NCBI GenBank assembly: GCA_028281045.1
Contig: JANQKP010000006.1
Coordinates: forward strand, 186,001 to 250,000
Reading direction: 5' to 3'
Source: Candidatus Altimarinota bacterium
Lineage (GTDB): Bacteria > Patescibacteriota > Gracilibacteria > UM-FILTER-43-11
Length of the DNA stretch: 64,000 bases
The notes beneath the pieces were generated by a model that had not been told where the DNA came from, ran no database searches, and worked only from the letters and a program-made list of their open reading frames with translations. The translations under genes were made by a program, and so were the position numbers. Below, one piece after another: positions 1-64,000 of this stretch (its first letter is position 1; the number at the start of each line of letters is the position of its first letter).

Positions 1-207
1 AATCATAAGGGTATGATGCACTTTGGACCAACGCTACAGAAAGAAGATCCTCAGCTTGAGATTTTTATCGTAGATTTCGATGGTGATCTGTATGACAAAG
101 AAATTAGTTTTACCCCTCTTAAATTTGTGCGAGAAGTGCTACAATTTGAAAGCTTTGAAGACCTCAAAGCGCAAATTGAGAAAGACTTACAAGCGCTTAA
201 TGATTAA
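1..207 (+). CDS. ribF: Riboflavin kinase/FMN adenylyltransferase, C-terminal fragment
   Basis: The frame is open from base 1 and stops at 205-207, so only the last 68 residues are present; the gene begins before the window. The tail has the RibF riboflavin-kinase ending: a GMMHFGPTL segment (the family's conserved GxxxxGxxPT region), then IVDFDGDLYDKEI, a conserved acidic motif, and a final helix with a LKAQIEKDL pattern. The family phosphorylates riboflavin to FMN and adenylates FMN to FAD in the cytoplasm. The 3' end overlaps the MurE-like gene by 8 bases, which suggests translational coupling. ribE and ribH lie far away at about 45.3-46.4 kb. Confidence 0.85.
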   Translation, partial: NHKGMMHFGPTLQKEDPQLEIFIVDFDGDLYDKEISFTPLKFVREVLQFESFEDLKAQIEKDLQALND

Positions 208-1525
208 TTTTCTCCGTAAAATCATCAGCCCAGATAATTTCTTTAGACTGCTCTGGCATAAATCTAAAGCCATTCTGGCAAACCTGATTTACGGTTTTCC
301 AGGAAAGAAGCTTGTCGTGATTGGAATTACTGGAACGAACGGTAAAACCACCACCACTTACTTAGCAGAATCTATGCTGAGAGCCGCAGGAAAGAAGGTG
401 GCCATGTTTTCTACGGTGGAATTTAGTATTGATGGAGAAAAGAAAGCAAATCCAACCAAGATGACCACGCTTTCGCCGTTTAAAATACAAAAGTTCTTAA
501 AAGAATGTGTAAAAAAAGACATTGAGTACGTGGTTTTGGAAACGTCTTCACATGCACTTCATCAGCATAGGCTTTGGGGCATTCCATTTAGAATTGCGGT
601 GATTACCAATATCACCCATGAGCATTTGGATTACCACAAAACCATGGAGAAGTATAAAAATGCGAAGAAGATGCTCTTCGAGCAAATGCAAAAAGCTTGT
701 AAGAAGAAAACACCTAAAGCACTTGAAGGGCTCACCATGGCCAAAGGGGCCATGGTGCTCAACACCGCAGACGATTACTACGAAGAATTTTCACAAATGG
801 CATGTCCGGTGAAAATTTCTTACGGTTTAGACAAAGGTGTATTGCATGCAGCAGATATTAATGTGAATAAAGAAGGTTCTAAATTTAAGTTGAACTACCA
901 AGAAGAGGGAATAGACGTAGAAATGAATATGACCGGGACCTATAACATAGAAAATGCCATGGCTGCTGCTGGAGCAGCGCTAGCGTGTAATGCAAAACTT
1001 GCAGACATTAAAAAAGGCCTTAAAGATTTCGATGGAATCCAAGGCCGTGGAGAGAAAATAAAATCGCCAAAAGGCTTCGAGGCCATTGTCGATTTTGCTT
1101 TAACTGCAGATTCACTAGATAGGCTTTATAAAGGCATTAAAGATACGAATCCAAACCGTATTTTAGGCCTTATTGGAAGCTGTGGTGACCGCGATTTTGA
1201 AAAGCGCCCTGACCTTGGCCGCATTGTAGCCACCTACTGTGATATTACCGTGGTAACCGATGAAGAAACCTACGGAGAAGACCCTAAAAAAATCATGGAT
1301 GAAGTTTACGCAGGGGCAAAAGCTACCGGCAAACATGAGAACGAAGAAATCTACCTAATTGAAGACAGAAAAGAGGCGATAGAATTCTTAATTAAAGAAG
1401 CTTTAGAAGGAGATGTGGTAGTGATTACCGGTATGGGACACTTTGATAAACGCAATACCATAAACGGAGCTATAGATTGGAAAGAAGCCGAAATTGTAGA
1501 AGAAATTATTAAGCAAAATGCCTGA
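200..1525 (+). CDS. MurE-like Mur ligase lacking the usual N-terminal domain
   Basis: This is an ATP-dependent Mur ligase of about 441 residues. The P-loop GTNGKTTTT is near residue 45, and ETSSHALHQHR and TNITHEHLDYH match the MurE central domain; a C-terminal Mur ligase domain follows. In typical MurE the P-loop lies near residue 110, so most of the N-terminal UDP-binding domain seems to be missing. The amino-acid-selecting DNPR motif of meso-diaminopimelate enzymes is replaced by a TDEETYGEDP stretch, so the amino acid added cannot be read. I chose ATG 200, which overlaps the ribF stop; an upstream ATG at 80 would run deep inside ribF. It overlaps truB by 8 bases. It is either a peptidoglycan ligase or a related enzyme acting on a smaller substrate. 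Confidence 0.75.
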   Translation: MINFLRKIISPDNFFRLLWHKSKAILANLIYGFPGKKLVVIGITGTNGKTTTTYLAESMLRAAGKKVAMFSTVEFSIDGEKKANPTKMTTLSPFKIQKFLKECVKKDIEYVVLETSSHALHQHRLWGIPFRIAVITNITHEHLDYHKTMEKYKNAKKMLFEQMQKACKKKTPKALEGLTMAKGAMVLNTADDYYEEFSQMACPVKISYGLDKGVLHAADINVNKEGSKFKLNYQEEGIDVEMNMTGTYNIENAMAAAGAALACNAKLADIKKGLKDFDGIQGRGEKIKSPKGFEAIVDFALTADSLDRLYKGIKDTNPNRILGLIGSCGDRDFEKRPDLGRIVATYCDITVVTDEETYGEDPKKIMDEVYAGAKATGKHENEEIYLIEDRKEAIEFLIKEALEGDVVVITGMGHFDKRNTINGAIDWKEAEIVEEIIKQNA

Positions 1526-2228
1526 GGGACTACTACTTATTAATAAACCACTAGATTGGACCAGCTTTGATGTTGTGGCTAAGGCCAGAAACATTTTAGA
1601 TGTACGCAAAATTGGGCACACGGGGACTTTAGACCCAAAAGCCACAGGCGTTTTGGTGCTTGCTGTGGGCAAAGCCACTAAGCTCATTGAATTTTTAGTG
1701 AAGCAAGATAAAGAATACGAAGCAGAAATTACTTTAGGAGCTACTTCTATAACCGATGACAGCGAAGGACCTATTACAGAAGTAGAAAACGCCAAAGAGC
1801 CTTCAAAAGAAGACATTGAAGAAGCTTTAAAACAATTTGTAGGCACCTTTGAGCAGCTCCCCCCAGATTTTTCTGCAAAAAAGGTAGGAGGTAAGCGCGC
1901 CCACAAGGCTGCGCGTGCCGGAAAGCCCCTAGAATTAAAACCTCAAGAGGTTACTATGCACTCTATTAATATTTTAGGCTATAGTTATCCAAAACTAACC
2001 CTGCGCCTGGAGGTAGGTAGTGGTTTTTACGTGAGAAGTCTAGCCAGAGACCTCGGAAAAGCCTTAGAAACTGGAGGATATTTAAGCGGCCTTATAAGAA
2101 CCCGCGTAGGAGACTTTTTATTGACAGACTGTGTTAAAATTGAGAATGTAGAGCCTCAAAAAATATTGCCTCTCTCTAGTATTGTTGGACAACTTCCAGC
2201 CGTTGCTAGACAGAAAATAGGTCTATAA
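1518..2228 (+). CDS. truB: tRNA pseudouridine(55) synthase
   Basis: TruB converts U55 of the tRNA T-loop to pseudouridine. The protein has 236 residues. It opens with the typical GLLLINKPLDWTSFDVV, and the catalytic motif GHTGTLDPKATGVL carries the active-site Asp. KEYEAEITLG and the later GFYVRSLARDLG motif are also standard. The C-terminus is short, without a recognisable PUA domain, as in the shorter bacterial forms. It overlaps the preceding Mur ligase gene by 8 bases and probably belongs to the ribF-murE-truB run; in many bacteria truB and ribF are neighbours. Confidence 0.95.
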   Translation: MPEGLLLINKPLDWTSFDVVAKARNILDVRKIGHTGTLDPKATGVLVLAVGKATKLIEFLVKQDKEYEAEITLGATSITDDSEGPITEVENAKEPSKEDIEEALKQFVGTFEQLPPDFSAKKVGGKRAHKAARAGKPLELKPQEVTMHSINILGYSYPKLTLRLEVGSGFYVRSLARDLGKALETGGYLSGLIRTRVGDFLLTDCVKIENVEPQKILPLSSIVGQLPAVARQKIGL

Positions 2229-2237
2229 CCCCCTCCC

Positions 2238-3071
2238 ATGTCCTTAACACAAAGCTTTGCTTCCCCAGAAGAGTTTAAACTTGGCAGCGCCCAAGGAGAA
2301 GTCTGTGAAACAGATGTTCAATTCCAAGAACGTCTTTTAGATCGGGTTCAGGCTTGGATGGAAAGCGGAAGAGCACAGATGGTAGAAACCTTAAATGGTT
2401 TACCTGGTGGTGGTAAAACAGATGCCACCCAGTTAAGCGTAGAAGCTTTAGCTGAGCAATTTGGTGCAGATCATGTAGTGACTATTGAAGTAGATGACTA
2501 CGTCGCTACAGAGCGTGGTTCAAGAGCTCGCAGAGAGCTTGTGCAAAGCAAAGAGCACTATATGGAAAATGTACTGAATACGAGGCAGCTCCTTCGTATT
2601 ATTCGCGAAGTTTACAAATTAGATGAACGTAGCGGCTGGCTTCACAACGGTTTTGTTTATAAAGACGGGAAAATAGTAGATGGAGGAAAGAGGGGTGTGC
2701 TTCCAGGCCGTAAGGCTCTAGTGGTTTCAGGAATTCATGCAGATCATTTTGTGCGTGAAGCCCTTGGACCAGAGGCTGTAGATGCTGTGAATGTATTTAA
2801 TTATAGCCCAGCTGATATGGCCCTTATGTCTGCCGTAGGTAGAGACATTAAAAAAGGCCACGATCCTCACTTTATTACTGATTTCCGTAGAAGAGAATTT
2901 AGTTACCTGCTTCCAGAAATGGTAGCTTCTTTAAAAGGCGCTGACATTGTAAGAGACAACACGAAAAACGTAACCCGTTGGGCAGGAGGAAGCTTTTATT
3001 ATCCTCAAAGTCACCTTAGCTCAAACCAGACACAAGATCTAAGAGAACCTCTTCCGGATCAGATGCTTTAG
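2238..3071 (+). CDS. P-loop kinase related to uridine kinase/phosphoribulokinase
   Basis: A 277-residue protein with a glycine-rich Walker A (LPGGGKTDAT, about residues 54-63), a following EVDDY motif in the place of the uridine-kinase substrate-binding DDF/Y, and a later segment RDIKKGHDPHFITDFRRREF that resembles the arginine-rich lid region of uridine kinases. The substrate cannot be named from sequence. It lies 9 bases after truB and is probably the last gene of that run. Its last 56 bases overlap the 3' end of tpiA on the other strand. The start is preceded by a C-rich stretch with no Shine-Dalgarno. Confidence 0.65.
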   Translation: MSLTQSFASPEEFKLGSAQGEVCETDVQFQERLLDRVQAWMESGRAQMVETLNGLPGGGKTDATQLSVEALAEQFGADHVVTIEVDDYVATERGSRARRELVQSKEHYMENVLNTRQLLRIIREVYKLDERSGWLHNGFVYKDGKIVDGGKRGVLPGRKALVVSGIHADHFVREALGPEAVDAVNVFNYSPADMALMSAVGRDIKKGHDPHFITDFRRREFSYLLPEMVASLKGADIVRDNTKNVTRWAGGSFYYPQSHLSSNQTQDLREPLPDQML

Positions 3072-3660
3072 TGACACCGCTAGCAAGTAATACACCTTTA
3101 GCGCCAAGCTCTAGGGATTTTTTAACGTCTGCGCCATTTTTTACACCTGCACCCACAAGACATTTGTCATTAATGAGCTTAGCGGCGTCTGAAACAATTT
3201 CAGGCTGCGCCGTAGACACAGAAATATCTCCACCAATGAGTTCTGGTGGTTCTACAGCAATTAGAGTTGGGTCTAAGTCTACAAAAGAAGCCCCTTCTTC
3301 AGGATCTTGGGCACAAAGGACTACTTCCAGACCCAGTTCTTTCGCTCTTTCAATGCTTTTTTGAATTACATCGCGTTCTAAACGTCTTTCGGAATGATTC
3401 AGCAGTGTGCCTTTTGCTCCAGCAGCTTCAACCGCCTCCGGCAGAATATGACCCGTATTACTACCAAAACCTACAGGATCTATATGCTGAGCATAAACAG
3501 GAATGGAAACTGCCTGGGCAATACGATAAAGATCCGCTGCTTGTACCGCGATACGGATATCGGCTCCAGTTTCTTTGGCAACTTTGTCGTGGATCATCGC
3601 TAAAGCAAGCGCAGCATCACCAGTTGCAGATTCGTAGGTTTTAAAATTCGTAATAATCAT
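3016..3660 (-). CDS. tpiA: Triosephosphate isomerase, archaeal type
   Basis: This interconverts dihydroxyacetone phosphate and glyceraldehyde-3-phosphate. At 214 residues it is much shorter than bacterial TIM (about 250) and fits the archaeal form. Catalytic residues are Lys7 in NFKTY, His89 in LLNHSERR and Glu137 in AVEPPELIGG. The phosphate loops appear as GAGVKNGADV and GVLLASGVTKA. The segment YAQHIDPVGFGSNTGHILPE closely resembles Pyrococcus-type TIM as I remember it. The 3' end overlaps the convergent kinase gene by 56 bases. It lies 9 bases downstream of the HTH gene that starts at 4266, so it may be co-transcribed with it. Archaeal origin is an inference from motif likeness and length. 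Confidence 0.93.
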   Translation of the reverse strand: MIITNFKTYESATGDAALALAMIHDKVAKETGADIRIAVQAADLYRIAQAVSIPVYAQHIDPVGFGSNTGHILPEAVEAAGAKGTLLNHSERRLERDVIQKSIERAKELGLEVVLCAQDPEEGASFVDLDPTLIAVEPPELIGGDISVSTAQPEIVSDAAKLINDKCLVGAGVKNGADVKKSLELGAKGVLLASGVTKASDPEEVLLDLVSGLS

Positions 3661-3669
3661 GGCTTTAGT

Positions 3670-4266
3670 TTACCCGAAAGCCCAGAAGAGGAAAAGAATA
3701 GGTTCAACCACAAGCAGAGTTCCTACAAGAGATAGGTATACCCATTTAAGTACGCGCTCTGATTGAAGCTGACGCTCTGTTTCACTGATCTTCTCAGTAA
3801 GTTCCACTTCTTTCTTTTGCATAGTGACCTGAGCTTCTTTAAGCTCTTTTTCTTTGCGGTTGAAGTCTAGTAGAGGAACCATGTTCTTTAGCTGAGCTTC
3901 AAGTTGCCCAACGCGGTATGTTGCTGCATCTAGACGCTCTTGCTTCTCTTTAATTTCCTTCTTACTTTCAGCGTAAAGTTCTTTATAAACTCCTTCTTCT
4001 TTCGTTTTAACTTCTTTTACCTTCACATCTTTAACCGCAGGCACAGAAGCTTTAGTTGTTTCTTTCGGTGTAGAAGCTTGTTCTCCATCAATAAAATGCC
4101 CAATTTGATCCTGAATGATCTTATCTACATCAGTTTGCTTAATCATTACTTTACGACCATTCTTTTTGGTTTTAAAGCGATTTTTACGAATGTAGCGATC
4201 AATGGTGCGAGTAGATACTTTTAGAATCTTACTAGCTTCAGTGCGATCAACGTATTTAATGGACAT
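3670..4266 (-). CDS. Helix-turn-helix protein with C-terminal membrane anchor
   Basis: The 198-residue protein begins with a MerR/excisionase-like HTH (about residues 1-55; VDRTEASKILKVSTRTIDRY followed by a basic stretch). A low-complexity linker leads to a coiled coil of about 80 residues, and the C-terminus is a single hydrophobic helix (VYLSLVGTLLVVEPILFLFW). A DNA-binding head tethered to the membrane through a coiled coil is the simplest reading. Its target is unknown; it could regulate transcription or anchor DNA. A TTGACC-17-TATACT promoter lies about 80 bases upstream. No similar protein is recognised. Confidence 0.7.
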   Translation of the reverse strand: MSIKYVDRTEASKILKVSTRTIDRYIRKNRFKTKKNGRKVMIKQTDVDKIIQDQIGHFIDGEQASTPKETTKASVPAVKDVKVKEVKTKEEGVYKELYAESKKEIKEKQERLDAATYRVGQLEAQLKNMVPLLDFNRKEKELKEAQVTMQKKEVELTEKISETERQLQSERVLKWVYLSLVGTLLVVEPILFLFWAFG

Positions 4267-4344
4267 ATTGACGATAATTTTTAATTTGTAATTTTGGGCT
4301 TATGTTCGACAAGCAAAAAAGTACTTGTGGAAGGCGTTAACGTA

Positions 4345-4373
4345 AGTATAGTTGGACACCCTATAAGGGTCAA
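4345..4373 (-). promoter_or_regulatory. Sigma-70 promoter for the membrane HTH gene
   Basis: On the minus strand the -35 TTGACC (4368-4373) and the -10 TATACT (4345-4350) are 17 bases apart. Transcription would start near 4338, leaving a leader of about 70 bases before the ATG at 4266. Confidence 0.65.
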
Positions 4374-4394
4374 TTATTTACTATGATTTTAGAC

Positions 4395-4420
4395 AAAAAA
4401 AGCTAGCTAAAATAGCTAAC
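4395..4420 (-). terminator. Intrinsic terminator after the 4439-5023 gene
   Basis: On the minus strand an 8-bp stem (4413-4420 with 4402-4409, one G-T pair, 3-base loop) is followed by seven T. It lies 19 bases past the stop codon of the hypothetical gene. Confidence 0.75.
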
Positions 4421-4438
4421 TCATACTGTAATCATATT

Positions 4439-5023
4439 TTAAGCAATATTTGTATTGGGCTCTATGGTTCCTGGGCCTTCAACATAGGCCTGAATCGCTG
4501 CCTTACTTTCTTGTTTGGCCATGCGCTCTCTTCTGCGGGCATGAAATTCCTCTTCGGAAATAACAATAGCTGTTTTTGAATCTAGTTTTTTAAGTATGGC
4601 TATAAATCTTTTTCCATATTCTTTAAAATTTGGATAATTTAAGCCATAAAGCCTTTCTTTTATTTCGTCTTCAAGGGCCTGAGTTGGTTCTAATTCAAAA
4701 ATGGTAATTAAGTCAGCCACTGCAAAGTCTGGTCTGTCGGTGTCTTTAAAATAATTAACTCCAAGGCGAAGTGCCTGCACAGTTTCCTCTGGAGAATTTG
4801 CATGAAGCATAGCCTTGGTATAGTAGGCATAAACTTTTTTTGTTTCTCCTTTATCTAGAGCAGCCCGCCCTGCCTCTACTGCTGCCTGAAATTGAGCCGG
4901 GTCTTTTTCAAAATGAGCTTTTTCTACACTGCTAAACCTCCCTATACGATTCCTTAAACCACTACTCATTTCTATGAGCATATTTTTTCGTGTACCACGA
5001 ACTTGTGAAGGGGCTTTTTTCAT
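4439..5023 (-). CDS. Hypothetical helical protein
   Basis: A 194-residue, mostly helical protein with no signal peptide or membrane segment. Residues 45-130 contain alternating helical segments (AVEAGRAALDKGETKKVYAY, then VQALRLGVNYF and VADLITIFELEP) that could form TPR-like repeats, but no clear TPR consensus is present. The C-terminus is a basic helix followed by a polar tail. I do not recognise the family. It has its own promoter inside the end of carA and its own terminator, so it appears to be a single-gene unit. Confidence 0.6.
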   Translation of the reverse strand: MKKAPSQVRGTRKNMLIEMSSGLRNRIGRFSSVEKAHFEKDPAQFQAAVEAGRAALDKGETKKVYAYYTKAMLHANSPEETVQALRLGVNYFKDTDRPDFAVADLITIFELEPTQALEDEIKERLYGLNYPNFKEYGKRFIAILKKLDSKTAIVISEEEFHARRRERMAKQESKAAIQAYVEGPGTIEPNTNIA

Positions 5024-5042
5024 TTGTATTTATTTCACCCCT

Positions 5043-5071
5043 ATTATACGCCTATTTGGCAATCTTGTCGA
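5043..5071 (-). promoter_or_regulatory. Promoter for the 4439-5023 gene, inside carA
   Basis: TCGACA (5066-5071) and a perfect TATAAT (5043-5048) are separated by 17 bases on the minus strand. The -35 lies in the last codons of carA. The leader would be about 15 bases long. Confidence 0.6.
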
Positions 5072-6155
5072 TGAACTCGTCGAATAGATAGGCCGCATCT
5101 TCTGGCCCAGGACTTGCTTCCGGATGGAATTGAACTGAGAGCCACGGTTTTGAGTTGTGTCTTAATCCCGCCACGGTGTCATCGTTGGCATTTACAAACC
5201 AAGTTTTCCAACCTTTTGGAAGTGTTTTGGCATCCACCGCATATCCATGATTCTGACTAGTGATATAACAGCGTCCAGTGTCCACATCAATACAGGGTTG
5301 GTTTGCAGAGCGATGTCCATATTTCAGCTTGTAGGTATCTGCACCAACAGCTAGACCCATGATTTGGCTTCCTAAACAGATTCCAAAAATAGGCTTCCCT
5401 TCTTTCATGGCATATTTAACAGAATCTATCGTTTTATCTGCCATTTTAGGATCTCCAGGTCCGTTACTTACAAAAAGTCCGTCGTATTTTCCTTTAAGTT
5501 CTGCAATATCGTAGTCCCACGGAAGACGAATCACTTCTACTCCACGTTCTAGGAAATTACGGATGATATTGTGCTTAATTCCACAGTCCAGTAGTGCAAT
5601 AGTAGCTTTTTTCTTTCCTTTACCCTTAATAATGGTTTTCTTATTTACACTTACTTCAGCCACTAGGTTGGTTACATTTGGATCTTCAAAATCCATTCCT
5701 TTTGAATATTTTGTGCTTTCTGGGGCAATTTTTCCAAGCATCACTCCGTGTTCACGAAGTTTTTTAGTGAGCGCGCGAGTGTCTACCCCTTGAATCGCTG
5801 GTACCTTATGTTTTTTCAGGAAATCTGAAAGCGATTTCTTCGCTTGCCAGTGATGATGTTCTTCTGAGTATTCAGAAACAATAAGCCCACGAAGATGAAT
5901 CTTTCCAGATTCCATCATTGTGCTTACTCCTTCCAGCATTTTTTCTGCAGGAACCCCGTAGTTTCCAATAAGGGGGTAGGTTAAAACTAGAATTTGTCCG
6001 CGGTAACTTGGATCTGTAAGTGTTTCTGGGTAGCCCACCATACTGGTGTTAAAAACAACTTCGCCATCAACAAAGCAGTCCTTGCCTTTTGGTTCATCAC
6101 CAAATGACTCACCAATATATTCAGAGCCATCCGCAAGTATAAGTTTTAGTTTCAT
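5052..6155 (-). CDS. carA: Carbamoyl-phosphate synthase small (glutaminase) subunit
   Basis: CarA hydrolyses glutamine and passes ammonia to CarB for carbamoyl-phosphate synthesis, feeding pyrimidines and arginine. The protein has 367 residues: an N-terminal CarA domain (FNTSMVGYPETLTDPSY) and a class I glutamine amidotransferase with nucleophile Cys260 in GICLGSQ and the catalytic HPE in QFHPEASPGP. carB is not next to it and is not in the window. The start codon overlaps the recJ stop by one base (TAATG on the minus strand), so the two genes are probably co-translated. pyrF, another pyrimidine gene, lies about 23 kb away. Confidence 0.96.
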   Translation of the reverse strand: MKLKLILADGSEYIGESFGDEPKGKDCFVDGEVVFNTSMVGYPETLTDPSYRGQILVLTYPLIGNYGVPAEKMLEGVSTMMESGKIHLRGLIVSEYSEEHHHWQAKKSLSDFLKKHKVPAIQGVDTRALTKKLREHGVMLGKIAPESTKYSKGMDFEDPNVTNLVAEVSVNKKTIIKGKGKKKATIALLDCGIKHNIIRNFLERGVEVIRLPWDYDIAELKGKYDGLFVSNGPGDPKMADKTIDSVKYAMKEGKPIFGICLGSQIMGLAVGADTYKLKYGHRSANQPCIDVDTGRCYITSQNHGYAVDAKTLPKGWKTWFVNANDDTVAGLRHNSKPWLSVQFHPEASPGPEDAAYLFDEFIDKIAK

Positions 6156-7828
6156 TAGTTTTCAGAAGGTTTTAAATCTAACACTTTAAGTTGTACATTT
6201 TTGTTGCCGTTCCACTCGTTAATTTCAAGTGTGCAGGCAATGTCATAACTCAAGGTCGGATCAATTTTACCAAGATGCTGTCCAAAACGGAAGGCAATTG
6301 CTTTAAAAGTTTCATCTCCAGCCAGAACAGGGAATTGTAAGTGTTCTCCGGTTTTACCAACGGGGCGAATATCTAAAATTTTCGTGTTTTTAATCACTAC
6401 CGCAGGTTCTGGATTGTCTTGTCCAAAAGGTCCAAGGGGTTTTAAGGATTCCACCGTTTCCATAGAAACTTCACTTGGATTAATTTCACAATCTAAATGA
6501 AGTGTCGCTTTAAAATCTTCTGGATCAATGGCTTTTTCTCCAGCGGCTTTTACTTTTTCTAAGAAATCTAAAAGATTATCTTTAGGCAAAGTGAATCCAC
6601 CGGCCATCACATGGCCACCAAAGGCTGTGAAGAGATCTCTCATATTTTCGCGAAGCAACCCCGTGATATCAAAATTGTTTACGCTACGCATTGAGGCGAC
6701 TAAAGTATCGCCCTTATCTTGCATTACAATCGCAGGGCGACCATAAGTTTCTGCTACGCGACTAGCGATTAAACCAAGAAGTCCAGAGCGCCAGGCTTTA
6801 GAAACAATCACGACAATATGAGGAAGCGGCCTGCTTTCCATGTAGCGATGTACTCCTTTCATATATTCTTCCAGGAGTCCTTTGCGTTGCTCGTTGAGCT
6901 TATTTAAAATTTCTACTTTTTCTAAGTTCCCAAGTAGTAGTTCCAGACTATGGTCCGGAACATCTAGGCGCCCTGCGGCATTGATGCGCGGGCCAATGTG
7001 AAATCCAAGAGTAATAGAAGTAATATCATCTTTTTTAGCTCCAGAATCATCTAAAAGTTTAGAAATTCCTGGATGAGAACCTTGCATAAGACTGTTTAAA
7101 CCTTCTTTTACCATCACCCGGTTTTCTTGATTTAAAAGAGACATACAATCTCCTACGGTTCCAAGGGCGGCAATTCCAATTTGAGACTTTATATAAGTAT
7201 CAGCGGCTTCTTTATCCATATATAAAGGAGCTAGCGCTGAAATAAGTTTAAAGGCAATCCCGCTTCCGCAGATTTCCTTATTTTCATAAGGACAATCTGT
7301 TTGATGCGGATTAACAATGGCCACCGCAGGTGGCAGTTCCGCAGGCATCGTATGATGATCGGTCACTACCGTATCTATTCCATACTTTTTGGCCCGTTTA
7401 ATTTCTTCTAAGTTAGACGTTCCACTATCTACCGTAATAATAAGTTTCACATCTTCTTCGTGAAACTTATCTATAAAGTAATCTTTAAGTCCGTAGCCAT
7501 CTTTTTCACGATCTGGAAGCGTGTAAGAAACATCAGCCCCCTGTTTTTTAAGAAAATCGTAAACAATAGCGGTTCCGGTAATACCATCTACGTCATAATC
7601 TCCAAAGATCATGATTTTTTCTCCGTTTTCAACAGCAGATTGAATACGCTTAATAGCTTTATCCATGTCTTTTAGAGACATGGGATCTAAGAGTTGCTCA
7701 AAAGAACCATCAAAAAAGATGTCTTTTTCTTCTTTCGACGAAATACCTCTGTTTTTCAGTAGTTTCTCAATTAAATCGAGACCTTGGTCTTCCGATTTAA
7801 TGTTCCATTTTTTTCCTAGAACACTCAT
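6155..7828 (-). CDS. recJ: Single-stranded-DNA-specific exonuclease RecJ
   Basis: RecJ degrades single-stranded DNA 5' to 3' in recombination and repair. The 557-residue protein shows the DHH phosphoesterase motifs in order: DYDVDGITGTAI, TVDSGTSN, VTDHHTMP with the DHH triad, and VNPHQTDCPY. The DHHA1 domain follows (GGHVMAGGFTL), then a C-terminal OB-like domain. Length is normal for the family. carA follows with a one-base overlap. The start ATG is preceded by a C-rich sequence and no Shine-Dalgarno. Confidence 0.95.
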   Translation of the reverse strand: MSVLGKKWNIKSEDQGLDLIEKLLKNRGISSKEEKDIFFDGSFEQLLDPMSLKDMDKAIKRIQSAVENGEKIMIFGDYDVDGITGTAIVYDFLKKQGADVSYTLPDREKDGYGLKDYFIDKFHEEDVKLIITVDSGTSNLEEIKRAKKYGIDTVVTDHHTMPAELPPAVAIVNPHQTDCPYENKEICGSGIAFKLISALAPLYMDKEAADTYIKSQIGIAALGTVGDCMSLLNQENRVMVKEGLNSLMQGSHPGISKLLDDSGAKKDDITSITLGFHIGPRINAAGRLDVPDHSLELLLGNLEKVEILNKLNEQRKGLLEEYMKGVHRYMESRPLPHIVVIVSKAWRSGLLGLIASRVAETYGRPAIVMQDKGDTLVASMRSVNNFDITGLLRENMRDLFTAFGGHVMAGGFTLPKDNLLDFLEKVKAAGEKAIDPEDFKATLHLDCEINPSEVSMETVESLKPLGPFGQDNPEPAVVIKNTKILDIRPVGKTGEHLQFPVLAGDETFKAIAFRFGQHLGKIDPTLSYDIACTLEINEWNGNKNVQLKVLDLKPSEN

Positions 7829-7949
7829 ATGGAGGCATTATTTGGTAATCCATAATAGCCATTTTCACTATGAAAAAGCAAGAAATAGAGGTGAAAATTG
7901 GAAAAAATAAGAAAAACAGCTCTTTTTCCTTATTTTAAGCCAAAAACCC

Positions 7950-7978
7950 TTGTTTTTCGGGCCTTTTTTTGGTATAAT
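7950..7978 (+). promoter_or_regulatory. Promoter for the coupling-ATPase gene
   Basis: TTGTTT (7950-7955), 17 bases, then TATAAT (7973-7978). The predicted RNA start is about 12 bases before the ATG at 7997, leaving almost no leader. Confidence 0.6.
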
Positions 7979-7996
7979 ATTTAGATAAATTTATCT

Positions 7997-10522
7997 ATGG
8001 GAGAAACTCTCAAAAACATCTTAAGCTTCACTATCGCGAATTTCTGGCAAGTATTGCTAGGAATCTTAGGTGTCTACATAGTGCTAAAACTAACGGTTAA
8101 GTTAGCCCGTTTTATCTATATGATTCGCACCTCTAAGCACAATGTGTACATGAAAATTACATTGCCGCGTAACGATTCTAAGCTAGATCAGGACAAGCGC
8201 ACGGAAAAAGACTTTAAAGAGAAAATCGCAGTTATGGCGCAGCTCTATAGAGCCCTTTACGAAATCCGTGAGCTGAATCTATGGAATATGATTAAGACTA
8301 AGATCTGGCAAGCAGATAATGTTTCTTTCGAGATGTTTGTCGAAAATCAGCAGCTCAATTTCTACATTGTAGTGAATAAGTACTACAAAAATATTATTGA
8401 GAAGCAGATCACCACGTATTACAAAGATGCGGATATTCAAGTGGAAGAAAAACCTTATGAGCTTTATGAAAAAGGAAAGAAATCCAAAGGTTATTTCTTC
8501 TACGCCAAACGCCCTTTCTGGTTCCCGATTAAGACGTATAAAAACATGGAGGAAGATCCTCTAAATGATATGGCCAATGTGCTTTCTAAACTTCAAAAGA
8601 CAGAGAAAGCTGCCGTGCAAATCATTATTAATCCGGTGCCAAACGAAGGTTGGCGTAAGAAAACAGAAGAAATTGGAACCGCGCTTTATAAAAAGCAGCG
8701 TGCTCCAATTCGTATCCCTATTCCAATCATTGGACCTATTTTAGGCTTCCTATTAAATTCATTACTTCTTGTAACTGGATCTAAAGGAACCAACGCTCCA
8801 GGAGCGAGCGGAGGAGACTCTTATATCCGTATGCTTCAGCCTAAAGAAGAAGCCTTTAAGCAAATTGGGATTAAGGCCGGTGAAGTTGGATTCGATTGTT
8901 CTGTACGTGTGATTTCAGTAGCCGATACAGATCAGCGTGCCACAGAGATTACAAATAATTTAAACGTAGCCTTCTCGGTTTATCACGATGCATATCTAAA
9001 TCATTTCCAGTCTCGTCGTATCATTCCAATCGATGCGCTAAACAATAAACTGATGAAGTATCTCTTCTCGCATCGCATGCCAGGGATTCTTCATAAACGT
9101 AGTTTATTCACTCAAGAAGAGCTGGCTTCTGTGCTGCATTTCCCAGACTCTCGCTACAATAATATTCCTATTATTAAGTGGCTTAAATACAAAGTATTAC
9201 CACCTCCAGTAGATCTTCCACAGGAAGGAGTTGTCATTGGTAAGAATGTATTCCGTGGACAAGAAAAAGACGTGCGCATTATGCGCGACGATAGAACCCG
9301 TCATCAATATATCATCGGGAAATCTGGGTCAGGTAAATCGGTACTCTTACATTACATGGCTCGCCAAGACATTTGGAACGGAGACGGAGTTTGTATGGTA
9401 GATCCGCATGGAGATCTTGTAGAAGATACTCTGCGTGCGGTTCAAAAAGAACGTGCCAAAGACATTATTGTCTTTGACCCTGCAGACACTTCAAGACCTA
9501 TGGGTCTGAATCTGCTTGAGGCAGAAACGCCAGAAGAAATGGACCGTGCATCTCTAGATGCGATGGAGATTTTCATTAAGATTTTCGGAGATGAAATCTT
9601 TGGACCACGTATTCAGCATTACTTCCGTAATGCTTGTCTAACCCTGATGTCCGATAAAGAAGAAGGGGCAACGCTAATTGATGTACCACGTATATTCACG
9701 GATGAAGAGTTCCTAAAATACAAAGTAGGAAAAGTAGACAACGCCGTGGTGAAATCGTTCTGGGAACATGAGTATGCCAATACAGGAGACCGTGAGAAAC
9801 AAGAAATGATCCCGTATTTCAGTTCTAAATTCGGACCATTTATCACCAATACCACGATTCGTAACATTATTGGTCAGCCGAAATCTGCGTTTAATATCCG
9901 TGAGATCATGGATAACCAGAAAGTACTTCTGGTTAACCTTTCTAAAGGTAAGATTGGAGATCTTAATGCGCAGCTACTTGGTCTAATCTTTGTAAATAAG
10001 ATCAATATGGCTGCCATGGGTCGCCAAGATATGGCCAAAGAAGATCGTAAAGATTTCTATCTTTATGTCGATGAGTTCCAAAACTTTGCGACAGATACAT
10101 TCGCTTCAATTCTTTCTGAAGCGCGTAAGTATCGCCTAAGTTTAATCATGGCTCATCAGTACATTGCGCAGCTTACTAAAACCCCAACCGGTCATGACGA
10201 CACCCGTGTACGTGACGCCGTGTTTGGTAATGTGGGAACCCTTATGAGCTTTAAAGTAGGTGCCGATGATGCTGAATACCTAGCCAAAGAATATGCGCCG
10301 CAGCTTTCAGAGCAAGACATTATTGGAATTGCGAATTACAAGGCCTACGCGAAGCTAAATATTCATAACACTACTAGTAAGCCATTCTCTATGGAAACCA
10401 TTTGGGATCCGCAAGGGAATGACAAGATTGCAGAGATTCTGAAGCAGTACAGCCGCATGAAATACGGACGTAAAAAAGTGTTCGTAGATCAAGAGATTGA
10501 AGCCAGACTTGGGATCACCTAG
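7997..10522 (+). CDS. VirD4/TraD/HerA-like membrane ATPase
   Basis: An 841-residue protein with an N-terminal membrane helix (about residues 14-35), a long domain without recognised motifs, and a RecA-like motor. Walker A is GKSGSGKS at 441-448, followed by CMVDPHGDLVEDT. Walker B is YLYVDEFQNF with Asp692-Glu693, and a sensor-like MAHQYIAQL follows. This layout matches type IV secretion coupling proteins and DUF87-type ATPases, which move DNA or protein across membranes. A second hydrophobic stretch lies near residues 243-257. No relaxase or other conjugation gene is near, so a role in DNA uptake, pilus function or export is open. It appears to be transcribed alone; the next gene has its own promoter. 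Confidence 0.8.
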   Translation: MGETLKNILSFTIANFWQVLLGILGVYIVLKLTVKLARFIYMIRTSKHNVYMKITLPRNDSKLDQDKRTEKDFKEKIAVMAQLYRALYEIRELNLWNMIKTKIWQADNVSFEMFVENQQLNFYIVVNKYYKNIIEKQITTYYKDADIQVEEKPYELYEKGKKSKGYFFYAKRPFWFPIKTYKNMEEDPLNDMANVLSKLQKTEKAAVQIIINPVPNEGWRKKTEEIGTALYKKQRAPIRIPIPIIGPILGFLLNSLLLVTGSKGTNAPGASGGDSYIRMLQPKEEAFKQIGIKAGEVGFDCSVRVISVADTDQRATEITNNLNVAFSVYHDAYLNHFQSRRIIPIDALNNKLMKYLFSHRMPGILHKRSLFTQEELASVLHFPDSRYNNIPIIKWLKYKVLPPPVDLPQEGVVIGKNVFRGQEKDVRIMRDDRTRHQYIIGKSGSGKSVLLHYMARQDIWNGDGVCMVDPHGDLVEDTLRAVQKERAKDIIVFDPADTSRPMGLNLLEAETPEEMDRASLDAMEIFIKIFGDEIFGPRIQHYFRNACLTLMSDKEEGATLIDVPRIFTDEEFLKYKVGKVDNAVVKSFWEHEYANTGDREKQEMIPYFSSKFGPFITNTTIRNIIGQPKSAFNIREIMDNQKVLLVNLSKGKIGDLNAQLLGLIFVNKINMAAMGRQDMAKEDRKDFYLYVDEFQNFATDTFASILSEARKYRLSLIMAHQYIAQLTKTPTGHDDTRVRDAVFGNVGTLMSFKVGADDAEYLAKEYAPQLSEQDIIGIANYKAYAKLNIHNTTSKPFSMETIWDPQGNDKIAEILKQYSRMKYGRKKVFVDQEIEARLGIT

Positions 10523-10529
10523 TTTGTAG

Positions 10530-10558
10530 TTGACAAAAAGGCGAAAAATACATAAAAT
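10530..10558 (+). promoter_or_regulatory. Promoter for the exported-paralogue operon
   Basis: A perfect -35 TTGACA (10530-10535), a 17-base spacer and TAAAAT (10553-10558) lie directly after the ATPase stop. The -35 happens to contain an in-frame TTG that should not be taken as the start of the next gene. Confidence 0.75.
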
Positions 10559-10586
10559 AGCAACCTTATGTTTTTTATGTCTTTTT

Positions 10587-12023
10587 ATGAAGCCTCAAGT
10601 AGACAAAATAATTAAACCCGACGAAACAGAATTAGCTCGTGCAGATGCTATTGCTGCAGGCGATGCTGAGCCAAAGCTGAGCTTTTTAACCAGAAAAACT
10701 TCTGGAAGTGTTAATGCTCTTCTTGGTGCAACAGTTGCTGTTGGATCTACCTTTGCTATGCAGCCAGAAACGGTTATGGCAGAAACACGTCTTTCAGCAG
10801 AGCAAATTGCCGAAATGGACATGGCAGCTAAGCTTGCCGAAGCTAGAAGGCTTGATTTAGCAAGTCAGTTTGGTGCCACAGAGCTTATGCCTAAACTGTA
10901 TGATTTCTATTGGCATAGGGACGGAGATAAAGTGATTTATCTTGGAAGCATAAAAGACAACAAAAGACTAGAAACTTACTATGGTTCTATTTACTACTCA
11001 TTAGTGGGTGGTAAATTAGATCCTTTCACGCTGAATGGCATGGAATTCTATGCTGAGGCGGTTCAAGACGCTCTAAAAAAGAATGGTATTGAGCCTAAGC
11101 AGAGAATCAGAACCAATAAAGTTGAGGGAGATGACCTTATTGGAGCTCTTATTTTACCCCTGTCTAAACAGCTAGTAGATGATATGCGTGGCGTAGATTC
11201 TGATGCAGTGAAAAAAGCCGTTGCACAGAAAAAAGCCGCCCAAGAAGCGGCTTCTGTGCCGAAGGAAATTAAACTCATTAGGGCTGCAGGAGCTAAAGGT
11301 TATGGTAACTTTTCAGCAACCCATGGAGAATATGCCGCAGTGCATCAAAAAACAGATTCTGATGAAGGCATTGTGATGAGAATGGTGATGGCTTACGTAG
11401 GAACTCGCTTTAACCAAGTGAAAAATACTAAAAAGATCAATAAGCGCTTCCAGGGTAGAATTCAGCGCTCAACCATGGTCATAGATGGCAAAGTTGGAAT
11501 CAAAATCGATTTCACAATGGAAGATCATGAGTTCATGATGAAGGCCCTTTCTAAGTTAGACCCTAAGGTACCTGTGGGTATTCAAGGGGCTCAATTTGCA
11601 GAGGTTGTAAAAGCAAAACCACTTGTGGAAGATCCAGAAAATAAGAACAAGCCTCAAGGGGTTGAAGAGGCCACAGGAAACCCTAGTTTAACTAAGCTTA
11701 TTGAAGTAGAGACTATTAAGTCTAGAAAAGGTCGTAAGCAACATTATCTACTCCCTTATGATTACGTAGATGACTCAGGAGTTAGAAGGCGTTTCAAGTT
11801 CAAATCTTATGAAAAAGATGAAGCTGGCGATGACACCATTTGGTCTGTATTTGAAAAAATACATGCCGTTTATGAAGCTCAGCATGTCCGTATTACGAGC
11901 AGAACCAGTCGTAATACAACAGAAACTATACTAATTAGTGTTTCTGATAGGATGATTATAGAAATTGATGGGGAAAAAGTTTCCAATCCACTCATCCCTA
12001 TAAAAGTGAAACCCAAAAAATAA
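10587..12023 (+). CDS. Exported protein of a three-gene paralogous family, copy 1
   Basis: A 478-residue protein. I chose ATG 10587 because the upstream in-frame TTG is the -35 box and because the resulting MKPQV start matches MRPQV of copy 3. A hydrophobic segment near residues 38-55 may be a signal sequence with a long polar front. The C-terminal domain (about 370-478) shares LPY.Y.D..G....F.FKSY, a TSR..TETI segment and EIDG with copy 3. A conserved ATGN motif precedes it. Copies 2 and 3 follow within 20 bases. The function is unknown; the secreted location is inferred. Confidence 0.7.
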   Translation: MKPQVDKIIKPDETELARADAIAAGDAEPKLSFLTRKTSGSVNALLGATVAVGSTFAMQPETVMAETRLSAEQIAEMDMAAKLAEARRLDLASQFGATELMPKLYDFYWHRDGDKVIYLGSIKDNKRLETYYGSIYYSLVGGKLDPFTLNGMEFYAEAVQDALKKNGIEPKQRIRTNKVEGDDLIGALILPLSKQLVDDMRGVDSDAVKKAVAQKKAAQEAASVPKEIKLIRAAGAKGYGNFSATHGEYAAVHQKTDSDEGIVMRMVMAYVGTRFNQVKNTKKINKRFQGRIQRSTMVIDGKVGIKIDFTMEDHEFMMKALSKLDPKVPVGIQGAQFAEVVKAKPLVEDPENKNKPQGVEEATGNPSLTKLIEVETIKSRKGRKQHYLLPYDYVDDSGVRRRFKFKSYEKDEAGDDTIWSVFEKIHAVYEAQHVRITSRTSRNTTETILISVSDRMIIEIDGEKVSNPLIPIKVKPKK

Positions 12024-12042
12024 ATCCTAACCCTTTATTAAT

Positions 12043-12984
12043 ATGAAGAAGCCAAATGCTAAATTATCAAAAGTTGCCGTTCCTGTTTTTGGAGCTATCG
12101 TTGCCGTGCCAGGATTAGCCCAAGCCATTGATAATTACAATGACACTAGAGCAAGATTGCTTGAAAACCTGGAAATGACTCACGAAGGAACTGATATTGA
12201 TTGGCACGAACTTCGTATTAAAGATGTGCGTTGTGTGGATTCTTATGGAACAAGCACTGAAAAAGGGGTGCATACAGAACAAGAGGCAACACGCCAAGCT
12301 GTGGGAGCCGTTCAGACAGCACTTCAAGAAATTGAAATGCAAGAAGTGGCAAAAGTTGCTCCTCAAGAAAAACTTAAAAGATTAAAAGCTTTCAGAGAAA
12401 AAATGGGGCTGTGGTTTTCTAGGAGAGATGAAGAATCTGATTCTGCAGAAGCAGGGGATAAACCTGTAAATCCAATGGTGAGCAAAAGAACTTCTAGAGA
12501 TATTTTTTACTATAGCAACGGATCCGAAGGGACAATGACCTGTACAAGGGCTGATCTTGTGCTACCTGCCAATATTCAAGACATGGTAAGAGAAGCAGGT
12601 TATCACAAAGGAGCTGTAAAAGTTCCTGAGCTTTTTGACGGCCTAGATAACGCTGGGCTTCTTCAGTTTCAAAATGGAAACAAAGAGGCGCTTATGCTTC
12701 CTTTTAACATCAACGTAACAAACGAAACTGGAGAAAGCATGTGGATTCCTTTCAAGCTTAAGTCTTATAGAGACGATCAACTGAAAGACCCAGACCTAAG
12801 AGCTACGTTTACGAAACTTGATGCCAAAAAGACAGCCATTCCAGGGGGAGGAACCGAGATCACCATTGACTGGGCGACCAACTGGGGAGAACTTGGAAAC
12901 CTGAAAGTTGAGATTAAAGACGGTAAAGCTAAACTTTCAGAATACAATGGAGCTCCTAAGGATATTGAACTTCAAGTTTACTAA
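12043..12984 (+). CDS. Exported protein of a three-gene paralogous family, copy 2
   Basis: A 313-residue protein with a clear signal peptide (about residues 1-26, ending GLAQA). The middle is helical and charged with a short acidic linker. The C-terminal domain (from about residue 225) has LPFNINVTNETGESMWIPFKLKSY, matching the LPY...G....F.FKSY core of copies 1 and 3, but the following strands diverge. It overlaps copy 3 by one base (TAATG), so the three genes are probably one operon. Function unknown. Confidence 0.7.
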   Translation: MKKPNAKLSKVAVPVFGAIVAVPGLAQAIDNYNDTRARLLENLEMTHEGTDIDWHELRIKDVRCVDSYGTSTEKGVHTEQEATRQAVGAVQTALQEIEMQEVAKVAPQEKLKRLKAFREKMGLWFSRRDEESDSAEAGDKPVNPMVSKRTSRDIFYYSNGSEGTMTCTRADLVLPANIQDMVREAGYHKGAVKVPELFDGLDNAGLLQFQNGNKEALMLPFNINVTNETGESMWIPFKLKSYRDDQLKDPDLRATFTKLDAKKTAIPGGGTEITIDWATNWGELGNLKVEIKDGKAKLSEYNGAPKDIELQVY

Positions 12985-14102
12985 TGAGACCTCAAGTTGC
13001 GCCTGAGCACAGGGAAGCTCCCTCTACAAATAAGGAGCCAAGACATCTCCTTATAGGAAATAAGCGCCTTAAATTGGCTGCTGCTTTTATGGCAATGACT
13101 ATTCCTTTTGGAGCACCTGTGTCAGCTCAAGCAAATATTAATTTTGATGGGACCATTGAGGGAACAGACACTAAATGGTGGTACTTTAAAAGAGCCTTGG
13201 GTTATCATGAGCGCTATTCAGATAAGGAAAGAGATAGTATTAATGATAAGCACAGCGAGCTAACCAAAAAACTCATAAATGATTGGATGGCTTTTATTGC
13301 AAAATTCAATGCCGGTAAGGAAGATCGGGAAGAAGCCATTCAAATTCTTGAAAAACATGAGGGCACTCTCACAGAGCATGGGAAAGTAGCCAAATCTATG
13401 CTTAGATCTTTAAATGCACGCTATTTTACCTTAAATGATTTAGATCTTGATAAGCTTAAAGTTAGGCTTAAGGCGCTCATCGACATTTATGCTCAATTAG
13501 ATGAGGCCAATCACCAAGGTCTATGGTCTGGCCATGAAAAAGACCTTGATAGACTAAAAAGCTTGCTAGCCAACATCGATAAGCATAAAGCATCTGCTAC
13601 ATACATGACTTTCAAAGTTAAGGGCATAAAGATGATGGAGACTGCCGTAGACAATGGAGCTTATGTCCCTGATAACAGTTTAAAACTTAATTATGGCCTA
13701 GAAACTGCCACAGGTAACAGAAAATTTGCTCAAATGATTAGTATTCGTGAATTTGTGTGGTTGGCAGAAGATGGTAATGATTTAGGTGGAGTTGTGCAGG
13801 AATATCATTTGCCCTACCTTTATAAAGATCGACAAGGAGAATTAAAGCCATTTGCATTTAAATCTTATGGGACAAGCGAGGCAGACACTCCGGTATTTTC
13901 TGCATTTGTAAAGGTTCATGTCTCTAGGGAAGGGAGTGGTGTTTATCGCATTGATAGTGAAACTAGTCGTGGTAAAAAAGAAACTATTGTTATTGATATT
14001 TCTGGGAAGAGACCTCGTATTGTAGAAATTGATGGAAGCCCAGTAACAATTCGCCTTTATCCCAAGAAAGGTTTTATTTTAGAGGGGGCCCTAAAACAGT
14101 AG
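12984..14102 (+). CDS. Exported protein of a three-gene paralogous family, copy 3
   Basis: A 372-residue protein. The N-terminus MRPQV matches copy 1. A long polar region of about 30 residues precedes a signal-like hydrophobic segment ending VSAQA. A helical middle (residues 50-210) is followed by the shared C-terminal domain: ATGN, then LPYLYKDRQGELKPFAFKSY, TSRGKKETIVID and VEIDG. Its start codon overlaps the stop of copy 2. No enzyme motif is seen; adhesion, scaffold or surface-layer roles are possible but unproven. Confidence 0.7.
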   Translation: MRPQVAPEHREAPSTNKEPRHLLIGNKRLKLAAAFMAMTIPFGAPVSAQANINFDGTIEGTDTKWWYFKRALGYHERYSDKERDSINDKHSELTKKLINDWMAFIAKFNAGKEDREEAIQILEKHEGTLTEHGKVAKSMLRSLNARYFTLNDLDLDKLKVRLKALIDIYAQLDEANHQGLWSGHEKDLDRLKSLLANIDKHKASATYMTFKVKGIKMMETAVDNGAYVPDNSLKLNYGLETATGNRKFAQMISIREFVWLAEDGNDLGGVVQEYHLPYLYKDRQGELKPFAFKSYGTSEADTPVFSAFVKVHVSREGSGVYRIDSETSRGKKETIVIDISGKRPRIVEIDGSPVTIRLYPKKGFILEGALKQ

Positions 14103-14111
14103 GTGATTCCC

Positions 14112-14140
14112 TTTAATAAAAACCCCAGATCTGCTAGTAT
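14112..14140 (+). promoter_or_regulatory. Possible promoter for ilvE
   Basis: TTTAAT (14112-14117) and TAGTAT (14135-14140) are 17 bases apart, with the GTG start at 14160. Both boxes are imperfect. Confidence 0.4.
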
Positions 14141-14159
14141 GTTTGGGTCTTATTTCTAA

Positions 14160-15074
14160 GTGACTCCAGTGAAAACAACCAAGTACATTTGGATGGATGG
14201 TAAGTTCGTCCAGTGGAAGAACGCTAAGATTCACGTGATCTCTCACGCACTCCATTACGGAAGCGCTGTGTTTGAAGGAATAAGAGTGTATAACACCAAG
14301 AAAGGCCCTGCTATTTTTCGCCTTAAAGAGCATGTAAAACGCTTTGTACATTCTATGAAAGCCATAGGAATGGACCTGCCTTTTACAGAAAAAGAACTTT
14401 TTGAGGCTTGCGTAGAAACAGTGAAGAAAAACAAGATTAAAGACGGATATTTAAGACCCCTAGCCTACTACGGTTATGGAAAAATGGGGCTTAACCCAAC
14501 GGGGGCACCTGTCAATGTGCTCATTGCGGTTTGGCCATGGACCAATTACTTAAGTGAAGACCCTGCGATTAAGATTAAAATCTCTAAATACATTCGTCTT
14601 CACAATAAGTCTATTGAGCGTACGGCCAAGGTTTCTGGTTATTATGCTAATTCACTTCTGGCGAGCTTAGAAGTGCGTGCTCAAGGTTTTCACGAAGCCC
14701 TATTTGTAGACTACAACGGCAACGTGGCCGAAGGCCCTGGGCAAAATATTTTCATGGTGAAAAAAGGTAAAATCTATACTCCAACTAAGGAGCATATTTT
14801 AGCCGGACTCACGCGTGATAGTGTGATGCAATTTGCTAAAGACAAAGGTGTTAAAATCACAGAAAAAAATCTAAAACCTAAAGATTTTTATTCTGCTGAT
14901 GAAGTGTTCCTAGTTGGAACTGCAACTGAAGTTGCGCCTGTAAAACAAATGGACAAGCACAAGATTGCCAAAGGCAAGATTGGTCCTGTAACTGAAGAAT
15001 TTCACAAACTTTATTTAGATGTCGTAACGGGTAAAGAACCCAAATACGAAAAATGGCTTACTTACATTAAGTAA
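14160..15074 (+). CDS. ilvE: Branched-chain amino acid aminotransferase
   Basis: A PLP-dependent fold-type IV aminotransferase that interconverts leucine, isoleucine and valine with their 2-oxo acids. At 304 residues it has the usual length. Family motifs include HALHYGSAVFEGIRVY near the N-terminus, the PLP Lys in AKVSGYYAN, EALFVDYNGNVAEGPGQNIF, and GTATEVAPV near the end. The start is GTG at 14160; another GTG at 14169 is possible. No other branched-chain biosynthesis gene is near. The next gene begins 5 bases downstream. Confidence 0.93.
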   Translation: MTPVKTTKYIWMDGKFVQWKNAKIHVISHALHYGSAVFEGIRVYNTKKGPAIFRLKEHVKRFVHSMKAIGMDLPFTEKELFEACVETVKKNKIKDGYLRPLAYYGYGKMGLNPTGAPVNVLIAVWPWTNYLSEDPAIKIKISKYIRLHNKSIERTAKVSGYYANSLLASLEVRAQGFHEALFVDYNGNVAEGPGQNIFMVKKGKIYTPTKEHILAGLTRDSVMQFAKDKGVKITEKNLKPKDFYSADEVFLVGTATEVAPVKQMDKHKIAKGKIGPVTEEFHKLYLDVVTGKEPKYEKWLTYIK

Positions 15075-15079
15075 ATATT

Positions 15080-16576
15080 ATGTTTAAAAAATTATTTGCC
15101 TCTTTACTAACCAGCTTCCTACTCGCCCCCTCCGCATTCGGAGCGGTGACTTTTGAACTCGATCAACTTAAAGCTGTGATCGATGCCAATGACTTTGTGG
15201 AAGTAGAAAAGAACATCATCTTCGATGCGTCTAATTCAGCGCTGCCTGAAAGTAATTTCAGAACAAGCTACGAATGGAAACTGGGGGATGGTAATGCAAA
15301 ATTTGGAGAAGAAGTGGTGCACAGCTACGCGCAACCTGGAGAATACGAAGTAACTCTTACGATTCGCCAAGGCGCCGAAGTATTTGAAGCAACCCAAGAG
15401 GTGTTTGCCTACGAAAAGCTGATTGTTTTCTTAACAGATGCCACAGAAGAACAAGAAAGAATTGAAGGCTTTGTACAAAGAGCTCGCGAAGAAAACACTT
15501 ACATTGATGTGATTGAGTCTTACGACTCTACAACGGCTTTCCTTTCGGAAGAAACTCTGGCTAATAAGCTGGCCGATAGAGTAGAAATTCTAAATAATGC
15601 GGCTTCTATTGTGGTATGGACCACCAGAGGCTCTGGAATTAATGCTCTAACTCGTCTTGTAAAAGAACGTGAAGAAATTAAAGAGCTTTTGGCTGAGGAA
15701 ACTATTGTGGTGATTTCAGACAAAGGCCTAAATACCCTGAGTCGTATTGTGCAAAGTAACTACAATATTACTAAGCCAAAACAAATTGTAATGACACGTC
15801 AGTACGAGCTGAATAATCTAGTGACCTCAGAAAGCATAGATGACTTTATTGCGAATCTAGACAACGGAATTACCGAGTACGAAATCATCAATGACAGTAC
15901 CGGAACCATTAAGCCGTGGAACTCTATTTCATGGCTGGTTAATTTTATGATTACCTCTGGGATTCCATCGAACACCATTGTGCTTCTTCTGATGCTTCCT
16001 GTGATCGCCACGATCATCGCCTTCTTAAAACAAGTGGTGGGAATCACCACCTTTGGGGTATATACGCCATCTATTATTACGCTTTCATTCTTAGCCCTTG
16101 GGCTTAAATTCGGGCTTTCTATTCTAATCGTTATCATCCTATCTGGAGCGATTGTACGTAAAGGATTAGAACGCTTTAGACTCCTGCATATTCCGCGGAT
16201 TGCCATTATCTTAACGATTACCACGCTTATTCTACTTCTGCTTCTAGCGTTTGGTACCTATATTAATATTTCACAAATCGCTTCTATTGCCGTATTCCCT
16301 ATGCTTATTATGGCCACGCTCGCAGAAAAATTCGTTTCTGCGCAAAGTGGTAAAGGGTTTAATGCAGCCATGCTGATCATGCTTGAAACCACTGTAGTAT
16401 CTCTAATTTGTTACTGGGTGGTAGAACTTCAGTTCACGCAGAACGTGGTACTGGCTTATCCAGAAGTAATTCTTCTGCTTATTCTAGTAAACTATGGTCT
16501 TGGGCGCTGGACTGGTCTAAGAGTTATGGAACAAGTACGCTTCCGCGAAGTGATTAAACACGTGACCGAAGAATAA
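15080..16576 (+). CDS. PKD-domain protein with a 7TM (transglutaminase-associated type) membrane domain
   Basis: A 498-residue protein: signal peptide (about 1-22), a PKD domain (about 30-110; YEWKLGDGNAKF and HSYAQPGEYEVTLTI), an alpha/beta-looking region (about 110-265), then seven hydrophobic helices from about residue 285 to 480. The membrane part has FLKQVVGITTFGVYTPSI and LGRWTGLRVMEQVRFR, which match the 7TM domain usually fused to an inactive transglutaminase in Proteobacteria (PF14402 as I recall). Here PKD replaces the transglutaminase. The stop overlaps the ATP-grasp gene by one base (TAATG), as these partner genes are typically adjacent. It probably anchors or presents the ligase's substrate at the membrane. 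Confidence 0.8.
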   Translation: MFKKLFASLLTSFLLAPSAFGAVTFELDQLKAVIDANDFVEVEKNIIFDASNSALPESNFRTSYEWKLGDGNAKFGEEVVHSYAQPGEYEVTLTIRQGAEVFEATQEVFAYEKLIVFLTDATEEQERIEGFVQRAREENTYIDVIESYDSTTAFLSEETLANKLADRVEILNNAASIVVWTTRGSGINALTRLVKEREEIKELLAEETIVVISDKGLNTLSRIVQSNYNITKPKQIVMTRQYELNNLVTSESIDDFIANLDNGITEYEIINDSTGTIKPWNSISWLVNFMITSGIPSNTIVLLLMLPVIATIIAFLKQVVGITTFGVYTPSIITLSFLALGLKFGLSILIVIILSGAIVRKGLERFRLLHIPRIAIILTITTLILLLLLAFGTYINISQIASIAVFPMLIMATLAEKFVSAQSGKGFNAAMLIMLETTVVSLICYWVVELQFTQNVVLAYPEVILLLILVNYGLGRWTGLRVMEQVRFREVIKHVTEE

Positions 16577-18936
16577 TGGCTTCATTTTTCAAAAACCCAG
16601 GGATTCTAGGGATTAATGCAAGAAACCTCTTGTATATCAAAGCGTATAATCCTAAAAAAGCGATGGTCCTTGCCGATAGCAAGATCAAGACCAAGAACTT
16701 TTTATCTGCCCGTGGTATTCCTGTAGCGAAACTGTACGCTACGATTAGTGATAAAAAAGAACTTGAAACCTTCGATTTCAATGCCCTACCTACGGCTTTT
16801 GTAATTAAGCCGAATGCCGGATACGGAGGAGAGGGGATTTTAATCATCAAAGGTAAAAAAGGATCTAACTTTATTCGTGGAAACGGAGAAATCATCACGC
16901 GTGATGAACTCATTCGTCACTTAAACGATATTCTAGATGGTCGTTATTCTATTGCAGACATCTCAGACACGGCCCTTTTCGAACAACTGCTTGTAGCCCC
17001 TGCGCCTTATGACAAAATGTCATACAAAGGTCTGCCAGATATTCGTATTGTAGTGCATAACCTCATTCCGGTTATGGCTATGCTACGGCTATCTTCAGAA
17101 GTATCTCAAGGTAAAGCTAATATGCATTTGGGAGGAATTGGAGTTGGAATAGACATTGCCAAAGGAGAGCTTACGACAGTAGCCCAATACAATAAGCAAG
17201 TAGACGGTATTCCAGGCTTTGGAGACACCAAAGGAATTAAAATCCCACACTGGGAAGAGATTCTTCTAATTGCTTCTAAGGTACAACAGGTAACGAATCT
17301 TGGATTTGCTGCCGTAGACATTACCCTAGATAAAAACGTAGGGCCGGTACTCCTAGAAATTAACGCGCGTAGTGGGCTTGCAGTACAAATTGCCAATATG
17401 GCTCCGCTTAAACGCCGCCTAGAGAAAGTAAAAGGGATTAAAGTAACCAGTCCAGAAAAGGCCGTGCGTATTGCCCAAGATCTTTTTGGGCAAAAGATCG
17501 AGGCCAAACTTGGAGAACCAGAGAAAAAAGTGATCGGATACCTAGAAAGAGTTTCTCTTATTGGTAAAGAAACTAAAAAAGTCATCGCCAAAATAGACCC
17601 CAACCTAGAAAAATCTGTTTTAGATAAAGGGGTGGCCGAAGAAATTCAGCTAGGAAAAGATGGAAAAATTAAATTCCAGCTTCTAGATGAAAGAAAGCAG
17701 ACTATTGTAGATCTTAAAGATCTTTCTAAAGAAGAACATAAGATTATTCTTGGAGGAAGAGACATCAAAGGATTCTTAATAGACCCAAATAAGTATGAAG
17801 ATGAAGCCAAAGACGCTGGTGAAGAAGAGGCTTCTGCTGTACCAGCGATTCTAAAAGAACTCACGGAAGAAGAGCTGCAAAAACTAGATGCAGAAATTGC
17901 AAATATCGATAGTGAAATTAAACTGCTATCGCATATTAAGCCTACTAATTTAAAAGAAGAGGAAGAAAAATTCCTCCACGATCCTACATACAATCCACAG
18001 TTTGAATATAAAGAGCTTTCATTCAATCCCAATGGGCTTTATGCGCGTATTAAACGCCTAGAATTCCCAGACAGTGCTATGGGAATCATCTGGAGAAAGA
18101 AAGTAGATGAAATACAACGTAAGATTCAACTTCTAGAAGCGCGTGGAACAGATCATTTTACATCGCAAAGTATTTATCTTTACGATTCACCAGACGAAAA
18201 ACTGCTTCAAGAAGCAATTAAAGAGGCGAAGAAAATGCCTCGTAAATTCCCAGAACCAGCAAAGGTTCTAAATTCTAAAGAGGCAAAAGAAATTTTCGAA
18301 AAAGCCATTGAAGACTATGGCCTAAAAGGATGGCGTGTGAAAATTAAGAAAGACATGGTGAGTGACGCCATTGCTGGAAAAGAAAACAGCGTAATGCTCC
18401 GCGAAGGCGCTGTATTTACCATGGAGCGCCTAAAAGGAACCATTGCTCATGAAATAGAAACCCATGTGTTTAGAGCGATGAATGGAGCGCAGCAACCATA
18501 TAAAATTTTCCAACGTGGTCTTGCAGATTACCTAACGATTGAAGAAGGTCTTGCCGTATACAATCAAGAGCAAACTGAAAGCACAGACACGCCTAAAAAG
18601 TATTGGCCAGCGAGCTCTGTAATTGGAATTCACAAAGCGTTAAATGGAAGCTTTGTAGATGTTTATAACGAAATATTACGCTACCGCTTCGATCACGATC
18701 GCGCTTGGAAAGTAGCCCTTAAGGCGAAACGTGGACTTACAGATACTAGTCGCCCAGGGGCGTTTACCAAAGACTTTGTATACTTTAAGGGTTACAGACA
18801 AATTCTAGACTTTGTAAAAGCCGGAGGAGACATAAGAGAGCTCTACTACGGTAAAATTACCTTAGAAGACATTGAAATCGTTAAAAAAGTACGTGGAATT
18901 AAAGCACCAACGTACTTACCAGGATATTTACACTAA
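16576..18936 (+). CDS. ATP-grasp ligase fused to degenerate retropepsin-like and DUF1704 peptidase domains
   Basis: A 786-residue fusion. Residues 1-300 form an ATP-grasp of the alpha-L-glutamate-ligase-like (RimK-related) family: GILGINARN at the start, KPNAGYGGEG near 78-86, and the metal-binding LLEINARSG near 259-267. Residues 325-405 resemble the RimK-associated aspartyl-protease-like domain, with VIAKIDPN where DTG is expected (Asp341-Pro-Asn) and ILGGRDIKGFLIDP at 391-404, so protease chemistry is probably lost. A helical linker follows. The end is DUF1704, with HEIETH (His625, Glu626, His630) and EEGLA at 656-660. DUF1704 includes the tubulin carboxypeptidase MATCAP. The gene overlaps its 7TM partner by one base. 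Substrate unknown. Confidence 0.82.
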   Translation: MASFFKNPGILGINARNLLYIKAYNPKKAMVLADSKIKTKNFLSARGIPVAKLYATISDKKELETFDFNALPTAFVIKPNAGYGGEGILIIKGKKGSNFIRGNGEIITRDELIRHLNDILDGRYSIADISDTALFEQLLVAPAPYDKMSYKGLPDIRIVVHNLIPVMAMLRLSSEVSQGKANMHLGGIGVGIDIAKGELTTVAQYNKQVDGIPGFGDTKGIKIPHWEEILLIASKVQQVTNLGFAAVDITLDKNVGPVLLEINARSGLAVQIANMAPLKRRLEKVKGIKVTSPEKAVRIAQDLFGQKIEAKLGEPEKKVIGYLERVSLIGKETKKVIAKIDPNLEKSVLDKGVAEEIQLGKDGKIKFQLLDERKQTIVDLKDLSKEEHKIILGGRDIKGFLIDPNKYEDEAKDAGEEEASAVPAILKELTEEELQKLDAEIANIDSEIKLLSHIKPTNLKEEEEKFLHDPTYNPQFEYKELSFNPNGLYARIKRLEFPDSAMGIIWRKKVDEIQRKIQLLEARGTDHFTSQSIYLYDSPDEKLLQEAIKEAKKMPRKFPEPAKVLNSKEAKEIFEKAIEDYGLKGWRVKIKKDMVSDAIAGKENSVMLREGAVFTMERLKGTIAHEIETHVFRAMNGAQQPYKIFQRGLADYLTIEEGLAVYNQEQTESTDTPKKYWPASSVIGIHKALNGSFVDVYNEILRYRFDHDRAWKVALKAKRGLTDTSRPGAFTKDFVYFKGYRQILDFVKAGGDIRELYYGKITLEDIEIVKKVRGIKAPTYLPGYLH

Positions 18937-19415
18937 GCTCGGTCATCGACATAGGGTCCAATAGCTTTCCATAGATGAGACTCAATTTTTTCACTATGAC
19001 GATGATCTAGCTCAATAAGGTGGATACCTTTCTTTTTGTAGATTCTTCTTTTGTACTCCCTTTCTTCTTTGTATTTCTCTCCCACTTCTGGATGATTCAG
19101 TAAGCCATAATATTCAATATATATGTCCTGATCAGGCAGATAGAAATCAGGATAAATTTTAAAGAAAAGATGATGCCTTAGTGGATGTTCATATTTATAA
19201 TTAACATTATATTTAGAAAGTGAATTGGCAATTCGTTTTTCTATATTGCTTTTCACCTTTTCACCTTGGCTTGTTATCCCCTTTTTCCCATATCCAAAAA
19301 AGCGTGTCAGTGGTTTTACAATAACGCCTACCAATTTTTTTATTAAAATAAAAGGTAGGTCAAAAAGAATCATTGCTACGTTGTCCCTTTTCTTTTTGTG
19401 ATATTTTCTAGCCAT
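18933..19415 (-). CDS. PD-(D/E)XK-like nuclease domain protein
   Basis: A 160-residue basic protein. A hydrophobic helix may span residues 14-36. The core (about 65-150) has an E-x-R-I-A-N helix, then PDFYLPDQDIYIEYYG, where PD and the later E with the following Y/G match the PD-(D/E)XK metal site, and a final GIHLIELDHRH strand. It resembles the DUF559-type or helicase-associated restriction-like fold. It overlaps the symporter gene upstream by 8 bases and the convergent fusion gene by 4 bases, so it is probably the last gene of the TrmB operon. Whether it cuts DNA is inferred. Confidence 0.65.
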   Translation of the reverse strand: MARKYHKKKRDNVAMILFDLPFILIKKLVGVIVKPLTRFFGYGKKGITSQGEKVKSNIEKRIANSLSKYNVNYKYEHPLRHHLFFKIYPDFYLPDQDIYIEYYGLLNHPEVGEKYKEEREYKRRIYKKKGIHLIELDHRHSEKIESHLWKAIGPYVDDRA

Positions 19416-20751
19416 TATTTGAATTCTTAATTACCTTCTGAGCAATAATTAACGTAGTAGTAGAGACTAGCAATACGCTAGTCATGGTATTTGGATCTAT
19501 ATGACCAAGTAAAACCCAAACGAGCCAATAAAGTAGCGCAGAAAGCACGCTTATGAGCACAGCTTTTGGATTTAAGTCCCCAATAAAGCTTCCAATAATA
19601 GAAGGCGTAAGACTAAAGCCAAGCCCTACATTTACCAGGGCAATGTGCACAACATCACGGAAGAAGTAAGTGAGTAGAGAAACAAGAAGCACAATAAACA
19701 TAATTCCAATTCTCGTATAAGCTCTAAGCTCATCTTCATTCGGCTCTATCCCTTTTCTTTGGCTTACAAAGTCTTTAGCAAAGCTGGTTGCTAGTACGAA
19801 AAGTAAAGTGTCTGCAGAAGACATAATGGCGGCAAATAAAAGCACTACCCCAAGGCCAAGGACACCAGGTGGGAGTAAGTTGGTCATCCCAAACACTAGG
19901 GCCTGAGAAGAATCTATATCGGGAAAAGCATTACGAGCAGCAAGCCCAATCATTGTAATCCCTGCTCCGAGTATTAATATAACAATTCCAGAAATAAAAA
20001 ATCCCTGTTTAATAATTTTATCGTTTTTAGCAGCGTAAACTCTTTGCCATACATCAGCCGCATGCCACACTGAAAGACTTCCAATAAGAAGGAAAGAGGT
20101 GAGGAGCTTTGGATCGCTTGCATCTAGTTGCAAGAGTTCATTTACAGGAACTTCCGCCTTTTTAAAGCTCATAACCCCTACTACAAATATAAGGAAAAGC
20201 ACTACTAAATATTGAAACACATCCGTTTTAACTACAGACTGAAAACCACCCATAACCAAGTAAAGTAAAATCACGGTAGCGGTTATAGCTAGCGAAGCTT
20301 CATAACTAAAACCACTTAGAGCAGCCAGTATTTGAGTGCCTGAAATAAATTGCTTAAGTATAGCAATTAAAATAACGGTAAAAATAATCATAGCCACTAA
20401 GTGGCCCAGTTTTTTACCATATTTGAAATGGAAAAAATCGGCCACCGTATGAAAGTTGTTTTCCTTTCCTATTTTTCTTAAGTTTTTGGCAATGTAGGCA
20501 AAGAAAATAAAGCCAAGGGTAGCCCCAACAAAACCAAGCAGGGTGACAATGCCATATACATAGGTATAGGCGGTATAAACCACAAGTACAGTTCCGCCCA
20601 CCAGGGTGGCCACAATGGTACTTACAAATTCAAAAAGCCCCAGCTGTCTGTTGGCTATCATAAATTCATCTCCAGATTGTTTACGGCCACTAAAGTAACC
20701 AATGAGAATCAGGAGAATGATATAGCCTATAAGGTAAGAAACATCAAACAT
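19408..20751 (-). CDS. Sodium:solute symporter family transporter
   Basis: A 447-residue polytopic membrane protein with about 12-13 hydrophobic helices. The N-terminus LIGYIILLILIGYFSGRKQSGDEFMIANRQLG is the standard SSS-family opening, and the VATLVGGTVLVVYTAYTYVYG segment follows. The solute cannot be told from sequence; the family carries amino acids, sugars, proline or nucleosides with Na+. It is 10 bases after a TrmB-type regulator that presumably controls it, and it overlaps the nuclease-like gene downstream. Confidence 0.85.
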   Translation of the reverse strand: MFDVSYLIGYIILLILIGYFSGRKQSGDEFMIANRQLGLFEFVSTIVATLVGGTVLVVYTAYTYVYGIVTLLGFVGATLGFIFFAYIAKNLRKIGKENNFHTVADFFHFKYGKKLGHLVAMIIFTVILIAILKQFISGTQILAALSGFSYEASLAITATVILLYLVMGGFQSVVKTDVFQYLVVLFLIFVVGVMSFKKAEVPVNELLQLDASDPKLLTSFLLIGSLSVWHAADVWQRVYAAKNDKIIKQGFFISGIVILILGAGITMIGLAARNAFPDIDSSQALVFGMTNLLPPGVLGLGVVLLFAAIMSSADTLLFVLATSFAKDFVSQRKGIEPNEDELRAYTRIGIMFIVLLVSLLTYFFRDVVHIALVNVGLGFSLTPSIIGSFIGDLNPKAVLISVLSALLYWLVWVLLGHIDPNTMTSVLLVSTTTLIIAQKVIKNSNNG

Positions 20752-20761
20752 GTTATTAATT

Positions 20762-21547
20762 TTAACTCATGGGACTAGACTGTTGCCAGGTAAGTTTAAA
20801 CATCACACTTTGAACAAAGTAAGCAATATCCTCATTTTCAATAATGGTCGTGGTTAGCTTGTTTTCCGTATAGGACATCAGGGCTACTTTATTATCCCAA
20901 CTAAAAAAACCAGATTTCCACACTAATTCCGGAGGAAGTAGGCGTACTTCAATTAAATATTCAGACGCCTTTTTATTTACCCTATCAGCGAAATCACAAG
21001 GGGGAAATATAAGTTGTGTGCGAATTTTCTTTTTGGCTCGTCTTACGAAGTAATTTTCTAGATAATCTGGATTAATTACTTTAGAAAATATGTCTACGTA
21101 GGTAAACACATAAACCCTTCCAGATTTATTATCCAAAGATTCCTCCAACATTTTTTTAAAGCCATCTACGCCCTCATAAAACTTCACAGTCGGCCTAGCG
21201 GTATCCGTAGATCGTGCTTGATACAGCAATTTAGTCACATAATCTAAATTGGTTTCAATCACTTCCAATTCACTCTGCTTCTTTTGAAGCAGCCTATAAA
21301 GTACATCTGGCTCTTCTGCCACAATAAGCCTTCTCTTGCCCTTTCTAGACTCAGTAATGAGCCCCTTATCAATGAGTTGTACAACAGAGCTGTGTACCGT
21401 CACTCGGTTTTTACGCATGGCACGCGCGATTTCTTGCACGCTAGAAGGCCCCATTTCAAGGCATTTTACATATATTTCAGCCTCGCTTGCATTGCAATCG
21501 AAGTGCTTTAACTGTGTTTGGATTCGCGATAGCTCCGCAGAATTCAT
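20762..21547 (-). CDS. TrmB-family transcriptional regulator
   Basis: A 261-residue protein. The N-terminal winged HTH (about residues 15-75; SVQEIARAMRKNRVTVHSSVVQLIDKGLI) and the following coiled segment (about 85-110) match the TrmB family, which senses sugars or other solutes in archaea and some bacteria. The C-terminal domain (about 120-255) is the ligand-sensing part. The ATG at 21547 lies 5 bases downstream of a perfect inverted repeat that covers the predicted RNA start, so self-regulation is likely. The operon runs regulator, symporter, nuclease-like gene. Confidence 0.8.
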   Translation of the reverse strand: MNSAELSRIQTQLKHFDCNASEAEIYVKCLEMGPSSVQEIARAMRKNRVTVHSSVVQLIDKGLITESRKGKRRLIVAEEPDVLYRLLQKKQSELEVIETNLDYVTKLLYQARSTDTARPTVKFYEGVDGFKKMLEESLDNKSGRVYVFTYVDIFSKVINPDYLENYFVRRAKKKIRTQLIFPPCDFADRVNKKASEYLIEVRLLPPELVWKSGFFSWDNKVALMSYTENKLTTTIIENEDIAYFVQSVMFKLTWQQSSPMS

Positions 21548-21551
21548 TAAA

Positions 21552-21572
21552 ATGTAGATTAATTTTCTACAT
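21552..21572. promoter_or_regulatory. Operator-like inverted repeat at the TrmB promoter start site
   Basis: ATGTAGA and TCTACAT form a perfect 7-bp inverted repeat around a 7-base centre. It lies between the -10 box and the ATG of the TrmB gene and covers the predicted +1, a good place for autorepression. Confidence 0.65.
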
Positions 21573-21574
21573 AT

Positions 21575-21603
21575 ATTATAACAAAATAAAATGGCTTATT
21601 CAA
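21575..21603 (-). promoter_or_regulatory. Promoter of the TrmB-symporter operon
   Basis: Minus strand TTGAAT (21598-21603), 17-base spacer, perfect TATAAT (21575-21580). Confidence 0.75.
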
Positions 21604-21609
21604 GCCATT
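21590..21609. repeat. Second perfect inverted repeat over the TrmB -35 region
   Basis: AATGGCTT and AAGCCATT are perfect 8-bp arms separated by ATTC. The repeat covers the -35 box of the TrmB promoter and could be a second binding site for another factor; its sequence is unlike the first repeat. Confidence 0.5.
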
Positions 21610-21655
21610 AAATAGGATTTATAAAAGAATAATTAGAAAATATGTTATTAGTTTA

Positions 21656-21684
21656 TTGACATATAATATTATAAAATATATAAT
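21656..21684 (+). promoter_or_regulatory. Consensus sigma-70 promoter of the ankyrin cassette
   Basis: Perfect TTGACA (21656-21661), 17 bases, perfect TATAAT (21679-21684). Its spacer is entirely A/T. The ATG at 21737 is 52 bases past the -10. Confidence 0.8.
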
Positions 21685-21736
21685 GATTACGTCAACCTAG
21701 GACAGACAAATTAATTAGCCCCTTAAATTTTACAAT

Positions 21737-22456
21737 ATGAATACCTTAAACAATAACAGCGATGTATTAGGTGATGACCTTGCTACATATGATTTAGCCC
21801 AAGAATTTGATGGAATAAAAGATTACGAAAGACCTTATGTCATGGCTGCAAAAGAATCACTGAAATCTGCCATTTGGGCAAAAGATCGCATGCGTATCAG
21901 AAGAATCTTAGAGCATCTGCATGGGCGTACTAATATTTCTTTTTCCGATCTAATGAATTCACGAGTAGATGAGAGCGCTGAATTTACATGGCCTATGTTT
22001 GCCGCTCGGTTTGGTAATGAAAGCATGTGCCTGGAAGTTGACGCTTATGGTGGAGACTTTGAAGCTTCTACATCAGACGGTTGGACACCTCTCAGAACAG
22101 CCGTATGCTATGACAATCTAGAAGCTTTCAACTTTATTATTGGTAATACTGGGTGGCGTCCTAATCCAAGCGTAGACGTAAATATTCGATTTATAGATGG
22201 GCACACACCTCTGACTTACATTGCTGAAAATAGACCTAGTCATCAAATCGAAATGGTTCACGCTCTGGTTAAGCAGGGCGCTGATGTAAGCCTGAAAACA
22301 GCCGAGGGAAAAACCGCTGAAATGATTGCTGCTGAGACAGGTAACCTAGAGGTTGCACAACTTCTTGCAGAGATCGCCTCAAAAGTAGAGTTAGAAAAAA
22401 ACATTGCCAACGTATCAAGACAAAAAACAGAAGAGGTATGGAATAGTCTTGCTTAG
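21737..22456 (+). CDS. Ankyrin-repeat protein
   Basis: A 239-residue protein without signal peptide. Ankyrin-type repeats appear from about residue 110 onward: DGWTPLRTAVCYDNLEAFNF, then DGHTPLTYIAENR followed by a VHALVKQGADVSLK helix-loop, then GKTAEMIAAETGNLEVAQLL. These proteins bind other proteins; the partner is unknown. A weaker repeat (FTWPMFAARFGNESMCLEV) may precede them. It is first in a three-gene cassette with two hypothetical genes and has the strongest promoter in the window. Confidence 0.8.
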   Translation: MNTLNNNSDVLGDDLATYDLAQEFDGIKDYERPYVMAAKESLKSAIWAKDRMRIRRILEHLHGRTNISFSDLMNSRVDESAEFTWPMFAARFGNESMCLEVDAYGGDFEASTSDGWTPLRTAVCYDNLEAFNFIIGNTGWRPNPSVDVNIRFIDGHTPLTYIAENRPSHQIEMVHALVKQGADVSLKTAEGKTAEMIAAETGNLEVAQLLAEIASKVELEKNIANVSRQKTEEVWNSLA

Positions 22457-22470
22457 CCTGCAGGCCAAAT

Positions 22471-22499
22471 AGCTCATCTTGAAATCACCAAGATGAGCT
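22471..22499 (+). promoter_or_regulatory. Hairpin enclosing the start codon of the 22493 gene
   Basis: An 11-bp perfect stem (22471-22481 with 22489-22499) and a 7-base loop hold the ATG at 22493-22495 inside the 3' arm. There is no T-run after it, so it is not a standard terminator. It may limit translation of the second cassette gene. Confidence 0.55.
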
Positions 22500-23308
22500 T
22501 GATAGTACTTGACAAAAATATCAATTCCACGTACAATGCGCTCGTTAATGATAATTTTGCTATGCCTCTCCGTAATCCCGACACAATCATAGGTGTTGTT
22601 AGTGTCTTAGGTAATCACTTTGATGACACTAAAGAGCTAAATCTAGACCCAGAAAAAGTAGGTGACTACGTGGGTGATCTTGTTGAATGTATTAGTTTTC
22701 ATACCTCACCTCAATTAGTGGAGCTTTTCAAAGGAATTAGAGCCTCTGCTATCGAAGTGCTAGAAACAGCTAGAGAGTCTAAAATCTTTAATCCAAGAGA
22801 CAATAGCTATTTTCACATTGCAAAAGGTATTCAAACCCTTGAGCAGCTGCCAGAGTCTGTAAGTGATACTAAAAATACTACTCCTGTAGTTCAACTATTC
22901 CCAGCTCAGCCTGTTGTAGAAGTTGAACAGCCATCATATGTAGTAAAAAACACCATGCCAAAAGCTCCTAGTAAGTATGGAGCTGAGATTTCAAATCTTT
23001 TGGCACGTATTATTGCTATTAAAAGATACATTAGAAGCTTTGCTGAGCCTGAAAAACAATTGAAGCTTTATTCTCAAATTGAAGTACTGTCAGCAGACAT
23101 TATTGCCCTTATTGAAAAAGGAGCTCGTCTGACCGAAGAAGAAGCCACATCTATTGCAAGTCATCTGGATAATTTAAATATGAACCCAGAAGGATTCACC
23201 CAGCCAGATATGCTAGGCCGTGTACAACTTCTAGTGGATATTGCCAATGAAGAATATGTGACTGATGAAAAAGTCGTTGCCCAAATTAACTCTAACCTCC
23301 AACAATAA
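22493..23308 (+). CDS. Hypothetical protein, ankyrin cassette gene 2
   Basis: A 271-residue soluble protein with no recognised domain. The N-terminal 115 residues and the C-terminal 110 residues (ISNLLARIIAIKRYIRSFAE and further helices) look helical and are joined by a proline-rich linker (about 130-160). It begins 36 bases after the ankyrin gene. The ATG is enclosed in a hairpin; the next in-frame ATG is at 22562, so the true start is not certain. Its stop overlaps gene 3 by one base (TAATG). Confidence 0.6.
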   Translation: MSLIVLDKNINSTYNALVNDNFAMPLRNPDTIIGVVSVLGNHFDDTKELNLDPEKVGDYVGDLVECISFHTSPQLVELFKGIRASAIEVLETARESKIFNPRDNSYFHIAKGIQTLEQLPESVSDTKNTTPVVQLFPAQPVVEVEQPSYVVKNTMPKAPSKYGAEISNLLARIIAIKRYIRSFAEPEKQLKLYSQIEVLSADIIALIEKGARLTEEEATSIASHLDNLNMNPEGFTQPDMLGRVQLLVDIANEEYVTDEKVVAQINSNLQQ

Positions 23309-23721
23309 TGAATAGAAGAAGAGAATTAGAACAACAACCAGAGCTAACACCAGAGGTTGGTACTGATGAAAATTTTAAAGCAGCTCTTGAGACTTGTATT
23401 TCTAGTTTTTCTGCAGGCGCCACTTCTATTGCTCGTGAGTTAGGAAGACTAAGTAAAAGAGTATCAGATCATGTAACGAATCGTAGTAAGCATGAAGATT
23501 CTTCGTATGATTTTGCGACTTGTCACAGAGCTTTAACTTTTTTAGAAGGACATCAATCAGATCCAGCACTGGCGCCTTCTAGCGTAGAAATTGCTCTAAT
23601 GACATCTATGCTCAAGGCTGTCATCGATAAAGAAGACAAGACTACAGCTAGTTCTAAAAAAGTTGTTGATGTAAGAGATGATGTGACTCAAGTGACCGAA
23701 GGAAACCTTCACCTGGGTTAG
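23308..23721 (+). CDS. Hypothetical protein, ankyrin cassette gene 3
   Basis: A 137-residue acidic, mostly helical protein. It overlaps the stop of gene 2 by one base and the convergent queA by 4 bases. No signal peptide, membrane helix or known motif is seen. The one-base overlap suggests that its level is tied to gene 2. The function is unknown. Confidence 0.55.
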   Translation: MNRRRELEQQPELTPEVGTDENFKAALETCISSFSAGATSIARELGRLSKRVSDHVTNRSKHEDSSYDFATCHRALTFLEGHQSDPALAPSSVEIALMTSMLKAVIDKEDKTTASSKKVVDVRDDVTQVTEGNLHLG

Positions 23722-24731
23722 CAAATATACATCGCATCTCCAAAGCTAAAGAACCTGTAGTTATTTTCTTTGGCCTTTTCGTAGGCTGCAAAAATAAATT
23801 CTTTAGAAGCTAAGCTGCTCACCAGCATGAGCAGTGTGCTTTTTGGTAAATGAAAATTGGTAATTAAATTATCTACAAATTTCCATTTATATCCTGGAGT
23901 AATAAATATATCAGTTTCTCCAGCATGTGGAGCAAGTTTTCCATGCTTATCTGCGCAGCTTTCAAGCACACGCACACTTGTGGTTCCCACAGCCACTATT
24001 TTTTTACCGGCGCCCTTGGCCGCATTTAACCTGCTAGCTGTTTCACTATCTAAGCGTAGCCACTCTCCATGCATTTCATGGTCTTCAACATCATCTGTTT
24101 TAACCGGCAAGAAAGTTCCAAGCCCTACATGTAGTAATACCTTTTCTATTTGTACCCCTTTGGCTTCTAATTGCTCTAAAAGCTCTGGCGTAAAGTGCAA
24201 GCCTGCCGTTGGCGCCGCTACACTACCTTCTTCATCACTGTAGACCGTTTGATACCTTTCTTTTTCTTCCAATTTCTCTGTTATGTAAGGCGGCAAAGGC
24301 ATTTGCCCACGTTCTTTTAAATATTCGGTGAAGTTATTACATTCAAAAGCAATAATTCTCAGGCCGCTTTCTAAAACCTCTTTCACTTCTACTTTTAATT
24401 TCTCATCTATATTCAAAACAGTGCCTTCTTTGAATTTCTTTCCAGGTCTCACCATACATTCCCAAGCATTTCCTGCGAATGGTTTAATTAAAAGAATCTC
24501 TGCTTCGCTTTCACCCAGCTTAAAACGTAATCTTGCGGGAATAACGCGAGACTCATTTAAAACTAGCACCGTGTTTTCATCTAAAAGATCTGCAATGTCT
24601 GCAAATTTCTTATGCTCTATGGCGTTATTTTCTCTGTGGAGCACCATTAATTTAGAGGCATCTCTTTTACCTAGCGGAGTCTGCGCAATGTATTCCTGTG
24701 GGAGATCGAAATCGAAATCAGAGAGTTTCAT
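23718..24731 (-). CDS. queA: S-adenosylmethionine:tRNA ribosyltransferase-isomerase
   Basis: QueA moves the ribosyl part of SAM onto preQ1 in tRNA to form epoxyqueuosine. The 337-residue protein has the family start MKLSDFDFDLPQEYIAQTPL, the RDASKLMVLHR and LNESRVIPARL motifs, and APTAGLHFT and NLITNFHLPKSTLLMLVS later. Length is normal. tgt, which supplies preQ1-tRNA, is not in the window. The start overlaps the DUF3048 gene's last base, so the two are likely co-transcribed. Confidence 0.95.
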   Translation of the reverse strand: MKLSDFDFDLPQEYIAQTPLGKRDASKLMVLHRENNAIEHKKFADIADLLDENTVLVLNESRVIPARLRFKLGESEAEILLIKPFAGNAWECMVRPGKKFKEGTVLNIDEKLKVEVKEVLESGLRIIAFECNNFTEYLKERGQMPLPPYITEKLEEKERYQTVYSDEEGSVAAPTAGLHFTPELLEQLEAKGVQIEKVLLHVGLGTFLPVKTDDVEDHEMHGEWLRLDSETASRLNAAKGAGKKIVAVGTTSVRVLESCADKHGKLAPHAGETDIFITPGYKWKFVDNLITNFHLPKSTLLMLVSSLASKEFIFAAYEKAKENNYRFFSFGDAMYIC

Positions 24732-25795
24732 TAGAAGTAATTAACAGCTCTTCCGTAAGGTACCACTTCTATCCAAGTTTGTCCTTTATTTAATTCAATT
24801 TCATTTCCTTCCATGTCATAGAAGCGTGTAAATGTGGTTTCTACCGGTTGTCCTTCGGTATTTACTGAAGCATCCTTTTCCCAGTAGGCTTCAATCACTT
24901 CACCATCACGGAAAACTAGGGCGTCTCCCGTTCCACGGGTTTGGATTCTTCTACGAAGATCATCATCAATCACTTCTTGTGTCGTGTACTGCACAATAAT
25001 GTTCGCAGGTTTTATGTAACCATGTCTTTGTCCTCCGTTATATCTTTCGTAAAGCCCGTCTTCAGTGTCAAAAGCATACTTAACTAAATACGGCTGATTC
25101 CAGAAATCGATGGTGATCACTTGAATATCACCATAGATTTCAGCCTTATCTTTAAATTTAAAACGTGGCGTATTTAACTTGTTCTTATATCTTGTTTTAC
25201 TCATTGCTTCTAGCACGTTGTCTGTAGAGCTATACGCATTATGTGGCGCTAAATACTTACTGTTTCTCCAAATGGTGGTTTCTCCAATCTTTTCTTCAAC
25301 GTCTAAAACTTCATCGGTGTTATCTAATTTTTCAAGCGATGCAGGGCTACCTCCAATATGCACAAAAGCCGCGCGGTATTCTTGAGCCCAGTCTACAAAG
25401 TAGGGGCGGGCAGAACGAATAGGTCCAATTAAATCCACCGGTTCACTGGTGAATATAGCAAGTAATCTTGTAATTCCGCCTTCGGCAAGAGATTCGTAAA
25501 CAATAGCGGCCTCTTCAAGGCCTGCTTGCTGTCCACGAATAGGGGTGTAGTTTTCTACAATTACGGCAATGGGCTTATCTACTGGTGTATTACGCTCTAA
25601 GTTCATTCCCGTAAGGGCAGATTCATTAGTGCTTGGCACAAAAAACCCACGGCGCGTTGGGCTATCCATATCTGGATACTTATTTTGAATGATTCCGCTT
25701 AATAAAAAGAAAGCTAGAAAAGCAAAGAATAAGAACCCTAGGAAAAATAGGATTTCAAACTTAGACTTTTTTTCAAATATGCGCTTTAAATTCAT
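24731..25795 (-). CDS. DUF3048 (YerB-like) membrane-anchored protein
   Basis: A 354-residue protein with an N-terminal membrane anchor (about residues 14-36) and no lipobox. The DUF3048 signature follows: PIAVIVENYTPIRGQQAGLEEA, VYESLAEGGITRLLAIF and GPIRSARPYFVDWA. A second conserved part (IQTRGTGDALVFRDGEVIEA, then the GQTWIEVVP ending) completes it. The family is extracytoplasmic and of unknown function; Bacillus YerB is a member. It lies upstream of queA with a one-base overlap. Confidence 0.85.
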   Translation of the reverse strand: MNLKRIFEKKSKFEILFFLGFLFFAFLAFFLLSGIIQNKYPDMDSPTRRGFFVPSTNESALTGMNLERNTPVDKPIAVIVENYTPIRGQQAGLEEAAIVYESLAEGGITRLLAIFTSEPVDLIGPIRSARPYFVDWAQEYRAAFVHIGGSPASLEKLDNTDEVLDVEEKIGETTIWRNSKYLAPHNAYSSTDNVLEAMSKTRYKNKLNTPRFKFKDKAEIYGDIQVITIDFWNQPYLVKYAFDTEDGLYERYNGGQRHGYIKPANIIVQYTTQEVIDDDLRRRIQTRGTGDALVFRDGEVIEAYWEKDASVNTEGQPVETTFTRFYDMEGNEIELNKGQTWIEVVPYGRAVNYF

Positions 25796-25805
25796 AAGAG
25801 AGAAA

Positions 25806-25844
25806 TAAAAAAACAGAAGAACATTAGTTAAGAGGTTCTTCTGT
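25806..25844 (-). terminator. Intrinsic terminator after rplY
   Basis: ACAGAAGAAC and GTTCTTCTGT form a 10-bp stem (25835-25844 with 25813-25822), followed on the minus strand by seven T. It begins 14 bases after the rplY stop. Confidence 0.85.
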
Positions 25845-25857
25845 TTCTATTTTTAAA

Positions 25858-26550
25858 TTATTCAGCGTCTCCGCCTTCTTCTTTAGCTTCCTCAGTAGGA
25901 GCTTCATCTCCTCCTTCACTGTCGGCTGGAGCTTCACCTTCTTCACCTTCAGCAGCAACTGGTGCTTCGTCGGCCTCTACTTCAGCTTCAGTACGTGGAG
26001 CAGAAACAGTAGCAATACCAACGTCTTCAGCATCTAGAATCGTAATAGTTTCAGGTACTTTTAGATCTGCCACAGTAATTGAAGAGTGGAAATCTACAAG
26101 AGAAGAAATATCTACTTCAATATCATGTACAAGGTCCTTAGGCAGACATTCAATATGAATCGTATCTTTACTTTGTACAAGAATACCTCCTTCGTCTTTA
26201 ACAGCAGGAGCCGTTCCAACGAAAGTAAGAGGAATATCTGTAGTGATCTTAGTTCCTTTCTGTACAGCCATAAGATCTACGTGGTCGATATTATCAGTTA
26301 CTGGATCGTATTGTACTTCATGTACAAGAGCCATGTGTTCTTCACCTTCTTTTCCATCGATCACTAGGTTGTAAATCGTAGATTTACCTCCTTTAGCGTA
26401 AGCACGACGAAAATCTTGATAATCTACGGTATATTGATCGTTTTTCTCGATCCCTTTTCCGTATTGCACAAGAGGAATACGCCCGCTATTACGAGTGTCT
26501 TTGGCTCTTTCACCAGGGTTAGTAATTACATTTAGAGTTATCAGTTCCAT
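25858..26550 (-). CDS. rplY: 50S ribosomal protein L25 (Ctc/TL5 form)
   Basis: The protein binds 5S rRNA in the large subunit. It has 230 residues: the L25 domain (about 1-90; ERAKDTRNSGRIPLVQYGKG), the TL5 beta domain (about 95-180) and a long acidic tail rich in Glu, Ala and Gly. It matches the two-domain Ctc/TL5 length with an extra tail. It is 16 bases after the CBS gene and ends at a strong terminator, so it is last in the tRNA-Leu/CBS/rplY unit. Confidence 0.92.
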   Translation of the reverse strand: MELITLNVITNPGERAKDTRNSGRIPLVQYGKGIEKNDQYTVDYQDFRRAYAKGGKSTIYNLVIDGKEGEEHMALVHEVQYDPVTDNIDHVDLMAVQKGTKITTDIPLTFVGTAPAVKDEGGILVQSKDTIHIECLPKDLVHDIEVDISSLVDFHSSITVADLKVPETITILDAEDVGIATVSAPRTEAEVEADEAPVAAEGEEGEAPADSEGGDEAPTEEAKEEGGDAE

Positions 26551-26566
26551 TTTATTGAGTTGTTAG

Positions 26567-27046
26567 TTATGGAGTGGTTATTTTAGCTAATTCCTGAACG
26601 ATGTCTGTTCTTGTGATGATTCCCACAAGGCGTCCTTCGCCTTCTACAACAGGGAGTCTGTTCACTTTTTCTTTCGACATTAGATCAACCGCTTCTAGAA
26701 GCGTCGCATCTCCGTGAATGGTTATCACCGGAGAGGTCATAAGGGCTTCTATCGTTTCAGCGCAGTGTTCTAGTAGCTGCTGATTGAATTCATCAGCGCC
26801 TAGAGAAACGAGAGATCCAAGCAGAGGAATACCTGCTGGATTTTCTAGTGTCGTAAAGTGTTTTATAAGATCAGATTCGGTGACGATGCCAATCACTTGA
26901 TTTTCATCATCAACCACAGGGGCACCCAAGATACCATTTTTGCCCATTAAATCAAGCAAATTTTTGATTGTTTCGGCTTTTTTCACGCTCTGAACCTCTT
27001 TGGTCATGAAAGTATCTACAAGGGTTGTGCTTAAAATGTTATCCAT
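26567..27046 (-). CDS. CBS-pair domain protein
   Basis: About 159 residues made up of two CBS motifs: VDTFMTKEVQSVKKAETI through GAPVVDDENQVIGIVTESDL, and ALMTSPVITIHGDATLLEAV through RLPVVEGEGRLVGIITRTDI. CBS pairs bind adenosyl nucleotides and sense energy state. I chose ATG 27046; the longer reading frame to 27154 is a translation of the tRNA gene. It starts 14 bases after the tRNA 3' end, so it is probably cut from a joint transcript. rplY follows. Confidence 0.88.
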   Translation of the reverse strand: MDNILSTTLVDTFMTKEVQSVKKAETIKNLLDLMGKNGILGAPVVDDENQVIGIVTESDLIKHFTTLENPAGIPLLGSLVSLGADEFNQQLLEHCAETIEALMTSPVITIHGDATLLEAVDLMSKEKVNRLPVVEGEGRLVGIITRTDIVQELAKITTP

Positions 27047-27060
27047 AATGCTTAAGTTAG

Positions 27061-27145
27061 TGGTGCCTGGAGTGGGACTTGAACCCACACTCCCGAAGGA
27101 AAGAGATTTTAAGTCTCTCGTGTCTACCAATTCCACCATCCAGGC
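27061..27145 (-). tRNA. tRNA-Leu (anticodon UAA)
   Basis: Minus strand, 85 bases including an encoded CCA. The acceptor stem GCCTGGA/TCCAGGC pairs fully; the anticodon stem AGAGA/TCTCT carries the loop CTTAAAA, giving anticodon TAA; the class II long variable arm (TTTCCTTCGGGA region) fits Leu. The T loop is GTTCAAGTCC. Confidence 0.95.
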
Positions 27146-27234
27146 AGGCAGCATAAAAACTGCCCGCTCATTGTAGTAGAAACGGGCTTTAAAAACAAGC
27201 GGTAGTACGCTAGAATAAAGCCCTAATCAATTTT

Positions 27235-28116
27235 ATGGCTTACAAGTGGGACACCGTAGGGCACGAAAAGCAGATTGCTCAGCTAGAAGCTGAGATCGCA
27301 GCCAACAAACTAACGCATGCGTATCTTTTTTCTGGTGCTAAGCAAACGGGGAAGTTTAGACTAGCCAAAAAATTCGGAGAAATCATTGGCGGAGAAGACG
27401 CAGACACTATTATGATGAATGATGAAGGTCAAACTCTGAAAATCGATGAAGTTCGTGAGCTAGTACGCAAAACCAATCTAACCACCGGAGGTGGAAAACG
27501 CATTGTGCTGATTCAAAATATTGAAAGAATGCCAATTGAAGCCCAGAATTCTTTCTTAAAAACACTGGAAGAACCCGCTGGGGACACGATTTTTATCATG
27601 ACCACTAACTTCATTAGCAAAGTATTGCCTACGATTCAGTCTCGCGTGAGAAATTATCACTTTCCAAGTGTTTCAAATGCAAAGCTAAAAAGTTATTTAG
27701 TTGAAAAATACGGAGAAAAATCTCAAATCGATGAAATTGTTTCTATTGCCCAAGGGCAACCAGGGCTAGCGATTGATTTAATGGAAGATTCAGCGAAGCT
27801 GGCCGCGATGCGCGAAGTGTATGTGCAAGTAGAATCTTTCTTAAAATCTAATGACTTGTCGCGCAAATTTGCCTTTATTGAGCAAATTAGCGCAGATGCA
27901 GAAGAATCAGATCAATTCATTGAAGCTTTTACTAGATATTTACGTACGGTGCTCTATGAATATGTGCAAGAAGAAGATCACCCCATGAAAAAACGATTTA
28001 GCCTAGAAGATATTGTGAATCTATTTGAATCTTTAGACCAATCAAGGTATCTTATGCAGAGAAACGTGAATAAAAAACTCGTTCTAGAAAACCTTCTGAT
28101 TAAGACCGAAGTTTAA
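27235..28116 (+). CDS. holB: DNA polymerase III delta-prime-like clamp-loader subunit
   Basis: A 293-residue AAA+ clamp-loader protein. THAYLFSGAKQTGKFRLA is the P-loop region, with the GAKQTGK pattern of delta-prime. IDEVRELVRKTNLTTGGGKRIVLIQNIERM and AQNSFLKTLEEPAGDTIFI are family motifs, and the SRVRNYHF sensor follows. The cysteine zinc site seen in some members is not seen here. It loads the sliding clamp with delta and tau, which are not in the window. A possible promoter (TTTAAA-17-TAGAAT) lies just upstream. Confidence 0.87.
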   Translation: MAYKWDTVGHEKQIAQLEAEIAANKLTHAYLFSGAKQTGKFRLAKKFGEIIGGEDADTIMMNDEGQTLKIDEVRELVRKTNLTTGGGKRIVLIQNIERMPIEAQNSFLKTLEEPAGDTIFIMTTNFISKVLPTIQSRVRNYHFPSVSNAKLKSYLVEKYGEKSQIDEIVSIAQGQPGLAIDLMEDSAKLAAMREVYVQVESFLKSNDLSRKFAFIEQISADAEESDQFIEAFTRYLRTVLYEYVQEEDHPMKKRFSLEDIVNLFESLDQSRYLMQRNVNKKLVLENLLIKTEV

Positions 28117-28166
28117 AAATAAAAATAGCAAAAACAAAAAGCCTCTAACTCGACTTTAAAACAGTT

Positions 28167-28985
28167 ATGATCCAGCTTTATTTGCTCATTTTCGCCCTGA
28201 CCGGAATCGCAGTCATTGTAGTGCGTAGGCAAAAGCTCTTCGAAAAAGCTCGTCTCTTCAAATTGAAGAAGGAGGCTTCTTCAAAAGTGGACGAAATGAA
28301 AAAAGAAGCGGGGCAAAAAGAGCCAGAGCGCTTTAAAGAAATGATTCAAGAGAAACAAGAGAAGAAAAAATTCGATATTGCGGCTTATAAAGAAGAATTC
28401 CGCACGGCGGAAATGGCCATTGCTAAAGAAAACTGGAAAGAAGCGAAACAACATCTAATTAAAGCCATGGGGCTTGCAAAAGATGAGTTCGAATCTACCG
28501 TTTTGCTAGCCAAAGTGTACAAAGAAAGTGGTGAAACTAAGAAGGCAGAAAGCATTTACCAAGATTTAATCAACGAAGAGCAAGCGACCGCTGAAGTTTA
28601 CGAAAGCATGGCGCAAATTTACACTAAGAAAAAACGCTTTAAAGATGCCGTAGGGATGTACGCCCGCGCGATTGAGCTAGATGAAAAAGATGATCAGAAG
28701 CTAATTGCCCTTGGGAAACTTTACGATCTTCTGATGCGCCCAAGCTTGGCTGCAGAATGTTTTAAAAGAGCGGCAGAACTTAAGCCACGTGAGGTGGAAT
28801 ATCTATTCATGCTGGCAGATTCTTGTGAAAAAGACGATGACTACGATAATGCCTTGTTTACTTACAAAAGAATCCTTACTATTGAGCCCTATAACGAGAA
28901 GGCTAAAGATAAAAGCCAGAACGTAAAAATAAGAATTCACGAAATGGATGAAGCAGTAGCGCATCCTGAACCTATAACCGAATAA
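28167..28985 (+). CDS. TPR-repeat protein with N-terminal membrane anchor
   Basis: A 272-residue protein. Residues 1-20 form a membrane helix, followed by a charged coiled segment (about 25-70). TPR units run from about 75 to 250: MAIAKENWKEAKQHLIKAMG, VYESMAQIYTKKKRFKDAVGMYARAIELD, and SLAAECFKRAAELKP with a final FTYKRILTIEPYNEKA. Such proteins scaffold other proteins at the membrane. It lies 8 bases before pyrF, so the two share a transcript, though no functional link is evident. Confidence 0.85.
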   Translation: MIQLYLLIFALTGIAVIVVRRQKLFEKARLFKLKKEASSKVDEMKKEAGQKEPERFKEMIQEKQEKKKFDIAAYKEEFRTAEMAIAKENWKEAKQHLIKAMGLAKDEFESTVLLAKVYKESGETKKAESIYQDLINEEQATAEVYESMAQIYTKKKRFKDAVGMYARAIELDEKDDQKLIALGKLYDLLMRPSLAAECFKRAAELKPREVEYLFMLADSCEKDDDYDNALFTYKRILTIEPYNEKAKDKSQNVKIRIHEMDEAVAHPEPITE

Positions 28986-28993
28986 ATAAAACA

Positions 28994-29914
28994 ATGAGCA
29001 ACTTTGCAGACGTACTTGTTAACAAAATCGCAGATCTAAATTCACCAATTGTGGTGGGGCTAGATCCCCATTTTGATAAAATTCCAAATTTTATTAAAGA
29101 AGATGCACGCCGCAAACACGGAGATACTTTTCAAGCTGCTGCTGATGCTATTTTAACTTTCAATCACGGGATTATTGATGCCATTGAAGGTGTTGTACCT
29201 GCGGTAAAACCGCAAATTGCTTTCTACGAAAGATTCGGAAGCGAGGGAATTAGAGCTTACGAAGAAACCACTAAATATGCACAGAAAAAAGGCCTGCTTG
29301 TAATTGGAGATGCGAAGCGTAACGACATTGGTTCAACAGCAACGGCTTATGCCCAGGCTCATCTTGGAGAAGTGGATGTATTTGGAACTATGCAACCAGC
29401 ACTAAATGCAGATGCCCTTACTATTACTCCTTACTTAGGAAGTGATGGAATCAATCCTTTTGTAGAAACCGCACGTGCTCACGGAAAAGGACTATTTGTT
29501 CTTGTTAGAACCAGTAATCCAAGCTCAGATGAAATCCAAGGACAGCCTGTGGGAGATCATCTTTTAGATGAACATGTAGCTACGCTTGTAGAAGGATGGG
29601 GAAGAGACATTATTGGAGAATCTGGATTCTCTGCCGTTGGAGCCGTAGTGGGAGCCACTTACCCAGAAGAAGCTCGTGTACTTAGAAATCTAATGCCGAA
29701 TCAAATCTTCTTGGTGCCAGGTTATGGCGCTCAAGGAGGTGGAGCTGAAGATGTGAAGCCTTGCTTCCACGAAAACGGAACAGGAGCCATTGTAAATTCT
29801 TCTAGAGGAATTATTTTTGCTTACGAAAAAGCAGGAAAACCAGAAGAAGCTTACGCTGAAGCGGCCCGCGAAGCCGCAGAAGCCATGAAAGAAGATTTAG
29901 GAAAACTTTTCTAA
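28994..29914 (+). CDS. pyrF: Orotidine 5'-phosphate decarboxylase, type 2
   Basis: This removes CO2 from OMP to form UMP, the last de novo pyrimidine step. The 306-residue length fits the longer PyrF2 group. Motifs are PIVVGLDPHFDKIP at the substrate site, then VIGDAKRNDIGSTATAYA with the catalytic Asp-x-Lys-x-x-Asp array, VRTSNPSS, and FLVPGYGAQGG near the end. carA elsewhere in the window belongs to the same pathway. Confidence 0.95.
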   Translation: MSNFADVLVNKIADLNSPIVVGLDPHFDKIPNFIKEDARRKHGDTFQAAADAILTFNHGIIDAIEGVVPAVKPQIAFYERFGSEGIRAYEETTKYAQKKGLLVIGDAKRNDIGSTATAYAQAHLGEVDVFGTMQPALNADALTITPYLGSDGINPFVETARAHGKGLFVLVRTSNPSSDEIQGQPVGDHLLDEHVATLVEGWGRDIIGESGFSAVGAVVGATYPEEARVLRNLMPNQIFLVPGYGAQGGGAEDVKPCFHENGTGAIVNSSRGIIFAYEKAGKPEEAYAEAAREAAEAMKEDLGKLF

Positions 29915-29924
29915 CCCCTGAAAC

Positions 29925-31118
29925 ATGTTAACTAAGGTATTTAATAAAACTCTTATGCAAGCGCTTGCCCTAGGGGGTGTACTTGGAATTTTAAATTATC
30001 TTGCCGTTGAAGTGTTTACAGTAGAAGAGACAAATGCCTACTATTTAGTCTTTATGAATCTTGCCTTTATTTCAGGGTTCATAGCCCTTGCTTATGAAAA
30101 AGTTATAAATAAGAAATTTCTTTCTTATCTCATTGGAGGATTTGCTGCCTTAACCGTTCTTGCTTCCCTGTCTCATACTGCTATTCCAGAGCTCTATGAA
30201 ATAGAAGACATTAGAGCTTTCTTTTACGTGGTGCTTGGAATTCTTGGGCTTGGTGCAGTGGCTGCAGGAGTAAGCGAAAAGAAGCTGACCCAAAAAGAAG
30301 CGCCAGCACTTTTTAATCGCTATGCTCAAAAAGTAGTTGAGGTTTGGCTTGTCTCAGGAATCCTGAGCATTGTAACTGTTGTTGTGGGAGCCCTTGGCAT
30401 TGGTCTCCTTGAAATTTCTGGATATGAAATCCCAGAAGACCTCATTGTTTTTCTAGCCACAGTAGCTTTTTCTATTGTTCCTTTTGTGGCACTAGACCTT
30501 ACTTACGATTTTAAAAAGCCCCTTTCAAAACAATATGACAAATTTGGATTTATTAACTTGGGAGTAAAAGTTGTTAATATCCTAGTCTATATTCTTGCTG
30601 TTTTTCTTGGTTTCTATGTACTTCTTTTAGGATCTAGTCTCTTTAGACAAATTTTAGATACAGGAAACACAGCCCCTATTTTCCTAGGAATTTCAGCAGT
30701 AAATACGCTAACTCTATTCTTTCTTATTCAAGACACAGATTTTGTTAAGAAAAAGCTATGGAGCCGTGTTGCCCTAAGTGCAGAAACAGTTATTATGCTG
30801 CTGGTTGCCCTATATGCCATTGGCGTTAGAATTGGACAACATGGTTTAACCATCAACCGCATATTAGTGGTTTACATCACCCTATCATTACTCCTTCTTC
30901 ACATCATTTATTTAGTTCATAGAAAAAAAGCTAAAGAATTACAACAAGGAATTCAATTTGGAAATTTTGTGGTGGTCGCCATCTTTGTTGCCTTTGCTTT
31001 ATTTAATTTTACTCCGTTTAATCTTCAAGCTCTTGAAGACATGAGCCAGGAAAAAATTGAAGCAATGAAGGCGGCTGAAGAAAGCGGTGAGATAAAAGAA
31101 GTTATCGAAGAGCAGTAA
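29925..31118 (+). CDS. Polytopic membrane protein, possibly DUF4153-like
   Basis: A 397-residue protein with about 10-11 predicted membrane helices across residues 10-375 and a short charged C-terminal tail. VRIGQHGLTINRILVVYITLSL resembles the R-x-x-x-xGLTxNR segment I associate with DUF4153, but the match is weak. No transport motif is seen. It follows pyrF by 10 bases. Its start has an ACCCCTGAAAC leader with no Shine-Dalgarno. Confidence 0.5.
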   Translation: MLTKVFNKTLMQALALGGVLGILNYLAVEVFTVEETNAYYLVFMNLAFISGFIALAYEKVINKKFLSYLIGGFAALTVLASLSHTAIPELYEIEDIRAFFYVVLGILGLGAVAAGVSEKKLTQKEAPALFNRYAQKVVEVWLVSGILSIVTVVVGALGIGLLEISGYEIPEDLIVFLATVAFSIVPFVALDLTYDFKKPLSKQYDKFGFINLGVKVVNILVYILAVFLGFYVLLLGSSLFRQILDTGNTAPIFLGISAVNTLTLFFLIQDTDFVKKKLWSRVALSAETVIMLLVALYAIGVRIGQHGLTINRILVVYITLSLLLLHIIYLVHRKKAKELQQGIQFGNFVVVAIFVAFALFNFTPFNLQALEDMSQEKIEAMKAAEESGEIKEVIEEQ

Positions 31119-31189
31119 AAATTAATATTGCTCGCCCAATAAAGGTCCTATAAAATTCTGGGGCCCTTATAAAGTTAAACCCAACCAAA

Positions 31190-31837
31190 ATGAAGAAAAA
31201 AGCCCCCCAAGCTCCTGGTGTTAGCCCAGCAGAACTTATTGAACGTATTCAAACCGACGGAGCTGTTGAAACCAACGCTGTGGACGATATTCCGGTGCGC
31301 GGCATTGGTGATGACACCATGATGATTGCCCACGATAGTGAAATTTCAGATGCTGCCTACAACACATCTGACATCGATGTTGGTGATGAAACCATAGATG
31401 CTATTTTAGATGCCATCGTAGAATCTAGAAAACCTTTAGACTCTAGTCTGAGAGACGCCATTGTAAGTGAAATGGGTGCCGACAAAGCCGAGGCGGCTGA
31501 AATTTGGAATACTCTGAATGAAATGCAAAAGAAAGCCCTCGCTATTATTGCTCAGGCACGTCATATTCTTGATGATCTCCTGCTACCAAACGAAAAGATA
31601 GGACTTTTTGCGGCTATTCGTGTTGTGGGTAGCGCTAGAATGGCAGATGTTATTAATCCACAGATGTCAGCCACTTTCTTGCAGCACCTTGAATCTAGCC
31701 CAGATGGTCACTTGGTTCAAATTCTAAAACCAAGTGTGCCACTAGAAATGGCTAGAATAGAAATCATCCAACTTATAGACTCTATAAGAAGCTATATTGA
31801 AAAGAGCGAAACACTTCCAGGTGATTCAGGCGCTTAA
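31190..31837 (+). CDS. Hypothetical acidic protein
   Basis: A 215-residue soluble protein, disordered at the front (about 1-75) and helical in the rest. No signal peptide or known motif. The leader TTATAAAGTTAAACCCAACC is nearly the same as the one before the 38836 gene, which is noted as a shared start context. The preceding 70 bases hold a weak hairpin (AAGG...CCTT) but no clear promoter. Confidence 0.55.
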   Translation: MKKKAPQAPGVSPAELIERIQTDGAVETNAVDDIPVRGIGDDTMMIAHDSEISDAAYNTSDIDVGDETIDAILDAIVESRKPLDSSLRDAIVSEMGADKAEAAEIWNTLNEMQKKALAIIAQARHILDDLLLPNEKIGLFAAIRVVGSARMADVINPQMSATFLQHLESSPDGHLVQILKPSVPLEMARIEIIQLIDSIRSYIEKSETLPGDSGA

Positions 31838-31866
31838 TTGCCAAGGAGAGGATTATGAGATAGAAT
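31838..31866 (+). promoter_or_regulatory. Promoter for the 31888 gene
   Basis: TTGCCA (31838-31843), 17 bases, TAGAAT (31861-31866). The first box overlaps the end of the preceding coding region. Confidence 0.6.
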
Positions 31867-31887
31867 AAACTCCTTTAATTTCCCTCC

Positions 31888-32283
31888 ATGGAAAAAAGCG
31901 AAAGAATAGAAAGGCGTTGGCAAGGTTTAGGCTTCAGCCCAACAACATTGGCAATAAATAACGCATTTAAATTACTCAGAGAAGAAATTGAGGCAGTTTG
32001 GCTTGCTCCTATGCAGGGCTTCCACGCAAATGGTGAACTATTTATCTGGATGGCCCGTCAGATAGAAAGTGAAAAAGGGGGTGTAGAATCTTCTTATGTA
32101 GACTGGGAAACCAAGAAAGATCTAGATCAAGCAAAAGCATTTTCAAGGATTAAAAAAGGATTTAGAAGAGACTTAATTGCTATCTTATCTAAGGCAGGCG
32201 ATCAATTTATTGTTGATCTAGGGAAAAAATTACCATGGCCCGAGCCAGAAAGAGTTAATCGAGATGAACTTTATCTAGACTAG
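31888..32283 (+). CDS. Hypothetical protein
   Basis: A 131-residue soluble protein rich in helices and charged residues. No known motif, signal peptide or membrane segment is visible. It has its own promoter just upstream. The ATG follows a C-rich TTTCCCTCC stretch instead of a Shine-Dalgarno. The next gene has a separate promoter, so this is probably monocistronic. Confidence 0.5.
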   Translation: MEKSERIERRWQGLGFSPTTLAINNAFKLLREEIEAVWLAPMQGFHANGELFIWMARQIESEKGGVESSYVDWETKKDLDQAKAFSRIKKGFRRDLIAILSKAGDQFIVDLGKKLPWPEPERVNRDELYLD

Positions 32284-32321
32284 ATTTCCATATGTTAGTA
32301 AGCGAATACTTTTTGGCTTGT

Positions 32322-32350
32322 TTGGCTAATATGGTCTTTTCAGGTATAAT
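32322..32350 (+). promoter_or_regulatory. Promoter giving a leaderless mRNA for the 32357 gene
   Basis: TTGGCT (32322-32327), 17 bases, TATAAT (32345-32350), then only six bases before ATG. The expected RNA start coincides with the ATG. Confidence 0.7.
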
Positions 32351-32356
32351 TTCGGC

Positions 32357-32740
32357 ATGAAATTTCTTATTAAACTTTCACTCATCGCCATTTTAGGAGG
32401 AATTCTTTATATGCTTCCGCCTATACAAGATTACGCTAACGAACTTAAGGCTAGCGCCCTGGAAAAGTACGGTAATGTAGCGACGGAGTACGAGCGTGTT
32501 AAAGATAAATATGATGAAGCCAAAGAAACCGTAGACGGCGTAATAGATAAGGTAAACGAAGTAAAAGATTCTGTGGATGAAGTGGTAGACAAAGTAAATA
32601 CCACAAAAGATCAGTTGGTAGATGCTGCAGATAAGCTGAAAGAGACCACAGAAAAAGTAACTAACGCTATTGAAACGGTTGAGGAAAGCGTTGAAGAAGT
32701 GACCGAAGCCGTAGAAGGCGTAACCGGCTTAGAAGAATAA
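32357..32740 (+). CDS. Small membrane-anchored coiled-coil protein
   Basis: A 127-residue protein: an N-terminal hydrophobic helix (about residues 3-20), then one long helix with repeated valine-lysine-asp patterns (VDGVIDKVNEVKDSVDEVVDKVN, recurring about every 11 residues) up to the acidic C-terminus. The 11-residue period resembles right-handed coils or LEA-type helices. The mRNA is likely leaderless. It ends directly against the convergent rsmE stop. Function unknown. Confidence 0.65.
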   Translation: MKFLIKLSLIAILGGILYMLPPIQDYANELKASALEKYGNVATEYERVKDKYDEAKETVDGVIDKVNEVKDSVDEVVDKVNTTKDQLVDAADKLKETTEKVTNAIETVEESVEEVTEAVEGVTGLEE

Positions 32741-33451
32741 TTACTTGTTGAGCAACATAATAGAAAGCGCAGAGATGGCTGCGGTTTCTGTTCTTAGAAT
32801 ACGTGGCCCCATGGTAAATACATTTACCTTCGCTTTTTGCGCAGCCTCTATTTCTTTGTGAGAAAGCCCACCTTCTGGGCCAATAATAAGTTGAAGCTCC
32901 TTGGCTTTTTTAATTTCAGGCAGGTACTCAAAAATATTTTTTGTCTTTTCTAGTTCGTAGCCCAGGTAAGCGTTAGACATTTTAGGCAGGGCATCAATAA
33001 GGTCTACCGGGTGTCTAATTACAGGCACTTTGGTTCGATTAGATTGCTCTGTGGCCTCTATAGCAATACGCTGTAGTCTTTCGAATTTAGAAAGCCTACG
33101 CTTTTCGGTACGCTCTGTAATTACGGGAAAAATCTGGGTCACGCCAATCTCTGTGGCTTTTTGCACAATGAGTTCAAAAAGATCGGTCTTTTTAGGAATG
33201 GCCTGATAAAGACTGACTTCTAATTTAGATTCAGTCTCTCTTTTAATATCGTCCTTCTTTTTTCCAATCACTTTCTTGCGATTGATCTCTTCAATCAACA
33301 CAGAAAATTCTTTACCGTTTTCATCAAAAACAGAAAACACACTTCCGGTTTTCATGCGAAGCACTTTGCTCATCTGGTGAATACGTGAGCCATCCTTAAT
33401 AATGACAGTATCTCCATCCACTTGTGGCTCCGGAATATAAAAACGATGCAT
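32741..33451 (-). CDS. rsmE: 16S rRNA (uracil1498-N3)-methyltransferase
   Basis: A SPOUT-class enzyme that methylates U1498 of 16S rRNA with SAM. At 236 residues it has the normal length. Motifs: MHRFYIP at the start, the KVLRMKTGS RNA-binding region, LYQAIPKKTDLFELIVQKATEIGV, and the knot segment LIIGPEGGLSHKE, then MGPRILRTETAAI. It starts on the last base of ftsK (one-base overlap) and is probably co-transcribed with it. Confidence 0.96.
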   Translation of the reverse strand: MHRFYIPEPQVDGDTVIIKDGSRIHQMSKVLRMKTGSVFSVFDENGKEFSVLIEEINRKKVIGKKKDDIKRETESKLEVSLYQAIPKKTDLFELIVQKATEIGVTQIFPVITERTEKRRLSKFERLQRIAIEATEQSNRTKVPVIRHPVDLIDALPKMSNAYLGYELEKTKNIFEYLPEIKKAKELQLIIGPEGGLSHKEIEAAQKAKVNVFTMGPRILRTETAAISALSIMLLNK

Positions 33452-35598
33452 TATTCATTAGTTATGTAGATCTCACGGGCCTTAGCGCCGTTTGCAGGGC
33501 CAATCATACCTTGTTCTTCTAGAATGTCTAGAAGTCTTGCAGCACGTGCATAACCTACAGAGAGTCTACGTTGAAGCAGTGAAGCAGAAGCTTTACCGGT
33601 CGATTTAATCACATCAATGGCATCTTCGTACATGTCATCTCCAGCACCCGCGGCATCTCCTTCGCCTCCGGTAGAAAGCAGGTCTACAGGACCTGTAGAT
33701 TTAGTTTCTGTAATTTCATCGTTATACGCAGGGCCTCCATTGATTTTAAGTCTATTCGTTACTCTTTGGATTTCTTTAGTACTTACGTAAATCCCTTGTA
33801 CGCGAATCGGTTGCCCCATATTTCCTGGAAGATAAAGCATATCCCCCATACCTAGTAGGTCTTCAGCTCCAACACTGTCTATAATGGTACGGCTATCTAT
33901 TCCAGACGTTACCGTAAAGGCAATACGCGTAGGGATATTGGCTTTAATAAGACCGGTAATAACGTTCACAGAAGGTCTTTGGGTCGCTAGGATAAGATGC
34001 ATCCCAACAGCACGGGCCATCTGAGCAATGCGACAAATCATAGCCTCTGTTTCTTTTTTATTCGCTTGCATCATAAGGTCTGCAAGCTCATCGATAACAA
34101 TCACAATCTTAGGCATGCGTTTTTCTTCCTGAGCGTTGTATTCTTCAATGTTTCTGTAGCGTTTTTCAGAAAGCTCTTGGTAACGTCTATTCATTTCTTG
34201 CACGGCCCATTTCAGCGCCATATAAGCCTTTTCTGGTGTGGTGATCACTGGCGTAAGTAGATGTGGAATACCATTGTAAGAAGAAAGCTCTACGCGCTTA
34301 GGATCTACCATAATAAATTTAAGATCCTCTGGGCTATTTTGATAGAGCAGAGAAAGCAGGAAAGTGTTCATTCCTACTGATTTACCAGAACCGGTGGCTC
34401 CAGCAATAAGTAGATGAGGCATAGAAGCCAGATCATCAATAACAGGTGCCCCACTTACGTCGCGTCCAATAGCGACTTTAAGTTTACTATCTACAGAGCT
34501 AAACTCTTGGCTTTCTAGAATTTCACGTAGATGCACCACCATACGTTTATCGTTTGGCACCTCTACCCCTACAAGAGATTTACCTGGGATTGGGGCTTCA
34601 ATACGAATCGATTTCGCTGCAAGCGTCATCGCAAGATCGTTTTTAAGCGCAGAAATTTTATTAAGCTTCACGCCAGGATCTGGCTGAAGCGTATATTGCA
34701 TTACGGTTGGCCCAATGTTTACGTCTTTCATCTCTACTGGAATAGAGAATTGAGCCAGTTTTTCTTGAATATGTTGTGCGTTGGCATGCAGCACCTTGTC
34801 TGAAACAGAAACTTCACTACGATCTTTAGAAAGAAGATCTAGTGAAGGCAGTTCCCAATCTGAATAATCTGTATTTGTGTCCATTTTCATCTCTGCTTTC
34901 TTTTTCTTCACGGGTTCAGGCTTATTAATAGAAAGCTTTTTGAAGTCTTTAGGCTTATTCACCTCTACTTTAGTAGTGGTGGTAGGTTTCACAATATTCA
35001 GCTTCTCTGTTTTCGCTTTGGCACGTGCATTTGCACCTGCTTTTGCTTTTACAGGGGCTTCGTTTGGCATCACCATGCCAAGAATTTGTCCCAGTGAGAT
35101 TTCAAAAGTAATAAGACCCCCAATAACCAGCATAGTAGCCATAACCACTTTGGCTCCAAGGTCTGAAATAAATAGGCGAAGCAGCACAGAGGTAATAAAA
35201 CCAGCATAACCTCCAAATTGTTCTACGTTATCTAGCATAGATCCCACAGGCGTTTGCATGTGAAGTAGTCCAAGGCTCGCAAAGATCATAAGCATGATCC
35301 CAAAGTTACGCGTGGCATCGAAACGGATGCGACGAGACATGAATAACGTTAGGCTTAGCCCCAGGAAAAAGACAGGAGCCATAAGGGCTCCTTTTCCAAA
35401 GAGTAGTCTTAGATAAGTATCTACAAAGTTCCCTAGAATTCCTGCATTACCGGTAATGAATAAAAGGGAAATAATAGCGACTCCAAAATAAGCGATTGCG
35501 CTAACTTCGCGTGCAACGTGAGAGTCTAGTTCAATCTTGAAATCGTTCTTGTTTAATTTTACTTGGCGACGACCGCCGGAGAGTTTTTTTCTAGGCAT
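33451..35598 (-). CDS. ftsK: DNA translocase FtsK/SpoIIIE
   Basis: A 715-residue protein. Four to five membrane helices lie in residues 30-180, a linker with Lys/Pro-rich sequence in 180-250, and the motor from about 270: Walker A GATGSGKS near residue 400, Walker B IVIVIDELADLMM, ATQRPSVNVITG. The C-terminal gamma domain (about 650-715) contains a winged helix for KOPS reading (STGKASASLLQRRLSVGYARAARLLD). It pumps chromosome ends across the division septum. The -35/-10 of its promoter is 17-spaced and strong. rsmE follows. Confidence 0.96.
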   Translation of the reverse strand: MPRKKLSGGRRQVKLNKNDFKIELDSHVAREVSAIAYFGVAIISLLFITGNAGILGNFVDTYLRLLFGKGALMAPVFFLGLSLTLFMSRRIRFDATRNFGIMLMIFASLGLLHMQTPVGSMLDNVEQFGGYAGFITSVLLRLFISDLGAKVVMATMLVIGGLITFEISLGQILGMVMPNEAPVKAKAGANARAKAKTEKLNIVKPTTTTKVEVNKPKDFKKLSINKPEPVKKKKAEMKMDTNTDYSDWELPSLDLLSKDRSEVSVSDKVLHANAQHIQEKLAQFSIPVEMKDVNIGPTVMQYTLQPDPGVKLNKISALKNDLAMTLAAKSIRIEAPIPGKSLVGVEVPNDKRMVVHLREILESQEFSSVDSKLKVAIGRDVSGAPVIDDLASMPHLLIAGATGSGKSVGMNTFLLSLLYQNSPEDLKFIMVDPKRVELSSYNGIPHLLTPVITTPEKAYMALKWAVQEMNRRYQELSEKRYRNIEEYNAQEEKRMPKIVIVIDELADLMMQANKKETEAMICRIAQMARAVGMHLILATQRPSVNVITGLIKANIPTRIAFTVTSGIDSRTIIDSVGAEDLLGMGDMLYLPGNMGQPIRVQGIYVSTKEIQRVTNRLKINGGPAYNDEITETKSTGPVDLLSTGGEGDAAGAGDDMYEDAIDVIKSTGKASASLLQRRLSVGYARAARLLDILEEQGMIGPANGAKAREIYITNE

Positions 35599-35625
35599 TG
35601 GTTTGTTTTTGTTTTTGCTGGGGCA

Positions 35626-35654
35626 ATTATACTAAAAAAGCCCCTTTTTTTCAA
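35626..35654 (-). promoter_or_regulatory. Promoter of ftsK-rsmE
   Basis: Minus strand TTGAAA (35649-35654), 17 bases, TATAAT (35626-35631), 27 bases before the ATG. Confidence 0.7.
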
Positions 35655-35833
35655 GAGGTTTAAATTAGGTTGCCAATTAATCTAATTATTGTATTATAAT
35701 TGTCTAGTTTGAAAGTTGAGAAGAATTCCCTTTGGGTTTGCTTACTTGAGGTTCACTAGTCAACACACTTACGATCTTTAACAACACACTATAATCTCAC
35801 GTGGAATAAGCCATGTGGAAAGAGGATATATGA

Positions 35834-37426
35834 ATGAAGTTCATTTTTTCTGGTCGTCTTATGATGGCCATCGTTTTGATGGGGAGCTTACTTACCGGTA
35901 ATTTCTCCAACGCTGAAGCCGGTCTACGAAAGTCTCTAGAGCCAAAGGCTTGTCTAGAGGATCGCGAATGGAATTCGCGCGCCTCGGCCTGCGATTTCGG
36001 AGCTTTCAGAGATCTTTTGGGCGCTGCGCTCAGCGACTTTTCTGACGAAGACTTGGAAAGCGCCGTCGAGTTCATACGAAACTGGAAAAGGGGGCAATAC
36101 TTCTCCCTTTACCACGACACGTTTCCAGATCGCTTAGCTTCGATCATTGAAAGCAAAAAAACCCCAGAGAAAACAAGACAGCTGGCGGTTCTCTTTGCTT
36201 TGCAAATGCACAAAATGGGATCAGATCAGGATCGGCTTACAGAAGTTCTTTTGCCGGCCGCCTTTGGTCACTACAAGCTAAGCTCGGACACCATCCGTGC
36301 CCGCATTTTTGAAGCGATCAACGTCGACGTTTCTGTGCTCACTCAGGCAGCTATTGGCCAGTACGCCGATCCAGTTTCAACCATTCGCATGGCTCTTGTG
36401 GAAAAAATCCACACAGATGAGACATACGTCCACTGTGCTGTGAAGGACCCCGAGGAATTCAATCGTGCAAAGTGCCGAAGCCTAGCTTCGATCACTGGGC
36501 CCTCGAATTCCCATTTGGTGGCGCTCATGCCTACCATCGAGTCGATCACGAGCCCTGCCTATGCAGCGGCGCTGGACTTTGCCATGCTTTACTGCGACGA
36601 GAACCATCGCTATAGCATCGATTGTCTGCCTGACGACTTTGCTAAGCGATACCAAGATCTTGACCCTAGTGAGCGAAAAGCCGTAGTTGATTTTTACGGC
36701 AAAAGCCATTGGGTTTGGATTTATGAGCATTGCTACAATCACGCCTCTGACGAGAGTAATCGTTACTATTGCCATTGGAGAAAAAGTGGCACCGACTGGG
36801 CCTACATTAGTAGCCTTCGGTCGGAGGCAACAGATGAATCTACGATCATCAAATTGCTGAAGCGATACCCCGACCTAGAATTCTCCAAAAAGATGGTTGG
36901 GCACAGCTCTCCCGAGGTTCGTCGAGCTGCAATTTTGGGCCTAGAAACCCTAGACTTGTTCTATACGCATCACTTTTTCTTTGAGCTGCTCGGTCACAAG
37001 GAAGAAGCTATGAAAGGCGCTGCTAAAACGACTTTCATAGCCGCGCTTTATCGCTGCTATGGCCTTTCAACGGGCTTCGTAGAAAGTGAAAGTCAGTATG
37101 CCTCCGGCCTGGATCTTGCCCTCGATCTATACGGGCGCCTGTCGGAACCAGATTCCAAAGAGGCTGCCCTGTCCTGCGTCCAAGGTGAACTGCGCAAGGT
37201 AACCTTTGCAAGCCTAATTGCTTTTACACAAAGCTTCACCGATGCCACCTTGCGAAAGGCGGCAGAAGAAGTTTTGATGAAGCGAATTCAGGGGCATTGG
37301 GAGCAAATAAAGGATGCAGATGCCTTGGCTCAAGTAGCTCATGGGCCCTACAGTCCCCGGATGCAAGCCGAGGCCTTGCGTGCTTTAGCCAGACTAAAGC
37401 CGCAAAACAAAGTGGCTGAAAAGTGA
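35834..37426 (+). CDS. Exported helical-repeat protein, GC-richer than neighbours
   Basis: A 530-residue protein with a signal peptide (about 1-29, ending AEA). The rest is helical, and parts such as HSSPEVRRAAILGLETL and PRMQAEALRALARL look like HEAT-type repeats. There are scattered cysteines (CLEDREWNSRASAC and others) that could pair outside the cytoplasm. By eye it is clearly richer in G and C than the flanks. It also has a Shine-Dalgarno-like AGAGG 9 bases before the ATG, which most genes here lack. It may be recently acquired. No family is recognised. Confidence 0.6.
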   Translation: MKFIFSGRLMMAIVLMGSLLTGNFSNAEAGLRKSLEPKACLEDREWNSRASACDFGAFRDLLGAALSDFSDEDLESAVEFIRNWKRGQYFSLYHDTFPDRLASIIESKKTPEKTRQLAVLFALQMHKMGSDQDRLTEVLLPAAFGHYKLSSDTIRARIFEAINVDVSVLTQAAIGQYADPVSTIRMALVEKIHTDETYVHCAVKDPEEFNRAKCRSLASITGPSNSHLVALMPTIESITSPAYAAALDFAMLYCDENHRYSIDCLPDDFAKRYQDLDPSERKAVVDFYGKSHWVWIYEHCYNHASDESNRYYCHWRKSGTDWAYISSLRSEATDESTIIKLLKRYPDLEFSKKMVGHSSPEVRRAAILGLETLDLFYTHHFFFELLGHKEEAMKGAAKTTFIAALYRCYGLSTGFVESESQYASGLDLALDLYGRLSEPDSKEAALSCVQGELRKVTFASLIAFTQSFTDATLRKAAEEVLMKRIQGHWEQIKDADALAQVAHGPYSPRMQAEALRALARLKPQNKVAEK

Positions 37427-37475
37427 TTTTCGGCCACAAGCCCGCTTTGGGCTTAAATGTAAGTGTGAATTTTTT

Positions 37476-37499
37476 TGGGGGTAGCGCAAGCTGCCCCCA
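37476..37499. repeat. Strong hairpin with GCAA tetraloop
   Basis: TGGGGGTAGC and GCTGCCCCCA pair over 10 bp (one G-T) around a GCAA loop, directly beside the stop codon of the AI-2E gene. Neither strand has a clean T-run after it, so terminator function is uncertain. Confidence 0.5.
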
Positions 37500-38591
37500 T
37501 TACTTTTTAAGAACGCTTTTGTATTCCAGTTCGTAAATATGCAGGAAGGTAAGCGTTAAAGTAAGTACGAGTGGTCCCCAGAAAAGTCCGGTAATACCAA
37601 AGGCAAAGAGTCCACCTAGTAGAACTAGAAGGACAGCCAGAGGATGAATCTGACTCTTTTTACCGATGACAATAGGTTTCACGATATTATCGGCAAAGCT
37701 CACAATGCTCACATGCCAAACAAAGAAGAATAAGGCAGCCAGCCATAGTTTATTTACTAGTAGCACAATAAAGGCGGGAATCCACACCACAGAAACCCCT
37801 ATATAAGGAACAGGGGAGAATAGTGCAGCAATAAGTCCCCAGAAGGCAGCATTATTAAAGCCCACTAAGGCAAACCCAATTCCAACTAGGAACCCTTGAG
37901 CAATAGCGGCTCCAAAGAGTCCATAAATAATTCCATAGCTCAGGCTATTTAGCTTTTCATTCACTTCTTCTCGGTGTTTTTTAGAAAGAGGAAGCAAATT
38001 ATTTACGTATTTAAGCAGTTTTTCTCCATCGCGGATGAAATAATAAGCGGTTAGCGTAAAAATAAGGGCGTGAATAATCATCACAGAAACTGACTTAAAG
38101 ATATTCGTAGTAGAGCTAATGAGTCCTGTACTTACAGTTCCTACAATATCTCCTGCAGCTTGGAAAATATCTTGGGTAGAAATAGGAAAATCTGCCGTGG
38201 TGCGCTCTATCCAGCGACCAATGAAGCTGTCTTGAATGATGCCAGGGAGCAGTCTTATGTCTCCTGCAGTTAAATCGTTTAATCTACTGCTTAAAATAAG
38301 ATAAGCGTCAGTGGCTTCACCGGCTACAAAGAAAAAGAATAAGGTGAACGGGATAACAATAAGGGCAATAATAAGAATGAGCGTAATTAAAGCAGAGATA
38401 CCTTTTGGAATATGAATCTTTTGGTTCAAAAGCTTATGAAGCGGGTAAACCGCGGTCACAATAATCCCTGCAAAAAGAATGTCCGTTGCAAAAGGCCCAA
38501 TGAAAAAGAGCACCGTCACTACAAGGGCAAGGGTGGCAAATAGCAGGAAATATTTCTGAATATCTATGATGTTTTCTCTGGCTTTAGCCAT
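37500..38591 (-). CDS. AI-2E family (UPF0118) permease
   Basis: A 363-residue membrane protein with about 8 helices. It has the family layout: early helices FLLFATLALVVTVLFFIGPF, a soluble middle, and the late motif YGIIYGLFGAAIAQGFLVGIGFALVGFNNAAFWGLIAALFSPVPYIG. Despite the name, members mostly transport unknown solutes or, in a few cases, Na+/H+ or auxin-like compounds. It stands alone and diverges from the attenuator transcript. Confidence 0.88.
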   Translation of the reverse strand: MAKARENIIDIQKYFLLFATLALVVTVLFFIGPFATDILFAGIIVTAVYPLHKLLNQKIHIPKGISALITLILIIALIVIPFTLFFFFVAGEATDAYLILSSRLNDLTAGDIRLLPGIIQDSFIGRWIERTTADFPISTQDIFQAAGDIVGTVSTGLISSTTNIFKSVSVMIIHALIFTLTAYYFIRDGEKLLKYVNNLLPLSKKHREEVNEKLNSLSYGIIYGLFGAAIAQGFLVGIGFALVGFNNAAFWGLIAALFSPVPYIGVSVVWIPAFIVLLVNKLWLAALFFFVWHVSIVSFADNIVKPIVIGKKSQIHPLAVLLVLLGGLFAFGITGLFWGPLVLTLTLTFLHIYELEYKSVLKK

Positions 38592-38641
38592 ATTTTCTTT
38601 TTATTTATTTTAGTTTAGCACAAAGCTTAAAATCGGAAATG

Positions 38642-38669
38642 TTGACAACAAGAAAAATGGCGATATAAT
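38642..38669 (+). promoter_or_regulatory. Promoter of the attenuator leader
   Basis: Perfect TTGACA (38642-38647), 16 bases, perfect TATAAT (38664-38669). The RNA would start near 38676, about 15 bases before the leader-peptide ATG. Confidence 0.8.
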
Positions 38670-38690
38670 AGGGTCAATTAATAAAACGTT

Positions 38691-38750
38691 ATGCAACGTT
38701 CTCAACAGTCTCTACTACTGCTACTTCTGACTCCACCTTACGGCGGATAA
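38691..38750 (+). CDS. Leader peptide with six consecutive leucines
   Basis: A 19-residue open frame, MQRSQQSLLLLLLTPPYGG, with stop TAA. The six Leu codons (38712-38729) are CTA, CTA, CTG, CTA, CTT and CTG. Its final Gly codons form one arm of an antiterminator. The order promoter, short peptide with a run of one amino acid, antiterminator, terminator is that of leu/trp-type attenuators. It is inferred, not tested. Confidence 0.65.
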   Translation: MQRSQQSLLLLLLTPPYGG

Positions 38751-38807
38751 TTTTCGGTAGCCAAATAGAGATCGAAAATGTACATTCCGCCACAAGGCGG
38801 ATTTTTT
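38742..38807 (+). promoter_or_regulatory. Attenuator: antiterminator and terminator
   Basis: Antiterminator: GGCGGA (38742-38747) pairs with TCCGCC (38786-38791), and ATTTTCG (38750-38756) pairs with CGAAAAT (38773-38779). The competing terminator uses TCCGCC (38786-38791) and GGCGGA (38796-38801) with an ACAA loop, then six T (38802-38807). A third pairing, TCCaCC (38732-38737) with GGCGGA (38742-38747), has one mismatch and would release the terminator, so there are three alternate folds. Confidence 0.65.
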
Positions 38808-38835
38808 ATTTTATAAAGTTACCCAACCTAACATT

Positions 38836-39339
38836 ATGACAAACCCATCAAAACACACTCCCATTGTGGAAAATTCCAATATACAAAGGCCTGTGCCAGA
38901 TCAAGTCTGCACGATTAAAATTGGCACCAACATAAAAACCATTGGGGTAAATGACCTCATGGATGATCATCCAGAGGCTTTTGTAGACGGAGCTGTTACT
39001 CAAGATTCTCTTGAGCCATTTGGCCTGGAAATAGCCGAAGTACAAACCATTAGAGGTGATGTAAAAGCAATTCTTGAAAAAGAAAGAATAAAGTACCTTG
39101 TTTATCGTACGGGAGATGGTACTACCGTTAATATTAAATCCGAGGCACATTTTATGGACGGCATGGAGCTAAATAAACAAAGAATGCACCCAAATGCTTA
39201 CTTTGTTTTTCCTGCTGGAGCCACGGAAGAAGAAGCTTCGCATATTGAATATGCATATGGAAACCGGGTCTACAGTATTCGTGAAAAATTAGAAAAAGCT
39301 ACAGAAGAAACAGCTGCAAGCACTAACGTTCCTTATTAA
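38836..39339 (+). CDS. Hypothetical protein under attenuator control
   Basis: A 167-residue soluble protein with no signal peptide or known domain. The mid part, with YLVYRTGDGTTVNI and YFVFPAGATEEEASHIEY, looks like a small alpha/beta fold. It follows the attenuator by 28 bases and shares the leader TTATAAAGTTACCCAACC with the 31190 gene. Whether it relates to leucine is unknown; if the attenuator works, leucine shortage should raise its expression. Confidence 0.55.
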   Translation: MTNPSKHTPIVENSNIQRPVPDQVCTIKIGTNIKTIGVNDLMDDHPEAFVDGAVTQDSLEPFGLEIAEVQTIRGDVKAILEKERIKYLVYRTGDGTTVNIKSEAHFMDGMELNKQRMHPNAYFVFPAGATEEEASHIEYAYGNRVYSIREKLEKATEETAASTNVPY

Positions 39340-39344
39340 AACTT

Positions 39345-39478
39345 AAAAAAGTGCCCTGGGGGTGGGTCCGAAGACACACCCCCAAATTGCCCTCCGAGAT
39401 TAAATTTTACAGGGCTTTTCAGGGTAAGGGAATTTATTTAAGTTGCTCTGAAAAAGAAAGTAGGGCCGGGTAACACTT
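39345..39478 (-). ncRNA. Candidate structured RNA or 3' UTR with terminator
   Basis: On the minus strand a closing stem pairs 39474-39478 and 39462-39465 with 39349-39357 (9 bp with one 8-base bulge). Inside are three hairpins: 39418-39422 region with 39448-39454 (7 bp), GCCCT/AGGGC (39389-39393 with 39411-39415), and an 11-bp stem with a UUCG loop (39357-39384). Six T at 39345-39350 end it. It starts about 35 bases after the P-type ATPase stop, so it may be its 3' UTR and terminator. Confidence 0.4.
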
Positions 39479-39512
39479 CTTTGGTTGGAGCAGTTTTTGA
39501 AAATAATAAAAA

Positions 39513-42218
39513 TTAAGCTGCGTCAAATCTCAGCCTAAATTTCTTAGCTTCGTGCCAGAATAGGAACACCAGAGCCCCCAGTATTGGGTAGCGCCAATCT
39601 GCAAGGCTCATGCCTTCAAAGCCAAACCAAAGGCCTACACTTGGCACATTAATAATGAATAGAACCGCTAGGATTGAAACAAGGAAAGATCCCCAGAGTT
39701 TTCGATTCGTAAATAGATAGCTGGTGAAGATCGTACGATCCGTACGACGTGAAAGAATATTCACGTACTGACAAAGAATAATACCGGTATAAGCCGCAGC
39801 TTGAGCGGATCCCAAGGTTCCTGTGCCGAATTTAAACACCATTACAAAGCTAAAGAAGCCAGCAGCCCCCATCCAGAATCCAAAGAAAATAAGATCACGA
39901 AGGCTTTGTTTATTAATAATATGTTCATTTAAATCACGCGGAGCCGTGTTCATCACAGATTTTTCAGGAGGATCAAAAGTAAGCGCTGTTAGGGGTAGCA
40001 TTTCTCCAATAAGATCAATCGCCAAAATTTGCACTGCGGTGATTGGGGCAGGGAGTCCAAAGATCATACCAATGAATCCAAGAAGCACCGCCGTAAGCTC
40101 ACCATTATTAGAAGTAATACTAGCAATAATGGTTTTCTTTAAGTTTTTAAAGATGGTACGGCCTTCAGAAATGGCCATTGTGAGTGTTTTGAAATTGTCA
40201 TCAAGCAAGACAATTTCAGATGCTTCTTTGGCGACTTCAGAGCCCAGTTTCCCCATGGCGACTCCAATATCAGATTTCTTGAGACTCAGCGTGTCATTTA
40301 CCCCATCTCCGGTTACAGCGACCACCTCGCCCATTTCTTTAAGTAGTGTAATAAGCCTGTACTTATCCTCTGGTGAAACCCGCGAGAACACCACAGATTG
40401 CTGCCTCATGAGTTTCTTAAGTTTATCATCGGTCATCTGTTTAATTTCATCACCTGTTTTCACGGTAAGTTCCGGACCATCTTTCATACCAATGCTTTCA
40501 GCAATAGCCTTAGCGGTTGTAGGCCCATCTCCGGTAATCATCATTACGCGAATCTGCGCATCATAAGCGCGCTGAATTGCTTCTTTTACGCCTGGTTTTG
40601 CAGGATCAATCATGGCCACAAAACCAGCGAAGGTGAAACTATGCTCTGTTTTTTCAACAGAGTAATTATTGTCATTTACATCTAAATCTCTATAGGCTAG
40701 AGCAATTACCCTAAGGGCTCTTGTGCTATAACTTTTCACTTCTTCTTTTAGCTTCTTCTTTTCTTTTTCAGAAATATCACAAGCATCTAAAACCGCAGTA
40801 AGGCCTCCCTTCATATAGGCAATGTGTTTTCCTTTATGCTCGCGAATAATGGTCATGCGTTTTCTGTCGGAATCGAAAGGCAGTTCATGAACCACTTTAT
40901 ATTTACGCTCTAGTGCATCAGGATCTAACCCCGCTTTAATCGCAAAAGGGGTAAAGGCAGCCTCTGTGGAATCCCCTAGGGCGTACCAAGAATCATGTTC
41001 TTTGTCTGGCTTATGTGCAGAGCCATTACTGGCTAAAAAGCCATCTTGAAAGAACTGCTTAATAGGCTCTAAATCTCTATATTTAAGAGCCTTTCCATTT
41101 TCTTGTATTTCTCCTTTTGGATTATATCCATGCCCTGTGACCTCTAAGCTTCTACCATTTATATAGGCGTGCGTAATCGTCATCTCATTCTGCGTAATGG
41201 TTCCGGTTTTATCACTACATATAACCGTAGTAGAACCCAGGGTTTCTACACTGCTTAGTTTTTTAACCACAGCTTTTTTCTTAGCCAGGCGTCCCACGCC
41301 TAAGCTAAGCGCCACAGAGATTTGTGCCGGCAATCCTTGCGGCACGGAAGCCGCAGCGACTCCAATCGCAAATAGCAGACTAAGCTCTACGGTCATACGT
41401 AAGTTGTCGCTGGCATCGACGTTGAGGAAAAAGTTAATCACAAAAAGCGAAAGCGCAATGACTCCAGCAATTTTTGTAAGTGTTTTAGCTAAAATATTAA
41501 TCTCTTTTTGAAGCGGAGATTCATCGTGATGAATGGTTTCTGTGGTTCTTGCAATGCGTCCAATAGCGGTGTCCATTCCCGTACGGAAAACAACAGCGTA
41601 GGCATTTCCGGTAGCTACCGTGGTTCCCAAAAATACACAGTTGTCTTGATTCGTCACCGTGGTGACTTTATCAAAAACAAGCTTCGCATCTTTTTCTTGC
41701 GGTACAGATTCACCAGTCAGTACAAAATCATTGGTACTGAACCTTGTGGTTTCAAGTAGGCGCACATCAGCAGGCACAGAGCCTCCTTCTTCAAGGTAAA
41801 CTAGGTCTCCTGGCACGAGTTCTTCTTCATCAATTTCTTTTCGTTGGCCATCGCGGATCACAATGGCGCGGCCTTTTACAATTTTTTTCAGCGATTCTAG
41901 AATCTTATCGGCTTTATATTCTTGGTAAAAGCCAATAAAAGCATTAACCACAACAATAGTTAAAAGAATAGTCCCGCCACGGAAATCATCTAAGTAATAA
42001 GCTAGGCCTGCGGCCACAATAAGCACAATAATAAGCAGATCTTTAAACTGATCGAAGAGCTTAAAGATCACAGGTCTTTTTTTGCCTTCAGCCAGCTTAT
42101 TAGGCCCGTGTTTTTTCAATAAATCCCGGGCTTTTCCGCTAGAAAGTCCTTTCTGGGCATCGGTGCCCAATTTGCGAACCGCATCTGCCGCTGAGATTTG
42201 GTAGAAAAATTGACTCAT
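39513..42218 (-). CDS. P-type cation-transporting ATPase (P2 type)
   Basis: A 901-residue pump. The N-terminal cation-ATPase domain is followed by the TGES actuator motif (VLTGESVPQ), the phosphorylation site DKTGTIT with Asp336, and the MITGDGPTTAKAIA and TGDGVNDTLSLK motifs. Ten membrane helices are predicted. The layout matches calcium-type (P2A/P2B) pumps, but the ion is inferred. The membrane-helix-4 PEGL region reads VPQGLPAQI here, with Q in place of the usual E, which is unusual for Ca2+ binding. It diverges from lepA. Confidence 0.93.
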   Translation of the reverse strand: MSQFFYQISAADAVRKLGTDAQKGLSSGKARDLLKKHGPNKLAEGKKRPVIFKLFDQFKDLLIIVLIVAAGLAYYLDDFRGGTILLTIVVVNAFIGFYQEYKADKILESLKKIVKGRAIVIRDGQRKEIDEEELVPGDLVYLEEGGSVPADVRLLETTRFSTNDFVLTGESVPQEKDAKLVFDKVTTVTNQDNCVFLGTTVATGNAYAVVFRTGMDTAIGRIARTTETIHHDESPLQKEINILAKTLTKIAGVIALSLFVINFFLNVDASDNLRMTVELSLLFAIGVAAASVPQGLPAQISVALSLGVGRLAKKKAVVKKLSSVETLGSTTVICSDKTGTITQNEMTITHAYINGRSLEVTGHGYNPKGEIQENGKALKYRDLEPIKQFFQDGFLASNGSAHKPDKEHDSWYALGDSTEAAFTPFAIKAGLDPDALERKYKVVHELPFDSDRKRMTIIREHKGKHIAYMKGGLTAVLDACDISEKEKKKLKEEVKSYSTRALRVIALAYRDLDVNDNNYSVEKTEHSFTFAGFVAMIDPAKPGVKEAIQRAYDAQIRVMMITGDGPTTAKAIAESIGMKDGPELTVKTGDEIKQMTDDKLKKLMRQQSVVFSRVSPEDKYRLITLLKEMGEVVAVTGDGVNDTLSLKKSDIGVAMGKLGSEVAKEASEIVLLDDNFKTLTMAISEGRTIFKNLKKTIIASITSNNGELTAVLLGFIGMIFGLPAPITAVQILAIDLIGEMLPLTALTFDPPEKSVMNTAPRDLNEHIINKQSLRDLIFFGFWMGAAGFFSFVMVFKFGTGTLGSAQAAAYTGIILCQYVNILSRRTDRTIFTSYLFTNRKLWGSFLVSILAVLFIINVPSVGLWFGFEGMSLADWRYPILGALVFLFWHEAKKFRLRFDAA

Positions 42219-42237
42219 TTATATTTGTTTTCTGTAG

Positions 42238-42266
42238 TTGAAATATAGCATAACCTTCGCTAAACT
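42238..42266 (+). promoter_or_regulatory. Promoter of lepA
   Basis: TTGAAA (42238-42243), 17 bases, TAAACT (42261-42266). ATG at 42287 follows with no Shine-Dalgarno. Confidence 0.55.
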
Positions 42267-42286
42267 AACAAAGCTCTAACCACTCT

Positions 42287-44095
42287 ATGGAAAATATACG
42301 TAATTTTTGTATCATCGCGCATATCGATCACGGTAAGTCTACTTTGGCTGACCGATTCCTTGAAATGACTCAAACGCTTTCAAAGCGTGATATGAGTCAT
42401 GGGCAAATGCTAGATACCATGGAGCTAGAGCAAGAACGTGGGATCACCATTAAACTGCAGCCGGTTCGTATGGACTTCAATGGATATATTCTAAATCTTA
42501 TAGATACTCCTGGGCACGTAGACTTTACTTATGAAGTATCTAGATCTCTTGCGGCCTGTGAAGGAGCGATTTTAGTGGTAGATGCCACCCAAGGGATTCA
42601 GGCGCAAACGCTGGCTAATTTATACATGGCTATGGAACATGATCTTAAGATCATTCCGGTGATTAACAAGATTGATATGCCAGCGGCAGAACCAGAGCGG
42701 GTAAAAGCCGAAATTGAAAACACCTTGGCTATTCCACGCGAAGAAATTCTAGAAGTTTCTGCAAAAACCGGACAAGGGGTAGATACCCTTCTTGAAGAAA
42801 TCATTAAAAGAGTACCAAGTCCTTTAGATGGTGGTATTCGCCAACAACTTGAAATCACGAATGATAATGAGGCTAAGGCTCTTGTGTTTGATTCTGTTTA
42901 CGACACGTACCGCGGAGTAGTGTCTTATGTAAGAATGGTGAGCGGAACCTTTAAAAAAGGGGACAAACTTCGCTTTATAAATAGTAAAACCGATATCGAT
43001 GTCAGTGACATCGGATATTTTAGACCTGCTTATGAATCTCAAAAAGAATTAAAACCTGGAGAAGTAGGATTCATTGTTACCGGGCTTAAATCTGTAGGAG
43101 AAGCCCGTGTGGGGGATACGCTTTGGAAAGGAGAAGATATGCTTCAAGCTGAAGCCCTTCCGGGGTATCAAACAGTAACCCCAATGGTTTATGCCGGTAT
43201 TTATTGTGTAGAAGGAGATGATTACCCACAGCTTAGAGATTCTCTTGAGAAATTATCTCTAAATGATGCAGCGCTTTCTTATGAGCCAGATCAGAATCAG
43301 GCCCTAGGGTCTGGATTCCGTTGTGGTTTCCTGGGTCTGCTGCACATGGATATTGTGCAAGAAAGACTAGAGCGTGAATATGATATGGACATCATCATCA
43401 CAGCACCTTCGGTGTCTTACATCGTTCACATGAAAGATGGAACCGATTTAACCATTAGCTCGCCTTCAGAACTCCCAGATGGATCGACTAGAACGGGTAT
43501 TTCAGAGCCATGGGTGAAGATGGAGATTGTATGTCCAAAAGACATGGTGGGTGGAGTGATGAAAACCGTACAAGATCGCCGTGGATTCAATAAAAATCTG
43601 ACCTATATCGATGAAAATAGAACTCTGATTCTATTTGAAATGCCACTAGCGACTCTGATCATCGATTTTTATGATGCGCTTAAGTCTGTGAGCTCTGGTT
43701 ATGCTTCTATGAACTACGATTTCTTAGAATATCGTGAAGAAAATCTAGTGAAATTAGACATTCTGCTTGCTGGAGAAGTGGTGGAAGGCCTAAGTGTTAT
43801 GTGTCATCAAACAGAAGCTCAGACCCTTGGGGGACGCCTTTGTAAAAAATTAAAAGATATTATCCCAAGAGCGAACTTCGCTATTGCGATTCAAGCCGCG
43901 ATTGGTGGAAAAATCATTGCGCGTGAAACGCTTTCTGCATTCCGTAAAGATGTAACCGCGGGATTATACGGTGGAGATATTACACGTAAGCGCAAGCTTT
44001 TAGAAAAGCAGAAGAAAGGGAAGAAGCGCATGAAACAAATGGGGAATGTAACGATTCCACAAGATGCTTTCCAAGCGATTTTGAAAAAGGACTAA
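42287..44095 (+). CDS. lepA: Elongation factor 4 (back-translocase)
   Basis: A 602-residue ribosomal GTPase. G1 AHIDHGKST is near residue 12, G3 DTPGHVDF and G4 NKIDMP follow, and the EF4-specific C-terminal region ends with GKKRMKQMGNVTIPQDAF. Domain order is that of LepA: G domain, II, III, V-like and CTD. It remodels stalled ribosomes under stress. The start ATG has a C-rich leader (CTAACCACT). Confidence 0.97.
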   Translation: MENIRNFCIIAHIDHGKSTLADRFLEMTQTLSKRDMSHGQMLDTMELEQERGITIKLQPVRMDFNGYILNLIDTPGHVDFTYEVSRSLAACEGAILVVDATQGIQAQTLANLYMAMEHDLKIIPVINKIDMPAAEPERVKAEIENTLAIPREEILEVSAKTGQGVDTLLEEIIKRVPSPLDGGIRQQLEITNDNEAKALVFDSVYDTYRGVVSYVRMVSGTFKKGDKLRFINSKTDIDVSDIGYFRPAYESQKELKPGEVGFIVTGLKSVGEARVGDTLWKGEDMLQAEALPGYQTVTPMVYAGIYCVEGDDYPQLRDSLEKLSLNDAALSYEPDQNQALGSGFRCGFLGLLHMDIVQERLEREYDMDIIITAPSVSYIVHMKDGTDLTISSPSELPDGSTRTGISEPWVKMEIVCPKDMVGGVMKTVQDRRGFNKNLTYIDENRTLILFEMPLATLIIDFYDALKSVSSGYASMNYDFLEYREENLVKLDILLAGEVVEGLSVMCHQTEAQTLGGRLCKKLKDIIPRANFAIAIQAAIGGKIIARETLSAFRKDVTAGLYGGDITRKRKLLEKQKKGKKRMKQMGNVTIPQDAFQAILKKD

Positions 44096-44096
44096 T

Positions 44097-44125
44097 TTGA
44101 CTTCAATATTTGTGAGGAGTAGGAT
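44097..44125 (+). promoter_or_regulatory. Promoter of hom
   Basis: TTGACT (44097-44102), 17 bases, TAGGAT (44120-44125), with about 27 bases before the ATG at 44153. Confidence 0.55.
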
Positions 44126-44152
44126 GATCTCTTAATCATTGTCCTCAATTTT

Positions 44153-45325
44153 ATGCGTCAAAAAGTTTTTGTTCTTGGTGCCAACGGTAAAGTTGGTCGT
44201 GAATTCCTTTCACAAGTTAGCTCACTAGATTCTTTTCAAAGTGGTAAGCCACATCCTACTGATATAGTTGGTTTGGCAGACTCTAAACACTTTGGTCTAT
44301 TTCCGGGTGGGGTAGAGCCAGCCAGGTTAAGTAGGCTTGCCGAAGGCAGGCTGCTGCATTATAAGCACAATCTTATCGATATTCGTGATAATTTCAATGG
44401 AGTTATGGGGAGTAGTAATCAGCGGGAAATCATTAAAGCCGTAAATCAAATGGGCTTGGATGGTGATGTTGTATTTGTTGATGCAACAGCAAATCACGAT
44501 GAAATGAGTCGATTCCATTCGAACGTAATTGCTTCAACAAATAATAAGTTGGTCACTGCAAATAAGAACCCAATTGCCCTTGGTGATTATGATGATTATT
44601 ACGAACTTACATCAGATCCAACTCGCTATAAATACAGTGCAACCGTTGGAGCTGGAATTGGAATTGTGCCATGGTTGCATGAAAGAGCTGCCATGAATGA
44701 CACGGTTCGTAAAATGGAGGCTTCTCTTTCAGGAACAGGGGGATTCATTACTACTGAAATTGCCAAAGAAAGACCACTTTCTGAAGTTATAGCTGAGGCA
44801 GTTGAAGAAGGTTATGCAGAGCCAGACTTTAGAGATGATCTGAATGGTCTTGATATTGCTCGTAAGCTAGTGATTATGGCGCGTGAAGCAGGTTACAATG
44901 TAGACATTAAAGATGTTGATATTGAACGCTTCTTGCCAGATGAATACTTTGATGAAGAACTATCAGCTGATGACTGTCTTAATAAAATAGCAGCTGAGTT
45001 TGATCAAGTGATGGCTGCGCGTATTGCAGATGCTAAAAAACGTAAAAAATCAATCAAGTATGTTGGTTCATTTAATATTGTTGATGGTAAGCCTGTGATG
45101 AAAGTTGGGTTCAAAGAATTCGACGAAACCACTCCTTTTGGTCAACTTTCTGGAACTGATAATCGCATTGAGGTAACAACTGATATATACAATCCAGAAA
45201 ACAGCAATATGTATAAGGTGGAAGGCCCAGGAGCTGGTCTAGCAGTTACGGCAGCTGCTATTAGACAAGATCTTTTCACCATTTTACCTATCGTGCGTCG
45301 CAGTTACGCTGTTGCTAGTGTATAA
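44153..45325 (+). CDS. hom: Homoserine dehydrogenase
   Basis: This reduces aspartate semialdehyde to homoserine on the way to threonine and methionine. The 390-residue protein has an N-terminal NAD(P) fold (VFVLGANGKVGREF), the VTANKNPIAL catalytic region, LSGTGGFI, and EPDFRDDLNGLDIARKL, which matches the ThrA C-terminal half. No ACT domain is present, so threonine feedback through ACT is unlikely. It is 390 residues, similar to single-domain forms. It overlaps TAATG with the ribE start region. Confidence 0.85.
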   Translation: MRQKVFVLGANGKVGREFLSQVSSLDSFQSGKPHPTDIVGLADSKHFGLFPGGVEPARLSRLAEGRLLHYKHNLIDIRDNFNGVMGSSNQREIIKAVNQMGLDGDVVFVDATANHDEMSRFHSNVIASTNNKLVTANKNPIALGDYDDYYELTSDPTRYKYSATVGAGIGIVPWLHERAAMNDTVRKMEASLSGTGGFITTEIAKERPLSEVIAEAVEEGYAEPDFRDDLNGLDIARKLVIMAREAGYNVDIKDVDIERFLPDEYFDEELSADDCLNKIAAEFDQVMAARIADAKKRKKSIKYVGSFNIVDGKPVMKVGFKEFDETTPFGQLSGTDNRIEVTTDIYNPENSNMYKVEGPGAGLAVTAAAIRQDLFTILPIVRRSYAVASV

Positions 45326-45333
45326 TGCAGCCG

Positions 45334-45906
45334 ATGTTTACAGGTATCATCCAAAGCGTTGGCAAAGTTAAAGAAGTGACCAAAGAAAAGCTAGTCCTTG
45401 AAGCAAGTGATATTGCTTCAGAGGTTAAGCTAGGGAGCTCTGTTTCGGTAAACGGTTGTTGCTTAACGGTGACCGCTTCAGAAGACGGTCTTTCTTTCGA
45501 TTTCATGCCTGAAACCGCGGCTAAAACAAATATTGGCATGCTTCATCCAGGGGATGAAGTGAACTTAGAACTAGCTATGGCTGCTAGCGACCGCTTCGAT
45601 GGCCACATTGTTTCTGGCCACGTCGAAGCGCTGGGTGAAGTAATAGACATTCAAGAAAAAGAAAACAGTACAATCTTCACCATTTCTATTCCAGAAGATC
45701 TGGTTAAATATGTTGTAGAAAAAGGCTCTATTACGATTAATGGCATAAGCCTTACCGTTATTTCTATAGAAGAAGATGAAGTTTCTGTGGGCATTATTCC
45801 TCACACCCTAGAAAATACAAATTTAAAGGCTTTAAATAAAGGAGATCGTGTTAATATAGAAACAGACATGCTGGCTAAGTATGTAGAAAAACTAACCGCA
45901 AAATAA
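45334..45906 (+). CDS. ribE: Riboflavin synthase alpha chain
   Basis: Riboflavin synthase converts two lumazines to riboflavin plus a pyrimidinedione. It has 191 residues from this start. The protein begins MFTGIIQSVGKV, the family's invariant N-terminus, so I chose ATG 45334; an ATG at 45325 overlaps the hom stop (TAATG) and would add three residues. The two tandem lumazine-binding halves are seen as VNGCCLTV...DFMPETAAKTN and INGISLTVI...GIIPHTLENTN. A TATAAT at 45321-45326 sits seven bases before the ATG, compatible with an extra leaderless mRNA. ribH follows with no gap. Confidence 0.95.
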   Translation: MFTGIIQSVGKVKEVTKEKLVLEASDIASEVKLGSSVSVNGCCLTVTASEDGLSFDFMPETAAKTNIGMLHPGDEVNLELAMAASDRFDGHIVSGHVEALGEVIDIQEKENSTIFTISIPEDLVKYVVEKGSITINGISLTVISIEEDEVSVGIIPHTLENTNLKALNKGDRVNIETDMLAKYVEKLTAK

Positions 45907-46380
45907 ATGGGTCTACACCACATGCTAGAAGATCGGGATTATCCTATTAAAGACGGAGCACGTGTTGCCATTGTGGTGAGTAATTACTATCACGACATCA
46001 CTTTTGCACTTAAAGATAGTGCTAAAGAGGTGCTTTTAAAGCACGGTGTATACGAAGCTAATATCATTGTAAAAGAAGCCCCTGGGGCTTTTGAACTGCC
46101 TTATGAGGCTCAGCAAATTGCTAAAAGGCAAGATGCTGATGTCATCATTGCCTTTGGACTTATTATTAAAGGAGAAACCCCTCATTTCGACTTTGTGGGT
46201 CAAGGAACCACGCAGGGGATTATGGATGTTTCTCTTAAATTTGATACTCCTGTTATCTTTGGTCTTCTGACTACAGATAATATGGAACAAGCTAAAGACC
46301 GTATCGCCGGGGGAACCCGTGGCGATAAAGGTCGTGAATGTGCTTATGCCGCTCTCCATTTACTTTGTGAAGAAAAATAA
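45907..46380 (+). CDS. ribH: 6,7-dimethyl-8-ribityllumazine synthase
   Basis: RibH condenses aminouracil and dihydroxybutanone phosphate to lumazine, the substrate of ribE just upstream. At 157 residues it has normal length. Motifs: VAIVVSNYYHDI at the N-terminus, PGAFELPYEAQQIA, IAFGLIIKGETPHFDFV with the catalytic His, and TPVIFGLLTTDNMEQA. ribA/ribB and ribD are absent from the window, so the full pathway is not seen here; ribF ends at the window start. Confidence 0.95.
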   Translation: MGLHHMLEDRDYPIKDGARVAIVVSNYYHDITFALKDSAKEVLLKHGVYEANIIVKEAPGAFELPYEAQQIAKRQDADVIIAFGLIIKGETPHFDFVGQGTTQGIMDVSLKFDTPVIFGLLTTDNMEQAKDRIAGGTRGDKGRECAYAALHLLCEEK

Positions 46381-46381
46381 A

Positions 46382-46735
46382 ATGGAAAAACTTACTATAG
46401 ATATATCACCAGCAAGCGCAGCAAATACCCAAGTGGTTAAATTCACTGGAGACTTTGATGGTTATGCTAAAGATAACGTAGAAACTTTAAAAAATTTGGT
46501 TGAAAAAACAGAGCCAGGAGCAAATCTAATCTTTGATTTCACTACTATGAATTACCTCAATAGCTACGCTATTGGACATCTAGTGAACTGGTACAATAAA
46601 GTAAAAGAGCAAGGTGGTAAAATTCTTATTGTAGGTGCCAATAAAAACGTAGAAGAGATCTTCAGCGTACTTGGAATAGATAAATTATTTGAAACTTTTG
46701 CCGATATGGCTGCAGCTGAAAATTCTCTAAAGTAA
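46382..46735 (+). CDS. STAS-domain anti-sigma factor antagonist
   Basis: A 117-residue single STAS domain of SpoIIAA/RsbV type. The conserved phosphorylation Ser lies in MNYLNSYAIGHL, preceded by ANLIFDFTTM. Such proteins free a sigma factor by binding a Ser kinase/anti-sigma. The partner kinase is not seen in the window, and the ECF locus 4 kb away uses a different anti-sigma type. I chose ATG 46382 right after ribH, since the earlier ATG lies inside it. Its stop region overlaps the convergent gene by 9 bases. Confidence 0.85.
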   Translation: MEKLTIDISPASAANTQVVKFTGDFDGYAKDNVETLKNLVEKTEPGANLIFDFTTMNYLNSYAIGHLVNWYNKVKEQGGKILIVGANKNVEEIFSVLGIDKLFETFADMAAAENSLK

Positions 46736-47224
46736 GCCACTAAGAAGTTCGATTTTTCTCAATACAGGCATTATATCTGCTAATGTTTTTTTGCGAATAT
46801 AAATCATAGACGAGTGGTAGCCGACATTTTCTGGCCAACTTCCCTCGGGATTTGCCAGGGGAGGTAGGCCATTTATTATTATTTTTTCGTCGCCTTCATG
46901 AACACCTTCTATGGTGCTATAAACAACAAGTCTATAATCCCTAATAATCCTATTCAAGAAATTCAAAATATCTTCAGGTATGCCTTTAATGGCAGTGTTG
47001 TCATGAATATCTGAAGGGATTGAAACAGATAAAATGCCGTTTTCAAAAAATACGCCCCCCTCTTCAATTCTTCCCTTGACGATATTTTGAGCTATTTGAA
47101 AATTATCCAATCCTCCAGAGCGCCCGGATTCTCGGACCAGGGCTTCTATCGCTTGATGTTCAATATCACTCCTCATGCTGCTGAGATTATTCACTCCCTT
47201 CAAGGCTTTTTTGACCTTGTACAA
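46727..47224 (-). CDS. Hypothetical protein
   Basis: A 165-residue protein with no signal peptide or membrane helix. The middle has strand-rich segments (GGVFFENGILSVSIPSD, RLVVYSTIEGVHEG) and the C-terminus IYIRKKTLADIMPVLRKIELL is helical. It overlaps the 47187-47861 gene by 38 bases in another frame and the STAS gene by 9. A later ATG (MRSDIEHQ, at 47176) would remove the first overlap. No family recognised. Confidence 0.5.
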   Translation of the reverse strand: MYKVKKALKGVNNLSSMRSDIEHQAIEALVRESGRSGGLDNFQIAQNIVKGRIEEGGVFFENGILSVSIPSDIHDNTAIKGIPEDILNFLNRIIRDYRLVVYSTIEGVHEGDEKIIINGLPPLANPEGSWPENVGYHSSMIYIRKKTLADIMPVLRKIELLSGLL

Positions 47225-47861
47225 GGTCTTCCACGTGTTTCACGATTTCAAGGAAGACACTTTGCATGAACTCCTTAAGATGATCTATATCGTTATCGAT
47301 ATTAAACTTGTCTAAGTATCTTTTTAAGATGAATGCAGAAAGCTGAATCAGCTGCGAAGAAAGCGATGGTTCTGGCGTGCGGATCACAATGGTTTCCAGT
47401 GTTCTGTGTGGCTTACTTGCCGCTACCGTATCTAGATTGCGAATCCACTGATCAATCACCTCTTTATGTTCTGGTGGCAATGAGCCAAAATCGGCTTGTT
47501 TTTGTAGGGCCTGTCCAGGGTCTACGTTACCTGCTTGCAGGTAAGCTTCAACTTGGGCTGTTGCAGCGTCATCAATTAGTGCAATAATGGCAATAATAAG
47601 CTCACTAGGGATATTTTGCGCAATCACACGTGAAATAAGTAGGAAAAGACCTGTATTTTCTGGTTGCCCTAGAAATTGCACAATAATTCCAGCCAGATCA
47701 CTGTCTTGTTGCTTGGCATGACCCTCTTCTTTTTGCAGTTGTTTTACGGCAGCCTGCGTTTTGCGCATTTCTTCATTGAATTGCTCATCGCTCATTTCGT
47801 TTCCTTCGGAAACCGCGCCACCCATCATTAAATCCTCTAATCCTCCACCTACTTCTGACAT
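47187..47861 (-). CDS. Hypothetical helical protein
   Basis: A 224-residue protein with a glycine-rich front (GGGLEDLMMGG), a polar helix (about 25-50), a hydrophobic stretch (GLFLLISRVIAQNIPSELIIAIIALI) that could be a membrane-active or buried helix, and a helical C-terminal half. No signal peptide or known domain. It lies downstream of rpmA's terminator region and is probably transcribed separately with the next gene (46727-47224). Confidence 0.55.
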   Translation of the reverse strand: MSEVGGGLEDLMMGGAVSEGNEMSDEQFNEEMRKTQAAVKQLQKEEGHAKQQDSDLAGIIVQFLGQPENTGLFLLISRVIAQNIPSELIIAIIALIDDAATAQVEAYLQAGNVDPGQALQKQADFGSLPPEHKEVIDQWIRNLDTVAASKPHRTLETIVIRTPEPSLSSQLIQLSAFILKRYLDKFNIDNDIDHLKEFMQSVFLEIVKHVEDLVQGQKSLEGSE

Positions 47862-47875
47862 AGAATTTTAATATT

Positions 47876-47902
47876 AAAAAAGCATGTACAGTGTACATGC
47901 TT
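47876..47902 (-). terminator. Intrinsic terminator after rpmA
   Basis: AAGCATGTAC and GTACATGCTT form a perfect 10-bp stem with a 3-base loop, followed on the minus strand by T residues. Confidence 0.85.
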
Positions 47903-47921
47903 TCTAGTTTCTATTCTAGGT

Positions 47922-48206
47922 TTACTGCGCTGCAGCAACAATGTTTACGAATTTATCGCGGTATACACGACCATCGTACTTTTTCTGACGTTTTTCAGTG
48001 AATTCAACAACTCCATCACGTGTAGCGTATAGAGTGTAATCTTTACCAGTTTCTACACCCTCTCCAGCAAAAAATTTGTTCCCTTTTTGGCGAACAAGGA
48101 TATTTCCTGCACGTACTTTCTGACCAGCGTAGAGTTTAACCCCAAGGCGCTTAGCTATCGAATCTCGTCCATTCTTTGTTGAACCACCAGCTTTCTTATG
48201 TGACAT
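47922..48206 (-). CDS. rpmA: 50S ribosomal protein L27
   Basis: L27 reaches the peptidyl-transferase centre with its N-terminus. The protein has 94 residues from [16 protein letters not shown], the normal start. An in-frame ATG at 48260 would add an unlikely cysteine-containing extension, so I rejected it. The [19 protein letters not shown] motif and [16 protein letters not shown] are conserved. There is no cleavable Firmicutes-type extension. rplU is not adjacent. Confidence 0.95.
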
Positions 48207-48277
48207 AGTGTAAAAATTAGTTAGCGGCAGGATTTTACAGGCTTTTTTACACCTTGGCAAGCACTTTTTACATTCAA

Positions 48278-48306
48278 TTGAGCTTTGTAGTGGAAAATGC
48301 TATAAT
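48278..48306 (+). promoter_or_regulatory. Promoter for the 48330-49106 genes
   Basis: TTGAGC (48278-48283), 17 bases, TATAAT (48301-48306). The ATG is 24 bases beyond the -10, with an A-rich leader. Confidence 0.7.
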
Positions 48307-48329
48307 AGAGGTACAAAAATAAAAATAAA

Positions 48330-48638
48330 ATGCAGACGGAAGACAACATTATCGCAAGTGAAGAGGCTTTTGCTAAAAAAGTACAAGCTGCTTTCGAAAA
48401 ACACTGCGATGAGATCCATCAAAGAGCTAAATCAGAGCTAGAAGCCCTTGCTCCGGACGACGTAGCCGGTAGAAAGGCTGTTTTAGATAAGGAAAAAGCA
48501 GATTTAGATCAAACCGTTTCAGAGCTAAAAGAAGTCATTAGCTTTCAAGAGAAAGCCATGAACGAAAAACTAGAAGCTCTAGACGACCAAAAAGAAGAAA
48601 ACAACATTAATTTAGAGCAGCAGCTCGCCCAAATTTAA
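48330..48638 (+). CDS. Small coiled-coil protein
   Basis: A 102-residue, highly charged protein that appears to be one long helix or coiled coil. No signal peptide, cysteine or known motif. The frames of Ala/Leu/Glu repeat every 7 residues in places (ADLDQTVSELKEVISFQEKAM). It is 18 bases before the 48657 gene, and both share one promoter and end at the 49121 terminator. Function unknown. Confidence 0.6.
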   Translation: MQTEDNIIASEEAFAKKVQAAFEKHCDEIHQRAKSELEALAPDDVAGRKAVLDKEKADLDQTVSELKEVISFQEKAMNEKLEALDDQKEENNINLEQQLAQI

Positions 48639-48656
48639 AACTTAAACCAAAATATT

Positions 48657-49106
48657 ATGGAAGGACAAGAACAAGCAAATCAGGCGGCACAACAAGCCCC
48701 AGAACAACAAGTAGATGCTAATGAGCAAGCAGCAGCTACTCAGCAAACAGCAGAAGATCAAGGTACTGCTCAAACAAATGAAGCCAAACAGGAGGGTGAA
48801 AGCTTCCTTACTCGCTGGTGGAACAAGCTCACTAAGGGTAACCAAGTGATGACCAACATGGCTGAAGGAAAACCTCTAGATCAAGAAGGGCCTACTACTG
48901 TTGCTCAAGCAGAAACAGAGGAGCCACAGCAAGATGGTTATGTAGATAAACTAGCTAAAGGACACCAAGTGATGTCTGACATGGCTGCAGGAACTCCTAC
49001 ACAGGAGCCACCAACTCAAACAGCTGAAACTACCCCAGAAACCACTACAGAAGGTGGAACTGATGTAGCTCAAGCAGAAGCTCCAGAAGAGAAGCCAGGA
49101 GCTTAA
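48657..49106 (+). CDS. Low-complexity protein with a duplicated motif
   Basis: A 149-residue Gln/Ala/Glu-rich protein. Two copies of a short motif stand out: KLTKGNQVMTNMAEGKP (about 60-76) and KLAKGHQVMSDMAAGTP (about 101-117), separated by a disordered linker. Disordered front and tail surround them. The motif could be a repeated peptide-binding or assembly unit. There is no signal peptide. A strong terminator follows 15 bases later. Confidence 0.6.
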   Translation: MEGQEQANQAAQQAPEQQVDANEQAAATQQTAEDQGTAQTNEAKQEGESFLTRWWNKLTKGNQVMTNMAEGKPLDQEGPTTVAQAETEEPQQDGYVDKLAKGHQVMSDMAAGTPTQEPPTQTAETTPETTTEGGTDVAQAEAPEEKPGA

Positions 49107-49120
49107 TTTGAAACCAACTT

Positions 49121-49147
49121 AAAACCCCTCATAGCGAGGGGTTTTTT
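49121..49147. terminator. Bidirectional terminator
   Basis: CCCCTC, five-base loop, GAGGGG, with A4 before and T6 after. It can end the plus-strand pair (48330-49106) and the minus-strand gene at 49153. Confidence 0.85.
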
Positions 49148-49152
49148 GAGTT

Positions 49153-50361
49153 TTACTTTTGACTAACAGCGTCCTTGTGGACCCAGAAGTAACTGTCTTT
49201 GTAGTATTTCCCATTACGTCTTTCACGTATGGTGTAGACTCTTAGTTTTAGATGCTTATCTACAAACTCTTCGGTTTTAGGAACTCTGTACACATTTCCT
49301 TTTTGAATCTTAGCAGCTTTTAGGCGGTTGTCTAAGAATAGGCTAACACGATAAGACTTCGCATTTTCTTTTTCAGGCCATGCGAATTCATAGTAACCAC
49401 TCGTTTCATTCACAAGTTCGATGGCAAAGTCATCTTTTTCAGACTTATCTACAAATCTCAGGTCTGTTTTAACCTCAGGAGTTACCGTTACAATAGACCA
49501 ATCGTTGGCATAGCCCGCTAGGTCTAGAGAGGCAATGTATACATAGTACTTCGTGTAGTCTTTTAGGCGATCTAAAGTGATCTCATTCTTCTTAGAGAAG
49601 TTTAGATTAGGCATTTCACGCCAGTGGTACTCTGCAGGATCTATAAATTTCTTGCTGTAAGAAATGATATAAACCGTATCTGCATCTTTTTGCGCTACAG
49701 GATCCCAGTATAGATAAGCTTCTCCATTTTCTGCCTTGGTCATAATTCCTTTAATGGTCTTGGCTTTGATTTGAGTGGGTTCTATTCCTATCATTTCGGC
49801 AGAATCGATAGAGCAGTTCCCGTGGTGATCTGGAAGGTAAAGGCGCCCACCTTCTAGCGTTCCATTAGGTAAATGGAAGTAGATGGTTTTACCTAGGTAT
49901 TTACGCATTTGATTACATCCATAACCGAATTCAATCATATATTGAACTCCATCCCATATCACAAGGGCATCTTTCGTGCGCAGAAGTCTGTTTTTAGGCA
50001 AGAATCTGTTCACCAAAGTTCCCAAGCTTGTGTAAGGAGTGAAAGAGTGAACAATACAACGTTCGTTGTAAGCCACTTTCATATGTGTGATCTCATCTTT
50101 TTCATTCCACACAATTTTTACAGGACGCTCTAAGCTTAAAGTGCGACATCTAGGACTGTGTTGCACTAGGTATTCTTCTCCAGAGTTTAGGCGCACAATA
50201 GTGTCGTTGTAGGTTAAGTCAAAACGCACCACTTCGGCTTCTTCGGTTTTTCCTTTTTCAGCACGTGGTGTGAACTTTGCGTGTGATGTTGGAACCACAG
50301 CAAAAGTAGCGATTAGGGCTGCAGTTTGGAGGACAGACACAAAACGCTTCAATGATTTCAT
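49153..50361 (-). CDS. Secreted protein with fibronectin-III-like domains
   Basis: A 402-residue protein with a signal peptide (about 1-28, ending SHA). The first part (about 30-190) has paired cysteines (CRTLSL, ERCIVHS) and strand-rich sequence. A fibronectin-III-like unit (about 205-300) ends TKYYVYIASLDLAGYANDWSIVTVTP, and a second (about 310-390) has ESYRV-like YEFAWPEKENAKSYRVSLF. Such domains mediate surface contacts. It has its own sigma-70-like promoter (TTGTGC-16-TAGAAT) upstream. Function not known. Confidence 0.65.
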   Translation of the reverse strand: MKSLKRFVSVLQTAALIATFAVVPTSHAKFTPRAEKGKTEEAEVVRFDLTYNDTIVRLNSGEEYLVQHSPRCRTLSLERPVKIVWNEKDEITHMKVAYNERCIVHSFTPYTSLGTLVNRFLPKNRLLRTKDALVIWDGVQYMIEFGYGCNQMRKYLGKTIYFHLPNGTLEGGRLYLPDHHGNCSIDSAEMIGIEPTQIKAKTIKGIMTKAENGEAYLYWDPVAQKDADTVYIISYSKKFIDPAEYHWREMPNLNFSKKNEITLDRLKDYTKYYVYIASLDLAGYANDWSIVTVTPEVKTDLRFVDKSEKDDFAIELVNETSGYYEFAWPEKENAKSYRVSLFLDNRLKAAKIQKGNVYRVPKTEEFVDKHLKLRVYTIRERRNGKYYKDSYFWVHKDAVSQK

Positions 50362-50420
50362 GATCAGTTTAAATTAAATCGCCCCCATTCTAGCATGAAA
50401 TCATTTGAGCACAAGTTACA

Positions 50421-50451
50421 AAAAAGCCACCGCGATTTGCAGTGGCTTTTT
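50421..50451. terminator. Terminator after the charged-helix lipoprotein gene
   Basis: AAAAAGCCAC and GTGGCTTTTT pair over 10 bp with an 11-base loop, giving T-runs on both strands. It lies 17 bases past the lipoprotein stop. Confidence 0.85.
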
Positions 50452-50467
50452 GATTTAAAGCTAAGAA

Positions 50468-52153
50468 TTATTCTGCAGCGCCGTCACGACGTTCTTGTCT
50501 GCGCTCTTGAACATTTTCTTTACGTTCTTGGCGATTTTCTTTCACTTCTTCCTTGCGTTCTTGGAAAGCATCTTTGATTTCTCCGCGGTTTTCTTTGATG
50601 TCTTGTACGTTTTCTTTAATTTCCCCACGGATTTCTTTACGATCTTCACCTTCAGCATCTTTAAGCTCTTGTCTTAGATCTTTAATCTCTCCACGGTTTT
50701 CCTTGTTTTCATCTTTAATAGCATCGATTTCCCCACGGAATTCTTCTCTATTTTCTTGGCGTACTTCTTGACGCTCTTCTCTCTTGATTTCAAGTTTTTC
50801 GCGGATAGCTTGAGCTTCTTCTTCAGGAAGATTTTCTAGACGCTCTTCAATTTTTTCTTGTCTTTCTGCTTTGCGCTCTTGAACTCTTTCTTTGCGCTCT
50901 TCAATATTAGCTTTACGTTCTTCTTTTTTCTCTTCAGCAGCAGCCTTACGCTCTTCCTTTTTCTCTTGGAAGCGTTCTTTATGATCTTCGAACTTTCCTT
51001 GTCTTTCTTCGCGTTTCTCTTCAGCAGCAGCCTTACGCTCTTCAATAGCAGCAGCTCTTTCTTCGTCTGAAAGACCTTCTAGTGAAGCTTCGAATTCTGC
51101 TTTACGCTCTTCACGGTTTACTTGTCTTTCTTCTTGGCGAGCTTCTTTTTTAGCTTCACGAATGTCTGAGAAGTCTCCAGATTCTACTGCAGATTCAAGA
51201 CGTTCTACACGAGCTTCGAAATTAGCAATTTCTTCATCGCTTGCTCCGTTTTCAATAAGTTCTGCTAGTTTGTCCCCAGAGTTTTCAAGGAACTTGTTAG
51301 CACGTTCTTCTTGGCGTTCTGCACGCTTCTCTTTAATTTCAGCGTGTTTTTCACGAGCCTCATCTGCACGTCCAAGTCCGTTAGCGCGTCCAAATTGTCC
51401 GTTAGCAATAGCGTCTTCAATACGAGCTAGTTTCGCTTCAGCATTTGCAATTTCTTCATCGGTAGCTCCAGCTTCAATAAGTTCATTGATTTTGTCTTCT
51501 ACACGCTCTTTAGCTTCTGTGGCACGTTCTTCACCACGAGCTCTAAATTCAGCTTTACGAGCCTCACGATCTCTTGGCTCTGGGATGTCGATAACAACAT
51601 CAGTACCTTCTTCAATAGCCGTTTCAACTTCGTCTACAATTTCATCTACTTCTTCTTGAGTTTCTACTACTTCTTCAAGGGCAGCAGCGGCAGTAACAGC
51701 CACTTCTTCGTCTTCAACCACTTCAACGACTTCGTCTAGGATTTCAACTTGTTCATCTTGAAGATCTGAAACAGCTTCAAGAATTTCCACTGCTTCATCA
51801 GCGTCATCAGTTTCCTCAGCTTCTTCAGCTGCGGCTTCTGTTTCTTCTAGAATAGTTTCAATAAGCTCTTCAATTTGTTCTTCGATAGATTCTTCAGGAT
51901 CTTCTTCCTCATCTTCGTCTTCGTCGTCCTGTGCGTGAGCGCTAGGTACGATGAAATCAATTAGAGAGGCACTGTTTTGCTTCTTAAGAAGCTTTTCAAG
52001 TTCGTCCATAGCTTCTTGTGCTTTATCAAGATGTTCTTGAGCAGAAGAGGCTTCTTCAGAAGTTGATTCAATTTCTACAGGCTTGTCTAGAGAACATGCT
52101 GAAAGACCAGTCATGAGCCCAAAAGCCATAAATAATATTAGTAATCGTTTCAT
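50468..52153 (-). CDS. Lipoprotein with an extremely long charged helix, paralogue of the anti-sigma-like protein
   Basis: A 561-residue protein. A lipobox GLSAC with Cys20 follows a 19-residue signal. An AHAQDD site (about 72-77) precedes an acidic stretch. From about residue 200 to the end the sequence is almost only E, K, R, A and Q, as in single alpha helices. The motif GATDEEIANAEAKLARIEDA occurs once, and GASDEEIANFEARVERLESA once more; the anti-sigma-like protein has a third copy. LQDEQVEILDEVVEVVEDE is shared too. It has its own ECF-like promoter. It probably spans outward from the membrane. Confidence 0.75.
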   Translation of the reverse strand: MKRLLILFMAFGLMTGLSACSLDKPVEIESTSEEASSAQEHLDKAQEAMDELEKLLKKQNSASLIDFIVPSAHAQDDEDEDEEEDPEESIEEQIEELIETILEETEAAAEEAEETDDADEAVEILEAVSDLQDEQVEILDEVVEVVEDEEVAVTAAAALEEVVETQEEVDEIVDEVETAIEEGTDVVIDIPEPRDREARKAEFRARGEERATEAKERVEDKINELIEAGATDEEIANAEAKLARIEDAIANGQFGRANGLGRADEAREKHAEIKEKRAERQEERANKFLENSGDKLAELIENGASDEEIANFEARVERLESAVESGDFSDIREAKKEARQEERQVNREERKAEFEASLEGLSDEERAAAIEERKAAAEEKREERQGKFEDHKERFQEKKEERKAAAEEKKEERKANIEERKERVQERKAERQEKIEERLENLPEEEAQAIREKLEIKREERQEVRQENREEFRGEIDAIKDENKENRGEIKDLRQELKDAEGEDRKEIRGEIKENVQDIKENRGEIKDAFQERKEEVKENRQERKENVQERRQERRDGAAE

Positions 52154-52203
52154 TTTTTAAAAAAGTTAATAATTAAACGAGTAATTTCTTTACCAACCCC
52201 TAT

Positions 52204-52230
52204 ATACACAACAGGGGACTTCATGTTACA
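52204..52230 (-). promoter_or_regulatory. ECF-type promoter before the lipoprotein gene
   Basis: Minus strand TGTAAC (52225-52230), 15 bases, GTGTAT (52204-52209). The same elements and the same 15-base spacing are found before the sigma gene, with AGTCC also shared in the spacer. Confidence 0.65.
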
Positions 52231-52236
52231 ACTTTT

Positions 52237-53643
52237 TTAATTCCGGTTCAATTGGCGTCGGCGGTTTTGAAGCCGCTCTCTGATTTCGGCATCCGATTTT
52301 TCCCTTACTGTAGGCGAAAAAACAGAGTTTTCACCATTTTTATCTTCTTCTTTAATTTGCTTTACGGCCTCCCGTTTTTCTTCCCTAATCTGTTCGCGTT
52401 TTTCCGCAGCCTCTTCCCGTTTTTCTTCAATTTTTTCTCGTCTTTCTTTTGGTTCTAAGTCTTTTAGTTCTTCTTTCACTTCTTCTCTAAAGGTTTCACG
52501 GCGCTCTTCGTGTCTTTCAATGATCTCTTCTTTTTCTTCTGGAGTGATCTTTCCAGACTCCACTTTCTTTTCTAAAACGGCTTCACGCTTTTCTTCCATT
52601 TTCTTATGGCGAGTTTTGCGCACTTCTTTTCCTTGTTCTCTAAGCAGTTTAAGGTCTCCAGATTGCACAGCGGTTTCTAGGCGATTTACTCTGTCTTCAA
52701 AGGCTGCAATTTCTTCATCTGTAGCACCACGTTCTTTAAGTTCTTCAAGGTGCTCTGCACGCTTTTCAATCATGCGCTCTGCTTGTGCCTTTTTGCGTTC
52801 CACGCGCTTAATCACTTGAGCTTCATGTTTTTCTTTTAGCTCAGTGATTCTTTCTTTAACTGGTTTTTTAAGGCTGCGTAATTGACGTTTAGTTCTTAGG
52901 TCAGTGCGGCGTTCTATGGTAAGCCTTGGCCTTTCTTCTCCGGCTTCAATAGCAGTTTCTACCGTATCCACAGCTACGTCTACTTGTTCTTGTTGATCTA
53001 CCGTATCTTCCAAGGCGTCTACGACAAATTCTGTCACAATTTCGTCTTCCACTACTTCAGTAGCTTCGGTGAAGACTTCGACAGTCTCATCTTGAAGATC
53101 ACTAATTTCTTCAAGAGCAGACTGAAGTTCTTCGGCTTCTTCTACATTTTCGGTTGCGGCTACAGCGGCATCGATTTCAGACACTACTTCTTCAGTGAGT
53201 TCGGTGATCAGTTCTTCATCGATGTCCACGTCTTCATCTTGGGCATAAGCGGTTGGAATCCAAGCCACTTCTTGTCCTTGTAGTGCTAGTTGTAATTTAT
53301 TTAAAGCAATGCGCGCATTTAGCACATGTGTATCTACGTCTTTAATAGTGGTCACTTGAGTATCTTTAGCAACCATAGCCATTTCCATCATAGCGCTTTC
53401 TGGTGCTTCCGGTGCTACACCTTGGAAGTACTGAGTTCCTCCAAAGACAAAGAGCAGAATCACAGCAAATGAAAGTAGTGGTTTAAAGGCAAATAGGCGA
53501 CTTACATCAAAGCGGCTTTCATTTTCTTTGGCTTCCAAAGCTTCATCTAGCATAGCTAGAATTTTTTTGTCTGCTGCTTTGCTGAGCTTGAGCTCAGGTA
53601 GTTTATTCAGCTTCCCTTCAATGTCTTTAAAGTCTTTATTCAC
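52237..53643 (-). CDS. Membrane anti-sigma-like protein with long charged extracytoplasmic helix
   Basis: A 468-residue protein: a cytoplasmic front of about 50 residues, one membrane helix (FKPLLSFAVILLFVFGGTQYF, about 52-72), then a long outside region. TAYAQDED (about 131-138) corresponds to the AHAQDD site of the lipoprotein. LQDETVEVFTEATEVVEDE and GATDEEIAAFEDRVNRLETA are shared with it, and the last 230 residues are mostly E/K/R. It overlaps the sigma gene by 8 bases, as anti-sigma factors often do. It lacks a clear zinc-binding HxxxCxxC. Binding to sigma is inferred from position. Confidence 0.7.
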   Translation of the reverse strand: MNKDFKDIEGKLNKLPELKLSKAADKKILAMLDEALEAKENESRFDVSRLFAFKPLLSFAVILLFVFGGTQYFQGVAPEAPESAMMEMAMVAKDTQVTTIKDVDTHVLNARIALNKLQLALQGQEVAWIPTAYAQDEDVDIDEELITELTEEVVSEIDAAVAATENVEEAEELQSALEEISDLQDETVEVFTEATEVVEDEIVTEFVVDALEDTVDQQEQVDVAVDTVETAIEAGEERPRLTIERRTDLRTKRQLRSLKKPVKERITELKEKHEAQVIKRVERKKAQAERMIEKRAEHLEELKERGATDEEIAAFEDRVNRLETAVQSGDLKLLREQGKEVRKTRHKKMEEKREAVLEKKVESGKITPEEKEEIIERHEERRETFREEVKEELKDLEPKERREKIEEKREEAAEKREQIREEKREAVKQIKEEDKNGENSVFSPTVREKSDAEIRERLQNRRRQLNRN

Positions 53644-54166
53644 TGTAAATTTTTTGATAAATCTTTTTAAAACGTTTCAAGGCTCTAGAGAGCTGTGTAC
53701 GAATGGCTCCTTCTCTTTTACCTGTGATACCAGCGATCTCTTCGTAAGAAAAATCATTGATGTATTTCATAACAATAATGTCTTTCTCATCTGGCTTAAG
53801 AGCATCTAAGGTACGTAATACGTTTTCTTTTTCTATACCTTTAGCCGTATCATTCAGGCCAAGTTCTGAAGGAATATCGAAACCTCCTTCTTGAAGCTTT
53901 TCTAGTGACACGGTTTGCTTTTTGAGCCCCCTCCAATGATTTTTTAGGTGATTCCCAGCGATGGTGAATAACCATTGCTGAAAGTTCCCTTTCTCAGGGT
54001 CGAATTTTTCGAAGTTCTCATACGCTTTGAGCACAATATCCATCATCAAATCCTCGGCGAGAGCTTCATTGAAACTCAGGCGATAATTTAGATAGGTAAA
54101 GAGTTTATGTTTATTGTCCTCATAGTGAAGAGCAAACTGCCTGTGATGCTCGATGTTTTGGCTCAC
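53636..54166 (-). CDS. ECF-type RNA polymerase sigma factor
   Basis: About 176 residues from a GTG at 54166. Region 2 contains EALAEDLMMDIVLKAYENFEKFDPEKGNFQQWLFTIAGNHLKNHWR, and region 4 contains DIIVMKYINDFSYEEIAGITGKREGAIRTQLSRALKRFKKIY. The frame is open to a GTG at 54190, but that codon lies inside the -10 element and cannot be the start. An ECF-like promoter (TGTAAC-N15-GTGTAT) lies upstream, so it is probably autoregulated. The anti-sigma-like gene overlaps it. Confidence 0.9.
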   Translation of the reverse strand: MSQNIEHHRQFALHYEDNKHKLFTYLNYRLSFNEALAEDLMMDIVLKAYENFEKFDPEKGNFQQWLFTIAGNHLKNHWRGLKKQTVSLEKLQEGGFDIPSELGLNDTAKGIEKENVLRTLDALKPDEKDIIVMKYINDFSYEEIAGITGKREGAIRTQLSRALKRFKKIYQKIYSE

Positions 54167-54184
54167 AGTAAGTGTCAAAATTAA

Positions 54185-54211
54185 ATACACAAAACAGGAC
54201 TATTTGTTACA
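54185..54211 (-). promoter_or_regulatory. ECF-type promoter before the sigma gene
   Basis: Minus strand TGTAAC (54206-54211), 15 bases, GTGTAT (54185-54190). It matches the promoter of the lipoprotein gene in both boxes and in spacing. Confidence 0.65.
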
Positions 54212-54246
54212 TAAATGATTTATTTTTGCAAACAAATAGCACTTTT

Positions 54247-54927
54247 TTAAAACTTCAAACGGTCTTCATTTAATTCAATGCTTCCCGAAGTTTTATCGAT
54301 ATCAATCACGCCCATTTCTTTTAGCTTTTTGAGGCTACGAGTCACCGTTACACGGTTCAAATTGGTATACTCTGCCAGTTGTTCATGAGTGATGCGAAGG
54401 GGAATAGTGATTTTACCGATGAAACCTTTTTGACGCTTGGTTTTAAGGCGAACGAGTTCGCTATAAACGCGCTCCGAAGCGGTTTCTATATTCGTGTGGA
54501 TCTTGCGCTCATAATCTTGTATACGCATGGTCATTTTCTGCATCAGTTTAAGCATTGCTTCAGGATGCGAAGCAATGACTTTTAGGAACTCATTCACTGG
54601 GGTAACACAAAGCTCTGTGTTTTTGGTGGTAATAGCAAAGTGTCCAGGTGTAGGGTGCTTAGGATCAAAGGTTCCAAACACAGATCCAGGTCCAAGGGTA
54701 TCGAAAATAGATCTTTTACCATCTTTAGAATGGTATAAGATCACTTCACCACGATGAACCACGTAAATATGATTGTCTGGCTCATGCGGAGAGTATATTT
54801 GGGTGTCTTTTGGAAAACGTTTATCTACTGAGTTCGGGGCAATCGTACAAAAAGAGGCATCCGATATCCCTTCGTAGATATCGAGGTCTTTTAGAAACCA
54901 GAATTTTTCATTATTTTGCTCGCTCAT
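54247..54927 (-). CDS. Crp/Fnr-family transcriptional regulator
   Basis: A 226-residue protein. The N-terminal cyclic-nucleotide-binding fold (about 10-130; DNHIYVVHRGEVILYHSKDGKRS) is followed by a dimer helix and a winged HTH (ITHEQLAEYTNLNRVTVTRSLKKLKEMGVIDI). It has no Fe-S cysteine array of Fnr, so nucleotide or another ligand is more likely. I chose ATG 54927: the ATG at 54948 overlaps a TATAAT box. The next gene downstream is the sigma gene, about 80 bases on. Confidence 0.88.
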   Translation of the reverse strand: MSEQNNEKFWFLKDLDIYEGISDASFCTIAPNSVDKRFPKDTQIYSPHEPDNHIYVVHRGEVILYHSKDGKRSIFDTLGPGSVFGTFDPKHPTPGHFAITTKNTELCVTPVNEFLKVIASHPEAMLKLMQKMTMRIQDYERKIHTNIETASERVYSELVRLKTKRQKGFIGKITIPLRITHEQLAEYTNLNRVTVTRSLKKLKEMGVIDIDKTSGSIELNEDRLKF

Positions 54928-54989
54928 AATAGTGGCGTTTAATTGCATTATAATTATATTCCGTTTTTATTTTGATTCAGTAGCCGCAG

Positions 54990-57008
54990 CTACGCTGCTT
55001 TTTTATCGGTATTGCCCTGTCTATTTTGTTGAAGCTTTATTCTAAGAACATCGCGGAAAGCGCGAATATCCGTATACTTGAGCTCATCGATTTGAGAACC
55101 TTCTTTAGCCTTAAAATGCAAGGTATCTCCCTCGATATGACTTCTATTTAGGGCCTGTTTTAAACCTCTTTTATCTCCAATCCCAACACGAGTAATATTC
55201 ACCACTTTATTTCCTTTATTTACCTCCGTGCGTTGGAATGCACCTTCGCTTCCTGTTTCTACTTTTACTTTTCCAGATTGATGAATCTTCTTCTGCGTTT
55301 CTCGCTCAGAAGTAACTGTTTCACTACCTGCCGTTTGCTTTGTTTCTTCTGATTGCCCTATATCTAAGGTAGGTTCTTCTTCTGTTTCAGTGTCTTCAGC
55401 TTCTTCCGTGTTTTTAAACAGATTAATCACACGTGCAAGACCTTTAGGCTTTGGCATGGCCTCTATTTTTTCCTGCCTCTTTTGGCGCATAAGCGCTACT
55501 TCGTCTTGAACCCCTGCAGTATTATCTTCTGCTTCTAGTTCAGCGGTTTCTGCAGCGACGCGATCGGCGTAGTCCATTGAATCGTGCTCTGTTTTACCTC
55601 TTTTCAAGGTGTCGTTTAGGCGTGATATAAGTACTTCAGTTGGGCGAATGTCTCCGTCTATAATCTCGGTGGCCCACTGAATGTTTTTTTGCACTCGTTT
55701 GCGATCTACCGATTTAATAATCTTGCTGATTTGATCATCGCCTTCATCGGCAGGTTCATCGCTAAGCGTATGCGGGGCCTTTAAAAAGGCTTCGCGCTCG
55801 CTGCGTCCCCAAGCATCGAAATGTTTTGCAATCACGGCTTGCTGATCTGCGCTTAAAGCTTGCTCTCTCGTGCGTAAATTTCGGTAGGCATTCATCTCAC
55901 TATTTAACTTATCGGTCCATTCATATTTCGTTTTAAGCTCCTGATTTTCAAAATCTCTTATGTAAGATTCATATGTATGTTTCCCAATAAGACCTTCGGC
56001 CTTAGCTCTTTCTAGTCCTTGAGCGTAGCCCAGGGTCAATCTTTTAGATTCTTGTTCTTTCACTTGTCCAAAGGCAGCAAAAAGGTCGTTCCACCCGTGG
56101 GTATCACGCATACCTTCCATTTTTTGAAGTGCAGCTCCTTTGAGTGTAGAGCGAATATTGCCCCAAAGCTCCCTATAGCGACCCATTTGATCATTAAACT
56201 CTTTAAGCCAACGTTTTTGCTCTTTAGGGTCTATCTTTTTGAAAGAGTCTATAAAGCTCTTGTAGGTTTTTTTACCAATAAGCTTTTGCTGAAGCGCTCC
56301 TTGAAGCGCTTTTTCATAAGCTTTTACGTTAGTGGCAGATTCTACACTTCCCACTTCTTCGGCGTATTTTTCTGCAGCAGGGAAAGCCTTTTCAATTTTC
56401 TCAAGAAGTTTGCGGCGTTCTGGTACAGACATATCTAAGAATTTTTTCTCATCTGGGATTTCAATTTGGGTTGTTCCATTTACAACCAACATTCCACTGT
56501 CTGTAACAATCTTGCTATTTCTAAATTTGGCCCACTTGTCTTTGTCTTTCTGCATGCGACCAATCTTGTCGTGGATCAGCTTTTCAAAAGCTCCAAATTC
56601 AGCAATTTTCCCAATAAAATCGGCGTTTTTAACAATGTCTGGGTGAGCCATTAAGAAGTCCCTATCTTTTTTAGACATCACCTTTTCTGTAATGGCTTTA
56701 TCTAGTTCACTGGTTACTTTTCTAAGGCGGTTTACAATGCCGTCTCTATCCGCTTGGGTCCAAGCAGACTTCATCCATTCGTAAAACCCCTTAGAGCCTT
56801 CCATGGTTTTATCGGCATCTACTCCAGTTCTGTACTGCGCGGCGGTTTTGCTTGAAACAAGCCCTGTGCGTTCCATTTGGTTAATCAGCTCATGGCTAGC
56901 ACTGTGGATTTTCTCCACATTCTCTGCTTGATTGGTATCAATAAAAACATGCTCCTGATCGGATGCAATATCTTCTATATTCTCTATGTTTTCTCCTGGG
57001 TTTGCCAT
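54990..57008 (-). CDS. Large helical protein with internal repeats
   Basis: A 672-residue cytoplasmic-looking protein, mostly helical. A unit recurs at least twice: YEKALQGALQQKLIGKKTYKSFI...WLKEFNDQMGRYRELWGNIRSTL and YAQGLERAKAEGLIGKHTYESYI...WTDKLNSEMNAYRNLRTREQAL. A weaker third copy may lie near residues 40-110. Residues 520-600 are acidic and disordered. The C-terminus (about 590-672) is basic and strand-helix-like. No enzyme motif is seen; a structural or scaffold role is possible. Confidence 0.55.
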   Translation of the reverse strand: MANPGENIENIEDIASDQEHVFIDTNQAENVEKIHSASHELINQMERTGLVSSKTAAQYRTGVDADKTMEGSKGFYEWMKSAWTQADRDGIVNRLRKVTSELDKAITEKVMSKKDRDFLMAHPDIVKNADFIGKIAEFGAFEKLIHDKIGRMQKDKDKWAKFRNSKIVTDSGMLVVNGTTQIEIPDEKKFLDMSVPERRKLLEKIEKAFPAAEKYAEEVGSVESATNVKAYEKALQGALQQKLIGKKTYKSFIDSFKKIDPKEQKRWLKEFNDQMGRYRELWGNIRSTLKGAALQKMEGMRDTHGWNDLFAAFGQVKEQESKRLTLGYAQGLERAKAEGLIGKHTYESYIRDFENQELKTKYEWTDKLNSEMNAYRNLRTREQALSADQQAVIAKHFDAWGRSEREAFLKAPHTLSDEPADEGDDQISKIIKSVDRKRVQKNIQWATEIIDGDIRPTEVLISRLNDTLKRGKTEHDSMDYADRVAAETAELEAEDNTAGVQDEVALMRQKRQEKIEAMPKPKGLARVINLFKNTEEAEDTETEEEPTLDIGQSEETKQTAGSETVTSERETQKKIHQSGKVKVETGSEGAFQRTEVNKGNKVVNITRVGIGDKRGLKQALNRSHIEGDTLHFKAKEGSQIDELKYTDIRAFRDVLRIKLQQNRQGNTDKKAA

Positions 57009-57064
57009 AGTGCTCCTTAATGGAGCTCTAATCTTAGCAAAAAAGTCCTATTTAAGCTAATGAA

Positions 57065-58285
57065 TTATCTAAAGGTCAGAAGTGTAGGATCCATGAGGAA
57101 AATAAGTCCAAGAACCACCATGATTACACCCCCAATAAGATGTGAAGCTTTGGTGTACTTTTGCGTGGTTAGCCCAATTCTATCGAAGCTGTAAATCGCT
57201 ATGGCAAATACAATCAGGTCATCGACCATGTACATAAGAATGTACAGGAAGTTGTAGAACTGTTTAGCAGCGAAGCTCAGGTAGTTAATGTCTAGCACCT
57301 TGGTAAAGGTTTGCGGAATTCCAATAGAACAAGCAAATTCAATGATGTTTACTGAGAACGCTAGAAGCAGGATGCTTCCTGCGGTCACAAAGGTCATAGG
57401 ATTATGTGCCAGGTCTCTCATCTTTTCTTGTGTCTTGCGCTTTTGTTCCAGGCTCCCCACCTTACAAGTCTGATCGTCTATAGAGAATAGGTAGAGGAAG
57501 TAAAGACCCGCACCAAGGGCTACGATTCCCACAATAGGGGTTACAAAGCGATCTAGCCCAATAAAGTCCCAGGTGGTCATCCATACGTTTAGAATCAGGT
57601 AATACATGATGGCTTCTGCAAGAAGGAAGAGTCCAGCTACTTCAAACATGCGCTTACGTGAACCTACTTCTGCAAGAATAGTGAGGAACATCACCAGTAC
57701 CCACATGGCACAAGGATTAAACCCATCTACAAATCCAAGAGAAAGCGCGAGCGCAGGCAGCGAGTATTTACCCATGTCTACAGTTCCTATAAAAGGAACG
57801 TCGATAATCAGGTTGTTGTTTACAGCGCAGCCTTCGGTTTCATCACAGGTTTCACCTCCTTGCTCTAAATCTTTTAAAAGATTGTTTTCTAGAATCTGCC
57901 GCATGTTGTATTGCGGCTCACCCTTGCTGTCTTCAATAAGTTCTACAAGTCTCTTTCCAGTGGTTTCTGCGGTAGAGAAGCCTTGAATAACATGACCTCC
58001 AATAATGGTAAGTGGCGTCACTTTGGGTAAATCTTTAGTTTCAGCAACTTCAATAAAGAGTTCTTTCTGCTCGTCTATATAAATATCGTGATAGACAATT
58101 TCAAAGTCGTCTCGCTGTTGGCTCAGGTCTTTCAAAAAGGCGTCTTGATCCTGACAATGGCTACAGTCTTCACGTTCAAAGAAGTGCACCTGAACTTTGT
58201 CAGCAATAGGCTGCGCCTGAAGTGCAGGCACAAAGCTGGCAAAGGCCAGAGGAACGATGAGTAGAAAGCTAAAGAATTTTTTCAT
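57065..58285 (-). CDS. Thioredoxin-like domain fused to a DsbD/CcdA-like membrane domain
   Basis: A 406-residue protein. A signal peptide (about 1-24) is followed by a thioredoxin-like domain with CSHC (Cys41, Cys44). The membrane domain (about 165-400) has six or more helices and carries FNPCAMWVL and EFACSIGIP, the paired cysteines of the DsbD/CcdA electron carrier. It would move electrons across the membrane to exported thiols. It sits directly downstream of DsbA, with a terminator between them. Confidence 0.85.
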   Translation of the reverse strand: MKKFFSFLLIVPLAFASFVPALQAQPIADKVQVHFFEREDCSHCQDQDAFLKDLSQQRDDFEIVYHDIYIDEQKELFIEVAETKDLPKVTPLTIIGGHVIQGFSTAETTGKRLVELIEDSKGEPQYNMRQILENNLLKDLEQGGETCDETEGCAVNNNLIIDVPFIGTVDMGKYSLPALALSLGFVDGFNPCAMWVLVMFLTILAEVGSRKRMFEVAGLFLLAEAIMYYLILNVWMTTWDFIGLDRFVTPIVGIVALGAGLYFLYLFSIDDQTCKVGSLEQKRKTQEKMRDLAHNPMTFVTAGSILLLAFSVNIIEFACSIGIPQTFTKVLDINYLSFAAKQFYNFLYILMYMVDDLIVFAIAIYSFDRIGLTTQKYTKASHLIGGVIMVVLGLIFLMDPTLLTFR

Positions 58286-58316
58286 ATTGTTTTATTACTC
58301 TTTTAAGATAACAAAA

Positions 58317-58341
58317 AAGGCACTCCCTGAGGAAGTGCCTT
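58317..58341. terminator. Bidirectional-looking terminator after dsbA
   Basis: AAGGCACT and AGTGCCTT form an 8-bp stem with a 9-base loop; both sides carry A/T runs. It lies 15 bases past the dsbA stop. Confidence 0.8.
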
Positions 58342-58355
58342 TTCATTTTTTCAAA

Positions 58356-59057
58356 TTATTTCAGTTCTTCCTCAATAATGCTCTCGAATACCGAGAATGG
58401 CTGAGCGCCAGAGATAAGCCTACCGTTAATGAAGAAGGCAGGAGTTCCACGAACACCAGCTTTTTGCCCATCGGCAAAGTCTGCGTCTACCTCTTCTCCA
58501 GTTTCTTCGTTGTCTAGACAAGTAGTAATATCGTATCCAATCTCAGAAGCCCAGGCTTTTAGATTGTCATTATTAATGCTTCTTTGATTTTCAAAGATCT
58601 TGTCATGCATTTCGTAGTAAGCATCGTCACCCCCTTGGTTAAACACACATTCAGCAGCCATAGCAGCTGGGCGCGCATTCGCATGGAATGAAAGAGGGAA
58701 GTCTCTGTAAACTAGCTTCACTTTTCCAGTGCTGATGTATTTTTCTTCAAGTTGTGGAAGTGTGTCTGTTACAAAACGAGTACAGAACGGACATTCGTAA
58801 TCAGAGAACTCGATGATTGTAATAGGAGCGTTTTTATCTCCTTTTACAGGGTCACCATCTTCATCAACATCTACTGGTCCAGAAGGCGTAGGAGCCTGCT
58901 GACCTTGTTGTTGTTTTTTAACGTAATCTTCAATACCCGCAGCAATACGAGCATCGGTTCCTCCAAGTTGAGAACCTAGGTAAATAAGCGATCCAGAAAT
59001 CAGCACAGCGGCTGCCACAATCGCAATGATCAAATTTTTATCCTTGTTCTTCGCCAT
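58356..59057 (-). CDS. DsbA-family thiol:disulfide oxidoreductase
   Basis: A 233-residue membrane-anchored DsbA/BdbD-like protein. The helix LIIAIVAAAVLISGSLIYLG (9-28) anchors it. The thioredoxin fold has CPFC (Cys89, Cys92), and GVRGTPAFFINGRLI contains the cis-Pro. The middle helical insert (AAMAAECVFNQGGDD...) is typical. It forms disulfides in exported proteins. The neighbouring DsbD-like gene can reduce or recycle it. Confidence 0.9.
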   Translation of the reverse strand: MAKNKDKNLIIAIVAAAVLISGSLIYLGSQLGGTDARIAAGIEDYVKKQQQGQQAPTPSGPVDVDEDGDPVKGDKNAPITIIEFSDYECPFCTRFVTDTLPQLEEKYISTGKVKLVYRDFPLSFHANARPAAMAAECVFNQGGDDAYYEMHDKIFENQRSINNDNLKAWASEIGYDITTCLDNEETGEEVDADFADGQKAGVRGTPAFFINGRLISGAQPFSVFESIIEEELK

Positions 59058-59141
59058 TATATTTTTATTTATATGTTAAATTCACTGACCATAATAATGA
59101 GCCCCGTCAAAAAGGGCAATCGAAAATGGTAGCGTTTACTA

Positions 59142-59666
59142 CTAAAACTCTATTCCCTTCTGTGCATTCACTCCTTTTTGGAAGTAGTGCTTCACCATTT
59201 TCACTTCTGAAATAAGGTCAGCTTTTTCATGGAGCCAGTCTGGCACATTTCTTCCGGTCAGGATTAAGTTAGTGTCTTCTGGTTTCTTTTCAATGATCTC
59301 TTTCACACGATCTTCAGGAAGAAGCCCTAAATTCATCGCATTGATGATTTCATCCGCAATAATAGAGAAGTATTCTCCTTCTAGGAGTTCAATCACTTTT
59401 TCTGCGGCTTTCTCTGCTTCTTCCAAATCTCCTGGAATATTCTCAAAGCGGAACTTGTTTTTTTCTTCATCAAAGCGCTTAAGCCCAAAGCGATATACAT
59501 CTAATTTATCCTTTAATAGGTCTAAGGTATTTTGCTCGCCGTAATGCTCACCCCCTTTATCAAAAAAGACAATGGCGGTTTTATAATCCCATCCAATACT
59601 ACGTATTGCAGTTCCAACAGCGCTTGTGGTTTTACCTTTCCCGTCTCCGGTAATAATGAGTAGCAT
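59142..59666 (-). CDS. cobO: Cob(I)yrinic acid a,c-diamide adenosyltransferase
   Basis: It transfers adenosine from ATP to cobalt(I) corrinoids, giving adenosylcobalamin. At 174 residues it has the CobA/BtuR/CobO length. It opens with the P-loop TGDGKGKTTSAVGTAIR; IADEIINAMNLGLL and LTGRNVPDWLHEKADLISEV are family motifs. It diverges from nrdJ, which needs its product. A -10 (TATACT on the minus strand, 59688-59693) and a small hairpin (GGCTT-AAGCC) precede the start. Confidence 0.95.
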   Translation of the reverse strand: MLLIITGDGKGKTTSAVGTAIRSIGWDYKTAIVFFDKGGEHYGEQNTLDLLKDKLDVYRFGLKRFDEEKNKFRFENIPGDLEEAEKAAEKVIELLEGEYFSIIADEIINAMNLGLLPEDRVKEIIEKKPEDTNLILTGRNVPDWLHEKADLISEVKMVKHYFQKGVNAQKGIEF

Positions 59667-59687
59667 ATTTTTGGCTTAAGTAAGCCG

Positions 59688-59693
59688 AGTATA
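59688..59693 (-). promoter_or_regulatory. -10 box of cobO
   Basis: TATACT on the minus strand, 22 bases before the ATG. No good -35 is seen. The NrdR-like boxes lie about 35-80 bases upstream of it. Confidence 0.5.
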
Positions 59694-59727
59694 GCACAAA
59701 ATGCCGAAAATGGAATATGTACCTATA

Positions 59728-59743
59728 ACACAATATCTTGTGC
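59728..59743. promoter_or_regulatory. NrdR box 1
   Basis: acacaatatcttgtgc is a near-complete match to the known NrdR-box consensus acaCwAtATaTwGtgt. It is 16 bases long and near-palindromic. Confidence 0.7.
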
Positions 59744-59759
59744 CTGTATGATTATTTCG

Positions 59760-59775
59760 ATACAAGATGTTGGGG
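59760..59775. promoter_or_regulatory. NrdR box 2
   Basis: atacaagatgttgggg matches the consensus less well (about 11 of 16 by eye). It is separated from box 1 by exactly 16 bases, the spacing known for NrdR pairs (about three helical turns centre to centre). Confidence 0.55.
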
Positions 59776-59793
59776 TTCGTCAATTCTAATTTC

Positions 59794-59822
59794 TTGACCA
59801 TTAAACAAGTGAAGAGGATAAT
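59794..59822 (+). promoter_or_regulatory. nrdJ promoter
   Basis: TTGACC (59794-59799), 17 bases, GATAAT (59817-59822). The RNA would start near 59829, about 98 bases before the nrdJ ATG. Confidence 0.7.
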
Positions 59823-59841
59823 GAGAGATGCACATTATAGA

Positions 59842-59877
59842 GCTTGCGGGGGGCAATCTTTCCCCGTTTTTTAAGCT
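59842..59877 (+). terminator. Terminator-like hairpin in the nrdJ leader
   Basis: CGGGG and CCCCG pair in the leader, directly followed by six T, as in an intrinsic terminator. An outer pairing, GAGCTT with AAGCTC, encloses stem and T-run. A premature stop (attenuation) is possible, but no antiterminator was found. Confidence 0.5.
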
Positions 59878-59926
59878 CCAATTTCCCCTCCTCCATTTAT
59901 TAACCACTTACTAACCCCACATCACC

Positions 59927-62900
59927 ATGCCAAACCAAAAAACACCGAAAAACAAAAAAGGATTAAAAATTAAAAGGTTATTTACCCAAGAAGGAGTAAA
60001 TCCGCTAGAAAACTTGGAGTATGAAAAACGAGATTGTCGTATAACGAAGACCGACGGATCTGTCGTTTTCGAGATGACTGATTTTGATATTCCAAAATCA
60101 TGGTCTCTAAATGCTGGAGACATCATGATCTCTAAATACGCACGTAAGGCTGGGGTGCCTCAATACGATGCGAAAGGGAAACAAATTTTTGATAAAAAAG
60201 GAAAACCAGTGCTGGGAGCTGAAAAAAGCTCAAAACAAGTGGTGTCACGTCTTGCAGAGTGTTGGAGACAGTGGGGAGAAAAATACGGATACTTTGAAGA
60301 CAAAGAATCAGCAGATATCTACGAAGCTGAAATGAAGCACATGCTTATTCGCCAACAAGCAGCACCTAACTCACCGCAATGGTTCAATACAGGTCTTGCT
60401 TCTGCCTACGGAATTACTGGTGAAGCTCAAGGGCATCACTACGTAGAACCTGAAACGGGAGAACTTAAACTTTCTGAAGATGCTTACACGCATCCACAAC
60501 CACATGCATGTTTCATTCAATCTGTAGACGATGACATGGTGAACGAAGGGGGGATCATGGATCTTTGGATTCGTGAAGCTCGCCTCTTCAAATTCGGGTC
60601 AGGAACTGGAACCAACTTCTCTAATATTAGAGGAGTAGGAGAAAAGCTTTCTGGAGGAGGTCAATCTTCTGGGCTAATGAGCTTCCTTAAAATCGGTGAC
60701 CGCGCTGCGGGAGCGATTAAGTCAGGAGGAACCACACGTCGCGCTGCGAAAATGGTATGTCTAGATGTAGACCATCCTGAAATCGAATCATTCGTAAACT
60801 GGAAAAAAGAAGAAGAAAAGAAAGTAGCGGCTCTAATCGCTGCTGGATACGATAGCGACTTCAATGGAGAGGCTTACGCTACCGTTTCTGGTCAAAACTC
60901 TAATAACTCAGTGCGTGTTTCAAACGAATTCATCGAAGCCGTTGAGCAAGATAAAGAGTTTGACCTTATTAATAGAACAGACGGACAAACGTACAAAACC
61001 CTAAAAGCACGTAAATTGTGGGATGACATGGCTGACGCAGCTTGGTCTTGTGCTGATCCAGGGCTTCAATACGACACGACTATTAACGATTGGCACACTT
61101 GCCCACAAGATGGTCGTATCAACGCCTCTAACCCATGTTCTGAGTACATGTTCCTAGACAACACAGCTTGTAACCTAGCGTCTCTGAATCTAATGCACTT
61201 CTACGATAAGCAGAAGAGCCAGTTCAAAGTAAAGGAAATGCAACATGCAATTCGTCTTTGGACCATTACTCTAGAAATTTCTGTACTAATGGCTCAGTTC
61301 CCAAGTAAAGAAATCGCTATGCGTTCTTACCAATACCGTACTCTTGGTCTTGGTTACGCTAACCTTGGTACTGTACTAATGCTTTCTGGAATTCCATACG
61401 ACTCTGAAGAAGCTCGTGGAATTGCTGGAGCAATCACTGCGATCCTTACAGGAACCTCTTACGAAACTTCTGCAGAGCTAGCTAAAACTCTTGGAGCGTT
61501 CCCACGCTATGAAAACAATAAAGAAGACATGCTACGTGTGATGCGCAACCACAGACGTGCGGCTTACAACGTAAACGAAAAAGAATACGAAGGACTTGGA
61601 GTAAAACCAGTTGGAATTGAAGCAAGTGCTACTCCAGACTACCTACTGACTGTGGCTCAAAAAGCTTGGGACTCAGCACTAGAAAAAGGTGAAAAATACG
61701 GATACCGCAATGCGCAAGTAACCGTAATTGCACCAACCGGTACCATTGGTCTACTGATGGACTGTGATACTACTGGTGTAGAGCCAGACTTTGCCCTAGT
61801 GAAATTCAAGAAACTTGCTGGAGGTGGATTCATGAAGATTGTGAACCAATCTGTGCCTATCGCTCTTAAAAACCTTGGATACGCTCAAGAAGAAATTCAA
61901 GCGATTATCGACTACACGATTGGTAAAGCAACGCTTGTAGATGCCCCATTCATCAACCACAAGACCCTTAAAGAAAAAGGACTGACTGACAAAGAACTTA
62001 AAGCGGTTGAAAAATCATTCGACACCGCCTTTGAAATCAGCCATGCATTCAACAAATTCACCCTTGGTGAAGATGCCTTTGAACGCCTTGGGCTTAAAGA
62101 AGACGCTAATGTGCTTGAAGCACTAGGATTCACTGCTGAAGAAATTGCAGCAGCGAATGAATACGTATGTGGAACCATGACCGTAGAAGGAGCTCCTCAC
62201 CTTGCTGAAGAGCATCTTCCAATCTTCGATTGTGCGAATAAATGTGGAGCGAAAGGAGAAAGATTCATCCACTACATGGGTCACATCAAGATGCTTTCTG
62301 TAGTACAACCATTCATCTCTGGGTCTATTTCTAAGACCATTAACATGCCAAACGAAGTAACGACAGAAGATGTTAAAGATGCTTACTACACGAGCTGGCA
62401 ACTTGGACTTAAATGTAACGCGCTTTACCGTGATGGATCTAAACACTCACAAGCGCTTAACACTTCGTCTAAAGACAAGAAAGAAGAAGACGAAACAATT
62501 GAAATCTCTCAAGTACAAATCACTAAGAAGCCATTCCGCAAGAAACTACCAGACGAAAGAACGTCTATCACTCACAAGTTCGCGATTGCCGGACACGAAG
62601 GATACTTCCACGTGGGACTATACGAAGATGGTAACCCTGGTGAAATCTTCATCAAGATGAGTAAAGAAGGTTCTACGCTATCTGGAATCATGGATAGCCT
62701 GGCACTATCACTTAGTCTGAATCTTCAATACGGTGTACCACTAGAAGTACTTGTGAAGAAATTCACTCACTCTCGTTTCGAGCCTGCAGGTATGACCACC
62801 AACCGTGAAATCCCAATGGTTAAATCTATTATGGATTACCTAGGTCGTTGGCTAGCGGTTAAATTCCTAGATAAAGATGTGGCGAAGAAATACCACAATG

Positions 62901-63217
62901 CAGACCTTGTAGATAAATCTTACGAAGAAGGAACTATGGCCACTCGTGCACCTAAGTCTGTAGTGACCATCTCAGAACCTGTTATTAAAACTGAAGAAGC
63001 TTCTCCTGAATCAAAGCTCATTGAGTCTCTTGAAAAAGTAGAAGTAAAAGCAAAAGCTCAGGCAGTAGCCGTTGGTGCAGATGCACCTGTGCACGGAACT
63101 CCTCAAGCCTTCGCAAACGATGATGCCCCTGCGTGTCACAACTGTGGAGCTATGATGATCCGTAACGGTAGCTGTCATAAATGTCTAGACTGTGGAGAAA
63201 CCTCCGGTTGTAGCTAA
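59927..63217 (+). CDS. nrdJ: Adenosylcobalamin-dependent (class II) ribonucleotide reductase
   Basis: A 1096-residue reductase that makes deoxynucleotides under any oxygen level. GSGTGTNFSNIRGVGEKLSGGG near 224-245 is typical of B12-dependent NrdJ, and the NPCSEYMFLDNTACNLASLNL active-site region and PTGTIGLLMDCDTTGVEPDFA follow. The C-terminus has a cysteine cluster (CHNCG...CHKCLDCGETSGC) for redox or zinc. No ATP-cone is seen at the N-terminus, so allosteric control may be limited. cobO diverges next door. The leader holds NrdR boxes and a terminator-like hairpin. Confidence 0.96.
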   Translation: MPNQKTPKNKKGLKIKRLFTQEGVNPLENLEYEKRDCRITKTDGSVVFEMTDFDIPKSWSLNAGDIMISKYARKAGVPQYDAKGKQIFDKKGKPVLGAEKSSKQVVSRLAECWRQWGEKYGYFEDKESADIYEAEMKHMLIRQQAAPNSPQWFNTGLASAYGITGEAQGHHYVEPETGELKLSEDAYTHPQPHACFIQSVDDDMVNEGGIMDLWIREARLFKFGSGTGTNFSNIRGVGEKLSGGGQSSGLMSFLKIGDRAAGAIKSGGTTRRAAKMVCLDVDHPEIESFVNWKKEEEKKVAALIAAGYDSDFNGEAYATVSGQNSNNSVRVSNEFIEAVEQDKEFDLINRTDGQTYKTLKARKLWDDMADAAWSCADPGLQYDTTINDWHTCPQDGRINASNPCSEYMFLDNTACNLASLNLMHFYDKQKSQFKVKEMQHAIRLWTITLEISVLMAQFPSKEIAMRSYQYRTLGLGYANLGTVLMLSGIPYDSEEARGIAGAITAILTGTSYETSAELAKTLGAFPRYENNKEDMLRVMRNHRRAAYNVNEKEYEGLGVKPVGIEASATPDYLLTVAQKAWDSALEKGEKYGYRNAQVTVIAPTGTIGLLMDCDTTGVEPDFALVKFKKLAGGGFMKIVNQSVPIALKNLGYAQEEIQAIIDYTIGKATLVDAPFINHKTLKEKGLTDKELKAVEKSFDTAFEISHAFNKFTLGEDAFERLGLKEDANVLEALGFTAEEIAAANEYVCGTMTVEGAPHLAEEHLPIFDCANKCGAKGERFIHYMGHIKMLSVVQPFISGSISKTINMPNEVTTEDVKDAYYTSWQLGLKCNALYRDGSKHSQALNTSSKDKKEEDETIEISQVQITKKPFRKKLPDERTSITHKFAIAGHEGYFHVGLYEDGNPGEIFIKMSKEGSTLSGIMDSLALSLSLNLQYGVPLEVLVKKFTHSRFEPAGMTTNREIPMVKSIMDYLGRWLAVKFLDKDVAKKYHNADLVDKSYEEGTMATRAPKSVVTISEPVIKTEEASPESKLIESLEKVEVKAKAQAVAVGADAPVHGTPQAFANDDAPACHNCGAMMIRNGSCHKCLDCGETSGCS

Positions 63218-63270
63218 AAGCTCCAATCCTGTTTAATCAGACAGAAATACAGACCAAATAAAACAAAAGA

Positions 63271-63307
63271 AACCCTGCGCGATCAAAAAGACTGCGCAGG
63301 GTTTTCT
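63271..63307 (+). terminator. Terminator after nrdJ
   Basis: AACCCTGCGC and GCGCAGGGTT pair over 10 bp with a 13-base loop, then a short T-run. It lies 53 bases past the nrdJ stop. Confidence 0.75.
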
Positions 63308-63319
63308 AATTTACTCTGA

Positions 63320-63345
63320 AGGGGCCCACTTTAATGTGGACCCCT
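63320..63345. repeat. Inverted repeat between nrdJ and the last gene
   Basis: AGGGG-C-CCAC and GTGG-A-CCCCT form a stem with one mismatch and a TTTAAT loop; T5 follows nearby on the plus strand. It may separate the two transcription units. Confidence 0.45.
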
Positions 63346-63372
63346 ACCGCTTTTTACAAATGTGCCGCTTGG

Positions 63373-63852
63373 TTATTCCGTGACCGCGTTTGAGGCCACT
63401 GTCTCTTCTGCTTCGTAGTTACCCGTGATAATTATGCTCGGGCCTGTATCATGGCTCACTACGATTTCCATGTCTGGCGGCGTAACGTAGCCGGTGACAG
63501 GCCAATATTCCACCCAGTAGTTGCTCGCTTTCAGCGAGAACTTATGGGGCAGATGACCGCCGCCATCGTTAACAAAACCACCACCGCCATCCAGTTCTCC
63601 CTCGTAGAGGGTGAAGCCTCCGTAGGGGTTGTTGGTGACAACGGTGAGCTCGTATCGGATGTCTTCTGCGCTCCGCAGATTAGAGGGTTGCATCGTCGGT
63701 ATAGTGACCATGGCCACTTCCGGTACGGGGCGCATGAATTGATAAAACCCAATGGCAAGGGCCAAAAGCGTCCCAATGATGAACAGGCCTCCGACCCAGT
63801 TTGCCTGTTTTTCGTTCGATTCAAAACTATCTTCGTCGTGATTTCCACACAT
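63373..63852 (-). CDS. Small membrane-anchored protein, GC-richer than neighbours
   Basis: A 159-residue protein with one membrane helix (WVGGLFIIGTLLALAIGFYQF, about 19-39) and an outside domain of about 115 residues rich in Gly, Tyr and strand-forming residues. It has an early CGNH motif but no other clear motif. By eye its base composition is much richer in G and C than the flanks, and AAGGAA sits 9 bases before the ATG like a Shine-Dalgarno. It may be of outside origin. Family unknown. Confidence 0.55.
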   Translation of the reverse strand: MCGNHDEDSFESNEKQANWVGGLFIIGTLLALAIGFYQFMRPVPEVAMVTIPTMQPSNLRSAEDIRYELTVVTNNPYGGFTLYEGELDGGGGFVNDGGGHLPHKFSLKASNYWVEYWPVTGYVTPPDMEIVVSHDTGPSIIITGNYEAEETVASNAVTE

Positions 63853-63950
63853 ATTTAGGTTCCTTCCAGTTTTTTAATTAAGGTTTGCGACAACTTGTAA
63901 AAGATCTTGTGATAAAGCCACTCCAAGGGAGAGCGTATCAACAGAGGCCG

Positions 63951-63978
63951 ATTATAGTCTCATGTTAAAATTTGTCAA
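63951..63978 (-). promoter_or_regulatory. Promoter for the last gene
   Basis: Minus strand perfect TTGACA (63973-63978), 16 bases, perfect TATAAT (63951-63956), about 100 bases before the ATG. Confidence 0.7.
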
Positions 63979-64000
63979 TTAACTCCGGTTGTATTGTGTT

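Follow-up and report, generated by a model that had tools for sequence, protein, structure and literature searches.

Genes and features of the locus

The locus belongs to an uncultured tiny-genome bacterium (Peregrinibacteria/Patescibacteria) and lies within a stretch of 64,000 nucleotides, referred to as the window. It features an ECF sigma factor gene, a gene for an anti-sigma-like protein with a single transmembrane (TM) helix, a lipoprotein gene, and two copies of one promoter. Positions are those of the window, and all features are on the reverse strand:

54185..54211 (-): sigma-gene promoter TGTAAC-N15-GTGTAT, ECF-type; exact match, conserved in relatives 5' of sigma or anti-sigma
53636..54166 (-): ECF sigma factor, 176 aa from the likely GTG 54166; Pfam and alignment with relatives
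52237..53643 (-): anti-sigma-like protein of 468 aa with one TM helix and no Cys, a divergent DUF5667 type; adjoins sigma in all clade loci, DUF5667 bridge via protein L165
53509..53643 (-): its putative cytosolic sigma-binding segment, residues 1–45; conserved KxIxGxLKxxxxFxLSxExDxxIL
53419..53490 (-): its single TM helix, about residues 52–75; hydrophobic stretch, helix in the model at low confidence
52945..53349 (-): its extracytoplasmic four-helix bundle, residues 99–233; AlphaFold model and conserved core alignment
53236..53250 (-): its AYAQD loop motif, residues 132–136, candidate processing site; disordered loop, conserved [AT]xA
52240..52938 (-): its charged helical tail, residues 236–468, with a GATDEEIA hairpin module; composition and periodicity
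52204..52230 (-): lipoprotein-gene promoter, same TGTAAC-N15-GTGTAT; exact match, ATG 50 nt downstream
50468..52153 (-): 561-aa lipoprotein, paralogous to the anti-sigma ectodomain; lipobox LSAC (Cys20), homology and model
51608..52045 (-): its four-helix bundle, residues 37–182; model and alignment
51926..51940 (-): its AHAQD loop motif, residues 72–76; sequence, disordered loop 61–87 in the model
50471..51556 (-): its tail, residues 200–561, two hairpin modules followed by charged helices; model and 11-residue charge periodicity

The sigma factor and its promoter

The sigma factor carries sigma70 regions 2 and 4 only, as is typical of the ECF group, with Pfam scores of 47.8 bits for Sigma70_r2 and 56.5 bits for Sigma70_r4_2; these and TIGR02937 lie above the curated cut-offs. 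The open reading frame begins with GTG 54190, but this codon falls within the -10 element; translation likely starts at GTG 54166 (VSQNIEHH...), which lies 18 nt past the -10 and agrees with the start in relatives. The sigma clade is monophyletic (support 100/98), and the closest solved sigma by sequence is BldN (PDB 6dxo), the structure of which includes its anti-sigma RsbN. The initial annotation had described an ECF sigma locus in which the sigma gene overlaps the gene of a one-helix membrane protein. Both statements hold: regions 2 and 4 are found by Pfam and the gene pair is kept in relatives, and the first 8 nt of the membrane protein gene overlap the end of the sigma gene. The genome also encodes a second ECF sigma, at C1:57817-58293.

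The same annotation had noticed the promoter before the sigma and lipoprotein genes and nowhere else, which is correct for the window, where a scan allowing up to 2 mismatches finds nothing beyond the two exact sites. The genome-wide search that it had proposed yields three exact sites in 1.2 Mb, all 5' of a start codon, and none for the reversed pattern as control. The third site lies 61 nt upstream of the second ECF sigma gene. One-mismatch matches in this genome number 6, which is about the chance expectation; the wider regulon is therefore uncertain, and these matches are taken as leads only.

Across genomes, the exact promoter is found 21 times in 10 genomes of the same family that encode an orthologous sigma, versus 5 times in a set of 135 further genomes from the class, a 57-fold excess (p about 2e-20). 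A strict placement rule, requiring an ORF start no more than 61 nt downstream of the site, is passed by 21/23 sites against a null of 9%. The promoter, exact or with one mismatch, stands 5' of the sigma or anti-sigma gene at 12/12 loci of the clade; one-mismatch sites precede the anti-sigma gene in genome G016 and both the sigma and the anti-sigma gene in G004. Besides sigma and anti-sigma, the targets in relatives include an ion channel as well as SLH (S-layer) proteins and charged secreted proteins; the latter two classes support an envelope output. SLH proteins are found under the promoter in G015 and G007, and the target in G009 resembles the SLH protein of G015. The long leader 5' of an SLH gene has no match in an Rfam scan.

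The anti-sigma-like membrane protein

The sigma gene and the anti-sigma-like gene are adjacent at all 12 loci of the sigma clade, as established by the search of related genomes for the same gene order that had been suggested at the outset. This conserved pairing supports the anti-sigma role assigned initially, in which the protein is predicted to hold the sigma factor. The zinc anti-sigma (ZAS) motif HxxxCxxC is absent from the cytosolic segment, the whole protein being free of Cys, and this segment has no sequence match among all solved anti-sigmas, RsbN in 6dxo included; the N-terminus is of low confidence in the model. The region outside the membrane had been described as a very long E/K/R helix. 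A charged helical tail is indeed present, but the four-helix bundle of residues 99–233 comes first, with a modeled pLDDT of about 90 or higher except in a disordered loop (pLDDT <50 at residues 127–136). In the tail, the GA(T/S)DEEIA motif forms the opening of a helical-hairpin module that GRxxGLxTA continues in relatives. Relatives that share the sigma, the promoter and the core ectodomain do not keep the E/K/R tail itself; theirs is acidic, consists of Cys-rich DUF4215 repeats, or is nearly absent.

A Pfam search with the 468-aa protein gives no direct family match and no DUF5667 match at E <= 0.1. The kinship to DUF5667 emerges from a sister sigma gene (G010), which is followed by the gene of a DUF5667 protein (33.9 bits) carrying WIPTAYAEDD. 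This protein aligns with the anti-sigma-like protein at z = 13, hhalign gives E 4e-6, and L165 is the bridge to DUF5667. Since the DUF5667 neighbor of the sister sigma bridges to it, the anti-sigma is regarded as a divergent DUF5667-type protein. Neither the 468-aa nor the 561-aa protein reaches the Pfam gathering score of DUF5667 (PF18915, 27 bits), to which they are related only through L165. The layout is that of DUF5667 proteins encoded beside ECF sigma genes elsewhere in the class: a gene 3' of sigma, a cytosolic N-segment, one TM helix and a helical ectodomain. Several of these proteins also share FIPxAxAxDE with the type described here. In contrast to DUF5667, the first helix (GxxLYPxK) is lost, and a conserved four-helix core and a charged tail take the place of the rest. 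None of the papers searched names DUF5667. In the PDB, the sequence of the ectodomain core weakly matches FliS and designed bundles. DUF2680 (Pfam) and XXXCH (NCBIfam) were rejected as family assignments, their scores being below cut-off.

The lipoprotein

The lipoprotein lacks the cytosolic segment and the TM helix of the anti-sigma-like protein. It had been proposed to be a paralogue on the basis of shared segments, and the alignment of its core with that of the anti-sigma ectodomain bears this out (z = 17 over 2000 composition-preserving shuffles), as does BLASTP of the two proteins (37% over 249 columns, E 8e-17). It contains two copies of the GA(T/S)DEEIA hairpin module. The charge power of its tail reaches 37.6 at 3.67 residues, the largest value among shuffles being 12.9, which corresponds to an 11-residue periodicity. 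The modeled tail helices span residues 363–440, 444–499 and 503–560, hence 78, 56 and 58 residues. Residues 356–561 lack the dense i,i+4 opposite-charge pairs of a single alpha helix (SAH), with 10 opposite-charge versus 59 same-charge pairs. Pfam gives neither a DUF5667 nor an LEA match for the 561-aa protein, and fold searches with the models of both proteins give no match at E <= 0.001. A full-bundle lipoprotein under this promoter occurs in this genome only, while G004 has related secreted paralogues; the ectodomain tree is too weakly supported for dating the duplication.

The loop motif and candidate proteolysis

In every homologue possessing the loop, the motif reads [AT]xA followed by Q, E or A: Ala is invariant at -1, Ala or Thr occupies -3, and the middle residue is variable. 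Signal peptidase follows the -3,-1 rule, which these residues fit, and the loop is disordered in the models of both proteins. In a tentative reading, signal peptidase I would act as site-1 protease and cut this loop, which joins bundle helices 1 and 2, once the bundle opens, after which an M50 site-2 protease, encoded in the genome, would free sigma. About 100 nt ahead of the signal peptidase I gene lies a promoter match with one mismatch, which could be due to chance. The hydrophobic stretch ahead of the site is just about 5–8 residues long and lies ~55 residues beyond the TM helix, and the sub-clade of G007, L130 and L132 keeps the circuit without the motif; both speak against this reading. 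The precedent is RsiV of the sigmaV system of Bacillus subtilis, where signal peptidase is the site-1 protease of the anti-sigma ectodomain (PMC6066255). The protein described here shares an AxA-type motif, but the position and context of the site differ, and DUF4179 is not detected in this protein, with one sub-threshold match of 16 bits in L130.

Relation to known systems

RsbN, the anti-sigma of Streptomyces BldN, belongs to the ASDIII class and contacts both sigma domains (PMC7406223). BldN is the nearest solved sigma, whereas the cytosolic segment described here bears no detectable resemblance in sequence to RsbN. Proteins of the CpxP/Spy type are induced helical proteins of the envelope with possible feedback on their own sensor. 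The lipoprotein may be analogous in these respects but has no family or solved-fold match. Group 3 LEA proteins consist of 11-residue repeats and thus resemble the charge-rich, periodic helices of the lipoprotein tail, which differs in having no LEA (LEA_4) Pfam match.

Proposed mechanism and alternatives

The locus is probably an autoregulated ECF sigma/anti-sigma switch of the cell envelope that regulates the lipoprotein and surface genes, best read from its sequence as an envelope/S-layer stress switch. The one-TM protein would keep sigma inactive through its short cytosolic end, while the DUF5667-derived bundle would sense an envelope state. Sigma would be released, probably by stepwise proteolysis, and would then act through TGTAAC-N15-GTGTAT to transcribe the operon that encodes it as well as the genes for the lipoprotein and surface proteins. 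In the lipoprotein, the sensor bundle recurs in free form, joined to a very regular charge-striped helix. Its most likely role is that of an envelope effector; sharing the sensor domain, it may in addition damp or prolong the response. Circuits of this type are familiar, unlike the parts and the surface output of this one. Gene regulation in Patescibacteria is a nearly untested field because most of these bacteria cannot be grown. From this locus come a defined promoter, a sigma clade and a predicted surface regulon of small size (S-layer, secreted helices, ion channel), amenable to in vitro tests. DUF5667, a functionally uncharacterized domain, would gain a link to envelope sensing, and the conserved AxA loop is a possible protease switch. 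A bolder combination is doubtful: a lipid-anchored sensor-domain copy as decoy, signal peptidase as trigger, cutting a loop that DUF5667-type anti-sigmas have in common, and straight 11-residue charge-striped helices as a new class of Patescibacteria envelope protein.

The strongest competitor to the effector role, possible though the less likely of the two, is that the lipoprotein serves mainly as a regulator produced while sigma is active, its free bundle competing with the anti-sigma-like protein for the inducing ligand or protease or pairing with the anti-sigma ectodomain and so ending the response, in a CpxP-like logic. It retains the whole sensor bundle with the AxA/QD loop, is devoid of the sigma-binding segment and TM helix, and is encoded under the sigma promoter. 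However, the same promoter slot holds unrelated surface proteins in relatives (SLH; G015, G007) and the G004 sigma-promoter paralogue has no bundle; an effector therefore fits better. Recognition of the promoter by another ECF sigma, such as the product of the second ECF sigma gene, is improbable. That gene has the exact promoter too, but sites track this sigma clade within the family (9/10 genomes with it versus 0/8 without, p 4e-4), and every class genome searched has other ECF genes without the sites.

The initial annotation had put forward as plausible a mechanical or envelope-spacing sensor, in which long charged helices would gauge the distance from the membrane to the surface layer. The length of the predicted helices and the surface-layer targets in relatives agree with such a ruler, but relatives keep sigma, promoter and core with tails of other length and type (acidic, Cys-rich, nearly absent), which makes this reading very unlikely. 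Hardly credible is an artefact of composition, in which low-complexity E/K/R sequence would imitate paralogy: both tails are strongly biased, but the z = 17 belongs to the non-repetitive core, 0/2000 shuffles score as high, and the motifs are colinear.

Gene layout and promoter

The locus is best read as an autoregulated switch for the cell envelope with outputs at the surface. Its genes, on the minus strand of the window, encode an ECF sigma factor, a 468-aa one-TM protein (the putative anti-sigma protein; its gene overlaps the sigma stop by 8 nt), and a 561-aa lipoprotein:

54185-54211, minus strand, promoter ahead of the sigma gene
53636-54166, minus strand, ECF sigma gene
52237-53643, minus strand, anti-sigma gene
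52204-52230, minus strand, promoter ahead of the lipoprotein gene
50468-52153, minus strand, lipoprotein gene
49153-50361, FN3-like gene

Sigma70 regions 2 and 4 of the sigma protein both score above cut-off. Its ORF opens at GTG 54190 inside the -10 hexamer, and alignment with relatives points to GTG 54166 as the start; the genomes compared are throughout assemblies of uncultured organisms with inferred start codons.

The initial annotation had placed the promoter TGTAAC-N15-GTGTAT before the sigma and lipoprotein genes and nowhere else in the window. This holds: the two sites each precede one transcription unit, and no third match is found in the window, even allowing two mismatches. The proposed genome-wide search, now run, yields three exact sites in 1.2 Mb (reversed control pattern: zero), the third lying 61 nt upstream of a second ECF sigma gene; once one or two mismatches are allowed, counts in this genome (G000) are near chance. 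The 18 family genomes contain 21 exact sites versus 3 for the control. Among 145 class genomes, 21 exact sites occur in the 10 with an orthologous sigma versus 5 in the other 135 (rate ratio 57, p about 2e-20). In a placement set of 23 sites, which takes in two further loci (L130 and L132), 21 pass the strict rule of lying at most 61 nt upstream of an ORF start versus 9% of random positions; the remaining two also precede starts, as judged by reading. One-mismatch sites stand ahead of the anti-sigma gene in the related genome G016 and of both the sigma and anti-sigma genes in G004.

Genes under the promoter here and in relatives

Exact sites precede the sigma gene in G000, G015, G009, G007, L130, and L132, and the anti-sigma gene in G001, G012, G002, G013, and G009; the sigma genes of G002 and G013 carry GTGTAA variants. 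The further predicted targets are SLH protein genes in the slot 3' of the anti-sigma gene (G015, G007); the gene of an unlinked G009 protein similar, by reading, to the G015 SLH protein; secreted charged protein genes (G002, G013, G004); an ion-channel protein gene (G001, G012; Ion_trans_2, 63 bits); a lipoprotein gene (G013); and the gene of a 119-aa protein without assigned kind (G002). Many SLH domains are encoded in G000 itself.

Locus L107 (G004:C108, 1539-2300) encodes a 253-aa secreted paralogue that has 11-residue KAERELKKAER repeats but not the bundle described below; its promoter is an exact match. The gene of a long SLH protein in L067 (G000:C1:123585) is preceded, at about 650 nt, by a one-mismatch CGTAAC...GTGTAT; the gene's long leader has no Rfam match. 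A membrane protein gene and a gene for a secreted helical protein with an LTDEQKETI motif have one-mismatch promoters a short way upstream (L065 and L069).

In the window, the lipoprotein gene sits in the slot that the anti-sigma and FN3-like genes flank. In G001, G012, G002, and G013, this FN3-like gene follows the sigma/anti-sigma pair at a distance of a few kilobases, and the slot holds other genes; hence the lipoprotein with its full bundle, found in one genus only, is a lineage-specific addition as far as the 18 family genomes show. An effector role is more likely for it than a purely regulatory one, since in other genomes the slot is occupied by unrelated surface proteins that are under this promoter as well. 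G001 and G012 share synteny with the block 47187-50361, which comprises the FN3-like gene, two small genes, rpmA, and a 224-aa gene.

Ectodomain and possible trigger

The outside region of the anti-sigma protein had been described as a very long E/K/R helix. An E/K/R tail is indeed present in G000, but AlphaFold places a four-helix bundle before it, predicted at residues 99-121, 143-164, 170-197, and 201-233, with a predicted disordered loop (127-136) holding AYAQD. The same bundle is predicted for the lipoprotein (37-62, 90-114, 118-145, and 149-182; loop AHAQD); the models build on 12 and 8 sequences, respectively. The motif [AT]xA[QEA] occurs in every homologue having the loop and is absent from G007, L130, and L132. 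Away from any sigma gene on its contig, L029 (G004:C108, 3395-5383) encodes a 662-aa secreted protein in which thrombospondin type 3 repeats come after the sensor bundle.

Judging from the family pattern, sigma would be sequestered by the anti-sigma protein and then released. Signal peptidase may be the trigger: the AxA loop fits such a cut, and RsiV provides a published precedent (PMC6066255), although the hydrophobic stretch is short and the motif is missing in one sub-clade. About 100 nt ahead of a signal peptidase I gene of the same genome (L070, G000:C5:34808) stands TGTAAC...GTGTTT, a promoter with one mismatch.

The bundle is followed by a hairpin module, GATDEEIA..., continued as GRxxGLxTA in relatives, and then by a tail of varying type: most are acidic, those of G000 and G015 are E/K/R, and that of G007 is Cys-rich DUF4215. 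Along the lipoprotein tail, charge recurs every 3.67 residues (11/3; power 37.6 versus a shuffle maximum of 12.9); 11-residue repeats of this kind also occur in the G004 target (22.4 versus a shuffle maximum of 12.7). The lipoprotein tail is not a classic single alpha helix, since same-charge i,i+4 pairs outnumber opposite-charge ones.

Sigma clade and DUF5667 kinship

The sigma factors are monophyletic (13 rows, support 100/98), in a clade that includes named MAGs of Candidatus Peregrinibacteria, Gracilibacteria, and Patescibacteria; its sister is the G010 sigma (97/90), with the G034 sigma next outward. The neighbour of the G010 sigma, L165, scores 33.9 bits for DUF5667 and already has HLKFAKRRQEELEVLLGGRPLAYWIPTAYAEDD, matching HVLNARIALNKLQLALQGQEVAWIPTAYAQDE of the window anti-sigma protein (alignment z = 13). 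Profile comparison gives E 4e-6 for the kinship; since the window protein itself falls short of the Pfam model (PF18915), it is classed as a divergent relative rather than a member. Across many families of the class, DUF5667 genes stand next to ECF sigma genes, and the second ECF sigma gene of G000 has a FecR-DUF5667 protein gene downstream (L034, G000:C1:50000-66000, 5743-8354). The exact promoter ahead of this second sigma gene suggests cross-regulation. Upstream of an intact sigma/anti-sigma pair, L024 (G009:C84, 6396-7517) carries a 373-aa ORF in which a sigma region 4-like part is fused to the anti-sigma TM and bundle—a natural sigma/anti-sigma fusion or relic.
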